A stretch of 50,791 bases of DNA from a virus: IMG/VR virus record IMGVR_UViG_3300031576_000065, positions 1-50,791 of that record, one strand, 5' to 3'. Below the pieces are notes generated by a model. That model had not been told where the DNA came from and searched no databases. It worked only from the letters and a program-made list of their open reading frames with translations. The position numbers and the translations under genes were made by a program. Numbering within the stretch: position 1 is the first letter of the stretch; the number at the start of each line of letters is the position of its first letter. Positions 1 through 50,791 of this stretch are shown piece by piece.

Positions 1-235
1 GAATTGCTGCATCTGCCAGCTTGACCTGAATTTCCTGGGCCTTAAGCTGCATATCCAGTGGAGTAAGCGGGTCATTCCCCGCCTCGTCCTGGTCGATCTT
101 ATCAATGCTATCGGACACCCAGGTTTCAAGCGGCGGCTCCTGCATATCCTCTGCTGTAACGTCGATACCTGCGCGATCCAGGATCTTCGCTGTAGCAGTA
201 GGCCCGGCCGTGCTCTTGATCTGCAAGGTCGGTGT
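1..235. repeat. Terminal direct repeat, left copy
   Basis: These bases match the last 235 bases of the window at all but one position (A at 128, G at 50684). The difference is a silent Leu codon change in the portal gene. The portal frame runs through the joined copies without a break. This is what overlap of a circular or circularly permuted assembly looks like; a real 235-bp terminal redundancy in the virion cannot be excluded. Confidence 0.95.
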
Positions 236-2269
236 AACCGGCTTGAACTCGATGGGCTTCGGTAGCTGCGCCAATGCTTCCTGAGTGAGTTGATAATGGG
301 TAATGAAGGACTGCTTGGACTCCATTGGCAGCGACTCGAACTCAGGGGACTTCATAAACAAAGCGTGAACATCAAGGTGAGACTGTAGATTCTCGAACAA
401 ATTGGGTCGCAGAGACTCCTGTTGTATATACTGCTGCTGCGCCTCAGGATCCGTCACCGGCTCCCCTTCTGGGCTAACCGCCTGTCCTGACTCTATCTGC
501 GTCTGTGCGTTCATCATGGAAATCATGTTGACCGGCTGCCCTGCTAGGATTCTATCATGTTCGCGATATGCCTGGTCTTCATCTGCCTGGAAGATCATAG
601 ACAGACCCTCAAGATCTGCAATATCGAGATACTTATACGCCTGGTCGGGGCGAAGAACCCCGCGATCCACATAGTCCAGGATTCGCTGCTGTCTGCCCGC
701 ACGTGTGCGCGGTAGCGCTGATCCTGTTTCCACATTGATTGACACCCCACCCTTCAGGTCGGCCTGTGAGAAGCGTCGGGCTTTCGTGGAACCACCGGAA
801 CCATACACCTTCAGAAGTCGGGGCTCCTTGTAGTATTCCTGCGCAAGATTGAGCATAAGCTCACCTGAGCGGGCTAGCGACCGTTCGAGAAGTAGGATAC
901 GTGGGGCCAGCCTGTCGGTCGCCATTTCCTGAAGTAGGTCAATAGCAATACCGGCCTCAACATTCGGAGGAGGCGTACCTTCTGTGATATCCACGATTCC
1001 AAATGCCTGCCTAATATCGTCTCTAAGATTCTTAAGGTGCTCAAAGACATAGGGAGGCATTGAAGGCAATTGCTCAACTTCAGGCTTGTGATCTCCGATG
1101 ATATTATACTCGTATACAGCACCAGGCTCGGAGGTCAAGCGCACCCCTGTAAGGCTACCTGTAGGTGCCCACACGCGAGGCTTGAGCGTAAGATTCTTAT
1201 ATTCGACAATCTGGGAGATTGTCTTGTTGAGGTCCTTCTGGATCGGAATAGCGCCTTCAACGTCTCCCATGTCGTAAATCTGCCCCGGCACACGAATACC
1301 AGGAAATTTGACCAGCGGCAACTTATCAGTGGGGTACGGCCATGACTGGTCTTCCAACATATGCTCGTCCACCCAGGTCACCATACGTCCATTAGGAATA
1401 GTCGATTGCGGAAGGAAGTAGCCAACGTTAACGCCCTTCACGCTTGGTTCGGTTGCATTAAGTGCCGAACCCGGCATCGTGGAGCCAACATCATTACCCG
1501 TTGGTATAGCGTCGGCTTTGACTTCCACGCCCCACTTTTTCTTGATTTCCTCTGGCGTCATATTATGGACACAGATGACATATTTGGCCTCGTCAAAGAC
1601 CTTGGCGCTATCATCCACAAACACATCAAACGGGGAGAGAACCTCTACCTTGATGTCCCCCATATAGACAACTTTCTCTTGTGGCTGAATACCGATATTA
1701 GATAGTTCAGCCCGAAAAAGATCCTGCATAGAGGAATCGGTAATGGGATTGCCCTCGGGATCAAGGAGGAAGCGCATCTGCTTACCCGCGTCCTTGTCCC
1801 ATGTAACCTTCCAATAGCCTTGGCCGGTAATAACTGTCCATAAGAGTGCCTCAGCCAATTTATCGTCAAGGCTAAATTCACTCCACCAATGCTCCAACAG
1901 CTTATCGGCTAGCTGGGCGGCCTTAATGTCCGCATCAGAGCCAGATGTAGCCGTAGCATGGGTGACCGGCTTGGTCTTAGTCAGCTTCGCCAGAAGAGCA
2001 TGGGCACCCGGCGAGATTTGATTGTTAACGATCCTCACCCGGTAGCGAGGCTTTTCGCCATCCTCCACCGGTAGAGATTCCAACCGTCTAAGGGACTTAT
2101 TGTAGTAAGTATATTGCTTACCCTTATAGAAGGCTAGAGACAGTTTCCACTGTGCCTCTAGATACTGGCGACCACGCTTCAGGCTGTCAAGTTTTTCATT
2201 TAGATCGGAGGCAGACTTAAGTTTACTTACATCCTTAGTCTGTCCTGCGGCCTGGTCTGAATCAGCCAT
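1..2269 (-). CDS. Portal protein, N-terminal and central part (continues across the join)
   Basis: The frame begins at ATG 2269, behind a TAGGAGCG site whose TAG ends the upstream gene, and runs off the window start. Across the terminal repeat it continues to a stop at 50378, giving 815 residues. That is long for a portal but acceptable for podovirus-type portals. The N-terminal part is helical and basic (KLDSLKRGRQYLEAQWKLSL); the middle includes a WKVTWDKDAGK segment and FDVFVDDSAKVF, as in dodecameric head-tail connectors. The Gln/Glu-rich C-terminus would form the barrel. The neighbours (TerL upstream, HTH protein, scaffold and capsid downstream) fit. It would form the DNA entry ring and the dock for terminase. 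Assignment rests on sequence style and gene order. Confidence 0.85.
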   Translation of the reverse strand, partial: MADSDQAAGQTKDVSKLKSASDLNEKLDSLKRGRQYLEAQWKLSLAFYKGKQYTYYNKSLRRLESLPVEDGEKPRYRVRIVNNQISPGAHALLAKLTKTKPVTHATATSGSDADIKAAQLADKLLEHWWSEFSLDDKLAEALLWTVITGQGYWKVTWDKDAGKQMRFLLDPEGNPITDSSMQDLFRAELSNIGIQPQEKVVYMGDIKVEVLSPFDVFVDDSAKVFDEAKYVICVHNMTPEEIKKKWGVEVKADAIPTGNDVGSTMPGSALNATEPSVKGVNVGYFLPQSTIPNGRMVTWVDEHMLEDQSWPYPTDKLPLVKFPGIRVPGQIYDMGDVEGAIPIQKDLNKTISQIVEYKNLTLKPRVWAPTGSLTGVRLTSEPGAVYEYNIIGDHKPEVEQLPSMPPYVFEHLKNLRDDIRQAFGIVDITEGTPPPNVEAGIAIDLLQEMATDRLAPRILLLERSLARSGELMLNLAQEYYKEPRLLKVYGSGGSTKARRFSQADLKGGVSINVETGSALPRTRAGRQQRILDYVDRGVLRPDQAYKYLDIADLEGLSMIFQADEDQAYREHDRILAGQPVNMISMMNAQTQIESGQAVSPEGEPVTDPEAQQQYIQQESLRPNLFENLQSHLDVHALFMKSPEFESLPMESKQSFITHYQLTQEALAQLPKPIEFKPVTPTLQIKSTAGPTATAKILDRAGIDVTAEDMQEPPLETWVSDSIDKIDQDEAGNDPLTPLDMQLKAQEIQVKLADAAI

Positions 2270-2279
2270 TCAAACGCTC

Positions 2280-2597
2280 CTAAAATAGTGCTAGATCCTC
2301 GTCTGGGGCATCAACGAGGATGGTTTCGTTATCAAACTGAAGCTGGCGGAGCATATCCTCGGCTTCGGAAATACTAATCTGTTCCGTCTCCTTCATAAAG
2401 CGGATATCCTCCTCGGATTCGCTCATAAAGAGGGGGGTTCTACTGCGCGTAGGGACTGGTTGAGAGGCTAGCTCCTGAGAAAGTGCCTTCAACCTCTGCA
2501 CGTCCTCCTGATATGCTAGAATTCTCAGTTCCAGAAGTTCCGTCTTCGCCCTCTCGATCTCCAACAGAGCTTGCGACTGCTTCCCGAACAGGTTCAC
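2280..2597 (-). CDS. Small coiled-coil protein before portal
   Basis: The GTG start at 2597 has a GGAGG site seven bases upstream; it is preferred over the TTG at 2633, which lacks one. The product is 105 residues. Residues 5-50 are Leu/Glu/Lys-rich and probably coiled-coil; an acidic C-terminal half follows (SESEEDIRF, ending DAPDEDLALF). The stop is a few bases before the portal ATG, so translation is probably coupled. It overlaps the preceding gene by about 158 bp in another frame, far more than elsewhere in this genome. Function unknown; the place between TerL and portal would suit a packaging accessory protein. Confidence 0.55.
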   Translation of the reverse strand: MNLFGKQSQALLEIERAKTELLELRILAYQEDVQRLKALSQELASQPVPTRSRTPLFMSESEEDIRFMKETEQISISEAEDMLRQLQFDNETILVDAPDEDLALF

Positions 2598-2928
2598 TTG
2601 ATACCTCCGTGAGTGCCGTAGGATTCTCGACAAGATACCTCAAATCATTGAATAAGACATCAATGCGCTGCTTCATGCCGCGAATAACCTGGTTTGAGCG
2701 TGATAGTTCTGCCTGTGCTCTTTCAACTTCTACATGGGTTGCAAGGTCAAAATAGACCAACATTGAGTTGATGCACTTCTCACAGACGTAGCGCCGGCCC
2801 TGTAGATTGAAGGGGTGTCCGTCGAAATAACGCTCGGTGTCGATAACCTTGGTACCATGATCTGGTGTGGTTTCACATAGGAAGCAAACATTTGGTCTGT
2901 CCAGCTTCCCACCGTAAGTCAGTTTCAT
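2440..2928 (-). CDS. Zinc-ribbon and coiled-coil protein
   Basis: 162 residues. Two Cys pairs near the N-terminus (CFLCE at about residue 15, CEKC at about 49) form a probable zinc ribbon. A helical segment with heptad-like spacing follows (residues 65-105). The last 50 residues are Ser/Gly/Glu-rich and overlap the next gene in a different frame. It lies between TerL and portal on the late transcript. No family recognised. The low-complexity C-terminus could mean that the true product shifts frame into the following coiled-coil ORF. Confidence 0.6.
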   Translation of the reverse strand: MKLTYGGKLDRPNVCFLCETTPDHGTKVIDTERYFDGHPFNLQGRRYVCEKCINSMLVYFDLATHVEVERAQAELSRSNQVIRGMKQRIDVLFNDLRYLVENPTALTEVSSEPVREAVASSVGDREGEDGTSGTENSSISGGRAEVEGTFSGASLSTSPYAQ

Positions 2929-3014
2929 TACTCAATTACCTCCATTGCTCTGTAATCCCGCATGTAATCTCGCTTCTTCTGAAGCTTTGCTTCGCGGGTC
3001 AAGACAATTCCTTT

Positions 3015-4535
3015 CTACCATTCGTCGCCGAGATGCTCGTCGAACACCTCTTTGTTTTTCCTCGACATGGCCGCCTTGGCTGCAATACTTTCCCACATAT
3101 TCGCAGTAGTGGCCGCTCCATCGAGGAGAGGGGCTTCTTCCGGGCGCTGCTGGGAGGGTAGCACAACACCTGCTATACGCAATCCCATCTCTACACTATC
3201 CAAACAGTCGTCTTGGGGGTTCTTCTTGAGGGAGTCATAATCAACCCACTCGTTGATGAAATCAACCTGAACCCGGCTAATCTTTATTCGCCCTGTGCGG
3301 AAGAAGGGAGACATCGCTAGGATGCGCCCTGCCTTTTTACCGGGAGCCCAAAGGGGAATTACGGGCGGTAGGCCCTCTAGACGCTGCACCTGCTGGACTA
3401 GCGCCAACTGGTAAGCAGTTTTCTCAATCCCAATCCCGAAGGGACTATACTTTTGATACCACTGATTGATCTTGTCAACCTGCTCTGGAAACGGAATACG
3501 TCCTGCCCATTGGTCCACGAGGTAGGCTTGTCGTCTGTCTTTTGTGACGCCAATGGCGCTAATAGCGAATCTATCGGCAGAGTCAGCCAGTGAAACAGCA
3601 GGGTCAACAGCCACGTACATAGTGAGCCCGGTGAGTGCGCCATTAGGATCACGGTATGTGTCCAATTCCGCAGGCTCGTAATAATGGAGCCATTCACCCG
3701 ACAACTCCTTTCCGGCCATAGCATCAAATGAAGCTTGGAACTCTTGTTTGAACTTGAAGGGGTGGTACTCCTCTTTGAGGCGCATCCACTCCTCAGAGGC
3801 ATAATAGGGGCTGTCAATAGACCAGTATTCCACCCTACCATGCAGCGGAGAGCCCAGCGCCTTGTCAGACCAGAACTCATTGTAAAACCAGTTCTTACCA
3901 TCGGGTGTGGTTGTACTAAGAAACATTCCGAGGGTCTGAGTTAGGGACGGAGACGAGGTGAACCACGCCTCCTCGTTCACAATGAAGGCGGACTCGTCAA
4001 ACCACATGATATCCACGCCTGCACCACGGAGCTTCTGAGGGTTATCAGCCGTCTTGTAAAGTAAGAATGACCCGTTGTTGAACTCGATCCACTGGTGCCC
4101 TCGGTTCTCCTTGTAGTCCACGCCTTCAACCATACCACCTGCCTGCAATACCTCGCGAATAGCCAGCTTGGCCCAGAGACCTAGCGTGTAGTCCTGGGTT
4201 ACAACCCAGATAACTAAGGGCCTGCGGTTGTTTGTACCGTGGAGATCCTGATGGAATATTTCTGGATGTAGGGCATAGAAAATAGTTTCCCAGGCTGCAC
4301 TGATGGTTTTACCTCCCCGCCTACCTGCAACCAAATGACGAAACCGGGTAAGCCGGTTATTCTCTGGATTCGTGTTCGTGTGGAACAAGAATTGGTAATA
4401 ATGCGGGTGGTAGCCGTGTTGGGCAAACCACAAAAACTTCTGGGGATATCGGGCCAAAAGGTCCACAACATCCCCATCAGTGAGGGTGATACCCTGACTT
4501 CGGTGATAGTCTGGAACGTTACTCACCCCCTTCAA
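3015..4535 (-). CDS. Terminase large subunit
   Basis: This is the DNA-packaging motor: an N-terminal ATPase drives DNA into the prohead and a C-terminal RNase H-fold nuclease cuts the concatemer. Seen: Walker A GRRGGKT at residues 71-77, Walker B IMWFDE with catalytic Asp/Glu at 180-181, an STTT coupling-type segment near 207-210, and nuclease acidic residues in VAVDPAVS (Asp311), GIGIEKTAY and DDCLDSVE. The length of 506 is normal. The start is TTG 4535; the GTG nine bases inside is an alternative. It sits just upstream of the portal group, as expected. Confidence 0.93.
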   Translation of the reverse strand: MKGVSNVPDYHRSQGITLTDGDVVDLLARYPQKFLWFAQHGYHPHYYQFLFHTNTNPENNRLTRFRHLVAGRRGGKTISAAWETIFYALHPEIFHQDLHGTNNRRPLVIWVVTQDYTLGLWAKLAIREVLQAGGMVEGVDYKENRGHQWIEFNNGSFLLYKTADNPQKLRGAGVDIMWFDESAFIVNEEAWFTSSPSLTQTLGMFLSTTTPDGKNWFYNEFWSDKALGSPLHGRVEYWSIDSPYYASEEWMRLKEEYHPFKFKQEFQASFDAMAGKELSGEWLHYYEPAELDTYRDPNGALTGLTMYVAVDPAVSLADSADRFAISAIGVTKDRRQAYLVDQWAGRIPFPEQVDKINQWYQKYSPFGIGIEKTAYQLALVQQVQRLEGLPPVIPLWAPGKKAGRILAMSPFFRTGRIKISRVQVDFINEWVDYDSLKKNPQDDCLDSVEMGLRIAGVVLPSQQRPEEAPLLDGAATTANMWESIAAKAAMSRKNKEVFDEHLGDEW

Positions 4536-4549
4536 GATATCTCAACTTG

Positions 4550-4894
4550 TTACTTACTTAGAACAAGCAGACGAACCGAATCGGCGGCAGCAGAGAAGTT
4601 GCTGTTGACAGCAGCCTCAATGAGACCGACATCGGTGCCCAGCGTCTGGTTGTAGACCACAAGCTTCTTGTTGACAGCATCCCACTCGACAAAGCGTTTG
4701 TTGGTGGCGTCAATTCCGCCCCCAAGAACAATTACGCCAAGGAGCGTACCGGTAGCACCGGGAACCTGAGCCACATTAAAGGCCTCACCGCCGGTCACAT
4801 AGTTTGCACCAGCAGTTGGTAGAACATCAACAATAGCATACCGAACATCGCCGAACACACCGGCCTTAACTCTTGTAACTGCGCCTAGAGCCAT
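4550..4894 (-). CDS. Small beta-rich structural protein
   Basis: 114 residues, rich in Gly, Val, Ala and Thr with alternating hydrophobic strands (GTLLGVIVLGGG near the middle). It has no Cys and no clear signal peptide. The ATG follows a GGAAGG-type site. It starts a run of small virion-like genes ahead of TerL. The composition resembles head decoration or tail-spike accessory proteins, but no family is recognised. Confidence 0.65.
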   Translation of the reverse strand: MALGAVTRVKAGVFGDVRYAIVDVLPTAGANYVTGGEAFNVAQVPGATGTLLGVIVLGGGIDATNKRFVEWDAVNKKLVVYNQTLGTDVGLIEAAVNSNFSAAADSVRLLVLSK

Positions 4895-4941
4895 TAGACT
4901 TGCCTTCCTTTAGATTTGAGGATACCCCAGGAGGGGGCGGC

Positions 4942-5211
4942 TTAGCTTTCCTCTTTGACATGATAACGCTTCAAGAACCTCTCCAAAGAGTGTTGGTTCT
5001 CATTAACTTCTTTTGCATTGCACTCGTGAGGAAATTTCGGATTGTAGTATCTCCCACACTCGTTGCACCACTTAATATCTTCTGGTTTCTGAAAATGTGT
5101 AGATGTAGGCATTCCAATCCTCGCTAGGACAAACTTCCTTCCTATACCTTTGCAAATGAATTCGCCCACAATCAACCCTGTAGGCCATTTAATGGTCCCA
5201 CACCCGTTCAT
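4942..5211 (-). CDS. Small zinc-binding protein
   Basis: 89 residues. A WCNECGRYYNP segment followed by FPHECN gives CxxC...HxxC spacing for one zinc site at residues 49-64; the C-terminus is charged and helical. Base composition is more AT-rich than the flanking structural genes, which suggests a separate acquisition. It lies between two beta-rich structural genes. Function unknown. Confidence 0.6.
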   Translation of the reverse strand: MNGCGTIKWPTGLIVGEFICKGIGRKFVLARIGMPTSTHFQKPEDIKWCNECGRYYNPKFPHECNAKEVNENQHSLERFLKRYHVKEES

Positions 5212-5215
5212 TCTA

Positions 5216-5476
5216 TTACCAGAGGGCCACTAGGTTGGTGGCCGTAGTTCCTGTGGCTTTAACATGAGTACCGCGAATATAGATTGCAGCACCCTGAACG
5301 GGGTTAGTAAATGTTACTGTTTGACCCCCTACTGTAATTACTGTAACAGTTTGTCCAGCAGTTACCGTCCCACAAAAAACAGCCGCAAAGGGATGTGCAA
5401 CACCCTCACGGCTAATGACGGGAGCAGTATCGCTCGGGGTCACAGCGACAGCATTTGTATAACCTGCTGGTAGCAT
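5216..5476 (-). CDS. Small beta-rich protein, probable virion component
   Basis: 86 residues, almost entirely Val/Thr/Ala/Gly with repeating strand-turn patterns (GQTVTVITVGGQTVTF). It looks like a small beta-sandwich decoration or tail protein, in the same composition class as the neighbouring genes. No named family recognised. Confidence 0.6.
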   Translation of the reverse strand: MLPAGYTNAVAVTPSDTAPVISREGVAHPFAAVFCGTVTAGQTVTVITVGGQTVTFTNPVQGAAIYIRGTHVKATGTTATNLVALW

Positions 5477-5484
5477 ATGTCTCC

Positions 5485-6030
5485 TTAATGAGTATGATGT
5501 GGTACATGAGGATCTTGGTACAAACTTGCAGCCCCCCCCGCAAGTGACGGAACCTCAAATTCTGCAAATGATATATCTGCACGGGCATTTACGAAAGGTA
5601 CCTCAAACTCAGCCCAGGATACTTCCGCTCTAGCTCCTGTAAGAGGAACTTCAAATTCAGACCAAGAAACATCTGCTCTTGCATTAGTTGTGGGTATCTC
5701 AAACTCAGCCCAAGAAACATCTGCTCGTGCACTAAGAAATGGTATCTCAAACTCTGCCCAAGAAATATCTGCACGGGCATTAAGAGTCGGAACCTCAAAT
5801 TCTGCCCAGGAAATATCTGCCCGTGCATTTGCTGTAGGTACCTCAAACTCAGCCCAAGAAACATCTGCTCGTGCATTGAGAAAAGGTACTTCAAATTCTG
5901 CCCAGGATACATCAGCACGTGCGTTCAATGAGGGGACTTCAAACTCTGCCCAAGAAATATCTGCACGAACATCAACATTGGTTCCATGAAAGTATATTGG
6001 GTATATATACCCTCGCCCTAACCGGGCCAT
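5485..6030 (-). CDS. Protein with nine tandem 16-residue repeats
   Basis: 181 residues: a 20-residue head (aromatic, YIYPIYF), nine back-to-back 16-residue units at residues 21-164, and a His-rich tail ending HVPHHTH. The unit is close to ARADVSWAEFEVPFLN. Trp, Phe, Glu and Pro positions are nearly fixed and the two or three residues after the Pro vary. Each unit looks like one or two beta-strands with a Pro turn, so a solenoid or fibrous beta structure is likely, for example a tail spike or fibre shaft or a surface adhesin. It lies among other beta-rich genes. Function not recognised. Confidence 0.75.
   Translation of the reverse strand: MARLGRGYIYPIYFHGTNVDVRADISWAEFEVPSLNARADVSWAEFEVPFLNARADVSWAEFEVPTANARADISWAEFEVPTLNARADISWAEFEIPFLSARADVSWAEFEIPTTNARADVSWSEFEVPLTGARAEVSWAEFEVPFVNARADISFAEFEVPSLAGGAASLYQDPHVPHHTH
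5539..5970 (-). repeat. Nine 48-bp coding tandem repeats
   Basis: Nine in-frame 48-bp units encode the 16-residue repeats. Units differ at many third positions (for example alternative Ser, Ala and Pro codons) while the peptide core is kept. The array is therefore old and under protein-level selection rather than a recent slippage product. Confidence 0.9.
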
Positions 6031-6033
6031 GAC

Positions 6034-6495
6034 TTACGCCCTAGTCCACTTAAGCCACGCCAAAACGTTAACGTTAGCTGTAACGTTGATTCTCAGACCA
6101 ATTGAATCAGCCGTTCCTGCGGGTGAGTTTTCCTCTGTGCCAAGTGGATTTGGGAGAATAAGTGTCCCCATGAATTGTGGAGCAAAACCACTCTTTACAA
6201 CAGAATAAGTTGTGCCCTCCGCTGTATGATTCTGAGTAACGGTAAGCCCATGAGCAATAGCTGCGCCTGCAACCTGGCTTGTAACAGCGGTGCCACCCCC
6301 AGTGCCGGCCGTGGTCTCATCCGAGGTGAAAAGATCCCACGTGGCCGGAACTGCTGTGGCTGTAACACCGTCTGTAAAGAGTGCTAATTCAAGAACCTTG
6401 ATGTTAAAACCTGTTGGGGTTACCAACTTGAGCACAGTTTTGGCACCTGCGGTTGCCGCAAAAACTGTATTGCGGGTGATATATACGGCGTCCAC
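6034..6495 (-). CDS. Beta-rich structural protein
   Basis: 153 residues. The start is GTG 6495, six bases behind an AGGAGG site. The composition is Thr/Ala/Val/Gly-rich, with alternating strands and a Pro-Asn-Pro turn (LILPNPLGTEEN) before the C-terminal strand. No Cys or signal peptide. It resembles small head or tail decoration proteins and sits directly upstream of the repeat protein, separated by three bases. Specific role unknown. Confidence 0.6.
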   Translation of the reverse strand: MDAVYITRNTVFAATAGAKTVLKLVTPTGFNIKVLELALFTDGVTATAVPATWDLFTSDETTAGTGGGTAVTSQVAGAAIAHGLTVTQNHTAEGTTYSVVKSGFAPQFMGTLILPNPLGTEENSPAGTADSIGLRINVTANVNVLAWLKWTRA

Positions 6496-6504
6496 AAGTA
6501 CCTC

Positions 6505-7275
6505 CTAGTATCTGTTGGAGCGATTTACTGCAAATTGAATAATGACTGGTTTAGGCGGGAGAACAACACCAGCCGGGGCTGAATCCCTAATTCCCATCAT
6601 TAGATTGGCGTGGAAAGAAACTGTAGCACCTGTAGCTGTTGAAGTGCCGGTTGCACCCGCTGTAGCCAATGTACCTGTAAAACATCCAATCCACCCTCCG
6701 TTACCGGAAGCAGCCGCATCGTCAAACCGTTCCGTAATTGTAGCAAGATTGGCATTTGTGTGGGCGGACATTTCTGCTGTACCACCTGCAATATCGGGCT
6801 TAGCCTGGGCAATCAAATGGAAAATCAGCTGGTCAGCTGTATCCGTAGTGATGCCCGTCCATGAGAGGGTTGTATCCTCTACTGTTTCAGGTGAAGCGGC
6901 CCAACCCGTCCCACTGATGGAGGAACGAACATCAGATAGATTGGACCAGGTGCCAGCGGATCTTCTAAAAGTTAGAATACAACCAATATCGTGGTTACCT
7001 GAGTCATTTGTTATTGGTGAACCGGCTGCCCCATCCCAAATACGCTCAAAGAGGGTAAGGCGGGTTGCTATTGTTGCCGTACCTGAGGGACAAGAGACAG
7101 GAGAACCGGGATGTTGAGTAAACCCCGCAGCGGTAGAAAGGGTGCAAACCTGATCCTGGGTTTCCACAATCAAAAGTTCATAGTCACCAGAGACATGGGA
7201 GGCGCTTGGAACGATTGTGGCCCCGACTGTACCCTCAGCCAGAACTCCTGCAGCTACAAAGGTCGGGAAGGCCAT
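6505..7275 (-). CDS. Beta-rich structural protein of 256 residues
   Basis: A Gly/Thr/Ala-rich protein with the style of phage tail or receptor-contact proteins: strand-rich segments, a central LSWTGITTDTADQLIFHL segment and a C-terminal Pro-rich tail (APAGVVLPPKPVIIQF). It fits an extracellular beta-sandwich fold. It lies in the small-gene virion cluster upstream of TerL. The closest functional guess is a tail-associated or decoration protein; I recognise no family. Confidence 0.6.
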   Translation of the reverse strand: MAFPTFVAAGVLAEGTVGATIVPSASHVSGDYELLIVETQDQVCTLSTAAGFTQHPGSPVSCPSGTATIATRLTLFERIWDGAAGSPITNDSGNHDIGCILTFRRSAGTWSNLSDVRSSISGTGWAASPETVEDTTLSWTGITTDTADQLIFHLIAQAKPDIAGGTAEMSAHTNANLATITERFDDAAASGNGGWIGCFTGTLATAGATGTSTATGATVSFHANLMMGIRDSAPAGVVLPPKPVIIQFAVNRSNRY

Positions 7276-7278
7276 ACT

Positions 7279-7701
7279 TTAAACCTGGGCTGCTACAAAC
7301 TCCATGCGGAGTGCGGTGTAGTCCGTGATTGCGTCTGCCTCTGCCGCTGAAAGGGTATAAGAGGTAGAGGTAAAAGTGGTTGGGAGGGTGTTATCCGCCT
7401 GTGAAGTGATTTGGGTAAGGGTTTGCATTAGCCGAATGGTGAGGTTAATATCAGCCGAACCCGCTGCTGGCTGCTTACGCCGTCTCCAACGCATGATATG
7501 GCCGGTAGAGGAGACAGGATCGGTTACATCTGTAAGACCCGCTTCGTATTCATTTGTGCCCGGTGGTGTGGGTGATTTGACATAATCGGTGTCATCAAAC
7601 GCTACTTCGTCAATCTCTTGAAACATATTGACCGATGTGTCGTCGTCTTCAACCCAACCTGTTACCGTCACATCGGCATCAGGGCGAGCAAACTGAGGCA
7701 A
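7279..7701 (-). CDS. Structural protein of 140 residues
   Basis: The start is TTG 7701, behind a GGAGGAGG site, which decides the start. The product is acidic at the N-terminus (DADVTVTGWVEDDDTS), contains an IMRWRRRKQPA basic turn, and ends with strand and helix segments (SAAEADAITDYTALRMEF). The stop is three bases from the next gene. It is possibly a tail or decoration protein by context. No family recognised. Confidence 0.6.
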   Translation of the reverse strand: MPQFARPDADVTVTGWVEDDDTSVNMFQEIDEVAFDDTDYVKSPTPPGTNEYEAGLTDVTDPVSSTGHIMRWRRRKQPAAGSADINLTIRLMQTLTQITSQADNTLPTTFTSTSYTLSAAEADAITDYTALRMEFVAAQV

Positions 7702-7702
7702 G

Positions 7703-7984
7703 TTACCTCCTCCTTCCTCTAAATTTTGACCAATATCCTAGTACAGGCAGATTGAACCCCGGATTGGGATACAACCTAACCCAAAACTTGAAGTCCCTAA
7801 ACTCTACAATATCGGGCTCATTTTCGTGAAAGGGGGAGTTTTTGAGCCCATTACGGGTATTTATGAACCTTCCCCACTGGAGGATGATAGCTTTATTCTG
7901 CTTCTTGATAATCTTTGTGCCCACCTGCCAAGAGATAAGGGGGACAGCTACCAAACTGAGGGTGATGAGGGCACTAAGTAGCAT
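7703..7984 (-). CDS. Small membrane-anchored protein
   Basis: 93 residues with one N-terminal hydrophobic segment (residues 1-26, LLSALITLSLVAVPLISW) and then a basic, aromatic cytosolic-type tail. The ATG overlaps the end of the small gene upstream. Position and topology would allow a spanin- or holin-like lysis role, or an early membrane function, but nothing in it is diagnostic. Confidence 0.55.
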   Translation of the reverse strand: MLLSALITLSLVAVPLISWQVGTKIIKKQNKAIILQWGRFINTRNGLKNSPFHENEPDIVEFRDFKFWVRLYPNPGFNLPVLGYWSKFRGRRR

Positions 7985-8138
7985 TTGTCTCCCTTTCTTT
8001 CTCCCATTTGTAGACGGGGGAACGAATCTCCCTTAAATCTTCTTCTATTTCGGCTCTAAGGTTGTCCTTGGGCCTCTTTCCTTGCAGATTCCGGGGGGAA
8101 GACCACTTTACTTCCCTTCTCCGAAAGGTTCTACTCAC
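7974..8138 (-). CDS. Short basic protein downstream of tRNA
   Basis: 54 residues from GTG 8138, with an AGGAG site five bases before it and just beyond the tRNA 3' end. The N-terminus is strongly basic (SRTFRRREVKW); an acidic/basic helix follows (LRAEIEEDLREI). The stop overlaps the ATG of the membrane protein in another frame, a coupling arrangement common here. Function unknown. Confidence 0.5.
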   Translation of the reverse strand: MSRTFRRREVKWSSPRNLQGKRPKDNLRAEIEEDLREIRSPVYKWEKERETNAT

Positions 8139-8153
8139 GTTTTCTCCTAAAAA

Positions 8154-8228
8154 TGGCTGGATCGCTAGGACTCGAACCTAGATCGCCGGGTTCAGAGCCC
8201 GGAATCCTTCCGATTAGACGACGTTCCA
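8154..8228 (-). tRNA. tRNA-Gln (anticodon CUG)
   Basis: The 75-nt gene folds as a standard cloverleaf. The anticodon stem CCGGG/CCCGG encloses the loop CUCUGAA, so the anticodon is CUG and reads CAG (Gln). The T arm is CUAGG-UUCGAGU-CCUAG, the D arm is short, and CCA is encoded. The acceptor stem has one A-A mismatch at position 5/68. It lies inside the late transcript between two coding genes, so it must be processed out. It probably supplements a host Gln tRNA for CAG codons in late genes. Confidence 0.93.
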
Positions 8229-8354
8229 TCATAAAATTTTGTCCGAAGCCCGTCTTACAGTCCTTACGTCCGGTTCGCCGGACTTGAGGCGTATATATGC
8301 GTATGGACGGCGATGACAAAGGTCTTTACGGCCGTTTCTTATTACGCAAAACGC
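8229..8354 (-). other. Non-coding leader of the tRNA with hairpin
   Basis: I see no ORF here. On the minus strand a GTCCGG-CGAA-CCGGAC hairpin lies about 50 bases ahead of the tRNA 5' end. It could be a processing signal or protect the upstream mRNA end after tRNA cleavage. Confidence 0.45.
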
Positions 8355-8582
8355 CTACCTCTGATAATAGATCCTTACCGGTTGAGGTTCTGCTTTGAAT
8401 CCTTCAGACCAATCGTACCCATTTCCCATACATCTGGGGCAATAGTGTCCCTCTGAATCTTCAGTTGTAAGGTTTTTGAGGCTAATTTGAAATCTACGCC
8501 CACATCCTGTACAAGGGACGGATTCTGGCCTGTTGTACTCAAATACTTCCAAAACTACTCCTTTGCTTATATTTACTTCCAT
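8355..8582 (-). CDS. Zinc-ribbon protein, first gene of late arm
   Basis: 75 residues with two Cys pairs (CTGC at about residue 24, CPRC at about 48) spaced as in a zinc ribbon. The C-terminus is aromatic and Pro-containing. The ATG lies five bases after a TATAAT hexamer, so the transcript would start at or next to the start codon, and no Shine-Dalgarno site is possible. As the first gene of the late arm it could be a regulator. Function not recognised. Confidence 0.65.
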   Translation of the reverse strand: MEVNISKGVVLEVFEYNRPESVPCTGCGRRFQISLKNLTTEDSEGHYCPRCMGNGYDWSEGFKAEPQPVRIYYQR

Positions 8583-8587
8583 ACTGT

Positions 8588-8616
8588 ATTATAGCATATG
8601 TAAGCCATATATGCAA
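8588..8616 (-). promoter_or_regulatory. Probable late promoter, leaderless
   Basis: On the minus strand: TTGCAT at 8616-8611, a 17-base spacer, then TATAAT at 8593-8588. The ATG of the zinc-ribbon gene follows after five bases. This is the only good sigma70-type promoter I see at the head of the late arm. It would be read by host RNA polymerase, or by the phage sigma-like factor if that recognises the same boxes. Confidence 0.6.
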
Positions 8617-8987
8617 GTGTTAGCTTTATAAAAACACTTAAGAGTATGCAGTACTGCTACTTTAGCTAATATTAGCTTATTAAGGACTAAAATAAGCATA
8701 TATTAGTATATTCTTCACCCAAATATATTACCCTTGGGAACCCCTTCTGTAAAGCCTTTTTTTGAAAACCTATACTTTAGTCTAGGTAAGACTATACTTT
8801 TCTGTACGGACGAGCTTGGGAAATTAGGGGGTTCGATAGGCGTCTATTAATCCCTATTTGAACCCGGGGGGTCGAACCCTTTGGGATTTGCCTCTGTAGG
8901 GGATGAAATCCATTAAATAGCAGGTACTACCCACAACGGGGGCCTAGGGTCGCTTTACTAAATGAAGGGGCATCTGGGCATTAAGGG

Positions 8988-8999
8988 TGTGTTAACACA
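8988..8999. promoter_or_regulatory. Palindrome TGTGTTAACACA, operator-like
   Basis: A perfect 12-bp palindrome just upstream of a weak promoter-like pair (TTGTCA at 9004, 16 bases, TAGCAT at 9026) and ahead of the first early gene. Size and position suit a dimeric regulator. Confidence 0.5.
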
Positions 9000-9193
9000 T
9001 GGTTTGTCACGAACAACCAGACCCATAGCATCAACCTATGATCAGACCTCAACACCCACTGTCACAACCCCTGTCACAATGTCATGGGCCGCAGAGACGG
9101 CCTTACAAACCCATCACAACTAACCTCTAGACATTGGCTCGTGTCAGTCAATCCGACGGCACACACAGCCCTACGGGGCAGGAAGGAGTCAAC

Positions 9194-9487
9194 ATGACTC
9201 CCGAGCAAATAGCGGAGCTAGTAGCCAATACGGTTGCAGCGATGCTGCCAGGCGCACCGGAGGCGCCTATTACGACACCAGCGCAAGCGCCTGCTAGGAA
9301 GGCAGGAAGGCCGAAGGGGAGCAAGAACAAGACGAAGGCTACCCTTGTCGCAGCGTCTTGCATTACCGCTGGTACCGCATGGACGCTCCTCGGAGCAGAC
9401 GAGGCATTTGAGCCGAAGGATCACGACCGGCCGGCTAGTAACTATCAGCTCTACCGCCTCAACGTCGCCGGGCTCCTGACTGTCTAG
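9194..9487 (+). CDS. Small protein with AT-hook-like segment (paralog 1)
   Basis: 97 residues from ATG 9194, behind a GGAAGGAG site; the GTG or TTG extension upstream has none. The N-terminal helix (TPEQIAELVANTVAAML) is followed by an Ala/Pro linker, a basic GRPKGSKNKTK segment like an AT-hook (residues 39-50), and a C-terminal NYQLYRLNVAGLL motif. The same C-terminal motif and a basic linker occur in the gene at 10700, so the two are paralogs. It is probably a nucleoid-associated or regulatory DNA-binding protein made early; inference from the basic motif. Confidence 0.75.
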   Translation: MTPEQIAELVANTVAAMLPGAPEAPITTPAQAPARKAGRPKGSKNKTKATLVAASCITAGTAWTLLGADEAFEPKDHDRPASNYQLYRLNVAGLLTV

Positions 9488-9506
9488 TTCCCGACGTCGT
9501 ACTATC

Positions 9507-9536
9507 GCCCCCCTGGGCTACAACAGCTAGGGGGGC
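9507..9536 (+). terminator. Rho-independent terminator
   Basis: GCCCCCCT and AGGGGGGC form an 8-bp GC-rich stem with a 14-base loop, followed by TCTTCT. It lies 20 bases after the first early gene, so that gene is probably transcribed as a short separate unit. Confidence 0.7.
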
Positions 9537-9902
9537 TCTTCTATGCCCTGATATCTGCCAGGGTCGCGCACCTCCTCGAGACTCCTAGCCTCAGTAGCGC
9601 CCTATATCCCTGTAAGCAGTAGTCAACCAGCATCGCCGTAATGCCCCCTGTAACGCATTCTCCCGGCTTCCTACCCCTAACCCCAGGTTCCACTACCCCG
9701 AGTACCCCTAGGGGCTTAGAACGCCTTACAGTCCGTACAGTCCGTTCTGCCTCCACTACTCCATATCCCGATATTCGCCCATACGCGCGATAGTCAAAGA
9801 GCTCATGGACGGCGGGAGTGAACCATGGCGGTTACAAATCTTCGTGAGGCTCTCGTCAGCTCTCGTGAGGCTCCCTCACGATATAACAATAGGGGAGAAC
9901 AG

Positions 9903-10019
9903 ATGTTCGTCACAAACTTGAGGGCACTTGAGGGTTTGGAGGTAGGCAGATTTGGCTCAACCAAAGGCGCTGAGAGACTTAACAAAACTTTACTTGACTC
10001 ACAAAGCCGGCGCCTGTAG
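9903..10019 (+). CDS. Possible 38-residue peptide
   Basis: ATG 9903 follows a GGGGAG site by a few bases. The product begins MFVTNLRALEG and is basic. An in-frame upstream extension from 9825 begins MAVTNLREAL, so the start segment looks duplicated. It could be a true small early protein or chance; no homology recognised. Confidence 0.3.
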   Translation: MFVTNLRALEGLEVGRFGSTKGAERLNKTLLDSQSRRL

Positions 10020-10108
10020 TCTCCGACGGCTGGATCGGTTTGACGACCAGGGAGAGAGCTATAGGCTCTAACATAGCGATTGAGTGGCCCTGTCTGCACC
10101 GCTCTCCA

Positions 10109-10123
10109 ACTAGATTATCTAGT
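10109..10123. promoter_or_regulatory. 15-bp perfect palindrome, operator-like
   Basis: ACTAGAT and ATCTAGT flank a single T in a non-coding stretch. The arms are perfect. A dimeric DNA-binding protein site is the simplest reading; no Cro- or repressor-like gene is adjacent. Confidence 0.4.
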
Positions 10124-10588
10124 GTGTAACCGAGAGGCAGGGTGGCTGTCTAGGACGGCAGCCAGGTAACCACCATAACCCGTATTAGTCCAGGGTCGCA
10201 GCGAGCAGAGAAGCCCCACTTACTCTCTGTAGGATACAGATTACCTCTGTGTCAGCCCACCGGAAGGGTGAGCCTTTATTAGAATCGCATTTATCAACGT
10301 GAGAGGGCAAGGTGGCTGTGTATCATGTGTATGGGTATGCGGCTTGGTGCGAGAGCATCCGTCCACCCTTCCAACGTGTAAGTCCCAATAATGGGCAGAA
10401 TGGACGTGGGGTAGCCTTTGTAGCGGCTCACCGATTGCAGCATGGCTGAAAGACACCTTATTGGGGTATAGTAAGCCTAGCAGCAACGGTCGATGCGTCA
10501 TTGGAGTAATCAACGAAATATACACACACCGTATCGTAGTAGTGAAGTTTACGGTGGGGCTGTTGATAATCACCAAGTGACATGAACA

Positions 10589-10606
10589 GTGTGATTATGA
10601 TCACAC
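10589..10606. promoter_or_regulatory. CRP/FNR-family-type binding site
   Basis: GTGTGATTATGATCACAC contains TGTGA-N6-TCACA exactly, the consensus for CRP and for actinobacterial GlxR/Cmr-type regulators, with 7-bp perfect arms. It lies 94 bases before the ATG at 10700. This suggests that a host cAMP-type regulator, or a phage mimic, acts on early transcription. The match is seen; the regulator is inferred. Confidence 0.55.
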
Positions 10607-10699
10607 ATCACATATCCTGATTATTAGCAACCCTGCCGTAGCTTCACGCATAACGCGGAAGCTATACCCCCACAGGTTGTGGGAGAAAGGACGGGTTTT

Positions 10700-11185
10700 A
10701 TGAAGCTCGCCAAGCACATTCAGATCGCTCGCACAGAGGGGCCAGAGGCAGGATTGGAGTTCTACCTGGCCTCGCGCGTAAGTGCGCGACACCCGCAGTA
10801 CGCGGAGATCACCAAGCGGCGCACCGATGCGACCCGCCTGGCAGCGTATTGCAGCATCTACTCCGACCAGATCGGACAGGTGCAGACAGTCCAGCAGGCT
10901 GACGACCATGCAACCCTCGTGCAGACCATCGCGGAGGCGGTCATGGCGCAGTTGCAGGACGCTCGGGCAGAAGTCGAGACCCCGCCTGTGATAGTAGGCA
11001 AGACCCGTACCACACGAAAGGGTCGCCTGCCCAAGACGGCTATCAGCGTCCTCACGCGAGAGGATGCCTGGCTCGCAGGTGGTGCAGCCCCGAAGTTCAA
11101 GCCGCGCACGAATGGCGACAGCCCCGCGAACGGCGGGCAATTGTATCGCCTGAATATGCTCGGCAAGCTCGTCTTCACCGACTGA
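10700..11185 (+). CDS. Basic early protein (paralog 2 of the AT-hook-like protein)
   Basis: 161 residues from ATG 10700, after GGGAGAAAGG. The N-terminal two-thirds is helical (KLAKHIQIARTEGPEAGLEF, later QTIAEAVMAQLQDARAE). A basic RTTRKGRLPKTA segment occupies the place of the AT-hook-like motif in the gene at 9194, and the C-terminus NGGQLYRLNMLGKLVF matches the C-terminus of that protein. The shared tail defines a small phage family here. A role in DNA binding or takeover is plausible. High GC relative to later early genes. Confidence 0.75.
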   Translation: MKLAKHIQIARTEGPEAGLEFYLASRVSARHPQYAEITKRRTDATRLAAYCSIYSDQIGQVQTVQQADDHATLVQTIAEAVMAQLQDARAEVETPPVIVGKTRTTRKGRLPKTAISVLTREDAWLAGGAAPKFKPRTNGDSPANGGQLYRLNMLGKLVFTD

Positions 11186-11187
11186 TC

Positions 11188-11268
11188 GTGTTCCTCATCG
11201 GCGCAATAATGGTTGTGGTACTGGTTGGATTCTCTTTCTGGCTAATGTCACTACCACCCCGTCGATAG
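11188..11268 (+). CDS. Possible 26-residue membrane peptide
   Basis: GTG 11188 begins three bases after the preceding stop. The peptide is one hydrophobic helix (FLIGAIMVVVLVGFSFWLM) ending in Pro-Pro-Arg-Arg. No clear ribosome site, so translation would depend on coupling. Short but membrane-like throughout. Confidence 0.35.
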   Translation: MFLIGAIMVVVLVGFSFWLMSLPPRR

Positions 11269-11580
11269 GCTGCAATCTACCCCTAGGTACGCCACAGGTG
11301 TCCTGGGTAAATACTTGGGGGTAGTATGGAGCCTCTAAGAGGCCGTCCAAATGCCCATAAGGGCATAAACCAAGCCCTGTGTATAGAGAGTATGTAAGTA
11401 CGTGTACGGCTCCTCATGCAGTTTGTACGCGGAAAACGTGCTATTCCGAAACGAGTGGGTAATTTCTTACTTTACTTACACGGGGTACTCACAACCAACG
11501 CTGTGCGGGAGGCAGGGCCTAAGTGAGGTGATCATACCCCACTCTGCCTCCTAATCAGCTATTTGGTAAAGGAGGTTGAA
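11269..11580 (+). ncRNA. Structured non-coding leader with several hairpins
   Basis: No gene seen. Successive structures are: CTACCCC/GGGGTAG (11277-11324), GCCTC-TAA-GAGGC (11331-11343), ATGCCC-ATAA-GGGCAT (11351-11366), and a long hairpin at 11508-11551 made of GGAGGCAG/CTGCCTCC with an inner AGTGAGGT/ACCCCACT stem. The last ends 18 bases before an AAAGGAGG ribosome site. Either a small RNA or a structured 5' leader controlling the next operon. Confidence 0.45.
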
Positions 11581-11805
11581 ATGAATAAGGGCACGGATTC
11601 GGTTGCAGAGGTGGCGGATCATTTGTCCATCCTCGCGGATCACATTTCCCACCTGAAGATCTTCGGCGGATACGTTGTTGGGGCTCAGTTCGACATGACA
11701 GCGGACTATCCCCTTTCAATCGAGTTCGTCGATGCAGGTGGAAACTGGCATGGTATTCAATACAACCGAGTAGGGCGAGCCTCAGTTAAAAAAGGAGGGT
11801 GTTAA
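11581..11805 (+). CDS. Conserved-looking small protein of 74 residues
   Basis: The ATG at 11581 is preceded by AAAGGAGG. The first half is helical (DSVAEVADHLSILADHISHL) and the second is strand-like with aromatic residues. It starts an operon in which genes overlap or nearly abut up to 14374. Function unknown. Confidence 0.65.
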   Translation: MNKGTDSVAEVADHLSILADHISHLKIFGGYVVGAQFDMTADYPLSIEFVDAGGNWHGIQYNRVGRASVKKGGC

Positions 11806-11809
11806 GTTA

Positions 11810-12100
11810 ATGATAGAACCCAACCCCATCACAGCGGAGTTGAGTCAAGCGGGGTTGGAGTTGATCAGCCCCGAGAACGTGGAAGCCACTACGGAGCGTA
11901 TGGGAGGCCGGGAGGTAGTTGAGCAGCTATTGAGCAGACTCACCTACGGAACCATAAAGCTATGTCCCGAGATTGGGATTCTTGGTGATCGAGGGTTCCG
12001 GGCGGTAGAGGCCGCTATCGTGACCGGACTAGCTGCCGGAATGGCTGCGGAGCAGCGCGCCCGGAGGGGGGAAGACCTCATGGGGGGATTTACTCTGTGA
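11810..12100 (+). CDS. Hypothetical helical protein of 96 residues
   Basis: ATG 11810, behind GGAGGGTGTTAAGTTA. Mostly helical and slightly acidic, with an Ala-rich segment near the C-terminus (EAAIVTGLAAGMAAEQRARR). The stop overlaps the next GTG (GTGA). No family recognised. Confidence 0.65.
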   Translation: MIEPNPITAELSQAGLELISPENVEATTERMGGREVVEQLLSRLTYGTIKLCPEIGILGDRGFRAVEAAIVTGLAAGMAAEQRARRGEDLMGGFTL

Positions 12101-12318
12101 GTATGTGGCACTCCCCACACAAGGGCCGAAAGGCGTATCCTGTACGCCCATTATCATATAAGACCTCTGTTTCAGGTAACAAGGGCGGTAGGTCTGGTGA
12201 CAAGTCTCGCCGGCATCCGATCCAGCTACCTGGCTACCCTTCGGGAGTATGTCTAGGGGCAGGTAAAGAAGACAATTGCCATTGTGGCACACACAACAGG
12301 AGGGTAAATGCTCAATAG
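12097..12318 (+). CDS. Small basic Cys/His-containing protein
   Basis: 73 residues from a GTG that overlaps the upstream stop. The product is rich in Lys, Arg, Gly and Ser and ends with a CHCGTH cluster plus one earlier Cys, a possible metal site. The composition is unusual and the start non-ATG, so confidence is moderate. The next gene begins inside its 3' end. Confidence 0.5.
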   Translation: MSMWHSPHKGRKAYPVRPLSYKTSVSGNKGGRSGDKSRRHPIQLPGYPSGVCLGAGKEDNCHCGTHNRRVNAQ

Positions 12319-12469
12319 AGCAGGATATGAGTTTCCAGTTGAGGGAACTCCCAAGAACATCATTAGATCGCGTAAAACGCTCGTGAAGAGCATCCTGGAC
12401 TACAAAGGGCCAATTGGTAGCCTAGGGCGTGCTCTGCGGGTAGTAGCAAATCGTGAAAGAAGAAGGTAA
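12308..12469 (+). CDS. Short basic protein of 53 residues
   Basis: ATG 12308 has a strong AGGAGGG site. The product is basic and helical (KNIIRSRKTLVKSILDY), ending in Arg-Arg-Arg. Its TAA overlaps the ATG of the phosphoribosyltransferase-like gene (TAATG), so the two are probably coupled. Function unknown. Confidence 0.6.
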   Translation: MLNRAGYEFPVEGTPKNIIRSRKTLVKSILDYKGPIGSLGRALRVVANRERRR

Positions 12470-12924
12470 TGCCCCTAACCCATGACTGGCGAGCACACTG
12501 CCTAAAGGCGGTAACGCATCTGAAGCCGAGAATAGGTAAGGATTTCGATATGTTGGTCATAAGTGGTCTTTCAGGTCAATGTGTCGGTTTCTATACCGCC
12601 GTCGTGCTTAAGGTTCCGCTTCTCGTTGTTAGGAAAGAGCCCACAAAAACGGGAACATACGGAGTCAAGCGTACTCTTATGGCAACGCCTGAGATTTCAG
12701 ACTTCTGGAGGGCATACCACAAACCTCCCCGCATCTGTTTTCTTGACGACTGGATAGGGAGTGGAGGCACTAGGAAAGAAACTTGCGAGATCATCCACGC
12801 GAAGGGCGGTAATTGCACAGTGGAATATCTCTACGGTCGTGAACAGGACGGTTTTTTTGATATAGACCCCGAAATCTACAAACAGTTTGGGCCTGTCAAG
12901 AAGTTAAGGGAGTTGGTGCTATAA
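12469..12924 (+). CDS. Phosphoribosyltransferase-like protein
   Basis: 151 residues with the type I PRTase loop: hydrophobic strand ICFLDDW followed by IGSGGT at about residues 84-96, close to the PRPP-binding signature (two acidic residues, then S/T-G-G-T). A VISGLSGQCVGF segment near residue 31 fits the N-terminal strand-turn. Known members transfer nucleobases to or from PRPP. Neighbours are a cREC-like and a SLOG protein, so the substrate may be a nucleotide-derived signal or a salvage base. Catalytic competence is not certain. Confidence 0.7.
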   Translation: MPLTHDWRAHCLKAVTHLKPRIGKDFDMLVISGLSGQCVGFYTAVVLKVPLLVVRKEPTKTGTYGVKRTLMATPEISDFWRAYHKPPRICFLDDWIGSGGTRKETCEIIHAKGGNCTVEYLYGREQDGFFDIDPEIYKQFGPVKKLRELVL

Positions 12925-13307
12925 TGAGTATCAAATTGTGGTATGATGATGTTCGACCCGCACCTGAGGGCTGGGTGTGGGCTCGTACAAACGACGAGGC
13001 AATTGCACTCCTTTCTTGCAATGACGTAACCCACGCAAGTTTGGATCATGACATGGGAAACCACGATCTACCGGAGGGCACTTACGACGGCGGGCCTAAT
13101 AGCGGATCAGGTATGCCACAGAAGGGGGAGGAAAACGGATACCACTTAGTTCAGTGGATGATCAAAAACGACAAACTCCCAGGTTGGATTCGTGTTCATT
13201 CCTGGAGTCCTTCTGGCGGAGAGCATATGTATCGCGCACTCCTTGATGCAAAGGGGGACAACGTAATCCGTCAGCCCTACAGACCTATGGAGGTTCTAGT
13301 ACTATGA
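12924..13307 (+). CDS. Receiver-like (cREC-type) domain protein
   Basis: 127 residues. LWYDDVRPAPEGW at the N-terminus, ASLDHDMG near residue 40, GYHLVQWM near 77 and VHSWSPSGGEHM near 93 match my recall of the cyclic-phosphate-processing receiver-type family found in many phages. Conserved Asp pairs suggest metal-dependent chemistry on a phosphate ester. It overlaps its neighbours by a few bases, between PRTase-like and SLOG genes, which supports a joint role in nucleotide metabolism or signalling. Family call from recalled motifs only. Confidence 0.7.
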   Translation: MSIKLWYDDVRPAPEGWVWARTNDEAIALLSCNDVTHASLDHDMGNHDLPEGTYDGGPNSGSGMPQKGEENGYHLVQWMIKNDKLPGWIRVHSWSPSGGEHMYRALLDAKGDNVIRQPYRPMEVLVL

Positions 13308-13678
13308 GAGTTCTCGTAACGGGTTCATGTGCGTGGAAAGATAAAGAAGCTGTATACGAGCGACTATCCAAGTTGTCTTCTAACACAACCATCATTCACG
13401 GCTGCTCGATGGGGGTTGATACTTTCGCAGGATCTGCAGCCAAACGCCTGGGCTTCAAGGTGGAGGAGTTTCCGCCGGACTATGAAATTTATGGTAAGCA
13501 AGCCAGCGCCAAGCGCAACATCGCCATGACCGAAGCCGAGCCCGACATCTGTATTGCGTTCTGGAATGGAAAATCACACGGGACGTTCCACACGATGTAC
13601 GAAGCCATTATCAGAAACATTCCTGTGGACGTTGTGATGGAAAAAACGCAGGTAAAGCAACTTGCGTTTCAGGTCTGA
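13304..13678 (+). CDS. SLOG-domain protein (YspA/DUF2493-type)
   Basis: 124 residues, a single Rossmann-like domain: MRVLVTGSC at the N-terminus, then IIHGCSMGVDTFAGSAAKRLG (residues 31-52; the Gly-rich ligand loop followed by Asp), a basic KRNIAM helix, and CIAFWNGKSHGTFHTM near residue 80. SLOG proteins bind nucleotide-like ligands; family members are linked to ADP-ribose- or nucleotide-derived signals. It overlaps the cREC-like gene (ATGA) and is one of three SLOG-type proteins in the genome. Confidence 0.8.
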   Translation: MRVLVTGSCAWKDKEAVYERLSKLSSNTTIIHGCSMGVDTFAGSAAKRLGFKVEEFPPDYEIYGKQASAKRNIAMTEAEPDICIAFWNGKSHGTFHTMYEAIIRNIPVDVVMEKTQVKQLAFQV

Positions 13679-13683
13679 GTCTT

Positions 13684-13959
13684 ATGCCTCGTAACTGGAA
13701 AGAGGTACGGGAGAAGCGCCGCATCAAGCGGCAACAGGTGGAGCAGTCCTATAAGGAGTATGTTCCGCCGCAGGTGCGGCAACACCGCCAGGGCAGATGG
13801 TTTGCCAGGGTAAACGAAGCGCCGCAGTTTGTGGCATATGAGGGGGCTATATTTGACTGCCCTGATTGTGACAAGCGTTTCGTGAATATGGCGTATCTGA
13901 AGACCCACGTTAAGAAGAAACACTACCCACATGCAATTTCTAATGGTCGAACTAATTAG
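13684..13959 (+). CDS. C2H2 zinc-finger protein
   Basis: 91 residues. The N-terminus is very basic and Gln/Arg-rich (EVREKRRIKRQQVEQSYK). A classical C2H2 finger lies at about residues 59-80: FDCPDCDKRF, then a hydrophobic Leu, then TH-xxx-KKKH, the spacing usual in eukaryotic-type fingers. It is probably a DNA- or RNA-binding regulator. It lies between SLOG and peptidase-like genes and overlaps the latter. Confidence 0.8.
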   Translation: MPRNWKEVREKRRIKRQQVEQSYKEYVPPQVRQHRQGRWFARVNEAPQFVAYEGAIFDCPDCDKRFVNMAYLKTHVKKKHYPHAISNGRTN

Positions 13960-14374
13960 AGTTCCGGCTGTCAATAAGCAACAGATAGCCCACCTGGGTA
14001 GTGAACACGACAAATCCTCTCGTAAGAACGCGGAGTTAATTTTACGAGCAGGTCACATAGTTACTATGATCGGCGAGGGGCCGTCAATGGAGCCGCTCAT
14101 TTCGAGCGGTACACGTATGGTCATAGGACCGTGGGCTAAGGGTCGCAGACCTAAGAAGTACGAAATCCTGTTTTGTCGTGCTGGCAATGGTGGTCGGTTT
14201 CACACCCTCCACTTGTGTTGGTATGTTATGCGCCGAAAGTTCCTGATGATTGACACAAAAGGGCGTGTCCTCGGGTATATTCCTTTTAAGTATATCTTGG
14301 GGGAGTACCTGGGTGCATGGGACACAGAAAAGCGGGATATAATCCCGTATGTACCAAACGGGGTAACTAACTAA
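13931..14374 (+). CDS. S24/S26 peptidase-like protein
   Basis: 147 residues. GEGPSMEPLISSGTRMVIGP (about residues 48-67) matches the Ser-containing box of signal peptidase/LexA-type S24/S26 serine peptidases. The later YEILFCRAGNG and LMIDTKGRVLGYIP strands fit the beta-rich fold. The general-base Lys is not obvious and there is no membrane segment. It could process a protein or act as a non-catalytic binding domain. No HTH is fused, so it is not a standard LexA/CI repressor. Confidence 0.6.
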   Translation: MQFLMVELIRVPAVNKQQIAHLGSEHDKSSRKNAELILRAGHIVTMIGEGPSMEPLISSGTRMVIGPWAKGRRPKKYEILFCRAGNGGRFHTLHLCWYVMRRKFLMIDTKGRVLGYIPFKYILGEYLGAWDTEKRDIIPYVPNGVTN

Positions 14375-14631
14375 GTTAAGTAGCGAGAGGGTACGTCCCC
14401 GTGCCCTCCACGGTGCTTAGCACCCTACATCATGTCGTACATTCCGGTTCTGATCCCAGGGCGCGCGACTTGGTGCTTACCGTTTTACGGTAAGATGTGG
14501 GTAACCGTCCGGTAAGTTTAGCAACTGAGCCGGGTAGTTGCTGTCCCCCTGAGCTATTTCAAATGCGGAGCCCGTCTATGGACTCTAGTTTAGATATAGG
14601 CGGGGGGACAGGAGCTAGAGAAAGGAGAATT
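14375..14631 (+). ncRNA. Structured intergenic RNA ahead of the amide-ligation operon
   Basis: 257 bases without an ORF in an otherwise packed operon. Hairpins: GGTGC-TTA-GCACC near 14411, a perfect CTTACCGT-TTT-ACGGTAAG at 14476-14494, GCAACT/AGTTGC at 14521-14541, and a long-range 9-bp stem CTGTCCCCC (14541-14549) with GGGGGACAG (14603-14611) ending just before the AAAGGAG site. Candidate regulatory leader or small RNA; no known riboswitch class recognised. Confidence 0.45.
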
Positions 14632-14772
14632 ATGGTTTTAGCTTCGACGCATATAAATCCGTGGGGAGGCAAGTGTATCCACGGAAAAGATGGTGCGTAT
14701 TTGTACAAGGGTTCGCAAGTGAATCCAAAATGCGTAGAGTGCCAGAAGTTGGGTCGTGATGGGAACCATTAG
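14632..14772 (+). CDS. Small zinc-binding peptide of 46 residues
   Basis: ATG 14632 follows AAAGGAG at ideal spacing. CIHGKDG...CVECQK gives a CxH and CxxC pair, a likely zinc knuckle. It overlaps the start of the next gene. It is the first gene after the structured leader and could be a co-factor or substrate of the ligase genes downstream; that is speculation. Confidence 0.6.
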   Translation: MVLASTHINPWGGKCIHGKDGAYLYKGSQVNPKCVECQKLGRDGNH

Positions 14773-15469
14773 TCCTTTCTACGACGCCAAAATACTGTGG
14801 GAGTGGGACGATGGATATAGACTTGTCGAAGTGCGTACTCATCGTGACCTAAAGGTGTTGAGCAAAAACGGGGGGGGCTGCGCGGAGCAACACGCCTTCC
14901 TAACCGAAATTGCTGACCCCCAATGCGAGTTCATATTCGTCACCATTCACGACGAGCAGGTTGGGACAATCCTGTTTTGTAAACGACAGGATTTACGGGG
15001 TAAGATGCACCCGCAAGAGGACGAGCGAAAGAAGTGGAGGGTCAAGCATTATGGGGAAGGGGGTATGTACTCTCACATACACTCGTCTTTCTATGACAGT
15101 TTTCCTGATGGGGTTCAAGACAACCTTCTGGATTTTGAGAGAGAGATTAAGACAGCTCGGACACAATTTGCTCGCTTGAGGGAACAGGCTGTGCAAATAG
15201 GGCCGCTTCGCAAAGGCCACCCAATGAAGCCAGAGCTAGATAAAGCAAACAAAAGGATCACGGCCTGCATGGGGGCATTTGAAAAGGAACGATCAAGGAT
15301 TCGAGTGTGCTCCGGTCAACAATTTCTGTATCGAGGAACGGAGTTGTTCATTCTCCAAGTTTCAGGACGGGGGACTCACTACAGCGGGTGTAATACCCGC
15401 TATACAGACAAGTTTGTTGAGTTTATGACAAGAGAATCCAAAAAAGGAGTAACAGTTGGCACTGCCTAA
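14759..15469 (+). CDS. Uncharacterised protein upstream of amidoligase
   Basis: About 236 residues (ATG 14759, or GTG 14756). The N-terminal half is alpha/beta with many aromatic residues (WEWDDGYRLVEV, FIFVTIHDEQVGTILF). Residues 125-180 are charged and helical (LLDFEREIKTARTQFARLRE). The C-terminal strands contain single Cys residues. It overlaps the TTG start of the amidoligase, so it belongs to that operon and may be a partner or the target. No family recognised. Confidence 0.65.
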   Translation: MGTISPFYDAKILWEWDDGYRLVEVRTHRDLKVLSKNGGGCAEQHAFLTEIADPQCEFIFVTIHDEQVGTILFCKRQDLRGKMHPQEDERKKWRVKHYGEGGMYSHIHSSFYDSFPDGVQDNLLDFEREIKTARTQFARLREQAVQIGPLRKGHPMKPELDKANKRITACMGAFEKERSRIRVCSGQQFLYRGTELFILQVSGRGTHYSGCNTRYTDKFVEFMTRESKKGVTVGTA

Positions 15470-16901
15470 ATTGATGCAGCCCCCACGGAAGTTTCATTTT
15501 GAGGAACCACTGGGTCGTCCATTTCGTATCTGTAGCGTGGAAACGGAATTGGATGGGGCTGGTCAGGCGCTCGCGTCCGATCTATTCCAACACGGGATAG
15601 TTGCGTCTCCTGACGTTCAGTTGTACTCATTTCAACCGAAGAATGCCCACCCGCATGTCGCATATCTCAAGTTTGACGGGAGTGTGACAGCAGGAGAGTT
15701 GGTCTTTGACAGACTGGATCTAACCAACCCGGCGCACGCAGCCGCACTTCTACGTGCGCTCGAGAGACTTCGTAGCTTGGAGAAAAACGGTGACGTTGGT
15801 TATAACCCCAATTGTGGCGGGCACATTCACCTGGATGCAAATGGGTTTGGTATCTGGGATCTTGTTCGTTTGATGACCTTGTTTGGGTTCTGCGAGGAAC
15901 CTATCTTCCGTCTTGCAGGTGCTGGTAAGACTTATGGTCATCGAACGCTTTACACTGGATACGACCGAGCAAACCACGGAGCAGGATATTCTGATCCCAT
16001 TAGCAAAGGGCCTTTTACCTCCGCAAAGTCGGCTTGGGAAACAATTCGTAACCAGAAACGTATGTCGAGCCTGAACACCACGATCTACACAGCATCGAAT
16101 GACGTTACTGGCGGCGCGCACGGCGGATATCGGTGTAGCGGCGGGTGCCCAGGTGCCCGAGAATTTATCCCCCAGAAAAGAAACGGACAGACGGTAAGCG
16201 AAGCTGTCTTTGACAAGAAAACCTGCACCTGTCCCCAGAGGAAAAACACGATTGAGTGGCGGGTTTGGAACGCCCAGGGAAACCCACGCATTCTGTATGC
16301 GTGGATCGCGCTAATGCAGGCTATGCACGCCTGGGCGTGGCGGCCGGCTGACGATAAGAAATACCCAAAACACGACCCGATGCCTGCGTTTACATGGACG
16401 TGGCGTCCATTTAGCAGACTAACGCAGGATGAGCGCCGTCTAGCGCAGGATAGAGTGCAGTTCATGTTTCACGAGCTTCCTCTAACGGCAGAGGAAAAAG
16501 ACACTTTGCGCTATGCCTTCATGCGAACCCCGTACAAACTGTTCGGGAAGGACTGGATGAAGGCGCAAGCAAACACTCCGTACAAGCCGCCTGAATTTCC
16601 TAATATCTACAAAAAGACATTTAAGCGTAAGTTGGGTACAAACCCGGCAACAAATAGAGATTGGGCGGATGACAAGGGTGTTGACTACTCAGAGGGTGGG
16701 ATAGAAGATAACTTTTTTGAGCAGCAGAACGTTCAAGACACGATTGATTATTCACCAAGGCAACCCCAGCGGGTTATGTTGGGAGGGGACATTCCCGAGG
16801 GTACTACTATGAGCACCGACGCGACGGGTGGGTTCGAGGGTTCTTCTTACATATATCATAACGGGGAGTGGATACCTGATCCCCCACTACCGAGGAGGTA
16901 G
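15456..16901 (+). CDS. Amidoligase-family enzyme (glutamine synthetase-like fold)
   Basis: 481 residues from TTG 15456, behind AAAGGAG. Signature boxes of the phage-type amidoligase family: CSVETELDG (residues 24-32; first acidic metal ligand), KFDGSV (Asp and Ser, about 72), and NCGGHIHLDA (GxHxH, about 118-127). Family members form amide bonds using ATP, in predicted peptide-tagging, cell-wall or metabolite pathways. The C-terminal third is Trp-rich (AWAWRPADDK, FTWTWRPF) and then disordered. Genes for a class II glutamine amidotransferase and an ATP-grasp enzyme follow immediately, the operon partner set expected for this family. Confidence 0.85.
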   Translation: MALPKLMQPPRKFHFEEPLGRPFRICSVETELDGAGQALASDLFQHGIVASPDVQLYSFQPKNAHPHVAYLKFDGSVTAGELVFDRLDLTNPAHAAALLRALERLRSLEKNGDVGYNPNCGGHIHLDANGFGIWDLVRLMTLFGFCEEPIFRLAGAGKTYGHRTLYTGYDRANHGAGYSDPISKGPFTSAKSAWETIRNQKRMSSLNTTIYTASNDVTGGAHGGYRCSGGCPGAREFIPQKRNGQTVSEAVFDKKTCTCPQRKNTIEWRVWNAQGNPRILYAWIALMQAMHAWAWRPADDKKYPKHDPMPAFTWTWRPFSRLTQDERRLAQDRVQFMFHELPLTAEEKDTLRYAFMRTPYKLFGKDWMKAQANTPYKPPEFPNIYKKTFKRKLGTNPATNRDWADDKGVDYSEGGIEDNFFEQQNVQDTIDYSPRQPQRVMLGGDIPEGTTMSTDATGGFEGSSYIYHNGEWIPDPPLPRR

Positions 16902-16902
16902 C

Positions 16903-18660
16903 ATGTGCGGAATTGCAGGAATTTATATAAAGGATCCTTCTGTAGTAAAACATCATCCTAATTTCGAGAGGTTTGCAAACCAGCTACTTCTCGGAATTGA
17001 GGGTAGAGGAAAACACGCAACGGGGTTTGTCGCGGTAACTTTTGATGGACAGGTGGTAATGGACAAGGCTGATGAGGCTGCTTCAGACTTCATCAATTCA
17101 CGCGAGAGTATCCCAGAGGGTGTCCAAATACTTCTGTTGCACACACGATACGCGACAAAGGGAGACGCGAAGAACTATCGGAATAACCATCCGGTTATTC
17201 ACGGCTCCTGTTTTACGACCCATAATGGGTCAATCGACAACGACGACGATCTGTTTGAAAAGTATAAGTTCCAAAGGACGGCGGAGGTTGATACAGAAAT
17301 CCTCCCGGCTCTTGTTGGTATTACAAACTTTGAGCCAAAACGTATTCGCGATATCTTTAAGGACGTAGAAGGTTCGTGTGCTATGGCAACAATTGATCCG
17401 GTGAACCATCCCGGCAAGGTTCTTTTGCTACGCACGAACCATCATTCTCCCCTTTATCTTATCGACACGCTTAAATACACGCTATGGGCAAGCACACAGA
17501 CCTCGTTGAAAGAAGCGTGGGGTAAAGTTCTCGGTACGCCCCCAAATGCTGCTAAGTTCAAACATGTTCCATCATGGCAATTCTTAATTCTTGACGGCGG
17601 GGACAATCCAGTGAAATACGATCTCATCATTCCGCAGAATACGCAAAATTGGGCGGGCCATTATTCGGATGGCCGGCCGTCGGTAAGAGATCCTAAAGCA
17701 GAACTGGATAAGGAAAAGGATAAGAAAATAGAAGTATCAGAGAAAGCGAACCCCCTATCTGTCATAACGGAGGAAGTGCGTACTCGTGTAAGCAAGATGC
17801 GTCGTGAGGGTGGGGGCAAGGCAACTGATTGGGAGCATAAAGGAACAACCCGTCCGGGTCGCAAATGGTTGATGTGCGGTATCTGTCGCCATATGGTGCT
17901 CGAAGACGACTTCCTGCAAACCCTCGGTCGTGGGCGTATGTGTTGTGATTGTGCGGAAACATTCAATCTAATCGACGCCGAAAAGGCAAGGAACGACAAG
18001 TCGTTTCAACCCGCTGACGTAGGACTCCTAGAAGCCCTAAAAGAAGCTATGCCTGGGAATCTACGCACACGGATTAACGAATGGGGAAAGAACGAGGAGC
18101 AGGTACACTCGGCACTCATGGAGTTCCTCTCGGAGGGTACCGGGATTGATATTTCGGTGTTGGAGTTCCTGATGTTTCGTTGTCCTCAGGTGGGGATAAA
18201 GGATATGAGTCAGAATCTAATGTTTCTAATTGAGAAACTTTGGGAAGAATATGATTCAGAATATGACTCTCTATGGGAGGAAATTGATCCCGTAGGAACG
18301 GATGCCTTTTCAAATGTGCTGAAGAAGGTTGACGGCCCAAAAGAAGTAAACCTTGGGCGATCAGGCCAGGAAAAGGAAGGGTGGGTCTTCTCCAACGCGA
18401 ACGCAATTAAGAGAATCAACAACTGCCTCTTCTGTCGTAAACGACCAAAGACGAGGCTCATAATGGCAGATCGAACACAGTACGACTTCAATTATTGTGG
18501 TAAACACCATGAAAAATGTGGAGTCAAGGACTGTAACGGAAATGCTAATCACACGAGAAAGGATGGAATACGAGTGTGTCACAGCCATGCTCGTAGCATG
18601 AAGGAATGCTACGCAGATACTTTGCTGGCACAAATGGGGTACTCATTGGAGGCGGTCTAG
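16903..18660 (+). CDS. Class II glutamine amidotransferase with C-terminal zinc modules
   Basis: 585 residues from ATG 16903, chosen because MCGIAG puts the nucleophile Cys at position 2, behind GAGGAGG; the longer frame from 16828 is not used. The GAT-II domain (residues 1-250) has GRGKHATGF, an RYATKG-type motif and HNGSIDND. Such domains hydrolyse Gln to supply ammonia to a partner. A charged linker (about 280-330) leads to two Cys-rich modules (CGICRHMV...CCDCAETF near 345-372, and CLFCRKR with further Cys/His near 525-570), likely zinc ribbons for partner or nucleic-acid contact. No synthetase domain is fused, so the amidoligase or ATP-grasp neighbour probably uses the ammonia. Confidence 0.85.
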   Translation: MCGIAGIYIKDPSVVKHHPNFERFANQLLLGIEGRGKHATGFVAVTFDGQVVMDKADEAASDFINSRESIPEGVQILLLHTRYATKGDAKNYRNNHPVIHGSCFTTHNGSIDNDDDLFEKYKFQRTAEVDTEILPALVGITNFEPKRIRDIFKDVEGSCAMATIDPVNHPGKVLLLRTNHHSPLYLIDTLKYTLWASTQTSLKEAWGKVLGTPPNAAKFKHVPSWQFLILDGGDNPVKYDLIIPQNTQNWAGHYSDGRPSVRDPKAELDKEKDKKIEVSEKANPLSVITEEVRTRVSKMRREGGGKATDWEHKGTTRPGRKWLMCGICRHMVLEDDFLQTLGRGRMCCDCAETFNLIDAEKARNDKSFQPADVGLLEALKEAMPGNLRTRINEWGKNEEQVHSALMEFLSEGTGIDISVLEFLMFRCPQVGIKDMSQNLMFLIEKLWEEYDSEYDSLWEEIDPVGTDAFSNVLKKVDGPKEVNLGRSGQEKEGWVFSNANAIKRINNCLFCRKRPKTRLIMADRTQYDFNYCGKHHEKCGVKDCNGNANHTRKDGIRVCHSHARSMKECYADTLLAQMGYSLEAV

Positions 18661-19464
18661 ATGCAAGCATACCTGGCATATGTAAAGTCTTCTCGGCCTA
18701 CAGGAAAGTTCCTGGCGCGCCAGTTGGGTATTAATTGTGGAATCGCTGCGCCCGACGAATCTCTTGATGTATTAGTGCGGTGGGGCTCGCGAAGGCAGAT
18801 GCCTTCAAGTACTATTGAGTTAAATAACCCCACAGCTGTGTATAACGCAAGCGACAAACTTATGGCGCACTCGATGCTCCAAAACGCAGGATTATCTACT
18901 GTGTGGATGACTACCGACTTCGACAATGCCGTCCAAAACAGTGACGGGATCGTGTTGGGCCGTAATCGAATGGGGTGTGGCGGAAGGGATATCGTGGTGT
19001 ATCACAGTGGTGAACACCCTATTCAGCAGCACGACTTCTACACCCCGTACTTACATACAAAACGTGAAGTACGTATTCATGTCGTTCGAGACAAGGTTGT
19101 TCGGGTACAGGGTAAGTACCTGGACTTCCCCGAAAGGGCAGGAGAGGGGTTAATCAAAAATTATGCTCATGGATATCGCTTCCGATCACCAAAACAGGAG
19201 CTACACCGTCGTCGGAGGGAAGAGGCAATTCGCGCTATCCAAGCTCTAGGTTTGGACTTTGGAGCAGTGGATATGTTGGTAAATTCGGATAGAGATCACT
19301 ATATCCTTGAAGTCAATACCGCACCAGCATGTAGCCCTCTGACAGCCAGGTGCTATGCGGGGGAGATTGCACTACAGATAGAACGACAGACGAGTGGCGA
19401 GATTCGGCTAGCTTCAGAGATCCTTACCGCAGAGTTGTCTTACAACGAAACAGAATGGGAGTAA
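18661..19464 (+). CDS. ATP-grasp ligase
   Basis: 267 residues; the ATG directly abuts the stop of the amidotransferase. A linker region with GRNRMGCGGRDIVVY (about residues 100-114) suits the ATP-binding loop. KREVRIHVVRDKVV (about 137) and YILEVNTAPACSPL (about 216-229) carry the basic and the metal-binding Glu-x-Asn residues of RimK/COG0189-type ATP-grasp enzymes. These join an acyl-phosphate to an amine. With the two preceding genes it forms an amide-bond-forming cassette; the substrate is unknown. Confidence 0.85.
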   Translation: MQAYLAYVKSSRPTGKFLARQLGINCGIAAPDESLDVLVRWGSRRQMPSSTIELNNPTAVYNASDKLMAHSMLQNAGLSTVWMTTDFDNAVQNSDGIVLGRNRMGCGGRDIVVYHSGEHPIQQHDFYTPYLHTKREVRIHVVRDKVVRVQGKYLDFPERAGEGLIKNYAHGYRFRSPKQELHRRRREEAIRAIQALGLDFGAVDMLVNSDRDHYILEVNTAPACSPLTARCYAGEIALQIERQTSGEIRLASEILTAELSYNETEWE

Positions 19465-19702
19465 TAATCGCAAATATATGCTACTGAGGCACGAAATTTC
19501 CGGTAGCTCTTGACAACTCGGGAAGTTTGTGCTACCCTCCCCAATGTAGCTAATCTTTAGGACTAAAGTAAGCTAAAGTTAGCTTTGCTAAATAAAACTA
19601 ACCTTTAGTCCTTTACAAGCTAACATTTGTAAATATAGCTTTACTTCACTCTTAAGAGCTTTTTAAAGCTGAATAAAGCTACATGAAGAAAGGGGTGAGT
19701 TA
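19465..19702. promoter_or_regulatory. AGCT-rich repeat and promoter region
   Basis: A non-coding stretch between two plus-strand genes. From 19545 to 19685 it is AT-rich and filled with AGCT, TAGCTAA and AAGCT words, including AGGACTAAAG at 19559-19568 and its exact inverse CTTTAGTCCT about 35 bases on. Part of it resembles 8670-8700. The layout suggests an iteron-type origin or multi-site operator as well as a promoter. Confidence 0.6.
19510..19538 (+). promoter_or_regulatory. Sigma70-type promoter
   Basis: A consensus TTGACA at 19510, a 17-base spacer and TACCCT at 19533. It lies upstream of the AGCT repeats and the SLOG gene at 19703, so the repeats are in the transcribed leader and could be operators. 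Confidence 0.65.
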
Positions 19703-20194
19703 GTGAAGATCATCAGTGGGTTCTGTAGTGGGGCCGACATTGGAGGCAGTAAAGCTGCCAAGGATATGGGCTTCGAGGTGGGTGGATGGGTGGGGTCAGG
19801 GAGTCTAAACAGCCACCCGGGGTGGTCTGAGTTTGGAGTGGTCGAGGTTTCAACCAGGGAAAATCGGACGATGTATAATGCCCTCTTATCCGATGCCACT
19901 CTTCACTTTAAACAGGGGGACGAGAACGTGACACATTTGAGCCTCACCCAGCACGGTGAGGGGTTTCACTTCCAACGCCCATACTTTGAGGTTGATGTGC
20001 GGGACTATGACCACATGATTTCTGACAGCGTGGTTATGGCCTTTCAAAAGTGGCTAGACTATGAACAGCCTCAGGTTCTCAACATCGCAGGCAACGCAGA
20101 CAAACGCATGGAGTCAGTTGTTTACGACTTTATGACAAGGGCCTTGACAAACCGTTCACCATCTGTTACTCTTAAGGAAGCCGCTCCCCAATAG
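19703..20194 (+). CDS. SLOG-family protein (YpsA / putative molybdenum carrier-type)
   Basis: 163 residues from GTG 19703, behind AAGAAAGGGGTGAG. KIISGFCSGADIGGSKAAKD at the N-terminus is the Gly-rich SLOG ligand loop with an Asp. A GWV-type turn near 29, STRENRTMYNALLSDATLHF near 51 and IAGNADKR near 133 fit the longer YpsA-type family. It probably binds a nucleotide-like ligand. It is the first gene after the repeat-containing promoter and is likely expressed strongly. Second SLOG-type protein of the genome; one copy of the promoter motif lies in its 3' end. Confidence 0.75.
   Translation: MKIISGFCSGADIGGSKAAKDMGFEVGGWVGSGSLNSHPGWSEFGVVEVSTRENRTMYNALLSDATLHFKQGDENVTHLSLTQHGEGFHFQRPYFEVDVRDYDHMISDSVVMAFQKWLDYEQPQVLNIAGNADKRMESVVYDFMTRALTNRSPSVTLKEAAPQ
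20144..20172 (+). promoter_or_regulatory. Sigma70-type promoter inside the SLOG gene end
   Basis: TTGACA at 20144, 17 bases, TACTCT at 20167. Same spacing and a similar -10 box (TACnCT) to the promoter at 19510. It would drive the secreted HExxH protein and the replication genes. A short non-coding leader of about 100 bases follows. Confidence 0.6.
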
Positions 20195-20294
20195 GGAGTG
20201 CCAGGGCGAGTAATCCCCGCTGGCTAAGGTGTCCCGACATCGGACGTAAGAGACGTGGGCGGGGTCTAAGAAAGCAAACAAAAGGAGAAAGGAC

Positions 20295-20471
20295 ATGAAA
20301 ACACGTGAAACGTATAGGTGTGAAGGTTGCACTCCTGGCGGTCGTTGCAAGTATGGTAATTCTCGTACTTGTCCCCACAGGCGCGATCGCGAAGTTTCGT
20401 CCAACAAGTCTGTCGGAGGTAGCCTCTGCGTTTGCGAGCCGGCCTGTAAGTGTCGAGTGTCGCAGCGTTAA
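20295..20471 (+). CDS. Possible overlapping Cys-rich protein of 58 residues
   Basis: ATG 20295 has the best ribosome site here (AAAGGAG, seven bases). The frame encodes a Cys-rich basic peptide (CEGCTPGGRCKYG, later CVCEPACKCR; eight Cys). It overlaps the N-terminal half of the metalloprotease-like gene in another frame. It may be a real small metal-binding protein, or only an initiation site that feeds the GTG ten bases downstream. Confidence 0.35.
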   Translation: MKTRETYRCEGCTPGGRCKYGNSRTCPHRRDREVSSNKSVGGSLCVCEPACKCRVSQR

Positions 20472-20895
20472 AGAGGATTCAATCTTTGATTGGGCCTGGG
20501 GATACGTCTGGGCTCCCACATCCCGTTCCACAGTAACCTATATCTTTGATGAGGCATGTGTGGGGGCTCTTGCTATCGGGAGTGACATTTCGGAAATCAC
20601 AGATTTTATGAAAGCTATAGGTGCGGAAGTGTTGGTGCATGAGGCATACCACTTAAAGCGGGTGCCTGGAAACCAAAACGAAGCACTCACGGAGTGTAGA
20701 GCTATGCGTCACTACGACGTGGTACTCCGCATGTTGGGAGCTAGTGATGCCACAATGGACAGGCTCATGCCCATTATGCTGATCAACCATCTATACATAC
20801 GATCTGTATTCCCAGAATACAATCTGGAATGGTGTAGAATACCCGTAAGATATGACCGTTGGAGGGGCAACCCGCCGCGAGCCGAGGATGGCTAA
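20305..20895 (+). CDS. Secreted or membrane-anchored HExxH protein (minimal zincin)
   Basis: 196 residues from GTG 20305. The N-terminus is a signal peptide or anchor: two basic residues, then LLAVVASMVILVLVPTGAIA (about residues 10-29). VLVHEAYHLK (residues 109-118) is an HExxH zinc motif, and Glu residues follow at 126 and 130 (NEALTECRAM), as in gluzincin-like minimal metalloproteases. Four Cys residues could form disulfides outside the membrane. A role in cleaving a cell-surface or superinfection-related protein is possible. Secretion is unusual for a gene at the head of a replication operon. Confidence 0.7.
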   Translation: MKRIGVKVALLAVVASMVILVLVPTGAIAKFRPTSLSEVASAFASRPVSVECRSVKEDSIFDWAWGYVWAPTSRSTVTYIFDEACVGALAIGSDISEITDFMKAIGAEVLVHEAYHLKRVPGNQNEALTECRAMRHYDVVLRMLGASDATMDRLMPIMLINHLYIRSVFPEYNLEWCRIPVRYDRWRGNPPRAEDG

Positions 20896-21061
20896 AGAAC
20901 CAGAAATTAGAACGTGGTATGCCTATGGATGGGCTATGTTTACCCGCTGTACGGCCTGCCATAGAATGCGTTATTGTAGAGGGAGGTCAAGAGGATTTGT
21001 CAAGTGTAAAGAATGCTATCTTACCCGTAGACCTAGTAAACCTTTTCCTGGCGAAGATTGA
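20888..21061 (+). CDS. Small zinc-ribbon protein of 57 residues
   Basis: ATG 20888 overlaps the end of the upstream gene. CTACHRMRYCRGR...CKEC gives CxxC...CxxC spacing for one zinc ribbon at residues 19-43. Basic overall, so nucleic-acid binding is plausible. The nuclease gene starts within it in another frame. Confidence 0.65.
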   Translation: MAKEPEIRTWYAYGWAMFTRCTACHRMRYCRGRSRGFVKCKECYLTRRPSKPFPGED

Positions 21062-21914
21062 GGAGGATCGTCGTGAGCCTGACGGCTTGCTTCACTGCTC
21101 CTCAGACCTATGTTCGCCTCTTAGGTTTGTTCAACTACGGGCGGCAGGTGCGCCTGAGATACCACGTCCGATTATTCAGAACGTGCGTATGTTTCATGGC
21201 ACCCTATGGCACGAATGGTTCCATGCCACGCTAGAAGCGGCTGGAATCAAATTCATATACGAAGTAAATCTCAACAAGTGGCTGCCCGAAGGGTGGGGCG
21301 GAACAGCAGATTGGTTGTTTTGGCACCCCACACTTGAGGCATACTGCCTGGGGGATCTTAAAACAGTTAAGGGTGAGGGCCTATATTGGATCGAGAAAGA
21401 AGGAGCCAAGAAAGACCACATCTGGCAACTAAGCGCCTATTGGCACGCTATAGCCAAATCAGGCGTTCCCCTGGTCAAAGGATTTGGGATCATGTATTGG
21501 CCTATGAACGACACGAACGACACCGTGGCAATTAACCCGGTTGTCGAAGATTGTCAGCCAATCCCCGAGGATGTTATATACGGCGTGATGAATGGGAGAC
21601 GCCTTGAGGTTGAGAACTACTGTAAGGTGTACGCCGAGACAGGTGAGTATCTCAACGCAGCCTTGGCACCCATGCCTGATCGCGAACAGAAGATATACTG
21701 GAACAAATTACAGAATGTCTTTGATGTCAAGCTAGTACCTGTGTGGTACGAGCGGTTCTGCGACTTCGACGATACCCTCTGTCCCCGTTCCAGCACAGAA
21801 AAGATTGGTCAGTGGACTCTTTGGCGGCAGTACGTCCCCAGGCAGGGCTACGACCACATTAAACCGGAGGTAAATCCGAGTGCCAGCGATTACAACAAGC
21901 GGAGTGGTAGGTAA
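20997..21914 (+). CDS. PD-(D/E)XK nuclease, Cas4/RecB-like
   Basis: About 305 residues if begun at TTG 20997 (GGGAGG ten bases upstream); the start is uncertain because a better AGGAGG at 21061 is not followed by an in-frame start. GTADWLFW (about 106) and CLGDLKTVKG (about 121; Asp then xLK) form the PD-(D/E)XK core, and a WQLSAYWHA motif follows, as in Cas4/RecB-type exonucleases. The N-terminal LLHCSSDLC and the C-terminal CDFDDTLC carry Cys residues that could ligate an iron-sulfur cluster. It overlaps the ERF gene, so it probably resects DNA for annealing recombination. Confidence 0.8.
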   Translation: MSSVKNAILPVDLVNLFLAKIEEDRREPDGLLHCSSDLCSPLRFVQLRAAGAPEIPRPIIQNVRMFHGTLWHEWFHATLEAAGIKFIYEVNLNKWLPEGWGGTADWLFWHPTLEAYCLGDLKTVKGEGLYWIEKEGAKKDHIWQLSAYWHAIAKSGVPLVKGFGIMYWPMNDTNDTVAINPVVEDCQPIPEDVIYGVMNGRRLEVENYCKVYAETGEYLNAALAPMPDREQKIYWNKLQNVFDVKLVPVWYERFCDFDDTLCPRSSTEKIGQWTLWRQYVPRQGYDHIKPEVNPSASDYNKRSGR

Positions 21915-22335
21915 ACTCCATGCGATCCAAACGGAGGGCTTTGAGGGACTTACGAAGGATGCTAAGAACCCGCACTTTCGGAATACCTACATTAGCCTGG
22001 GTAAGTTACTCGACGTAGTTCTCCCTAAGTTGAACGCAAAAGGACTAGTTCTATTTCAGACTCCTAGTGTTCTTGGGTTTGATAACTCGAAGCCGTCCCT
22101 TAAAACCGCTTTTGTTGATGTTGAAACAGGAGAGACGGTCGAGGGAGAGGTTCCTCTCATGCTAGAGAAAGATAACCCGCAGGGATTGGGTAGCGCGATT
22201 ACCTATGCACGTCGTTACGCTCTTATGTCCATGCTTGGCCTAGTTGCCGACGAGGACGATGACGGTGAGAAAGCTAGCCCTGTAAGGGAGGTTGTCAACA
22301 AGCCTGCTATCGTGGGCGAGAAACCCCTGTTCTAG
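21880..22335 (+). CDS. erf: ERF-family single-strand annealing protein
   Basis: 151 residues from GTG 21880. KDAKNPHFRNTYISLGKLLD (residues 25-44), TAFVDVETGETVEGEVPL and NPQGLGSAITYARRYAL (residues 98-114) are the core ERF motifs, and an acidic DEDDDGEK tail follows. ERF proteins anneal complementary single strands after exonuclease resection. It overlaps the Cas4/RecB-like nuclease and precedes the polymerase, giving a recombination module. Confidence 0.9.
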   Translation: MPAITTSGVVGKLHAIQTEGFEGLTKDAKNPHFRNTYISLGKLLDVVLPKLNAKGLVLFQTPSVLGFDNSKPSLKTAFVDVETGETVEGEVPLMLEKDNPQGLGSAITYARRYALMSMLGLVADEDDDGEKASPVREVVNKPAIVGEKPLF

Positions 22336-22349
22336 GCGAGAACAGACGA

Positions 22350-23270
22350 ATGTATCTCGCGCTAGATACTGAAACTACGGGCCTAGGCTTTTGGGATACG
22401 GCGTTCTGTGTTTCCGAAGCGTTCAGGGACGAGGGAGAGCTAATCTCCAACGTGTATTACCTGCCCCACCCAGAAGCAATCTTCGTGTGCAAGGAATTAG
22501 TGTTTCACAATGCCAAGTTTGACGTGCAGAAGCTAGTCCTCGCGGGCGCAATCAAAGGCCCACTGGACTGGACGGAGATACACGATACAGAGTGCCTGTC
22601 TCATTTAGTAAATGAACAGCAACCTAAGGCCCTTAAACGCCTTGCAAAAGAACTATTGGGATTGGACACAGATGAACAGGAAGTTCTACGCACGGCTAGA
22701 CGTAAGCTCAAGCTCAAAAAAGCAGACGGGTATGATGCACTTCCACGAGAGGTCTTGGAACCCTATGCTCGAAAAGATGCAGAATTCACGCTTCTTCTGT
22801 TTGAGCATCTTTGGCCGTTGGTTGAAGGCGACCCAGATCTGCTGAGGCTCTATCGAGAGGAGCAGGAGTTGATGGGGGTGCTGTACGATATGGAGCAGCA
22901 GGGGTTGGGGGTTGATATAGAGTACGTCAACAACCACACAAAGGAGTTGGCCGGAAGTATTCTCGAATTGGATTTACGTTTGAGAGATATGTCCGGGGAC
23001 GAAAACTTCAACCCTAATAGCCCTATTCAGGTAAAGAAAGTTCTAGCTGAACGGGGACTGGACTTGGAGTCTACCAATAAGAACGTGCTTAAAGCGGTCG
23101 AGGACGAGTTGGTAGATATTCTTCTTCAGCTTAGGCACGACACCAAGCTATATAGTTCATATTTCAAACCACTACAGGCTGAGGTACGAGAGGGAATCCT
23201 TCACCCGAACCATAAGCAATGGGGGACGAAAGGCCGGCGTTTTAGCGCGGGAGCTACAGATGAGGCATAA
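22350..23270 (+). CDS. DNA polymerase family A, N-terminal fragment (exonuclease and start of palm/thumb)
   Basis: 306 residues. The 3'-5' exonuclease is intact: LALDTETTGL (ExoI, Asp6/Glu8), HNAKFDVQKL (ExoII) and YARKDAEFTLLL (ExoIII). The polymerase domain begins with EEQELMGVLYDMEQQGLGVD and reaches HKQWGTKGRRFSAG. The expected continuation is then lost: the frame ends four codons later (ATDEA, stop) and the stop overlaps the next ATG. The rest of the polymerase resumes about 1.57 kb downstream at 24824. Either the gene is split into two polypeptides or the intervening segment is removed from the RNA. Confidence 0.85.
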   Translation: MYLALDTETTGLGFWDTAFCVSEAFRDEGELISNVYYLPHPEAIFVCKELVFHNAKFDVQKLVLAGAIKGPLDWTEIHDTECLSHLVNEQQPKALKRLAKELLGLDTDEQEVLRTARRKLKLKKADGYDALPREVLEPYARKDAEFTLLLFEHLWPLVEGDPDLLRLYREEQELMGVLYDMEQQGLGVDIEYVNNHTKELAGSILELDLRLRDMSGDENFNPNSPIQVKKVLAERGLDLESTNKNVLKAVEDELVDILLQLRHDTKLYSSYFKPLQAEVREGILHPNHKQWGTKGRRFSAGATDEA

Positions 23271-23485
23271 TGGATAAACGAACTAAGAAGTTTCGGAATC
23301 AGGCCCATTTTCTAATCATAAGACCAACAGCTAGGGGAACCTGGACTGTTTGGGGCTACTATTATACCGAATATCCCAAACAAAAATCAAGGGTACAGAT
23401 TAATGAAACAAATCTAACCTTTGAGAACGCTCTTGTTCTCTGGAAAGAAATTTGGGAGGCGTGGTATAGCAATGATGAATTATAG
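23270..23485 (+). CDS. Hypothetical protein of 71 residues inside the polymerase split
   Basis: The ATG overlaps the stop of the polymerase fragment (TAATGG). Basic N-terminus, then an aromatic strand-rich body (GTWTVWGYYYTEYPKQKSR) and a Trp-rich C-terminal helix (LWKEIWEAWYSND). No family recognised. First of six small genes between the polymerase halves. Confidence 0.6.
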   Translation: MDKRTKKFRNQAHFLIIRPTARGTWTVWGYYYTEYPKQKSRVQINETNLTFENALVLWKEIWEAWYSNDEL

Positions 23486-23651
23486 TGGAACTCCGGCAGC
23501 TCTTAGGCCAATTGCTGAGCAGGTCTTGTTATGGGTTAAGGAAGCTGAACCCTATTGGGACGCAGAGGAACTTAGACGAATAGAACTATGTGCATTGGCC
23601 GTGCGAGAATGGTCAATGTTTTTGGAGCTATATGGCCTCAAAATGGATTAG
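23472..23651 (+). CDS. Hypothetical helical protein of 59 residues
   Basis: Start ATG 23472 (or 23475), overlapping the previous gene. Helical, acidic and Leu/Trp-rich (LLWVKEAEPYWDAEELRRIE). The next gene starts inside its 3' end. Function unknown. Confidence 0.55.
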   Translation: MMNYSGTPAALRPIAEQVLLWVKEAEPYWDAEELRRIELCALAVREWSMFLELYGLKMD

Positions 23652-24093
23652 TATAACAGGAAGTAGGAATTACCCGTTTAAGAAAGAAACTTGGGGTACA
23701 CTATCGGCTAATGACCAGTTGGACGCTATTGCCAAGGGCACAGCCCTGGTGCGTTTGAACATGGATCAGATGCCTTCCGAATGGGGTATTGTATCCGGGG
23801 GTGCGAAAGGCCCTGACACATGGGCGATAACTTATGCAGAAGAACAGGGCCGTGAAACATGTGTGTACCCAGCTGAGTGGAGCAAGTACGGCAACGGAGC
23901 CGGGCATCGGCGTAACAAACTGATTGCCACACACGCAGACTCCTGCCTCGTCTTTTGGGACGGGGGCTCTAGTGGAACCACCGGTTTCATAAAGGCAGCC
24001 TACGCGCTGCGTCGAGAGATATTTATCGTAGGACCGACGGGATCACCGTGGGCAATCTATGACCAAACTTATTGGGACAGGCAGGGAAGTTGA
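23632..24093 (+). CDS. SLOG-domain protein (DprA/DUF2493-like)
   Basis: 153 residues from ATG 23632. KWISITGSRNYP at the N-terminus, then WGIVSGGAKGPDTWAITYAE (about 54-73; SGGAxGxD ligand loop), a GHRRNKLIA helix near 98 and CLVFWDGGSSGTTGFIKAA near 113 give all core SLOG motifs. This is the third SLOG protein. Its location between the polymerase halves, with other small genes and an endonuclease, suggests it arrived as part of the insert. Confidence 0.8.
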   Translation: MASKWISITGSRNYPFKKETWGTLSANDQLDAIAKGTALVRLNMDQMPSEWGIVSGGAKGPDTWAITYAEEQGRETCVYPAEWSKYGNGAGHRRNKLIATHADSCLVFWDGGSSGTTGFIKAAYALRREIFIVGPTGSPWAIYDQTYWDRQGS

Positions 24094-24151
24094 ACCTCGT
24101 CCGTCCGATGCCGAACGTAGGTTCTACATAGGAACCGCGAGAGGAGGACTC

Positions 24152-24340
24152 ATGAAGGAGAAGCCATCCAATGGGCAGGTGGGAAAGACTGTCGTTCTCG
24201 GCTCAAGCGGGAACGTGCTCATCCGGCCTGACGGTCTCGTCGCCGAAGCGTGGGGCATCGGACCCAAGGCGGCAAAGCGCGAGAAGCGCGAGTCAGCATC
24301 GTCGCTGCTGCGAAAGACCGTACGCCTGATCGAGATCTAG
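24152..24340 (+). CDS. Short basic protein of 62 residues
   Basis: ATG 24152 has a GAGGAGG site six bases before it, which outranks the upstream in-frame ATG at 24059. Basic and GC-rich compared with its neighbours (GPKAAKREKRESASSLLRK near the end). Function unknown. Confidence 0.6.
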   Translation: MKEKPSNGQVGKTVVLGSSGNVLIRPDGLVAEAWGIGPKAAKREKRESASSLLRKTVRLIEI

Positions 24341-24343
24341 ATC

Positions 24344-24484
24344 ATGAACTACTGGATAATTAAGACGTGGATCATTTTATATACCCTTCTCTTTGATTGG
24401 TGGTACCGTACCTTAGGTCGTAAGTTGTGGTTTCTGATAGGCCTGAGCGTTCTTCTTGCGTTCTATTTGAACCACAAGTTCTAA
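24344..24484 (+). CDS. Small membrane protein of 46 residues
   Basis: ATG 24344 starts three bases after the previous stop. Two hydrophobic stretches rich in Trp, Leu and Ile (WIIKTWIILYTLLF and LWFLIGLSVLLAFYL) are separated by a WWYRTLGRK turn. It could be a two-helix membrane peptide. The TAA overlaps the ATG of the endonuclease. Confidence 0.5.
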   Translation: MNYWIIKTWIILYTLLFDWWYRTLGRKLWFLIGLSVLLAFYLNHKF

Positions 24485-24849
24485 TGGGTAAAGGCATATA
24501 TAAAAGAAAAGCTAGAATCGAAGATGTATTGTTAGTCCAAACAGAGGTAGCGTGGGCTGCTGGATTCTTCGACGGCGAAGGATGGAGTTATCTGAGCAAC
24601 AAAGGATTTCTTTGCATGGGTGTTGGGCAAAAAGATGTCCGAGCCCTTCTTCGCTGGAAGCAAGCTCTTGGGCTTAAAGCTTCTATCTATAAATCAGGCG
24701 GGAGAGAAATGAATCAAATTCGCCTTCACGGTGCTACCGCAAAGCATGTTATGGAGAATATGCTTTGGCCTTTCTTGGGAGAAGCTAAGAAAGAGCAATA
24801 TCTTCTGGTATTGGAGGCTGTCCGTGAACATACAGACGTTGCCACGTAA
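24484..24849 (+). CDS. LAGLIDADG-type homing endonuclease at the polymerase junction
   Basis: 121 residues from ATG 24484 (TAATG overlap); the longer GTG-initiated frame is not used. One LAGLIDADG motif, VAWAAGFFDGEGW (about residues 17-29), and RLHGATAKHVMENMLWPFLG with alternating basic/aromatic strands fit a single-motif enzyme that acts as a dimer. The 3' end (from 24824) overlaps the resumed polymerase coding sequence in another frame. The gene therefore abuts the insertion point exactly, as expected if it mobilised itself, with or without the neighbouring genes, into the polymerase. Confidence 0.8.
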   Translation: MGKGIYKRKARIEDVLLVQTEVAWAAGFFDGEGWSYLSNKGFLCMGVGQKDVRALLRWKQALGLKASIYKSGGREMNQIRLHGATAKHVMENMLWPFLGEAKKEQYLLVLEAVREHTDVAT

Positions 24850-24913
24850 AGATAAAGTGGTAAAACGAGCATTTATTCCAAAATTGGATTATCTATTGTT
24901 TGCGGACTATTGA
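24824..24913 (+). CDS. DNA polymerase family A, segment resuming after the insert
   Basis: The frame gives VNIQTLPRKDKVVKRAFIP and continues to LLFADY. It follows directly from the RRFSAG end at 23252 in family A polymerases and runs up to catalytic motif A. It then meets a TGA at 24911-24913. It has no start codon or ribosome site of its own, so it must be read through splicing, frameshifting or an upstream start within the endonuclease frame. The next segment continues in the +1 frame. Confidence 0.7.
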   Translation: MNIQTLPRKDKVVKRAFIPKLDYLLFADY

Positions 24914-25592
24914 CGATCAGATCGAAATGCGTGTTCTGGCGTACTACATGAGCCAGCTTGGGGACAACAGCATGAGGGATGTACTAGCAGATCCAGACAC
25001 GGATCTACACAATGAGTCCGCCCGTGGTATCTTCCAAATAGACAGAAGCCCTACCGATCCTGAGCGTCAGCTTGGGAAGAACTTGAACTTCTCGATGGTG
25101 TACGGAGGCGGCAAACCAGCCGTCTTGCGTTATCTAACGCAGTTCAACAACGAGGGCGGAAATGTACCTGTCACCTGGAAGTATGCCGCTGAAGTGCTTG
25201 ACCGATTCCATATGCGTTGGCCTGGGATCAAGAGGGTCGTTAGCGCACTAGAGGTTACATACCGTGATCGTGGTTACCTTAAGACGGTGGCCGGGGCCCA
25301 TCTACACCCTGCAACTACTCATAAGATACTGAGTGCAGTAAACCAAAGCAGCGCAGCGGAAGTCATGCGTGCCGGTCTGCGTACATGTCATAGAGAGTTG
25401 CGGGAGTGTGAGTCACACCTGGTCACCGTTATCCACGATGAGTTCGTGTTTGATGTAAAGCTGTCCGAAGTGGACTACCTAATCGAGCACGTACCCACGT
25501 GGATGGACTATCCTAAGATTGGTAAAATTATCCCGGTTACTGTGAGCCTAGAATGGGCTCATACTAATTGGGCTGAAAAGAAAGGGCTTTAA
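24900..25592 (+). CDS. DNA polymerase family A, C-terminal fragment
   Basis: About 226 residues of polymerase: DQIEMRVLAYY (second half of motif A), RQLGKNLNFSMVYGGG (motif B / O-helix) and VIHDEFVFDV (motif C with the catalytic Asp-Glu). A TTG at 24900 opens this frame, but no ribosome site precedes it, so separate translation is doubtful. Compared with the usual DYxQIE, the DNA has four extra bases (TGAC) between the Tyr codon and GAT-CAG, which shifts the frame by +1. Catalytic residues are otherwise intact, arguing against a long-dead gene. Confidence 0.8.
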   Translation: MRTIDDQIEMRVLAYYMSQLGDNSMRDVLADPDTDLHNESARGIFQIDRSPTDPERQLGKNLNFSMVYGGGKPAVLRYLTQFNNEGGNVPVTWKYAAEVLDRFHMRWPGIKRVVSALEVTYRDRGYLKTVAGAHLHPATTHKILSAVNQSSAAEVMRAGLRTCHRELRECESHLVTVIHDEFVFDVKLSEVDYLIEHVPTWMDYPKIGKIIPVTVSLEWAHTNWAEKKGL

Positions 25593-26116
25593 TGGGTTAT
25601 GACGAACAGTTTTCCGAGCCTGAGTTTGAGTTTGAGCAAGAACCGACCGACGAGGAGTTGGAGTCTCTTGAAAAGGCTCTGGCCGACCCGGGAACTATTG
25701 CGTTCCTAGACCAACAGGAGGCAGAGTTTGATTCCGGCCGCGCGAAATGGGCTGCACTCCATGGATTTGACCACGAGTGTCATTGTTCCCAGGATTACAC
25801 AGATGGAGCTATTGGCTCCGTAACCCGATGTTTCATGCAACTGACTTCGCAAGCGCTAGCTAGGTGCGTGGAGGCAACTCATGAGATTCGGGTTTTCAGT
25901 TCTATGGTGGATGAGCTTCTAACCATGCAGAATGATTTGGTGAAAATGATGGAAAACTTTGGACACGAGAAGGAATTGCAGGAGTATTTCGGTGAGACTC
26001 TAGAAATTGAAGATGATGTTCTCAGTCAGATGGAGTTGCAGTTCACCGACGAAGATGAGCTGGGGTTGGAAGATGAAGGCGAGGGTAAACTAGATGCCGG
26101 AGACGACAAATCTTAA
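25592..26116 (+). CDS. Acidic protein of 174 residues
   Basis: The ATG overlaps the polymerase stop. Very acidic at both ends (EFEFEQEPTDEELESLEKAL at the start, DEDELGLEDEGEGK near the end); a central helical region includes CHCSQDY near residue 60. The product resembles acidic phage proteins that bind DNA-binding partners, but no family is recognised. The next gene overlaps its end. Confidence 0.65.
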   Translation: MGYDEQFSEPEFEFEQEPTDEELESLEKALADPGTIAFLDQQEAEFDSGRAKWAALHGFDHECHCSQDYTDGAIGSVTRCFMQLTSQALARCVEATHEIRVFSSMVDELLTMQNDLVKMMENFGHEKELQEYFGETLEIEDDVLSQMELQFTDEDELGLEDEGEGKLDAGDDKS

Positions 26117-26603
26117 ATATCCCGTGGTTGTGCCTGGGGCAGGGCCTGTCCCGGCCCTGGGCATGATTATCGGAGAGGCACCAGGAAGAACAGAAATTGA
26201 AAAAGGTATCCCCTTCTGTGGTAGAAGCGGTGCATTGCTCGATGAGATTCTACAGCATGTGGGTTCGTCCCGATCTGAGGTCTACATCACGAACATATTC
26301 AAGGGTGACGTGGGATCTGGAAATCGGAACCCCACAGAAGATGAATTGGCAGATCATTGGGAGCTACTTGGGGTTGAAGTTTCCAAAGTCAATCCGAAAG
26401 CAATCCTTCTCCTTGGCCGCATTGCCGGAGCAGCTTTCTTTACTCCGTTCGGAAGGATGGGAGATAGAGTTGGACGCTGGGGATTGGTTGGCGACCGACC
26501 CACAATGGTCGGGTATCATCCAGCGTATGTGTTGCGAGGAGGATACCCAAGAAACTATTGGGAAAGGGATATAAGGAGGTTCGTTGAGTTCATTCGAGAT
26601 TAA
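26094..26603 (+). CDS. Uracil-DNA glycosylase superfamily protein (family 4/5-like)
   Basis: 169 residues. GMIIGEAPGRTEIEKGIPFC (residues 22-41; motif A GEAPG), GRSGALLDEIL, YITNIFKG and GYHPAYVLRGG (about 142; motif B with His) match the family 4/5 core. Members excise uracil and need, in family 4, four Cys for an iron-sulfur cluster; only one Cys is visible here, so the cluster is probably absent. It could repair deaminated phage DNA or play a structural role in replication. Confidence 0.85.
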   Translation: MPETTNLKYPVVVPGAGPVPALGMIIGEAPGRTEIEKGIPFCGRSGALLDEILQHVGSSRSEVYITNIFKGDVGSGNRNPTEDELADHWELLGVEVSKVNPKAILLLGRIAGAAFFTPFGRMGDRVGRWGLVGDRPTMVGYHPAYVLRGGYPRNYWERDIRRFVEFIRD

Positions 26604-26916
26604 AGATTCAGGGATTCGTGAACTCTATGTTGGTGGTATGGTTAGAGATACCGCTAATGAGAAAGTGAACTATCTCCTTGTGTTCGATGGGCCAATGCTC
26701 GACCGCTGGGCTGCACATTTAACAGCGGGTGCAAAGAAGTATGACGCCCGTAACTGGATGCTAGCATCCGGCCCTGAGGAGTACGAGAGATTCAGAGAGT
26801 CAGCCACACGGCACTTCCGTATGTGGTTGGCCGGAGAAACAGACGAAGACCATGCTTCAGGTGTGTTCTTCAACATCAACGGCTCGGAGTATGTCAAATG
26901 CCTACTTTCGCAGTAG
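26584..26916 (+). CDS. dATP/dGTP diphosphohydrolase-like protein
   Basis: 110 residues from TTG 26584, behind AAGGAGG. GGMVRDTANEKVNYLLVFDG, DRWAAHL, GAKKYDARNW, ESATRHFRMW and GETDEDHASGVFFN reproduce the all-helical phage family I recall as dATP/dGTP diphosphohydrolase N-terminal domain (related to MazZ). His/Asp/Glu residues would bind metal. MazZ-type enzymes help make 2-aminoadenine DNA, but no PurZ is seen, so a general dNTP-pool role is likelier. It overlaps the next gene. Confidence 0.75.
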   Translation: MSSFEIKDSGIRELYVGGMVRDTANEKVNYLLVFDGPMLDRWAAHLTAGAKKYDARNWMLASGPEEYERFRESATRHFRMWLAGETDEDHASGVFFNINGSEYVKCLLSQ

Positions 26917-27296
26917 ATTGGGACGGTACATGTGTTGAGAGTAAATACCCTGAGGAAGGCGATTGGCTTCCTGGTGCATTGGAAACCCTATATACGCTCG
27001 ATCGGTTGGGGGAGGTCATCATCCACTCCGTCAGAGTTGCACCGGTTGCGCCCTTCACAGAAGGAGCAATCCCCAAACCAGGAGAGGAAACGCCCATACC
27101 CGAGCAAGCTGAGCGAGAGTATAACTACATCCGTCGTATGCTAGATGTAGCGGGGTTGGCCCATGTGGAAATCTGGCAACGCCCGTACAAGCCGCCGGCT
27201 ATGGTGTATATTGACGACCGCGCTATACGATTTGAGGGCGACTGGAACGCTACTCTTGATGAAGTGTTGGAGAAAATCCAACCTGTGCTAATATAG
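26898..27296 (+). CDS. HAD-like hydrolase
   Basis: 132 residues from ATG 26898, chosen because TFAVDWDGTCVESKYP puts the HAD motif I (DxDGT) at the N-terminus; the longer frame is a shadow of the gene before. IIHSVRV near 38 stands where motif II usually has Ser/Thr, and VYIDDRAIRF near 104 fits motif IV (DD). Small phage HAD proteins are usually nucleotide or polynucleotide phosphatases. It ends 7 bases before the primase-helicase gene. Confidence 0.75.
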   Translation: MPTFAVDWDGTCVESKYPEEGDWLPGALETLYTLDRLGEVIIHSVRVAPVAPFTEGAIPKPGEETPIPEQAEREYNYIRRMLDVAGLAHVEIWQRPYKPPAMVYIDDRAIRFEGDWNATLDEVLEKIQPVLI

Positions 27297-27303
27297 GAGA
27301 GTG

Positions 27304-28626
27304 ATGGCTATTGAAACTAACCGGGGTAAAGAAGTCTTGGCGTGGTTTTTGGGACGAGGTATTTCCCCACAAACCGTTGAAGATTTTGGAATCTACGTGG
27401 CTAACGATGGGGCCGTCGTCTTCCCTTATGGAGACATGGCTAAAAAACGCTATGGTATCCCAACCGGAGAGCGATCTTTTCGTTGGAGTACCGGTACTGA
27501 TCCGATTCTCTTTAATCGCAGAGACCTTGGAAAGCAACAGGTCTTTTTGGTTGAAGGAGAGACAGACACTATGCGACTCAGACAAGAGATTGGAGAAAAC
27601 CCCAATGTTGGGGTGGTTGGCCTTCCTGGAATCGAAACTTGGAATTCCAGCATGGCTGATGACCTTAACCCATCCGACACAGTTCTCGTTGTACTCGACA
27701 ACGACCTTGATTATCGAGTCAGCGGACGGGTGGACGAGTGTTACCGATCCATACGGTCGGCCTTGGGACGTAAGGCACGGCGGGTTCTTCTGCCCCGAGG
27801 GATTAACGATGTCTGTGAATTCTTCGAGAATCACACTTTGGACGCACTACGGCTTCTTACTTCCCGCTTACCCTCGGCCGGAACGAGCAGGTTCAAGACG
27901 CTCAGTTTGACTCAGGAACCAAAACCACCAGCCTGGGTCGTGCAAGACTTGATCTGCATGGGGGACATCCATATCTTGATTGGAGAGCCAAACATTGGAA
28001 AGTCGTTCATCACTATGGACATGGCGACGGCGATCTCGGGTGTACGGGATGTTGTCCTCGGTCACGTGGTATGCCAACATGGGCGTGTCCTCTACATCGA
28101 CGAGGAAAACCCGGAGGATCTGGTAGTTAGTAGGTTCCAAAGGCTTGGCCTCACAGAGGAATACGCAAAGAACATTCGTTATATCAACAATGCAAGTGTA
28201 CGCCTGGATAGAGACCCGGATGCATTGCTGGACGAGGCAATTGAATTTGAACCCGTCCTAATTGTTCTGGACAGCCTCACAAGGCTACATGGACAAGATG
28301 AGAACGCATCAGGCCCAATGTCTGCCCTATTTAACGACGGTATCTCGCCACTCGCAAGACAAACCGGAGCGGCTGTTCTTGTCATACACCATGTTAGTAA
28401 AACGGACAGTACATCATCCTTCAAGAGAGCGAGAGGTAGTAGTGACATCACCGCAGCAATTGACACTGGCTTTGATGTCTATAAGGCGGACGATGGTACG
28501 CTCAGGGTTAAGAACTTCAAGGCCCGTAGAGCAGCCCAAGCAAACACCATCTACGCATCCATCATGGACAGGTCGGATGGGTCTGTGGAAGTGGCTAACC
28601 TCTCGGGGTTCGGGGGTGCGTTCTAA
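27304..28626 (+). CDS. Primase-helicase: TOPRIM plus RecA-fold ATPase
   Basis: 440 residues. The TOPRIM core holds FLVEGETDTM (Glu84 region) and VVLDNDLDY (Asp132/Asp134). A RepA/DnaB-like ATPase follows: Walker A GEPNIGKS (227-234), YIDEENP, Walker B LIVLDSL (Asp323) and VIHHVSK. Architecture is like phage replicative primase-helicases, but the N-terminal zinc-binding domain is missing; only about 75 residues precede TOPRIM. It probably unwinds and primes at the fork with the family A polymerase. ATG 27304 is preferred over GTG 27301. Confidence 0.88.
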   Translation: MAIETNRGKEVLAWFLGRGISPQTVEDFGIYVANDGAVVFPYGDMAKKRYGIPTGERSFRWSTGTDPILFNRRDLGKQQVFLVEGETDTMRLRQEIGENPNVGVVGLPGIETWNSSMADDLNPSDTVLVVLDNDLDYRVSGRVDECYRSIRSALGRKARRVLLPRGINDVCEFFENHTLDALRLLTSRLPSAGTSRFKTLSLTQEPKPPAWVVQDLICMGDIHILIGEPNIGKSFITMDMATAISGVRDVVLGHVVCQHGRVLYIDEENPEDLVVSRFQRLGLTEEYAKNIRYINNASVRLDRDPDALLDEAIEFEPVLIVLDSLTRLHGQDENASGPMSALFNDGISPLARQTGAAVLVIHHVSKTDSTSSFKRARGSSDITAAIDTGFDVYKADDGTLRVKNFKARRAAQANTIYASIMDRSDGSVEVANLSGFGGAF

Positions 28627-28922
28627 TGACCGAACATGTAGAGGGAAGGGCGATACCACATGAAGTGGACAACACCGCTACGATCTACGAGGATAAGAGA
28701 GACCTACTGTGGGTCACGCATCAAGAACTTCTCAACTGTGGTTACATTAACCTAGAGGACTTCAACGTCGTCTATTTGAACGGTAAATTCTATGAGTTAC
28801 AAGGTTATTCACACACAGCTAATTCTTGGTGGATAAGTGAGGTGAGCCTTGACGAAAATGAAGATCCAAGTACCTTATTCCCCCTATCTATCAAAGAATA
28901 TGATGATGGGACGGGGGCGTAA
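28626..28922 (+). CDS. Hypothetical protein of 98 residues
   Basis: The ATG overlaps the primase-helicase stop (TAATG). Acidic with many aromatic residues (LDEDFNV-like strands: GYINLEDFNVVYLNGKFYEL); no Cys. The RusA gene starts inside its end. Function unknown; likely a replication accessory by position. Confidence 0.6.
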   Translation: MTEHVEGRAIPHEVDNTATIYEDKRDLLWVTHQELLNCGYINLEDFNVVYLNGKFYELQGYSHTANSWWISEVSLDENEDPSTLFPLSIKEYDDGTGA

Positions 28923-29337
28923 GGGGCACTTTATGTATGCAAAAACCAGGCAAGCTCGGGATCAGATTTCTGATCTAGTTAAGGATTCCGGACCTTGGTT
29001 TCATGCAAAGGTGTGGCTTAATATTCACGTTACATTGCCTCACCGTAAAATAGATCCTATTAATGTCATTGATGTTGTAGCAGACGGCGTTAAATTAGGA
29101 ATCAATATTGACGATAACTGGTTTGCGATTGAAAAACTAGATTGGTCAATGGGACAAGAGGGTCTTGTTGATATTGAAATATGGCAAGAGGCTGACCAAG
29201 ATTATCGTGTATGTACTGATTGTAAAGAGATTAGACCATTAACAGAGTTTACTGTCAATAAACGAGGTCCACTAGGAAGGGCATACCTCTGTAAATTCTG
29301 TCGTCGTGAAAGATACTCAAAAAGGAGTGGTAATTAA
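28849..29337 (+). CDS. RusA-like Holliday junction resolvase with C-terminal zinc ribbon
   Basis: 162 residues from TTG 28849 (or ATG 28858). KIDPINVIDVVADGVK (about 65-80; catalytic Asp residues) and GINIDDNWFAIEKLDW match RusA, which cuts four-way junctions before packaging. Length to residue 118 is normal for RusA. A further CTDCKEIRPLTEF...CKFCRRER module (residues about 122-154) is a zinc ribbon not usual in RusA; it may aid DNA binding. Confidence 0.85.
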   Translation: MTKMKIQVPYSPYLSKNMMMGRGRKGHFMYAKTRQARDQISDLVKDSGPWFHAKVWLNIHVTLPHRKIDPINVIDVVADGVKLGINIDDNWFAIEKLDWSMGQEGLVDIEIWQEADQDYRVCTDCKEIRPLTEFTVNKRGPLGRAYLCKFCRRERYSKRSGN

Positions 29338-29672
29338 TGGCTGACTATGCGTCAGCAGTAGGGTTTGTCCAGTTTGACCCCACAGTTCGTGAGGCCAACG
29401 GCCAGACCGTGGTTGACTATACCCTCAAGACGCCGGGTACAGATGGTCGTCTTATTCGCGTGACCGTGTGGCCCGAGCTACAGGGTGACGAGATTAAGAG
29501 GGGCGACTTCCTGGCAGTTGATGGTAAGATGACAATTAGTTCCTATGAGAAGGAAGGCGAGCGGCGTCAGTCTATCCAGATTAGCGCCAAGCAGCTAGCA
29601 TACCTTCCCGGTCGCTCACAGGCTGATCGTGAAGTGGTCAATAGTCAGGACACCAGCAAGGATCTGTTTTAA
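29337..29672 (+). CDS. Single-stranded DNA-binding protein (OB-fold)
   Basis: 111 residues. GFVQFDPTVREANGQTVVDY and VTVWPELQGDEIKRGDFLAV follow the strand order of phage OB-fold SSBs. An acidic tail ends DTSKDLF, recalling the SSB C-terminal tip (acidic then Phe) that recruits partners. It lies beside RusA and primase-helicase genes. The ATG overlaps the RusA stop. Confidence 0.75.
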   Translation: MADYASAVGFVQFDPTVREANGQTVVDYTLKTPGTDGRLIRVTVWPELQGDEIKRGDFLAVDGKMTISSYEKEGERRQSIQISAKQLAYLPGRSQADREVVNSQDTSKDLF

Positions 29673-29675
29673 GTC

Positions 29676-29933
29676 ATGGCTGCGGTCGCCTGGTCAGAGC
29701 ATGACGGCTCAGAGCGTATCGCGGCGTACTGGTCTTTGTTTGAACGGCGTTCGCGTCGTTTTGTCGGTGCTAGGGGGGCGGAGTTCGATGATCTTGTGCA
29801 GGAGGCAGCCATTTCGGGTTGGAAGGCACTCAGTGAAGGCTGGGTTCCAACGTCTCGGGTGATTGACCGAGCACTTATTCGATACTGCCGCTCCCTTAAC
29901 ACCGGAGGTTGGCGTCTTGTTGCGGAAGGGTAG
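29676..29933 (+). CDS. Sigma70 region 2-like protein
   Basis: 85 residues. RRFVGARGAEFDDLVQEAAI (residues 28-47) is the region 2 core (DDLVQE binds the beta' clamp helices), followed by ISGWKALSEGW; the -10 recognition part is short. There is no region 4. The next gene, overlapping by 71 bp in the +1 frame, supplies a region 4-like HTH. Together they could form a two-subunit sigma factor for late transcription; frameshifting into one product is the alternative. Confidence 0.7.
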   Translation: MAAVAWSEHDGSERIAAYWSLFERRSRRFVGARGAEFDDLVQEAAISGWKALSEGWVPTSRVIDRALIRYCRSLNTGGWRLVAEG

Positions 29934-30213
29934 CTACAGCGCAGAAGAAGTTGAGGCTGTTGCCGAAGGTTATGAGGAACTGGACAGGGTTGATAAAGCC
30001 TGGATTCAGGTTCGCATCATAGACCTTCGCCGAGCGTTTGATACACTCAAACCGGAGAGGCAGCAGGCCGTGCTTCTTGTTGGGTTGTTGGGCTACTCAA
30101 CTCGGCAAGCTGCGTCGTATCTACAAGTTAGCCACACAACCGTAGCTAACCGCTATAAAGCGGGGCTAGGCGCTATACAAGCCTACTTGAATGGAGTTCA
30201 TTATTCCAAGTAA
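29863..30213 (+). CDS. Sigma70 region 4-like protein
   Basis: 116 residues from TTG 29863, overlapping the region 2 gene. FDTLKPERQQAVLLVGLLGY (about 55-74) and STRQAASYLQVSHTTVANRYKAG form a region 4 HTH, with a following Arg/Lys helix. The N-terminal half is acidic and not sigma-like. It would contact the beta flap and the -35 box. It ends inside the metallophosphoesterase gene start. Confidence 0.75.
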   Translation: MTEHLFDTAAPLTPEVGVLLRKGSYSAEEVEAVAEGYEELDRVDKAWIQVRIIDLRRAFDTLKPERQQAVLLVGLLGYSTRQAASYLQVSHTTVANRYKAGLGAIQAYLNGVHYSK

Positions 30214-31105
30214 ATCGAACATCAATTGGCGCGAAGCCGCCAGACTAGCCGTGGAGCAGGGTTTGTCTAACCGTAAAATTGGGGACAAGCTGGGTGTGAA
30301 TGAAAGCACCATCCGCCGCGGACTAGCCACCATGAGGATTCAAAGGCATCTAGTACCTACAGATCCTACAGTGACAGATCGGTTGAAGTTGCAGATTGAT
30401 GATCCAATTCGTTTGCCGGTATCCAAGACTTATGCAATCACAGCGGACTGGCATATCCCACTCTATGATCCTGAATACGTTAATGTGTTCATCAAGGACG
30501 CTAGAGATCGGGATATTAGATCCCTAATCCTTGCAGGTGATTACTTTAACTTTGATGCACTCTCGCAGTATGCTCCTAAGCAAGAGGGAGCAGGGTTGGA
30601 GGGGGAGCTAGCTGAAGCGGAATCTGTGATGCGTGTTCTACTTGAATCCTTCGACGATATCTACTATCTCTGGGGAAATCACGATGCTCGTTTACATAAA
30701 GCGTTGGGGTTCACAATCCAGTTCCGGGAGGCCATGAAGCTTGTTTTCGGGGCACTCGGTACGGAGGCACTCAAGCGGATCACGTTCACAAACCTGGATC
30801 ATCTATGGATAGGAGAGGAGTGGTATGTCTGCCATCCGGCGAACTACACCCGAATCCCGCTATCTACGGCGAGAGCGCTCAGCACGAAATACGAGTGTAA
30901 CGTCATCACGGCACATTCGCATCATTGCGCAGTGGGATATGGCATTAATGGCGCAAATGTTGTTGCAGAGATTGGAGGATTGTTTGACAGACATAAAACA
31001 GGATACCTCCAAAGATCAACCACCTTCCCGACCTGGGCACAAGGATACGCCTTCCTCACAGAAGGAAGACTCACAGTCCAGTCTCCGGGATGGCAAACGG
31101 GATAA
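30191..31105 (+). CDS. Calcineurin-like metallophosphoesterase with N-terminal HTH
   Basis: 304 residues. Residues 12-55 form an HTH (LAVEQGLSNRKIGDKLGVNE, STIRRGLATMR). The phosphoesterase core has ITADWHIPLYD (DxH), LILAGDYFNFDA (GDxx), WGNHDARLH (GNHD), VCHP and ITAHSHHCAV (HxH), all metal ligands. Such fusions may act on DNA ends or cyclic nucleotides. It is the last confident gene of the early arm. Confidence 0.85.
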   Translation: MEFIIPSKSNINWREAARLAVEQGLSNRKIGDKLGVNESTIRRGLATMRIQRHLVPTDPTVTDRLKLQIDDPIRLPVSKTYAITADWHIPLYDPEYVNVFIKDARDRDIRSLILAGDYFNFDALSQYAPKQEGAGLEGELAEAESVMRVLLESFDDIYYLWGNHDARLHKALGFTIQFREAMKLVFGALGTEALKRITFTNLDHLWIGEEWYVCHPANYTRIPLSTARALSTKYECNVITAHSHHCAVGYGINGANVVAEIGGLFDRHKTGYLQRSTTFPTWAQGYAFLTEGRLTVQSPGWQTG

Positions 31106-31163
31106 GTGGCCGGACGACTATCGCGGGTTTGGTAGTAACGTAAAGCCAAAGAAGCAGAAATAG
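30984..31163 (+). CDS. Possible 59-residue basic protein
   Basis: TTG 30984 has a GGAGG site five bases upstream. The frame overlaps the phosphoesterase end, is hydrophilic (KDQPPSRPGHKDTPSS) and ends GFGSNVKPKKQK. It stops just before the terminator. The spacing supports translation; the large overlap argues against it. Confidence 0.45.
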   Translation: MTDIKQDTSKDQPPSRPGHKDTPSSQKEDSQSSLRDGKRDKWPDDYRGFGSNVKPKKQK

Positions 31164-31169
31164 AAAAAT

Positions 31170-31207
31170 AGCCCCCGTGTAGGCTAAATGTAACCTACAC
31201 GGGGGCT
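31170..31207. terminator. Bidirectional terminator between converging arms
   Basis: AGCCCCCGTGTAGG and its exact inverse CCTACACGGGGGCT give a 14-bp stem with a 10-base loop. A-rich bases precede it on the plus strand, so the minus-strand transcript has a U-rich tail; the plus side ends CTCACTTT. It separates the early and late arms. Confidence 0.85.
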
Positions 31208-31223
31208 CACTTTGCAAGGGACA

Positions 31224-31712
31224 TTAATAAGCGCGATTGCCTGGCCCTGCCCTTCCAAAGGAAGGGTCCATTGTCCCCTCCCACGGGGTAGAAATTCCCC
31301 TCTGGCTCATGAGTTCTTGGATAAGCTTTAGAATGCGGGGGTCTATTCCCCCTTCTGGGATTCCCATAGGAGAAGCCTGCTCAAAGTTACCAAAGGTACC
31401 CTGAAAAGGCTGAGAAGTCCGCGAAGGCATTGGCGGAATAGGCCCGTCGCTGGGCTCGTCATAGAAACCCGGCTGCTGAGTTTGCCACGGGGGGTTATTT
31501 CTAATGTCCCCCATGCCGGGAAACCCCGACGGACCGGAAGGAATTGGCATAACATCCTTACTTAGATCGAACCTGCCCCTCTTTGAGCGCAAAACCTGCT
31601 CAACTCTATGAGGATTGTAACCCACGTCACCTTTCACTCCCCGGTCACGTGGAACAGCCCTACCCAACCTCTTCTTTAGGTCTCCGGTTAGTCCCCTTTT
31701 CATATAAGCCAT
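31224..31712 (-). CDS. Last late-arm protein, Pro/Gly-rich
   Basis: 162 residues. The N-terminus is basic (YMKRGLTGDLKKRLGRAVPR); the rest is disordered, Pro/Gly/Gln-rich. The C-terminus DPRILKLIQELM...AGPGNRAY resembles the C-terminus of the 130-residue protein at 45474 (NPLILRQLL...GPGARAY). It is probably a virion protein; the shared tail may be a docking or packaging signal. Confidence 0.65.
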   Translation of the reverse strand: MAYMKRGLTGDLKKRLGRAVPRDRGVKGDVGYNPHRVEQVLRSKRGRFDLSKDVMPIPSGPSGFPGMGDIRNNPPWQTQQPGFYDEPSDGPIPPMPSRTSQPFQGTFGNFEQASPMGIPEGGIDPRILKLIQELMSQRGISTPWEGTMDPSFGRAGPGNRAY

Positions 31713-32821
31713 TAGGGTCTCTTTCTTTTTCGTTTGAGCTCCGCTTTCGCAAAAGCACGCAACTCATGTTCTGTCATAGGGCCTCCAAGGGCGTCAAGGA
31801 GCCTGTTTGCTCGACTACCCTGGCGTTCTGTAAGGTTTGTCATAGAAAAATTGCTTCCTCTGAGTTTTGATTTGAAAATATCTGCATCGTAGAGGTCATC
31901 AGTAAGATATTCAATGAGGCGTCTTAGACCCTGCGTGTTTTCTGGCTTAAAATACCTAGTCAAACTATTGGTAGCCAAATTGACATTAAAAATATCGCGA
32001 GGATCTCCCGGCATTGTAGCATTAGAAACCCATCCTTCCAACCAGGCATCCCTGGTTGGGGACATATCAGGGTTTATAGGTACGCGCCGAACATTGGAAT
32101 CTCCAATTCTACGGGCCAGTTTTTTCCCCAACATTCCATGGCTCTCTCCTAGATTTCCAATAGGGACACTCCCCTCAAAAGGGTGTACCAGCCAAGGTAT
32201 CCTCCCGCCGAGACCTGTGTCGCCATGGGGTATTGTTTCTGGAAGTTGCATAATTTTAGACCGCTTGAATGGATCGCCCTTTCCATAATGTTTTGGAAAT
32301 CTAGAGGCAGATATTTCCTCTAGGTTTAGTTTTCTTCCCCCTTGAGGGGAAATAACAAATTCACCTACGCCCAAAAGGTCGTTTATTTTGGAAGAAGAAA
32401 GTGCTCCTAAATTTCTGCCAACTTGGGTACCCATCCCGATAGGACGGTTAACTCCACCGGGGCCTTGATATTCAAGAAGTTTGAGCACATCGGGTTTAAA
32501 GAACTTATAGGTATCTTTTGCCATCCGACGGGGTTCATCAACGAAGGTAGCTTTAGCTTCCCGCTTAAGCGCCTGCCCGACCTTCTTATCGGCAATCTTA
32601 GCCCCCGTCCACCAAAGCTTGGCATCGCTCTTAGCCTTTCCAATAGGATCTTCAATCCAAGCCTTTGTGTCTTCTTTAACAAATTCGGCGGCGGACTTGA
32701 GAAACCCAATGACAGGATCTCCACCCCCAATCGTGCGCGGCTTAGAATGGCGACCTGTTACAACCATTTTCTTTTTGGGAAGGGGGTTTCCTATTCCTGA
32801 TCCAGTTCTGCGCCCCGGCAT
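31712..32821 (-). CDS. Basic probable internal virion protein
   Basis: 369 residues, basic throughout, with Lys/Arg clusters at the C-terminus (FAKAELKRKRKRP). The N-terminus PGRRTGSGIGNPLPKK resembles that of the 381-residue protein at 39298 (PGRKYLSSGNPLHRK). No enzymatic motif seen. A DNA-associated or ejected internal protein is a reasonable guess. It overlaps its neighbours by one base. Confidence 0.65.
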   Translation of the reverse strand: MPGRRTGSGIGNPLPKKKMVVTGRHSKPRTIGGGDPVIGFLKSAAEFVKEDTKAWIEDPIGKAKSDAKLWWTGAKIADKKVGQALKREAKATFVDEPRRMAKDTYKFFKPDVLKLLEYQGPGGVNRPIGMGTQVGRNLGALSSSKINDLLGVGEFVISPQGGRKLNLEEISASRFPKHYGKGDPFKRSKIMQLPETIPHGDTGLGGRIPWLVHPFEGSVPIGNLGESHGMLGKKLARRIGDSNVRRVPINPDMSPTRDAWLEGWVSNATMPGDPRDIFNVNLATNSLTRYFKPENTQGLRRLIEYLTDDLYDADIFKSKLRGSNFSMTNLTERQGSRANRLLDALGGPMTEHELRAFAKAELKRKRKRP

Positions 32822-33468
32822 TAAACAAGACCAAGGATCGGATGAGCTAGCAAGGGTCTGAGCTTAAGAATCTGGTTGATGTCAACCCGCCCAACAGCGC
32901 CCTTAGGGTGAACCGGGGAATAACCCCCCGCCTCGGACGTGAACTGGTGCAGATGGACATTTTTCCACGGGAACGGTGCGACGGGAGTAAATGGGTTTCC
33001 GTCGTTAGACCAATGGGCGAGCCAGAGGGCCGCTCCAATGGGTGCATCTGCCCTCATTGCCTGAATCCAACCCTTAGAGGCGTAGAACATGGGTAGGGTA
33101 CCACTTAGTCGCTGAACTTCTTGGTTGAAAGTACGTGACCAGGCCACCAACTGCGACCATGATAGGCCCCCGGCGTTAGCTTCCAGATCAAGTGCAGGCC
33201 GAAAATCACGTCGCTCAATGGTTTCCAGGTACTTAACGAAGTGGGCTGCCTCAGCCTTGGCATCACCACCGTTTGGCTGTGCAAAATGATAACCCCCAAC
33301 TCGAAGTCCCTGTGCGCGGGCTCGCTTGGACCAATTTTTGAACACAGGATCAATAAAGGTAGCGCCTTCACTAACCTTCAACATCACACCTTTAACGCCA
33401 GCTTTTTCAAGCAGATCGAAATTAGGGTTTTCATTGTTGTTTGACAAATCAAGAACTAGATCAGCCAT
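32821..33468 (-). CDS. GH25 lysozyme (endolysin)
   Basis: 215 residues, one GH25 TIM-barrel domain: VLDLSNNN (Asp7), LKVSEGATF, GGYHFAQP, PALDLEAN (catalytic Asp94/Glu96), ALWLAHW, HLHQFTSEAGGY and GRVDINQ. It hydrolyses the MurNAc-GlcNAc bond of peptidoglycan. No signal peptide or cell-wall-binding domain, so release would depend on a holin. The 74-residue holin-like gene lies two genes upstream. Confidence 0.93.
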   Translation of the reverse strand: MADLVLDLSNNNENPNFDLLEKAGVKGVMLKVSEGATFIDPVFKNWSKRARAQGLRVGGYHFAQPNGGDAKAEAAHFVKYLETIERRDFRPALDLEANAGGLSWSQLVAWSRTFNQEVQRLSGTLPMFYASKGWIQAMRADAPIGAALWLAHWSNDGNPFTPVAPFPWKNVHLHQFTSEAGGYSPVHPKGAVGRVDINQILKLRPLLAHPILGLV

Positions 33469-34388
33469 TAGTTATTCCTTCCTGCGAGCGCCTGGGCGGC
33501 AGGTGCATGCTGCGAAGCCCATTGTGCATATGACTTCCCGCGTCTTTGTAGTTCCTTAGCGAAGGCTTGCTGTGTTCCAAAGTTCTGACCAAACCACTGC
33601 AGACCCTTTTGCTCAATTCGGGTAGGTGCCTGAGAAAATCCGTGGCCTAGGAACATCAATGGTGAGCGGCCCTTTCCCTGCGGACTTTTAGTTGAAGAAG
33701 TCGTAGGAGCAGCCTGCCCACCAGTATCCTGTGAGGGGGCTGCCGGGCCAAAGGCTTTTGGGATATCACGTCCAATGAAATCGTCGAGGGTCCACACGGC
33801 CGCACCGCCGTATCCCACCCCCCGGTGAGCCGGAGACAAAATTGGAGATATAAGGCGGGGGTCAACTCCTCGATCAATAAGGGTCTGAACCATCTGTTGT
33901 GGATCAAAAGCATCGTTGGCAGAATCTGCTGCGTAGGCTTGAGGTAGCCACTCTGTGTTTGGTCCCCAGGCTTCATAGTTAAAGTCGCGCTGGTTTCCCA
34001 TAGGTGTTACCGCTGTACGCACGTTTGGTAGATACTGCTGCCAAAGTCGCGCTAGTTCAGCATTCTTTTGCCAGCCAGCAGAACCCTCGTATCCCTTATA
34101 CGCCTGTTCCAAATCGGGAACAAGCAGATCGGGGTTGTATTGTGCGTACAGCTGAGCCATCCGTGCAACAAAAGCCCGATCATCGTTCCCAACTGCGTTA
34201 GGATCTCCCCAAATTCCAAAGGGAATTCCTGCTGCGCGGGAGTCGTGAATTGCTTGTGCAAGGTAGGGATCATTATAGTCAAACAGAGCCCCACCGTAGC
34301 CGGCCGCCATTAGTTTTTGTAAGTCATCCACGTCGCGCCCAAGGGAGGCATACGACCGGACGAACCCATAGTCCCTCCGTTTAGCCAT
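33468..34388 (-). CDS. TIM-barrel glycoside hydrolase-like protein
   Basis: 306 residues. Repeating strand-helix units (GGALFDYND, GIPFGIWGDP, DLLVPDLEQA, WTLDDFIGRD) suggest a TIM barrel related to GH25/DUF1906-type muralytic proteins. Acidic residues at VPDLE could be catalytic. A Pro/Ser/Thr linker (about 225-245) leads to a small helical C-terminal domain. It lies between the holin-like gene and the GH25 lysozyme, so it is probably part of lysis or virion entry. Confidence 0.6.
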   Translation of the reverse strand: MAKRRDYGFVRSYASLGRDVDDLQKLMAAGYGGALFDYNDPYLAQAIHDSRAAGIPFGIWGDPNAVGNDDRAFVARMAQLYAQYNPDLLVPDLEQAYKGYEGSAGWQKNAELARLWQQYLPNVRTAVTPMGNQRDFNYEAWGPNTEWLPQAYAADSANDAFDPQQMVQTLIDRGVDPRLISPILSPAHRGVGYGGAAVWTLDDFIGRDIPKAFGPAAPSQDTGGQAAPTTSSTKSPQGKGRSPLMFLGHGFSQAPTRIEQKGLQWFGQNFGTQQAFAKELQRRGKSYAQWASQHAPAAQALAGRNN

Positions 34389-34612
34389 TAGAACCCCAAT
34401 GTTTGAACAATTTTACCCAGAACACCACCGGCCGCAATAGCCCCCGCTGAGACAATATAGATTTTCTTTTCTACGGTTCTAATACGGTTCTCGTGGTCGT
34501 CAACAATTTCTTTGCTCGCTGCGCTCTCTTTGATTGCCCTAACGTCCTCTCGGACTTCAAGCACAAGCTCCCGGAGGCTTAGCCCCACACCGCTCCCGTT
34601 GGGTTCAGTCAT
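34388..34612 (-). CDS. Holin-like / XhlA-like membrane protein
   Basis: 74 residues. An N-terminal helical region with Glu/Arg heptads (LRELVLEVREDVRAIKESAA, residues 12-31) is followed by one transmembrane segment (IYIVSAGAIAAGGVLGKIV, about 52-70). This matches the haemolysin XhlA type found with endolysins. It sits between NlpC/P60 and TIM-barrel genes, giving a lysis cassette. Confidence 0.75.
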   Translation of the reverse strand: MTEPNGSGVGLSLRELVLEVREDVRAIKESAASKEIVDDHENRIRTVEKKIYIVSAGAIAAGGVLGKIVQTLGF

Positions 34613-35604
34613 TATTGTACAATCCTTCTCGCTCCGACGAATGAATTCTTAAATCGGGAGACTGGCTGGTATTGAACAACCGTTCCCGTTCTGGGGGCTA
34701 CAATCACCTTACCTCCCCCGACATACATAACCACATGACCCCCTCCGTTGGAGAAAATCAGATCACCCGGCTGGAATTGGCCCCATTTAACAGGCTGACC
34801 CACGTTGATCTGGTCGCCTGTAACCCTGGGGATATTGATGCCAACCTGTTTATACGCCCACTGGATAAGGTCTGAACAGTCAAAAGATGACGTATCCGGG
34901 CCTGAACCAAAAACATAGGGCTTCCCCACCTGTTCGTGTGCTGCTGCCAATACGCCGTCTACAACACCACCGGCCAGTCGCGATCTAGGCCGAGCCTTTG
35001 TCTGCTTGAGAGCAGGAGGCTCAACGGTCCCTAGGCGGTCAACCGCCCCTACCACGCGAGCAATGGAGTTACTGTTTACCTCCCCTGTTTCAGAATAGTT
35101 TTGGGCTAGTTTAATCCAAGATAGAGCTGCTTCCCTAGTATTCTGAAGGGAGCCTGAATTCTGGATATTTGCTAAAGAACGAACGTTTGACACCCGGCTT
35201 TGTCTGGGCTCGGATGTACTTTTCCGCCCTAACACCTTGTTTGCGTAGCGTAGACCTTTTGTAGGACTTCCGCTCACCCATACTGACAGATCACTCCTTG
35301 AATCGACATTATAGGCGTTACCCGACCTTAGGCCCGCGACGATGTTCGGATAACGCCCATTCAGCATCGTCTCGGCTGTCATCTTAACTCCGGTACCATA
35401 GTCGGCGAAGGCTTTTACACCGACTGAGTTGATGCTCTTACCTGGGCCCTGTGTTGTGTTGAGGGGGTTGAAAGAGGCTGAGTTATTAGTCCAGCCCCCC
35501 TCATGCTTCTGCCAGTTCCTAAGAAATTGACGGTTAGCCGAAGTGTTCGGTGCCCCTGCCGCCTTCAGCACATCGCCGAAGAAACGGTCAAGGTTAGCCG
35601 CCAT
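34612..35604 (-). CDS. NlpC/P60 endopeptidase with N-terminal lysozyme-like domain
   Basis: 330 residues. The N-terminal half (residues 20-130: WQKHEGGWTNNSASFNPLNT) resembles virion-type glucosaminidase or transglycosylase domains that contain an Asn-Pro-Leu-Asn box. A linker leads to NlpC/P60 (220-330) with catalytic Cys243 (SSFDCSDLIQWAY), His290 (GGHVVMYV) and a polar residue in APRTG. It cleaves peptidoglycan stem peptides. Position next to the internal virion proteins suggests virion-associated entry as well as lysis. Confidence 0.85.
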   Translation of the reverse strand: MAANLDRFFGDVLKAAGAPNTSANRQFLRNWQKHEGGWTNNSASFNPLNTTQGPGKSINSVGVKAFADYGTGVKMTAETMLNGRYPNIVAGLRSGNAYNVDSRSDLSVWVSGSPTKGLRYANKVLGRKSTSEPRQSRVSNVRSLANIQNSGSLQNTREAALSWIKLAQNYSETGEVNSNSIARVVGAVDRLGTVEPPALKQTKARPRSRLAGGVVDGVLAAAHEQVGKPYVFGSGPDTSSFDCSDLIQWAYKQVGINIPRVTGDQINVGQPVKWGQFQPGDLIFSNGGGHVVMYVGGGKVIVAPRTGTVVQYQPVSRFKNSFVGARRIVQ

Positions 35605-38600
35605 AATTGCCTCCTAGGATCTGCTCGATTAGTTTGTCAACCTTGCTCTTTTTTCGCTTGTTGGTTGGTATTCTGCCTGCGTCTCGCAATCCTTGCAACA
35701 TTTTGTCTATCTGTTCTTGAATTTCAAGACTCTGATAGTAAGCTTGCTGTTGTGGATCACTTGTAACGACGGACTGGCCGCCGAGCCAGGAAGTGAGCGA
35801 GGCGTTTCCACTTCGTTTCGCAGCAATACTCCCTGGTCCTGTAACACCGGCCAACCTGGTTCCCGGAATCTGTCCAAGCAGGTAAGCGTAATACGGGTTA
35901 GCGCCTGGTCCTTCTACTCCTTGTCTTGCCGTCTTGCCAACATTACCACCCGGTATAAGTGACAATAATCCAGCACCCAATGGTGTAACCGGTGCTCTAG
36001 GGTGCCTATCATCTGCAATAGGTTGTCCTGTGAAGAACGACTTGTTCAAGTAAAGTTCTGCCGGAACTTTGATTCCAGGGGACAGCATAGAGAAGGCTCT
36101 GTCTAGAGGCTCCCTCGGCCCTTGGAAAGGCATAAGATCGGAAACTCCAAACTGAGGAATATAGAACTTGTTCTTCCCAATAGGGAACCCCATGCCTGTT
36201 TCAACAAACTCAGGTACAGGTTGCTCAGGTTGGTTGGCAACATAAGTTGCCTCCTGGACCAGTTTTGGAAAGGCAGAGTATCGCCCCGGTTCCTGAAATA
36301 TCTTCTTAACCTGATAGGGGATGTTCTTCCTAGTCCACGTATAGAAGGGAAAGATTGTATCTCTGAGTTTCTGCTCAAAGGGTGTTAGATCCTCATAGTC
36401 GAAATGGGCCAACTTGACCCGCATGGCCGCCTCGCCCGCACTTTCGCCAAGCCCCTGCCTGCGCCACATATAATGGGTTAGACGACCCCAATTCTCTGCG
36501 GATTTGTTGAAGTCCTGCATAACCTTGGTGGTGAGAGCTATATAGTTATGATTTTTGCGGAGTGCACGAGCGGTTTTCCCGCCATACTTGAAATACTTTT
36601 CGACCCTGGCGATATCCCCAGCGAACAATCCTGCAAGGATACCATGGTCAGCTGCTTCCTGCACCCAACCAAAAGCAATGGGTTCGCCGGCACTGGCTGC
36701 CTTCATAGTTCTGGCAGCACGAGTCCCATAAAAACCAAGCGCCCTAGGACCAATACCCGACAACCACATGTTCCACATGTCGGTCATGGTGTTGCGGACA
36801 CGGTACCCTGGGTTCATAATGGTAACAAGAACCTTCCAGGCACCCTGCCACTTACCAAAGGACTCAACGAAATTGTCCACCGTGGAGTCATTGCCGCTAA
36901 CGATCCGCTCCAAGCGGAGGAAACTATCAGCCGCCTCTTGCGGGAACGCAAAGGTGTTACCGTATTTGTCTGTAGCTCGGCTGTCCACCATCATACTCGG
37001 CTTCACCGCGCGATTTGCTTTGCCCCTCTTTGACGCCTTAACAGCAGCATTGGCGAACTTGAGTTCGGCCTTGGCTTCCTTCAAGACTTCTTTTGCAGTT
37101 TTGTGGGCAATCAAAGACTCAGACACCGCCTGCTTGTGGACAGATGTGCGCGGGTTATCCATCGCCTTGAGGGCATCATTCATCTTCTTACGTAGAGAGA
37201 CCATCTTGGCCTGGTTCTTGACAATCTGAGGGGTTGTAATCCTAGCAGCCCTAACCCGGCGTAGTTCAGCCTGTAGTTCAGCAATACGCTCCGACTTCTT
37301 GGCCCGCTTGATCTTACCCTCAAGCTCCTCAATCTTTCCTGCCTTAGCGTTCTTACGCAGTTTGGCGGCGGCAGATATATGTGCCTTCTCTGCCACTCCT
37401 TGGACACGAAGAAGTTCGTCCTTTATCTTTTGGACGGCCTTATCATAGTCACCCTCTGCATGAGCAGCTGCTCGGATAGCAGCCTCATACTTACCAAGGC
37501 CAGCTTCCTGTCTCTTGACGGCACGGGCCACGCCCTTCTCGCTAACCAATCTGGTAGGTACGCCGATACTGGCCTTCAGGGTATTGATAAGAGCCATGTC
37601 CGCCTGGCGCTCAGCACCCGCACGAGAGCGATGTGCCAAGAGTCGAAACGGATTGGTTTCAATATCCTTTGGGAGAGCGCCTTCATCTACCAGCTTTTTG
37701 ATCTGTAGAATTGAGAGCGCGCCTTTCCTGTTCTTCTGGAAACCCGCTTCGGTGAGAAGCCCCCGCTGAGTAATTGTGGGGATAGCTGTCTCGCCATCCT
37801 TCTTCAAAATGTGGGGAACATAAAACTTACCGGTAGCACCAAAATGCTCCACAGTTACGCCCGCAGCACGGTCAAATTTGTACATAGATTCCGTGGCCGC
37901 GAAGTATCGCCGAATAGCATCCTCCTGGCTGGCGTCCATTAGCCCCCGCTTCTTCAGCAAGGCCATGTACTGCTCGTTGATCTTGTAACCGCCGGCCTTG
38001 ATGGGAACAACTGCCTTCCAGCGACCCCCCTTGGCAGTCTTTAGCGGCTGTTCCATGTGGTGCAGGGCTTGGAGAAAGTGATCCACGTCCATAGTTTCGT
38101 CAACACCATTGAAGATTCTGCCGATCGTTTGGCGCTGCATAACCGCATTATGTTCAGCGACATGCTGACGAGCAACCTGGCCTGCACGAACAAGAGGATT
38201 CTTCCAGTCGGGAATAAATCCCCGCCCTAGACGGTCAGACAATTGGCTGATAACGGGAATGCCCGCACGACTAATCCGCTGTCCTGGACGGGCTAGGGCA
38301 GGGGCTATAGGAATCTGAAGGTGGTGCTTTCTAGTTCCATAGCGAAGGTATACTCTGCGATAGTCGTTTTCTAGCGCCTCTTTGTGGGCAATAGAAGTTG
38401 CTAGGGCCTCCTCCGATTTGGCTGCAACAGCCTCCTCGTGGGTAAGGCCCATAATTGGCCGGGATTGGTTGGACTTGTTGAGTCCAAGAAGCGCTCTACG
38501 GGAGGCAAACTTTTCTCCACCCGCCTTGAGCAACTCCTCCGTAATTTCGTCAACCTCACCCTTGAGGGCCTTCTGTCCTGCCTCCTCAGCAGCCTGTTTA

Positions 38601-39289
38601 AGCAACTTGGGGGTAACAGCTTTACCTGCAGTTTTAGCGGCTATATAAGCAGCAGTTGAACCCCCGCCCGTGAAAGGAGCACCAGCAAGAGACAGAAGCA
38701 TAAGGGGGTCGGTAGCAACATCAAGACCAAAACCAGTGGCACCCCTGAGCCTACGATGTCCTTTAAGAACACCCTGTTCCTCTAGAACCTCCCCGAATCC
38801 CTTACGCGTTTCTCCCTTAACACCCCTGAGCGCCGCTTCTGCAACTTCCTTAGTTTTTCCAGGATGACTGATTACCTTACCGGCTATAACGGCGGGATGA
38901 AAGTCATACCACTTTTGGTCCCCTTTTAGTGCCTCACTTGCAGCAGATGAGATGGCCCAGGAGGGGCGCATGAGTTTGTCCAGGGTCCAGGTAGCTCCGC
39001 CTAGCGCTCCTTTGCCTACTCCCTTGAGTTTATCACCAAAAGACCGATGCCCCTCGAATTCAAAAGCAGCCAAAACTTGTGCCGTTTGTCTCGGCGTAAA
39101 CCCTGCTTCAGCAAGAGCAATGGCCTTCTGCTGACCAGAGGCATCAGACTGAAGAAGAGCAATAACAGCAGCCTTGTTGATCTTCTTTTTCTTCTTAGGC
39201 TTGGGCGGTTTGTAGGTAGGAGTAGGCAACCCGCCGAAGCCGGAGCTAGATGAACTATCGCCTAGCCCTCCAAACGGATTTGTTGCCAT
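35594..39289 (-). CDS. Large internal virion protein (1231 residues)
   Basis: Largest gene of the genome. Lys/Pro-rich N-terminus (PTPTYKPPKPKKKKK, about 25-39), then long amphipathic and coiled-coil helices (RIAELQAELRRVR near 690). Conserved-looking segments include NPGYRVRNTMTDMWNMWLSG (about 840) and FEQKLRDTIFPFYTWTRKNI near 985. Such proteins are ejected and form a conduit in T7-like phages (gp15/gp16 position). No enzyme motif seen; a tape-measure role is less likely because no long-tail genes are present. Confidence 0.75.
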   Translation of the reverse strand: MATNPFGGLGDSSSSSGFGGLPTPTYKPPKPKKKKKINKAAVIALLQSDASGQQKAIALAEAGFTPRQTAQVLAAFEFEGHRSFGDKLKGVGKGALGGATWTLDKLMRPSWAISSAASEALKGDQKWYDFHPAVIAGKVISHPGKTKEVAEAALRGVKGETRKGFGEVLEEQGVLKGHRRLRGATGFGLDVATDPLMLLSLAGAPFTGGGSTAAYIAAKTAGKAVTPKLLKQAAEEAGQKALKGEVDEITEELLKAGGEKFASRRALLGLNKSNQSRPIMGLTHEEAVAAKSEEALATSIAHKEALENDYRRVYLRYGTRKHHLQIPIAPALARPGQRISRAGIPVISQLSDRLGRGFIPDWKNPLVRAGQVARQHVAEHNAVMQRQTIGRIFNGVDETMDVDHFLQALHHMEQPLKTAKGGRWKAVVPIKAGGYKINEQYMALLKKRGLMDASQEDAIRRYFAATESMYKFDRAAGVTVEHFGATGKFYVPHILKKDGETAIPTITQRGLLTEAGFQKNRKGALSILQIKKLVDEGALPKDIETNPFRLLAHRSRAGAERQADMALINTLKASIGVPTRLVSEKGVARAVKRQEAGLGKYEAAIRAAAHAEGDYDKAVQKIKDELLRVQGVAEKAHISAAAKLRKNAKAGKIEELEGKIKRAKKSERIAELQAELRRVRAARITTPQIVKNQAKMVSLRKKMNDALKAMDNPRTSVHKQAVSESLIAHKTAKEVLKEAKAELKFANAAVKASKRGKANRAVKPSMMVDSRATDKYGNTFAFPQEAADSFLRLERIVSGNDSTVDNFVESFGKWQGAWKVLVTIMNPGYRVRNTMTDMWNMWLSGIGPRALGFYGTRAARTMKAASAGEPIAFGWVQEAADHGILAGLFAGDIARVEKYFKYGGKTARALRKNHNYIALTTKVMQDFNKSAENWGRLTHYMWRRQGLGESAGEAAMRVKLAHFDYEDLTPFEQKLRDTIFPFYTWTRKNIPYQVKKIFQEPGRYSAFPKLVQEATYVANQPEQPVPEFVETGMGFPIGKNKFYIPQFGVSDLMPFQGPREPLDRAFSMLSPGIKVPAELYLNKSFFTGQPIADDRHPRAPVTPLGAGLLSLIPGGNVGKTARQGVEGPGANPYYAYLLGQIPGTRLAGVTGPGSIAAKRSGNASLTSWLGGQSVVTSDPQQQAYYQSLEIQEQIDKMLQGLRDAGRIPTNKRKKSKVDKLIEQILGGNYGG

Positions 39290-39297
39290 TATTCCTC

Positions 39298-40443
39298 CTA
39301 CTTTTTATTGCCGCCTTTTAAAATGGCGGGAGATTTACCCGCAGGAGCAAAGATAAGTTGTCCTTGCTTGTTAATCTTCCACTTTGTCCACTGTTTGTGT
39401 CCGTGACTTAGGCGAAGGATTTGTGCGAAGGCATTGCGCACCGCTGCCACAGCACGAGGATCGCTGGCAAGTCCCATCTGAGCAAGAGCAGTCATTGCAT
39501 TAGCAAGAGCAATCTTGGGACTTACCGCAAAGGTGTTCCTCGGACTCATTGCCCCACTGAAAGCTGCATTGCCAATATTGCTTCTAGTAGCTGGGTCATT
39601 CCAATCAACCCCACCCGGAGCCTCAATCAGTTTCCTTAGCTCAATTTGCGATTTCTTCAGAGCAAGTTTCTGGGCCTTGATATCTAGATTCCCCTGCTGA
39701 ATCTCCTGTCCACCCCTAACAAGGCCCTGCTGTGCCTGTGCTAACTCAAACTTTTGTAGTGCGGCAGCCTGTTTAAGAGCCTGCTGCCCTGTCTGATACT
39801 GAAGCATATCCTGCTTGCGACCCCAAGCCATATCCATCATGTCCATCAGGTTCTTCTGGTAGGCGGCACCCTTTTCCCGCTGAAGGTCGCCTAAGCCCCC
39901 CTGAAGCTCCTTTTGCTGGCTGTTGAAGCCCCCACTGGCCCTACGTCTATAGTCTAGCGACTGTGCCCCCAGAATAGGGGCCATACGGGCGTCAAACGCC
40001 TTGTCAGAGGCAGCAAGGCCGGAGAGCATGTCTATCCCTGCCTGACCGTAGGCGGCTCCCTCAGCGCCTCCTGCGCCTCCAAACAGCTGATTGATGCTCC
40101 CCTGCCCCTGTTGAGCCTGTTGGATGCCCTGATCCCAAGCAGCGGCAGCCTGTGATGCACCTGTGGCACGTTGGTCTTCAATCTGGGTAGCCCATCCTTG
40201 GAGGTCCTTAAGGGCTTCTTCCTCCTGTGCCTGACTTTGGGCAATCTGCCTCTGAAGTTCGGCGATGCCTGCGCCATAACCCAAATCTGTCATTGTTTGG
40301 GCCATTTTTTGTGGATTGAAACCAACTCCTTGCTTCTTTGGCTTCTTAGGGAGCAGCTTCTTATTCTTAGGATTTTTAAGAACAACTTTGCGGTGCAGAG
40401 GATTGCCAGAGGAGAGATACTTTCTGCCTGGAATTTTAATCAT
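39298..40443 (-). CDS. Internal virion protein, Gln/Ala-rich
   Basis: 381 residues. Basic N-terminus with PGRKYLSSGNPLHRK and Lys-Pro repeats, then long Gln/Ala-rich helices (LQRQIAQSQAQEEEALKDLQ near 80). Similar in style to T7 gp14/gp15-type ejection proteins; it precedes the 1231-residue protein. No enzymatic motif seen. Confidence 0.65.
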   Translation of the reverse strand: MIKIPGRKYLSSGNPLHRKVVLKNPKNKKLLPKKPKKQGVGFNPQKMAQTMTDLGYGAGIAELQRQIAQSQAQEEEALKDLQGWATQIEDQRATGASQAAAAWDQGIQQAQQGQGSINQLFGGAGGAEGAAYGQAGIDMLSGLAASDKAFDARMAPILGAQSLDYRRRASGGFNSQQKELQGGLGDLQREKGAAYQKNLMDMMDMAWGRKQDMLQYQTGQQALKQAAALQKFELAQAQQGLVRGGQEIQQGNLDIKAQKLALKKSQIELRKLIEAPGGVDWNDPATRSNIGNAAFSGAMSPRNTFAVSPKIALANAMTALAQMGLASDPRAVAAVRNAFAQILRLSHGHKQWTKWKINKQGQLIFAPAGKSPAILKGGNKK

Positions 40444-40454
40444 TATATCCCTCC

Positions 40455-41138
40455 TTAGAGTATTCGGGTACCTGCGCCAGGCCCGGTTTTGGAAGTTTTA
40501 CGCTTTTTCTTTGGTGGGAAATAACCACCCTTTGGTCTCTGTCCTAGCTTTGGCATATTTGGCAAGCCAGGCATTGTAAAATTAGGAGCAAACAAAATTG
40601 GATCAGGCAGATAGTCCGAATCCGATCCAGGAGGAGTCCAATCTCCCTGCCCATTGTCGGCAGCATTTTGTAGAGAAGCAAGCATTTCGGCATTCTTCTG
40701 CCGCTCAATATCGCCCATCTGAGACTGATAGCCAGATTCATAGTCCGCCAGAGCGTTCTTGAAACCAAGAGCACCGACCGCATGTCCATAACGTAGGGCC
40801 GATTCTCCCTGATTTCCCAGCCCAGACCCAAAGAACCCTCTCTGCTGTGCCTGCTCATTAGCAGAGCTTAGCTCTGAACCCTGTATTTGAAGCATCTGCT
40901 GGTATCCCCCATACTGTGCATTGGGGTCTACGGCATAATCTTTGTTCAGGCCGGCCTTGATCTGTGTTTGTTGACGCTGCGCCTGTAGCTGGGCCTTAGC
41001 ACGCTGATAAGCTGACTGTGCTTTTGCTTGGTTTTCTAGATATGTACCAGAACCGGGGATTAGGCGAACCTGACCTCCGCTGGTGTCATAATAGCTACTC
41101 ATTATTAACCAAGTTTCACCGGGTAAACGGACATCCAC
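40455..41138 (-). CDS. Internal virion or tail protein of 227 residues
   Basis: Gln/Ala-rich helices (KAQLQAQRQQTQIKAGLNKD near 67), then a Pro/Gly-rich C-terminal half ending KTGPGAGTRIL. The start may be ATG 41107 (SSYYDTSGGQVRL) rather than 41138, because the first ten residues overlap the upstream gene. Likely an ejection protein by context. Confidence 0.6.
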   Translation of the reverse strand: MDVRLPGETWLIMSSYYDTSGGQVRLIPGSGTYLENQAKAQSAYQRAKAQLQAQRQQTQIKAGLNKDYAVDPNAQYGGYQQMLQIQGSELSSANEQAQQRGFFGSGLGNQGESALRYGHAVGALGFKNALADYESGYQSQMGDIERQKNAEMLASLQNAADNGQGDWTPPGSDSDYLPDPILFAPNFTMPGLPNMPKLGQRPKGGYFPPKKKRKTSKTGPGAGTRIL

Positions 41139-41893
41139 CGTTTTGCAAAAGTAGCTGTGGTAGCAGTGGAGTTCCTATATTTGGCCGTCAAAGTCACCGC
41201 TGAAAGACCTGTTTTCACACGCTGGAACGTACCGTTCACCAGCGGTGGGTCTCCCGCCGTGCCCCAGGAAGCTTCGTAAGCATCGACGTCTACCGCACCT
41301 GTGCCGCCTATATCATAGGACATTCGGGCTGTGGTGGACGTAGTAGAAGGCTGCGACTTGGCCCCGATAGCGACCAGGTAATCGCCTGCGACTGGAAGTA
41401 CAATACTTGGCCCCGCAGTTGCAAGGGCCGTATAGGTTGCCGAAGATGTCGTTTCCGAAGTTGCCACTTCTGCAAAAGCAGGCCGTCCCCCAATAAACTC
41501 CCATTTGGCAAGTGTCGAATTATAACGCAACAGCCAAGAATAGGTCGGTGCCGTTGTTGAATCAACAAGAATCGTTTCCTGCCCATCAGTAGGGGCGCCT
41601 GGAAGTGTCGTCTGATAAGTTGGAGCACTAGATGAAGATGCAATAGTAACATCCACCTCGTTGTTACCGGCGTCATCTGATACTGTAAGTGTGATGTTGG
41701 AACCCTCAACCAAATTAAGACGCTGGCGCTCAAAGTCTGACCCACCGGAGTTTTTACGAACCTTAATATAATTAAGCAACCCATCAATCACATCCATGGC
41801 AGCGTTAAACCCTTTACCAGAGGGAGCATCCACGGCGGTATTAAACTTTGGAATGCCCTTTGGGGTAGGGGTGCCTGTTGCGTCCTGTGCCAT
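41105..41893 (-). CDS. Tail fibre or spike-like beta protein
   Basis: 262 residues. The central region is strand-rich (GSNITLTVSDDAGNNEVDVT) followed by TTLPGAPTDGQETILVDST and YSWLLRYNSTLAKWEFIGG, a block common in phage tail fibres and spike proteins. Thr/Ser-rich strands extend to the C-terminus. It is probably the receptor-binding or fibre component. The stop overlaps the next gene. Confidence 0.65.
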   Translation of the reverse strand: MAQDATGTPTPKGIPKFNTAVDAPSGKGFNAAMDVIDGLLNYIKVRKNSGGSDFERQRLNLVEGSNITLTVSDDAGNNEVDVTIASSSSAPTYQTTLPGAPTDGQETILVDSTTAPTYSWLLRYNSTLAKWEFIGGRPAFAEVATSETTSSATYTALATAGPSIVLPVAGDYLVAIGAKSQPSTTSTTARMSYDIGGTGAVDVDAYEASWGTAGDPPLVNGTFQRVKTGLSAVTLTAKYRNSTATTATFAKRWMSVYPVKLG

Positions 41894-42178
41894 TTATGCC
41901 GCCTTGTAGTAGGGTATCACGAAGGGCTGACCCGTGTAGTCCAGGACACGAATGTACCCTGTAGGGGTAGCCGGAAGTGCAGAGGCTGACCCTGCGGCCC
42001 CTACCGTCGTCTGAAACTGACCAAACTGAATTTGATCTGTAACCGCCAATTTTGCATTGACGGTCAACTCATCACAAACGAGGGCAGGAATTCGCGAGGG
42101 CGGGCTTTCTTCTAGTGCGTTCTGCAGAAAGCGAACCAAACGCTCAACAGTCCACTCACCAATGGTTTCTTCTGGCAT
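41894..42178 (-). CDS. Small protein between tail genes
   Basis: 94 residues: an N-terminal helix (WTVERLVRFLQNALEESPPS) and C-terminal strands (AGSASALPATPTGYIRVLDY). The ATG overlaps the end of the 881-residue gene's region by one base. It probably attaches the fibre to the tail; function not recognised. Confidence 0.6.
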   Translation of the reverse strand: MPEETIGEWTVERLVRFLQNALEESPPSRIPALVCDELTVNAKLAVTDQIQFGQFQTTVGAAGSASALPATPTGYIRVLDYTGQPFVIPYYKAA

Positions 42179-44824
42179 TTATATGCGCCCCAATCTTTGC
42201 CACTTGAAAGCAATTTGGAAAGGTCCTAGATGTGCCTTGGTTACCGCAGGACTGTTTTGCCACAAACGGAAACTGAGCATCTGGGAACGCTTAAGGAACT
42301 TGATCCTTTTAGGCTTAAAATTAGCCAACACAAGCGTTTCCCAGGTTGGGAATAGGAGAGCTAGGTTGTCCCATGTACCGGCAAGCACAACCAACTGATC
42401 CCATGTGTACACCGTGGTAGGATACGCAGCCGTAGCCGTGCGTCCAATGGCCTGCAAACCGGGAACTGTATCAATTTTGAGAGAGTCACCCTGAGAGATA
42501 TATGTTAGAGAAAGCTGCTTAAACAGTTTCTTGTGCATAGAGTCGCCCTCGGTGAACTTCTTACTCTCCACGTAGAAATCAGGCCCGCAAGACAGAACTT
42601 GGGCAAACGCAACTAGAGGTCCGGTGTCGTTAGAAGGAGCGCCGAAGGGGTTTGCGAGTCCGTTTGCATAGGCGTCTGTGTTGAATTGGATAGCGTTAGC
42701 AGTAGTTCGCTTATAGAAGTTAATCCTAGCACTGGTCTCGACCTGCGACCCGATCCAATAAGAACCAGGGGCAAGCTCAACCGGAGTGGCGAACCCATAG
42801 CTTCTGAAAGCGGGGCCGTCTGCTTGGTTAAGGGCAACCACAGCGGTGGTACCCAAAAGTGCAGTAGGAACCCCTGCAACATCGGAATATATACCCGCTC
42901 TGACGTTGCACCCAGCTGAACCTCCACCCTGTCCCACGCTATAAACTGAGACCGACTGAATAGCAGCCCTCGTTGGGATAGTAATCTTGGAGAAGTATTT
43001 GGTATCGGCCTCACCGGCAAAAGTGGTTGCTGTTCCAAGTGAAGTCTCCCCATATCTATATGTGCCTGCGCTAGCGCCCAGATCACAGAGAATTGAATCA
43101 TTATCGTCAACATCGAATAAATCAAAACCTTGACCGATAATTGCCTTGGTGTTGTCATTCACAATGTAGAGATTCTGTTTTCCGGTATCCGCCGGAGTTT
43201 CTATGTATCCTCTGAAGGATAGGTTGGTGAATACAGAAAAAGCACGGGTCTCAAGGTTAATGACATATGTTAGCGCCGTAGGCGTATAGGAAATTGATCC
43301 CTTTTGCACGCCCACACTTGGGGCTAGATTCTCAATATGGAGCATATAGTGGCCTCGGACGACCATACCCCACATACGAAAAGTATTTGGGTCCATGTTA
43401 CGAACCGCGTTCTTATAGTAATCCCCTAATTTTTCCGCAGAAAGGTTGGAAACACTAATACCATCATAAAAGTAGATTCCATCGACTCCAGCCCAGATGA
43501 CACCGCCACCATATGGTTGTGCGGACATACCAGACAAGGTACCATCATCCTGGATCTTTTTGATCGAGAACGTCGTGGAAGTTGATCCGGTGATTGCATA
43601 GGTTTCATTCTCCTTAATGATGAGCAGCCCATTATAGGCCGGTACAAGAGCCTTAATAGGAGTATCCGTCCCCACGGACGAAGATACGTCAAAGAAATCC
43701 CCGTCGAAGGAACTGAGGTCGATACCCTCGGGATCACTAATATCGGAAAACCATACACGCGATGTACGCGTGAGGGCGCGACCATTATTAGCATACCATT
43801 GCCGACCGGCATAGAAAGCAGTTAGAAACCCGACCTTGTTGTCGGAACCCATGGTGCTAAGAACCCAATCCCCGTCACCCCTCAGAGCTACAAATTTTTC
43901 GTTGTTAAGGGCGATCGCGGCATTGGCGACAAGGGTTACGCTGATTTCATTGTTAATAGTAATTACCTTCCCAACCCAGGCCATATCCGCGGCACGATAG
44001 ATATTCCATGTACCCGTGTTCATCGCCTGCGAGATAAACTTGGTATTCGCACCAGTTACAGTAGTGGAGGTGGTGGTAGAAGTAATGCGTCCTTTCACAA
44101 TCCTATACTGAAATCCGCGCACACTGGTAGCTGTGTAGGTTTGACCTGTACTTGTGTAATTTGCCACGTCCAAAAGGGTCAGTGAAGTGTTTGAATCAAC
44201 CGACTTGACGACCCCTATCAATGTATTGGTAAAGTTACCGCGTGAAGCATCTACAGTGTTAGCAAAGATATACATACCAGATGCAATATTGGTAGTCCAG
44301 GTGGTTCCGGATCCGGTGACAGTTCTAGACCCTAGGGTGAAAGAAATAGTCCCTGTTGTATAATCCACCATATTTCCACCACGCCAGAATGCCAGGGTCT
44401 GAGTTGGAGCAGCCGAGTTGTACTGAGAAGAGGTGCCAATTATTGCCCCTCCGAGCAGGGCGGGTTTGGTATCAACTGCAAAGTAAGGGACCTGCGGAAG
44501 GAATCCATTCCATGTAAATGCTGTAGCTGTTGAAAAGTCGTTGCTAAGCATTTGAAACTGACCTGTAGCACTATCACCCACAAGAACACCAATTCTGTAG
44601 TTTCCTGCGGGCGTAATAGTGCCTACAATTCCACAACCCTTCTTAGCGAAGGTGGGAAAACCTGCGGCTGCGCGAACTGGCCCTCTACGCCGCACGAGAC
44701 CGGGATAGTCAAGCAGGGCGTCCTGTAGATACCGAGCCTCGGTATCCTCAAGCGTATGGGCCGGCTGCGCTAGGTTCATTCCACTTGGGAGACCATCAAA
44801 CGTCTGCGCTTGCAGAATAGCCAT
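42179..44824 (-). CDS. Tail tubular protein B-like (gp12-like)
   Basis: 881 residues from ATG 44824, behind AGGAGG. The N-terminus (DGLPSGMNLAQPAHTLEDTE, then LVRRRGPV) is the pattern seen in T7 gp12-type tail nozzle proteins. The body is almost all beta: WFSDISDPEGIDLSSFDG, repeated Thr/Ser/Gly strands, and a central aromatic region. Length is near that of T7 gp12 (794). It follows the gp11-like adaptor, so it should form the short tail nozzle. Confidence 0.8.
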   Translation of the reverse strand: MAILQAQTFDGLPSGMNLAQPAHTLEDTEARYLQDALLDYPGLVRRRGPVRAAAGFPTFAKKGCGIVGTITPAGNYRIGVLVGDSATGQFQMLSNDFSTATAFTWNGFLPQVPYFAVDTKPALLGGAIIGTSSQYNSAAPTQTLAFWRGGNMVDYTTGTISFTLGSRTVTGSGTTWTTNIASGMYIFANTVDASRGNFTNTLIGVVKSVDSNTSLTLLDVANYTSTGQTYTATSVRGFQYRIVKGRITSTTTSTTVTGANTKFISQAMNTGTWNIYRAADMAWVGKVITINNEISVTLVANAAIALNNEKFVALRGDGDWVLSTMGSDNKVGFLTAFYAGRQWYANNGRALTRTSRVWFSDISDPEGIDLSSFDGDFFDVSSSVGTDTPIKALVPAYNGLLIIKENETYAITGSTSTTFSIKKIQDDGTLSGMSAQPYGGGVIWAGVDGIYFYDGISVSNLSAEKLGDYYKNAVRNMDPNTFRMWGMVVRGHYMLHIENLAPSVGVQKGSISYTPTALTYVINLETRAFSVFTNLSFRGYIETPADTGKQNLYIVNDNTKAIIGQGFDLFDVDDNDSILCDLGASAGTYRYGETSLGTATTFAGEADTKYFSKITIPTRAAIQSVSVYSVGQGGGSAGCNVRAGIYSDVAGVPTALLGTTAVVALNQADGPAFRSYGFATPVELAPGSYWIGSQVETSARINFYKRTTANAIQFNTDAYANGLANPFGAPSNDTGPLVAFAQVLSCGPDFYVESKKFTEGDSMHKKLFKQLSLTYISQGDSLKIDTVPGLQAIGRTATAAYPTTVYTWDQLVVLAGTWDNLALLFPTWETLVLANFKPKRIKFLKRSQMLSFRLWQNSPAVTKAHLGPFQIAFKWQRLGRI

Positions 44825-44832
44825 TAAGCCTC

Positions 44833-45474
44833 CTAATAGTCGTAAAGATCGTCCTCATCAACAACGAAGATTTGGTCAGACCGCTGATACTGCCTACGGA
44901 ATAGGTCTTCGTGCATTTGCTGAATCTTGTTCTCATAATCAGTTTGGAACATGTTCCCATTTTCAGGGTCATCCTCCATCTTGTACAGTCGCCATAGAGC
45001 ACCAAGAACAATTACCTGATGGTGTCTTGTGGGAAGAAGAATACTTGCCTGAAGTGAGTTTTCTGTAAGCTCAGGTTGTGTTGCAATATAATCCAACTGG
45101 AACCGACCTGCCGAGGACGGAGGCACCGGATAGAGCCTGATCTGGCCTGCTATAAAATAATAACTAGCGGGGTCAGAAACCTGGGTAATTTGGTTTCCAT
45201 AACGGTCCCGAATTGTAGACAACCGCTCAGGCCAGATGGTCACCCCATTGGTGTTATCATAGATCCAAAGAGTGGTCTTGAAGTCAGTTGGCATATTTGT
45301 CGGAGTCGGAGAAGCCCCGTCAAAGTTGAGGGCGAGCGTCTTCTCTAGAAAAGGCCATGGTTCACGAGATTCAATATCCCAAACGGCATCGTTAATCTTT
45401 GCCATTTTACGTTCGGTACTGGTATCTTCAAACCCGTGGTCCACCAATTCCGATAGAATCTCTGAAACGTCCAT
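44833..45474 (-). CDS. Head-tail adaptor / tail tubular protein A-like (gp11-like)
   Basis: 213 residues. N-terminal helices (SEILSELVDHGFEDTSTERK) with an INDAVWDIESREPWPF segment, then strands (ADFKTTLWIYDNTNG-type region; DYIATQPELTENS), then a C-terminal helix with RQYQRSDQIFVVDEDDLYDY. This order matches T7 gp11-type adaptors that join portal and nozzle. Length is right (T7 gp11 has 196). Confidence 0.8.
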   Translation of the reverse strand: MDVSEILSELVDHGFEDTSTERKMAKINDAVWDIESREPWPFLEKTLALNFDGASPTPTNMPTDFKTTLWIYDNTNGVTIWPERLSTIRDRYGNQITQVSDPASYYFIAGQIRLYPVPPSSAGRFQLDYIATQPELTENSLQASILLPTRHHQVIVLGALWRLYKMEDDPENGNMFQTDYENKIQQMHEDLFRRQYQRSDQIFVVDEDDLYDY

Positions 45475-45866
45475 TAGTAAGCTCTTGCACCCGGTCCTTG
45501 CAGTCCGTAATTTCCAAGAAGCTGCCTAAGGATTAGGGGGTTAATCATAGGCTGTGCCCCAGGAGCACCGGGAGAGGATACAGGCCCATAACCAAAACTT
45601 CCCCCATCACGGAGCAGATCAAACTGAGGAGCTTCAATTGCCCCCGCACCATACTCCTGGTTGCCTCCATACTGTCCCAACATTTGCGGAAGAGCGGATG
45701 TCCGCTGACCCTGCCCGCCTGCGCTGCCAAAAGCAAGTCCGCGACCAAATCCGGAACCACTAGGACGGCCTACCCTAAACCCGCCTCCACTACGCCCACC
45801 ACGTCCAGACAACTTGGCAATAAGTTGCCGCTTGCGCTGCTCGAACGGATCACCTGGTATAAGCAT
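45474..45866 (-). CDS. Gly-rich virion protein of 130 residues
   Basis: A basic, Gly/Arg-rich first half (SGRGGRSGGGFRVGRPSG near 20-37) and a Pro/Gly/Gln-rich second half. The C-terminus NPLILRQLL...QGPGARAY is shared with the last late-arm protein at 31224. No fold recognised. Confidence 0.6.
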   Translation of the reverse strand: MLIPGDPFEQRKRQLIAKLSGRGGRSGGGFRVGRPSGSGFGRGLAFGSAGGQGQRTSALPQMLGQYGGNQEYGAGAIEAPQFDLLRDGGSFGYGPVSSPGAPGAQPMINPLILRQLLGNYGLQGPGARAY

Positions 45867-45869
45867 TAT

Positions 45870-46304
45870 TTATCTCCCATCACCTGGCATATAGACTTTA
45901 ACGGGGGCCTTGTCCGACCCCATTTTTCTAAAACCCCACTCCATAGACTCAGCCAGCTGGCCGTCAACATCTGAGTGGTCCTTGTTCATCAGCAAATCGT
46001 TCTGCCGATTCCATTCATCAATGATTTCGTGTCCACGTCTCACAGCATCCGACTGGTATAGCCGTTTCTTGATTTCCTCCGGTGCGGGGATTCTATTTGG
46101 GGGTACAAATCCTAGGATAGGCAGGTCGCCAAACTTACTGGCGTCGTTGCTCCCGACCTTGAGATAGACACAATACTGCTGGGTCTTCTCATTGAAGCCA
46201 AAATCTAGGTTTGGATCGTACTCCCCTGCCGCCTTGCGGGCGGCAATAAGTTCCCTCGCCTGATATCCGAAAGGTGTCCAAATCTGTGCTAATTCGCGTT
46301 CCAT
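45870..46304 (-). CDS. Protein downstream of capsid, 144 residues
   Basis: The ATG at 46304 is preferred because TTGGAG lies five bases before it; the ATG at 46322 lacks a site. Mixed alpha/beta, charged and soluble, with NEKTQQYCVYLKVGSND near the middle and a helical C-terminus. Late genes and position after the capsid suggest a head-completion or decoration role. A CTCCAAT/ATTGGAG hairpin (46309-46327) overlaps the region before the start and could regulate it. Confidence 0.6.
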   Translation of the reverse strand: MERELAQIWTPFGYQARELIAARKAAGEYDPNLDFGFNEKTQQYCVYLKVGSNDASKFGDLPILGFVPPNRIPAPEEIKKRLYQSDAVRRGHEIIDEWNRQNDLLMNKDHSDVDGQLAESMEWGFRKMGSDKAPVKVYMPGDGR

Positions 46305-46308
46305 ATGT

Positions 46309-46327
46309 CTCCAATTGGACATTGGAG
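46309..46327 (-). promoter_or_regulatory. Hairpin at the start of the post-capsid gene
   Basis: CTCCAAT and ATTGGAG flank a 5-base loop. The stem holds the GGAG that serves as the ribosome site for ATG 46304, so folding would lower translation. Confidence 0.4.
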
Positions 46328-46428
46328 AAGGAGGGGGTACGTCTCCCTTGCCCCCACTTCACTAAAGGTGCGTGCATCTAAGAACAATTATACACTATCC
46401 TTCTCCAAATTATCCTAAGGATTATATA
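46328..46428 (-). promoter_or_regulatory. Intergenic region with TATAAT boxes
   Basis: About 100 bases after the capsid stop. TATAAT occurs twice on the minus strand (around 46420 and 46388) without a good -35 box. A weak late promoter for the downstream tail genes is possible. Confidence 0.3.
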
Positions 46429-46526
46429 CTAAATCCCAGAAGGATCATCCGTCAGTCCATACAGGACCAGCTGCGTGTTCCTCCGCTGAGCGCCGAGGTT
46501 GCAATACTTCGCAAGCACGGCCTCCC
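46429..46526 (-). CDS. Major capsid protein, exon 3
   Basis: 98 nt, completing the Trp codon and adding EAVLAKYCNLGAQRRNTQL, then VLYGLTDDPSGI and TAG. It is too short to be seen as a gene on its own and has no start. Total spliced length 398+749+98 = 1245 nt, an exact multiple of three. The C-terminal strand closes the P-domain of the shell protein. Confidence 0.85.
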
Positions 46527-47174
46527 CTAATGTTTTTCAACATGGACTATATCTTTCTCAAGGGCGCTTGTGGCCTCATCGCTTTCGCTGAGCCTAGTCT
46601 CTAGAGCTTCAAAACGCTGTTGCATAAGTTCAACATCTTTTTCAACATCGCTTCGCTTGCTACGGTATTCCCGCGTTGGTATTTCCAACCACGTATCCAC
46701 CGTTTTCACCCTTTTATTATTTCCTTTGGTGTTACACTGAGCCAATTTCTCTGCTAAATTCTGGTATCTAGATACATATTTATCAGAATTTTTAGAGTTT
46801 TTAGGCTGCCCGGTCTTGGCCTTCATAATCATATTACGCCCATAATGGGCCTGTATTGAAAGCGCAATTTTTACTTGGTCATGCTTTAGGACAATGTAAG
46901 GTTTCATTTCTTCCAAAAAACGCTGAGCGTTTGTCCCCAATAACTCAAATTGCCATTGGGGAGCCCAATGTTCTTTCTGGCTTTTTCTATAGTATAATTT
47001 CCCTTCTGGAAATTCCGCAAGAAATAAACCAATTGGGAGAGGATCAGTTGAAGCAACCGCCACATGCAAACACGGATTGCTTTGTCCAGATTTTGAAACC
47101 TTAATCCAACCTTCTCCATCAAAGAATCCGGCTAGATACGCTCTCATAGAGCGTCTTTTATTATTCATCGCCAT
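46527..47174 (-). CDS. LAGLIDADG homing endonuclease in intron 2
   Basis: 215 residues from ATG 47174 after AGAGAGG (an in-frame ATG follows at residue 3). One motif RAYLAGFFDGEGWIKV near residues 11-26, then DPLPIGLFLAEFPEGKLY and AQRFLEEMKPYIVLKHDQVK, matching the intron 1 enzyme. The TAG stop ends on the final G of the intron, so the ORF fills the intron to its 3' splice site. It probably cuts the unoccupied exon 2-exon 3 junction. Confidence 0.88.
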   Translation of the reverse strand: MAMNNKRRSMRAYLAGFFDGEGWIKVSKSGQSNPCLHVAVASTDPLPIGLFLAEFPEGKLYYRKSQKEHWAPQWQFELLGTNAQRFLEEMKPYIVLKHDQVKIALSIQAHYGRNMIMKAKTGQPKNSKNSDKYVSRYQNLAEKLAQCNTKGNNKRVKTVDTWLEIPTREYRSKRSDVEKDVELMQQRFEALETRLSESDEATSALEKDIVHVEKH

Positions 47175-47213
47175 CTATCGTGGCCTCTCTAGAAATATGT
47201 GCTCAGGAAACCT
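46527..47213 (-). ncRNA. Group I intron 2 in the capsid gene
   Basis: 687 nt. P1: GCUUAGG pairs with CCUGAGC across UUU, with the U-G wobble at the 5' splice site (U at 47214). AAGAUAUAGUCC at 46555-46544 pairs through UAGUC with GACUA near 46599-46595, and a GCGAAAGC loop lies between. The last base is G 46527. Removing it makes T plus GG (Trp), giving GFDAWEAVLAKY. The core is nearly the same as in intron 1, so the two are sibling introns. Confidence 0.9.
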
Positions 47214-47962
47214 AAGCGTCAAACCCAACAACCCACTTGAGAATGTTACCATCCTCGTCAAGCCAGTTCCAGTCGCCGGTATCGAACATCTTCAGATGCT
47301 TCTCGTCGAGGAAGAAGACCTTCCCAAACGGAGCCTGACGATCCGCGATAAACGGCTGACCGAAGTAGTCGAGTGCCTTAAACCCTCCCTTGAGGGTCAT
47401 CGGCTCAACATACCTGACCTGGGGCTGCAGGAGGTTGAATAGCGCACGCTGAATGCCCGGACTGGAAATCATACCAGAGGTATCTCCGCCGGCAACCGTC
47501 ACCGTGTTGACACTCTGGGTCATAAGATCCAGTGTAAGAGCACCCGCAGCGTTAATGCGGTTCACGTCCCACCAACCATTACCCACCGCCGACGCGTCAA
47601 TACCACCAAAGGTATTGGCGGCCGTAGGTATCACCTGTGACAAACCAGCGATCTCATAAGAGACCGAGGAAGCCGCAGCGTTACCCTGGCGAAAGATAAA
47701 GTCAGTACCGGAAGTCATCGTCACAACAGCACCATCAATGGTGATCTGCGCTAGTGAGACGCTGACATCGGTAACCCCACGGTCTGCAAACCGTGTGGTC
47801 GGAGCAGCAAGGGTACCGCCGTCAATCTGCATTCCAATATACACCTCACCCTTACGAAGCGGCTCGGCTGTATTGGTAGAACCGCCCGAGATGGGGCGGA
47901 TATCGATGACGTTGGCAGCGGCAGCGGAACCGGAAGAAATCCGGGCCGTACCGTCCCCGTAT
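47214..47962 (-). CDS. Major capsid protein, exon 2
   Basis: 749 nt. Continues with LYGDGTARISSGSAA, MQIDGGTLAAPTTRFADRGV and QTITIDG-type strands, then YFGQPFIADRQAPFGKVFFL and DWNWLDEDGNILKWVVGFDA, which is the A-domain and P-loop part of an HK97-type shell protein. The exon ends at T 47214 inside a Trp codon; the next bases in the unspliced RNA form TAG. An apparent ORF starting at 47844 is only an internal Met. Confidence 0.88.
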
Positions 47963-48608
47963 CAAGTATATTATACTTGGACTATATCTTTCTCAGGGGC
48001 GCTAGTGGCTTCAACGCTTTCGCTGTGCCTAGTCTCTACACCTTCAAGATGCTCTCGAATCTTTTTTACATCTGATTCTGCTTCATCTTGCTTGGCTCGG
48101 TATTGTCTGGATTTAGAAGGCCAGAGTTCCACCGAGTTCACCCCTAGTGTTCCTTTTTGCTCTTTCATCTTATCGGCAATTTGTTGTGCGCGTCGATGAA
48201 AATGAGCCGGATAAGGAGCATTCATTGGCAACTTTTTACGCCGCCTATCTGCACGATACCGACTTGAGTAGTTTAAAAATGACAGAGCAAGTTTTATCTG
48301 TTCATGCTTATAAACTACATAGGGCTTCATTTCTTCAAGAAACCGTCGAGCGGTTTCTCCATATAGATTGAGCCGATAGGCCCCATCAATTTTTTTAAAA
48401 GTAGCTTCTGGATACTCTTGAAAAAGAAGCCCGATAGGGAGGGGGACAATCATATGAATTCCTACAGAAAGTCTCCACACCCCACCAGTAAAGTAAACCC
48501 CAACAGTTCCCTCGCCGTCGAATAAACCGGCAAAATATGCTTGGAGTTTCTCTCTCTTACGAGTCATACGCCCTCACTTGGGTTTGAAAGGATACAGCCA
48601 TACATTAT
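47963..48608 (-). ncRNA. Group I intron 1 in the capsid gene
   Basis: 646 nt. P1: CAGCUAUA pairs with UAUGGCUG across an AUG loop, with the required U-G wobble at the 5' splice site (U at 48609). Near the 3' end lies AAGAUAUAGUCC (47990-47979), the S element, whose UAGUC pairs with GACUA at 48034-48030 (P7), with a GCGAAAGC P8-type tetraloop between. The last base is G (47963). Removing it joins CT and A (Leu) and restores RQLYGDGTA. The endonuclease ORF occupies most of it. Confidence 0.9.
47971..48567 (-). CDS. LAGLIDADG homing endonuclease in intron 1
   Basis: 198 residues from ATG 48567, with GTGAGGG just upstream. One motif at residues 10-22 (AYFAGLFDGEGTV) with the catalytic Asp, then strands (LPIGLLFQEYPEATF) and ARRFLEEMKPYVVYKHEQIK. 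Homologous to the intron 2 enzyme: the same ETARRFLEEMKPY block and the same C-terminus (TSAPEKDIVQV / TSALEKDIVHV). The end of the frame encodes the P7/S part of the ribozyme core. Single-motif enzymes act as dimers at intronless alleles. Confidence 0.88.
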   Translation of the reverse strand: MTRKREKLQAYFAGLFDGEGTVGVYFTGGVWRLSVGIHMIVPLPIGLLFQEYPEATFKKIDGAYRLNLYGETARRFLEEMKPYVVYKHEQIKLALSFLNYSSRYRADRRRKKLPMNAPYPAHFHRRAQQIADKMKEQKGTLGVNSVELWPSKSRQYRAKQDEAESDVKKIREHLEGVETRHSESVEATSAPEKDIVQV

Positions 48609-49006
48609 AGCTGGCGAGCTAGATCCATCTTAAGGTCGTTTCTCATACCATTGATTTCGCCCTCAAGCACCTTAAGAAAGGCACCTGCCTGGGTCGCAGT
48701 CTTCACGCGGCCAAGTCCAGTGATACGAACGCGTCCGTAGAGCGCCTTGATATCGTAGACCGGCTTTGCATAAAGCTGTGCGCCAGGGTTGGCGAACTGA
48801 ACATTCTCGCCGCGTGCGAACACGCCAGCAGAACGCTGCTTATGGACAGAGAGGACGACCTGGTTGCCCGAGAAATCCTGGGACTCACGGCCGATGCGCT
48901 GAGGAATCAGCACTTCGTTGTTTAGCTGCTCCACAACGGAGCCTAGATAAACATCCTTGAGAACACCAGAAAGAGTCGAGGCAACAGATGCGCCTAGAAA
49001 AGCCAT
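48609..49006 (-). CDS. Major capsid protein, exon 1
   Basis: First 132 codons and two bases of the next, from ATG 49006, behind GAGGAG. The protein (414 residues after joining 48609-49006, 47214-47962 and 46429-46526) opens with a T7-like N-terminus (LSGVLKDVYLGSVVEQLNNE, residues 14-33), then QDFSGNQVVLSVHKQRSAG and the spine helix EINGMRNDLKMDLARQL. HK97-fold capsid proteins normally continue RQLYGDGTA, exactly what exon 2 supplies. In the unspliced RNA a TAA follows after one codon (at 48607), giving a 133-residue stub. Confidence 0.88.
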
Positions 49007-49054
49007 TTGTCACTCCTCTTACCGAACTTACAAACAAGTCCTAGAGTGAAGTGG

Positions 49055-49858
49055 TTAACTAAGTTGTGCTCTGACGATCTCCATAGCGGCAGCACGAAGC
49101 TGCTCCTCAGTCTGGGGTGGAACACTCTGCTGCTGTGCGCTACCCGAAGGTAGCGGAGCAGGGGTGTTAACCGAAGACTTACTACTTAGATACCTGGCGA
49201 GTACCTGATCCTGCACCGCCTGATACTGCCCCGCAGCGGCCATAAGGTCGCCATTGGTAGCAAAACCAAGGTCGATGACGGCCTGCATATCCTGTTCGGT
49301 CCAGTCTGGGTGCTGACTCTGAATCACAGAAATCTGCCGATCCAGCTGGGCTGAGAGGTTAGCTGTCTGCCACTCGTCCTGCATCTGATCCCGCCATTGC
49401 TCAAGCTCAGCAATTTTCTCCTCGTAGGGATCAGGCCCAACAGGTTGCCCGTACTCGTCATACGTTTCCTCCGCCTCTTGGAGGTAGCCTAGCTGCGCTA
49501 GCTGGCCTTGGAGGGTCTGGTACGCTTGTAGGGCGAACTGTGGGTCCGAATTGAGCGCCTGGACAAACTGAATAGCCTGCTCAGCTTCCTGACGCTGCTG
49601 TGCCGCCTCCTGAGTCTTGCGCGTATAATCAGACTGCATCTCGCGTTCACGAGCGCGAATGAAAATTTGCGCTTCTTCTGGTAGGTGGCTAATGTCGATA
49701 CTCTTTGAGGTCGGTTCTACCGACTGACTCGGTGTTGGTTCGACAGGTGCCGTCTCTGGCGCTCCCGTTGTCGGGGCTTCAGGCTGGTTCCCTTCCTGAG
49801 CCGACGAATCGGACTCTAGATCGTGGAATGCCCCCAAAGCTGCATCGTAATTACTCAA
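49055..49858 (-). CDS. Capsid scaffolding protein
   Basis: 267 residues from TTG 49858, behind GAGGAGG; the longer frame from 49966 is not used because it overlaps the upstream gene fully. Pro/Thr/Ser-rich N-terminus, then helical and coiled-coil regions rich in Glu and Gln (QIFIRAREREMQSDYTRKTQ; EEKIAELEQWRDQMQDEWQ). The C-terminus is a helix with positive charge (LRAAAMEIVRAQLS) that would hold the capsid protein during assembly. It lies between the HTH and capsid genes, as expected. Confidence 0.85.
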   Translation of the reverse strand: MSNYDAALGAFHDLESDSSAQEGNQPEAPTTGAPETAPVEPTPSQSVEPTSKSIDISHLPEEAQIFIRAREREMQSDYTRKTQEAAQQRQEAEQAIQFVQALNSDPQFALQAYQTLQGQLAQLGYLQEAEETYDEYGQPVGPDPYEEKIAELEQWRDQMQDEWQTANLSAQLDRQISVIQSQHPDWTEQDMQAVIDLGFATNGDLMAAAGQYQAVQDQVLARYLSSKSSVNTPAPLPSGSAQQQSVPPQTEEQLRAAAMEIVRAQLS

Positions 49859-50378
49859 CGTATTCCTCCTCCGCCCTCGTGAGTGCCCTATACGTCGTAT
49901 GGACTGGTTCCTCGAAAGCTTCGATTTCTGCTGCCCGTGAGCGGGCTGCGTCCAGCATACCGACAACTAGACCTGAAAACAACTCCCGCAATTCTTCAAC
50001 CGGGGGAAGGGCAAGCGTGTGCTCCACCCTAGTTGTCTCAGTGATAGCTTCGTATGCACGGATCTTGTCCGAAAGGACGCCAATTCCAGTAACTAGCTGA
50101 GGGATAGTCGCCCTTTCACCGGTGTCTAGCACCGCCTCTAGTTTCTGAAGTAGCTTACCTCGGATTCGGACAGCATTGGAAATAAAGTCGTTGGCTACAA
50201 GTTCTACCTCAGCGGTAACCGCCTCTGGCACACCTTTAGCCGCCCACTCCATTTTCCAACGTCGAACAGCCGACACGTCAATTCCCGTGTTTCTAGCTGT
50301 ACGCTTTACATTACCTTCATTCACAGTGAGTTCTGCATACACCACGGCCTTATCGTGGTCTGTGTATGTACGCCTCAT
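49851..50378 (-). CDS. HTH protein, possible small terminase
   Basis: 175 residues. The N-terminal HTH (VYAELTVNEGNVKRTARNTG, then DVSAVRRWKMEW; residues 13-44) resembles the transposase-like HTH of small terminases. A helical centre (NAVRIRGKLLQKLEAVLDTG) and acidic C-terminus follow. Small terminases recognise DNA to start packaging; here the gene lies between portal and scaffold rather than next to TerL. It overlaps the portal stop and scaffold start by a few bases. Confidence 0.65.
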   Translation of the reverse strand: MRRTYTDHDKAVVYAELTVNEGNVKRTARNTGIDVSAVRRWKMEWAAKGVPEAVTAEVELVANDFISNAVRIRGKLLQKLEAVLDTGERATIPQLVTGIGVLSDKIRAYEAITETTRVEHTLALPPVEELRELFSGLVVGMLDAARSRAAEIEAFEEPVHTTYRALTRAEEEYVE

Positions 50379-50791
50379 TACTTACCGCCTTTTGTGGGCT
50401 TCGGTTTGAAGGAACTCTCTTTGAGCTTCTTCTCGGCCAAGTCCGCTTTCGCGGAAGCCTCGCGCTCTTTGTGCTCTTGAAGGCCAGCGTCAGAGCCCGT
50501 CTTCTGATCGTGCTGCTGCTGACGCTGTTCATTCTGTTGTGCGATGGTGCCAGACCGAATTGCTGCATCTGCCAGCTTGACCTGAATTTCCTGGGCCTTA
50601 AGCTGCATATCCAGTGGAGTAAGCGGGTCATTCCCCGCCTCGTCCTGGTCGATCTTATCAATGCTATCGGACACCCAGGTTTCGAGCGGCGGCTCCTGCA
50701 TATCCTCTGCTGTAACGTCGATACCTGCGCGATCCAGGATCTTCGCTGTAGCAGTAGGCCCGGCCGTGCTCTTGATCTGCAAGGTCGGTGT
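50378..50791 (-). CDS. Portal protein, C-terminal part
   Basis: This is the tail end of the portal frame that begins at 2269. It stays open to the window edge in the same frame as the other copy of the repeat. The C-terminus is charged and Gln-rich (a QQNEQRQQQHDQK stretch) and ends in Lys-rich residues, consistent with the helical barrel and disordered tail of a large portal. An internal ATG gives an apparent 134-residue gene, but that start lies inside the continuous portal frame and is not a real one. Confidence 0.85.
   Translation of the reverse strand, partial: TPTLQIKSTAGPTATAKILDRAGIDVTAEDMQEPPLETWVSDSIDKIDQDEAGNDPLTPLDMQLKAQEIQVKLADAAIRSGTIAQQNEQRQQQHDQKTGSDAGLQEHKEREASAKADLAEKKLKESSFKPKPTKGGK
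50557..50791. repeat. Terminal direct repeat, right copy
   Basis: Second copy of the 235-bp end repeat. The offset is 50,556 bases, which gives the unique genome length. The single mismatch with the left copy suggests variation in the sampled population or a read error. Confidence 0.95.

What the first reader, a model, noticed from the sequence alone, without database searches (positions are those of the whole stretch)
22350..25592. Family A DNA polymerase divided by a 1.57 kb block of six small genes
The N-terminal part stops right after RRFSAG and the next expected residues (VNIQTLPRKD) appear 1.57 kb later, overlapped by a LAGLIDADG gene. The block includes a SLOG protein, two hypotheticals, a basic protein and a membrane peptide, all tightly packed. 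The block is much bigger and richer in genes than a normal intron, so it looks like a mobile cargo cassette or a multi-gene intron.
Basis: partly seen in the sequence, partly recalled or inferred. Interest (0 to 1): 0.85.

Follow-up and report, generated by a model that had tools for sequence, protein, structure and literature searches.

The report
Split phage DNA polymerase filling with genes
In a small clade of uncultured phages the DNA-copying enzyme has been permanently cut into two separately encoded halves, and the gap between the halves collects other genes (one, two, four or six of them, depending on the phage), including a homing endonuclease in two of the four; it is a clear natural series of genes accumulating inside a split essential gene, rather than a giant intron.

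Summary
PolN (22350-23270) ends five residues after RRFSAG. The next residues, NIQTLPRKD, appear 1.57 kb later behind a GTG start (24824), overlapping a LAGLIDADG ORF, with six small genes between. Three independently assembled relatives (IMG/VR) have the polymerase split at the same Pro|Asn bond (Taq N580 / Klenow N675): G001 has one gene between the halves (SLOG), G002 two, and L035 (39% identity) a 32-aa ORF, a phosphoesterase, a TM peptide and a LAGLIDADG gene. The other loci that could be checked, about 120 in two sets, are unsplit. The four split ones are monophyletic (support 0.98). Junction genes are mostly chained by start/stop overlaps, and no catalytic RNA is detectable, although the same tool finds two group I introns in this phage's capsid gene. 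So it is a genes-in-pieces polymerase whose junction accretes genes and was invaded by a free-standing homing endonuclease; the intron reading is not supported. Split phage polymerases are known (Aeromonas phage 25 gp43A/B; OM43 phage MEP401, family A, split ~25 residues away), so this is a new variant. Two surprises: this window's C half carries a 4-nt frameshifting insertion in catalytic motif A, and L035 has no standard start codon for its C half. Assembly of the halves is inferred.

The parts
22350..23270 (+). PolN: 3'-5' exonuclease domain, thumb and palm start of a family A DNA polymerase, ending RRFSAG-ATDEA*
   Evidence: PF01612 E 3.5e-12, PF00476 positions 2-123; 76-79% identical halves in G001/G002
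23270..23485 (+). ORF71, 71 aa, only in this phage; its start overlaps the PolN stop (TAATG)
   Evidence: no phage homologue
23472..23651 (+). ORF58 (MMNYSGTPAAL...), shared with G002, absent from G001
23632..24093 (+). SLOG-domain (DprA/YspA-like) protein, present between the halves in this phage and in both close relatives; its C-terminal tail is lost in this window
   Evidence: PF02481 E 2e-7, phrog_289 E 1e-18, alignment A3
24152..24340 (+). ORF62, small basic protein, GC-rich, good ribosome-binding site; unknown
   Evidence: no phage homologue
24344..24484 (+). 46-aa predicted membrane peptide directly upstream of the LAGLIDADG gene (TAATG overlap); L035 also has a TM-like peptide at this position
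24484..24849 (+). Single-motif LAGLIDADG-like homing endonuclease gene (AWAAGFFDGEGW), not in a detectable intron; 3' end runs 26 nt into PolC
   Evidence: phrog_5046 E 7e-6 for the longer ORF; PF14528 E 0.016, below cut-off; homologue at the same place in L035
24813..24817 (+). GGAGG ribosome-binding site of PolC; the motif GGAGGCT is shared with G002, so it seems kept through the LAGLIDADG insertion
   Evidence: direct comparison
24824..25592 (+). PolC: palm/fingers half of the polymerase, GTG start, begins at the Asn equivalent to Taq N580 / Klenow N675
24911..24914 (+). 4 extra nucleotides relative to all three relatives; frameshift inside catalytic motif A (DYDQIEMR)
   Evidence: L035 compared by eye

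Best explanation
This is a family A DNA polymerase in pieces. In the ancestor of a small phage clade the gene was cut without loss of residues at the loop before the NLQNIP motif, into an N half (exonuclease + thumb) and a C half (palm/fingers) that gained its own ribosome-binding site and start codon. Both are translated from one polycistronic message as two polypeptides that are inferred to assemble into one enzyme. The junction tolerates insertion, so genes accrete there (SLOG; then a 58-aa ORF; then a 71-aa ORF and a 62aa + TM + LAGLIDADG group in this phage; a 32-aa ORF, a phosphoesterase, TM and LAGLIDADG in the distant relative L035). The LAGLIDADG gene is a free-standing homing endonuclease lying just 5' of the PolC ribosome-binding site, present in two of the four lineages. 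Shown by sequence: conserved split, complementary halves, coupling-type overlaps, gene series, no detectable intron RNA. Inferred: one message, assembly and activity of the halves, mobility by homing, order of events.
For: Same split point in four independently assembled contigs. Complementary Pfam coverage 2-123 / 127-380 and junction at Klenow chain position 352 and Taq position 580 from both sides. The four split polymerases form one clade, support 0.984; 108 other loci with an assignable C half are single ORFs. Both halves are under strong purifying selection: W vs G002 pN 0.13 / pS 0.79 for N and 0.06 / 0.65 for C. C half starts ATG/ATG/GTG next to the position where intact relatives have Pro. 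Start/stop overlaps: PolN-SLOG TGATG and SLOG-PolC ATGA in G001; TAATG before PolC in G002; TAATG before ORF71 and before the LAGLIDADG gene in W. No catalytic RNA in the block against a positive control in the same genome. LAGLIDADG at the same position in W and L035, none detected in G001/G002.
Against: The window's C half has a 4-nt frameshift in motif A, so as assembled this particular copy would not give an active palm. L035's C half has no ATG/GTG/TTG at the homologous position (ATC follows the LAGLIDADG stop). No transcript or protein data. The AlphaFold model of PolC alone was poor (pLDDT 49) and gives no support either way.
Confidence: 0.78

Rival explanations
1. The block is an intron (group I, group II or an unknown kind) carrying several ORFs, and splicing restores one polymerase.
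For: The junction is lossless at protein level and falls in a conserved motif. A LAGLIDADG gene is present, and phrog_5046 relatives in this phage sit in group I introns. In L035 the C half lacks a normal start codon.
Against: No Rfam match at E<=10 in the window block; only weak, unrelated matches in L035 and G001, while two group I introns in the capsid gene are found with E 5e-7 and 0.18. In G001 SLOG fills the gap, with stop/start overlaps on both sides. A start codon stands at the junction in three of four.
Confidence: 0.06
2. A LAGLIDADG homing endonuclease made the original split (as mobE did in phage Aeh1 nrdA), was lost in the G001/G002 line and regained in this phage.
For: LAGLIDADG lies exactly at the junction in both W and the most distant member L035. 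Endonuclease-made splits are documented (PMC2988022).
Against: G001 and G002 share the SLOG tail (FxPPxM) running up to PolC, so the last common ancestor of W, G001 and G002 probably had no endonuclease there; two separate invasions of an existing split fit as well.
Confidence: 0.35
3. The six genes move together as one mobile cassette.
For: Dense packing; presence of an endonuclease gene; mixed base composition.
Against: SLOG and the 58-aa ORF are older than the rest. No repeats bounding the block. No second copy of ORF71 or ORF62 in the phage collection.
Confidence: 0.07
4. In this phage the polymerase is a dying pseudogene and the block is debris.
For: 4-nt frameshift in motif A; truncated SLOG tail.
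Against: Across the genes comparable with the relatives only the intron-interrupted capsid gene is otherwise disrupted. The rest of PolC is 92% identical to G002 with pN/pS about 0.09, so any loss is very recent, or the 4 nt are an assembly error or a minority variant.
Confidence: 0.12

Closest known systems
Methylophilales (OM43) phages MEP401/MEP402 split family A DNA polymerase (PMC10580990; OP830906)
   Same: Family A polymerase in two ORFs (exonuclease + N-terminal part; C-terminal part) with a small ORF between; split in most relatives
   Different: Split ~25 residues further on, after NLQNF..KTLFLS and just before motif A, so a separate event; one unknown ORF between, no SLOG or LAGLIDADG; its authors left intron versus split open
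Aeromonas phage 25 / 44RR split gene 43 (gp43A/gp43B) with seg43(25) endonuclease (PMC2988022)
   Same: Replicative polymerase in two polypeptides with a homing endonuclease between them in one phage and not in a relative; the review suggests the endonuclease may have invaded an already split gene; the halves co-purify and polymerise
   Different: Family B polymerase; GIY-YIG endonuclease; no multi-gene cargo mentioned in the review
Phage Aeh1 nrdA split by mobE (PMC2988022)
   Same: Essential gene cut by a homing endonuclease gene, product works as two polypeptides
   Different: Ribonucleotide reductase, HNH endonuclease, a single inserted gene

Membership tests
Split (genes-in-pieces) phage DNA polymerase | Two complementary fragments together covering one polymerase | tested here: met
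   PF00476 2-123 and 127-380; junction at Taq 580 / Klenow chain 352 from both sides
Split (genes-in-pieces) phage DNA polymerase | Split conserved in independent genomes and both halves under purifying selection | tested here: met
   Four contigs, one clade; pN well below pS in both halves
Split (genes-in-pieces) phage DNA polymerase | Second half has its own translation start | tested here: inconclusive
   ATG, ATG, GTG in G001, G002 and W (clear ribosome-binding site in G002 and W); ATC in L035
Split (genes-in-pieces) phage DNA polymerase | The halves assemble into an active enzyme | not testable with these tools
   needs co-expression
Group I / group II intron | Conserved catalytic RNA core within the insert | tested here: not met
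   No Rfam match E<=10 in window 23100-25050, none relevant in L035/G001; positive control at the capsid gene
Intein | Insert in frame with both flanks without stops | tested here: not met
   PolN ends in a stop a few residues after the junction in all four; separate ORFs follow
Free-standing LAGLIDADG homing endonuclease | LAGLIDADG motif and family match | tested here: met
   AWAAGFFDGEGW; phrog_5046 E 7e-6 in W and 3e-8 in L035; Pfam LAGLIDADG_3 only E 0.016, below cut-off
Free-standing LAGLIDADG homing endonuclease | Cleaves the allele lacking the gene and is copied into it | not testable with these tools
   needs a cleavage assay and a mixed infection
Mobile gene cassette | Block present or absent as a unit, with defined ends | tested here: not met
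   Stepwise series in relatives; no repeats bounding the block

The most novel reading that the evidence does not exclude
A split essential polymerase has become a standing cargo port: the junction is kept open by a homing endonuclease that invades it repeatedly, and what lodges there tends to be phage-conflict genes (L035's phosphoesterase matches defence candidate PDC-S10, E 6e-51; the SLOG protein is weakly like ShosA/PsyrA), giving an intragenic equivalent of a defence hotspot inside a replication gene.
Probability: 0.2. Interest if true: 0.7.

Novelty: new variant of a known kind. Interest (0 to 1): 0.5.

Why it matters
It gives a graded natural series (one, two, four, six genes) of what happens after an essential enzyme is split: the break is kept, the halves stay under selection, and the gap becomes a place where genes collect. 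The cut lies next to residues that contact the primer-template (from general knowledge of Klenow/Taq), so it offers a natural split polymerase for testing how two chains rebuild one active site, and a test of whether homing endonucleases cause gene fission or exploit existing splits.

Tried and rejected
Group I/II intron: permissive Rfam scans of the block and of relatives found nothing relevant. Intein: stops and frames exclude it. Programmed frameshift at the 4-nt insertion: considered +1 slippage at TAT TGA C and hopping between the two GAC codons; each changes the D-x4-E spacing of motif A, so neither restores it. The insertion is not a tandem duplication, so a simple endonuclease repair scar is not indicated. 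Whole-block mobility: no bounding repeats. Related LAGLIDADG genes elsewhere (L159-L166): no polymerase match beside any of them; some appear to sit in terminase-gene inserts (by eye). The AlphaFold model of PolC was too poor to use. One DNA-pattern scan for the split start found only the two known relatives. A prokaryote-genome scan gave no split member among loci where both halves could be assigned.

Full report
What is there. PolN (22350-23270) carries the 3'-5' exonuclease domain and the first third of the PF00476 polymerase domain and stops at KGRRFSAG-ATDEA*. The polymerase resumes at NIQTLPRKDK, 1.57 kb on, preceded by GTG (24824) and a GGAGG ribosome-binding site (24813-24817). Six small ORFs fill the gap.

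Relatives. Two IMG/VR contigs are close relatives: G001 = IMGVR_UViG_3300045136_000017 and G002 = IMGVR_UViG_3300012231_000053, with N halves 76-79% and C halves 78-92% identical and collinear with the window over most of their length. Both have the polymerase split at the same place. In G001 only the SLOG gene lies between, with TGATG and ATGA overlaps to the halves. In G002 a 58-aa ORF and SLOG lie between, with TAATG before PolC and a GGGAGG ribosome-binding site. A fourth, L035 = IMGVR_UViG_3300049801_000012, with a 39% identical N half, is split at the same bond and carries a 32-aa ORF (seen by reading), a calcineurin-like phosphoesterase, a TM-like peptide and a LAGLIDADG ORF immediately before PolC.

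Unsplit background. Of 122 further loci with an N-half match, 108 have both halves in one ORF, L035 is the only one in two ORFs, and 13 gave no assignable C-half match, most of them with long single ORFs. The 17 distant loci of the C-half search also run continuously through the site. The alignment shows R-x-S-x-x-x-P|N-L-Q in intact enzymes, with the cut between the Pro and Asn positions. L035's halves meet at Klenow chain position 352 and Taq position 580. A 62-taxon tree puts the four split enzymes in one clade, support 0.984.

Why two proteins rather than an intron. The same permissive Rfam search gives nothing at E<=10 in the polymerase block, and only weak unrelated matches in L035 and G001, yet it detects two group I introns in the window's capsid gene (RF00028, E 5e-7 and 0.18, both below Rfam's gathering score). 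In G001 there is no room for an intron core outside SLOG. In three of four cases the codon just before the Asn is ATG or GTG, where intact enzymes have Pro. Genes in the block are mostly chained by start/stop overlaps. Both halves evolve under strong purifying selection. The exception is L035, where ATC directly follows the LAGLIDADG stop; reinitiation at a rare start codon or an internal GTG is assumed there, and this is the main loose end.

How the junction fills. SLOG is shared by W, G001 and G002, with its tail (FxPPxM) reaching PolC in the latter two. The 58-aa ORF is shared by W and G002. The 71-aa ORF and the 62aa-TM-LAGLIDADG group are only in W. The 71-aa ORF is bounded by similar 15-mers (GATGAGGCATAATGG / GATGAATTATAGTGG; direct reading). 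The LAGLIDADG gene ends over PolC's ribosome-binding motif GGAGGCT, which G002 also has, so PolC expression signals seem to have been kept. With the order ((W,G002),G001),L035, the simplest reading is an old split, SLOG gained in the common ancestor of the three close phages, and a later LAGLIDADG arrival in W. Whether L035's copy of the endonuclease is a remnant of the original splitting event or a separate arrival is open.

The endonuclease. W and L035 LAGLIDADG proteins align with a score of 75 against at most 50 in 1000 shuffles. They and the two capsid-intron ORFs match the same family, phrog_5046. G001 and G002 have no LAGLIDADG_3 match; those contigs may be incomplete. That search also missed the window's own polC-linked copy, so it is a weak test; but at the junction itself G001 and G002 plainly lack the gene.

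A broken copy? The window's PolC has 4 extra nt at 24911-24914 relative to all relatives, a frameshift inside DYDQIEMR. Among all genes comparable with G001/G002, only this and the intron-interrupted capsid gene are disrupted. No plausible recoding restores motif A spacing. Recent mutation, a population variant or an assembly error cannot be told apart here; the ends of the contig, a 235-bp repeat, differ at one base.

Known precedents. Aeromonas phage 25 gp43A/gp43B with seg43(25), and Aeh1 NrdA split by mobE, both working as two polypeptides (PMC2988022). OM43 phages MEP401/402 have a split family A polymerase (PMC10580990), but its cut lies about 25 residues later, just before motif A, so it is an independent case. 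The present clade adds a new cut site, a one-to-six gene series, and a LAGLIDADG gene at the junction in two lineages. I judge it a new variant of a known kind.

Noticed in passing
window 46500-48620 (minus strand): The major capsid-like gene (415 aa and continuous in G001) is interrupted twice by ~650 and ~690 bp inserts, each a probable group I intron (RF00028 E 5e-7 and 0.18) with a LAGLIDADG ORF overlapping the 3' core; the two cores are 77% identical over 130 nt. The capsid name is by eye, not from a family search.
   Followed up: partly
window 24911-24914: Four extra nucleotides frameshift the polymerase C half inside catalytic motif A; neither a tandem duplication nor explained by recoding.
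   Followed up: partly
L035 6054-6677: The phosphoesterase between the polymerase halves of the distant relative matches PADLOC defence candidate PDC-S10 over its full length (E 6e-51).
   Followed up: no
L035 7187-7192: Polymerase C half begins directly after the LAGLIDADG stop codon, in the same frame, with ATC instead of a standard start codon.
   Followed up: partly
window 13304-13678, 19703-20194, 23632-24093: Up to three SLOG-type genes in one phage: cpYpsA at 19703 (PF12694 E 2e-11), the YspA/DprA-like one in the polymerase block, and by eye a DUF2493-like ORF at 13304 (not searched).
   Followed up: no
window 1-235 and 50557-50791: The ends of the contig repeat over 235 bp with one mismatch, so the window is probably a near-complete, circularly assembled phage genome.
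   Followed up: no
window 5485-6030: A protein made of tandem ADxSWAEFEVP repeats, aligning to its G001 counterpart in several registers.
   Followed up: no
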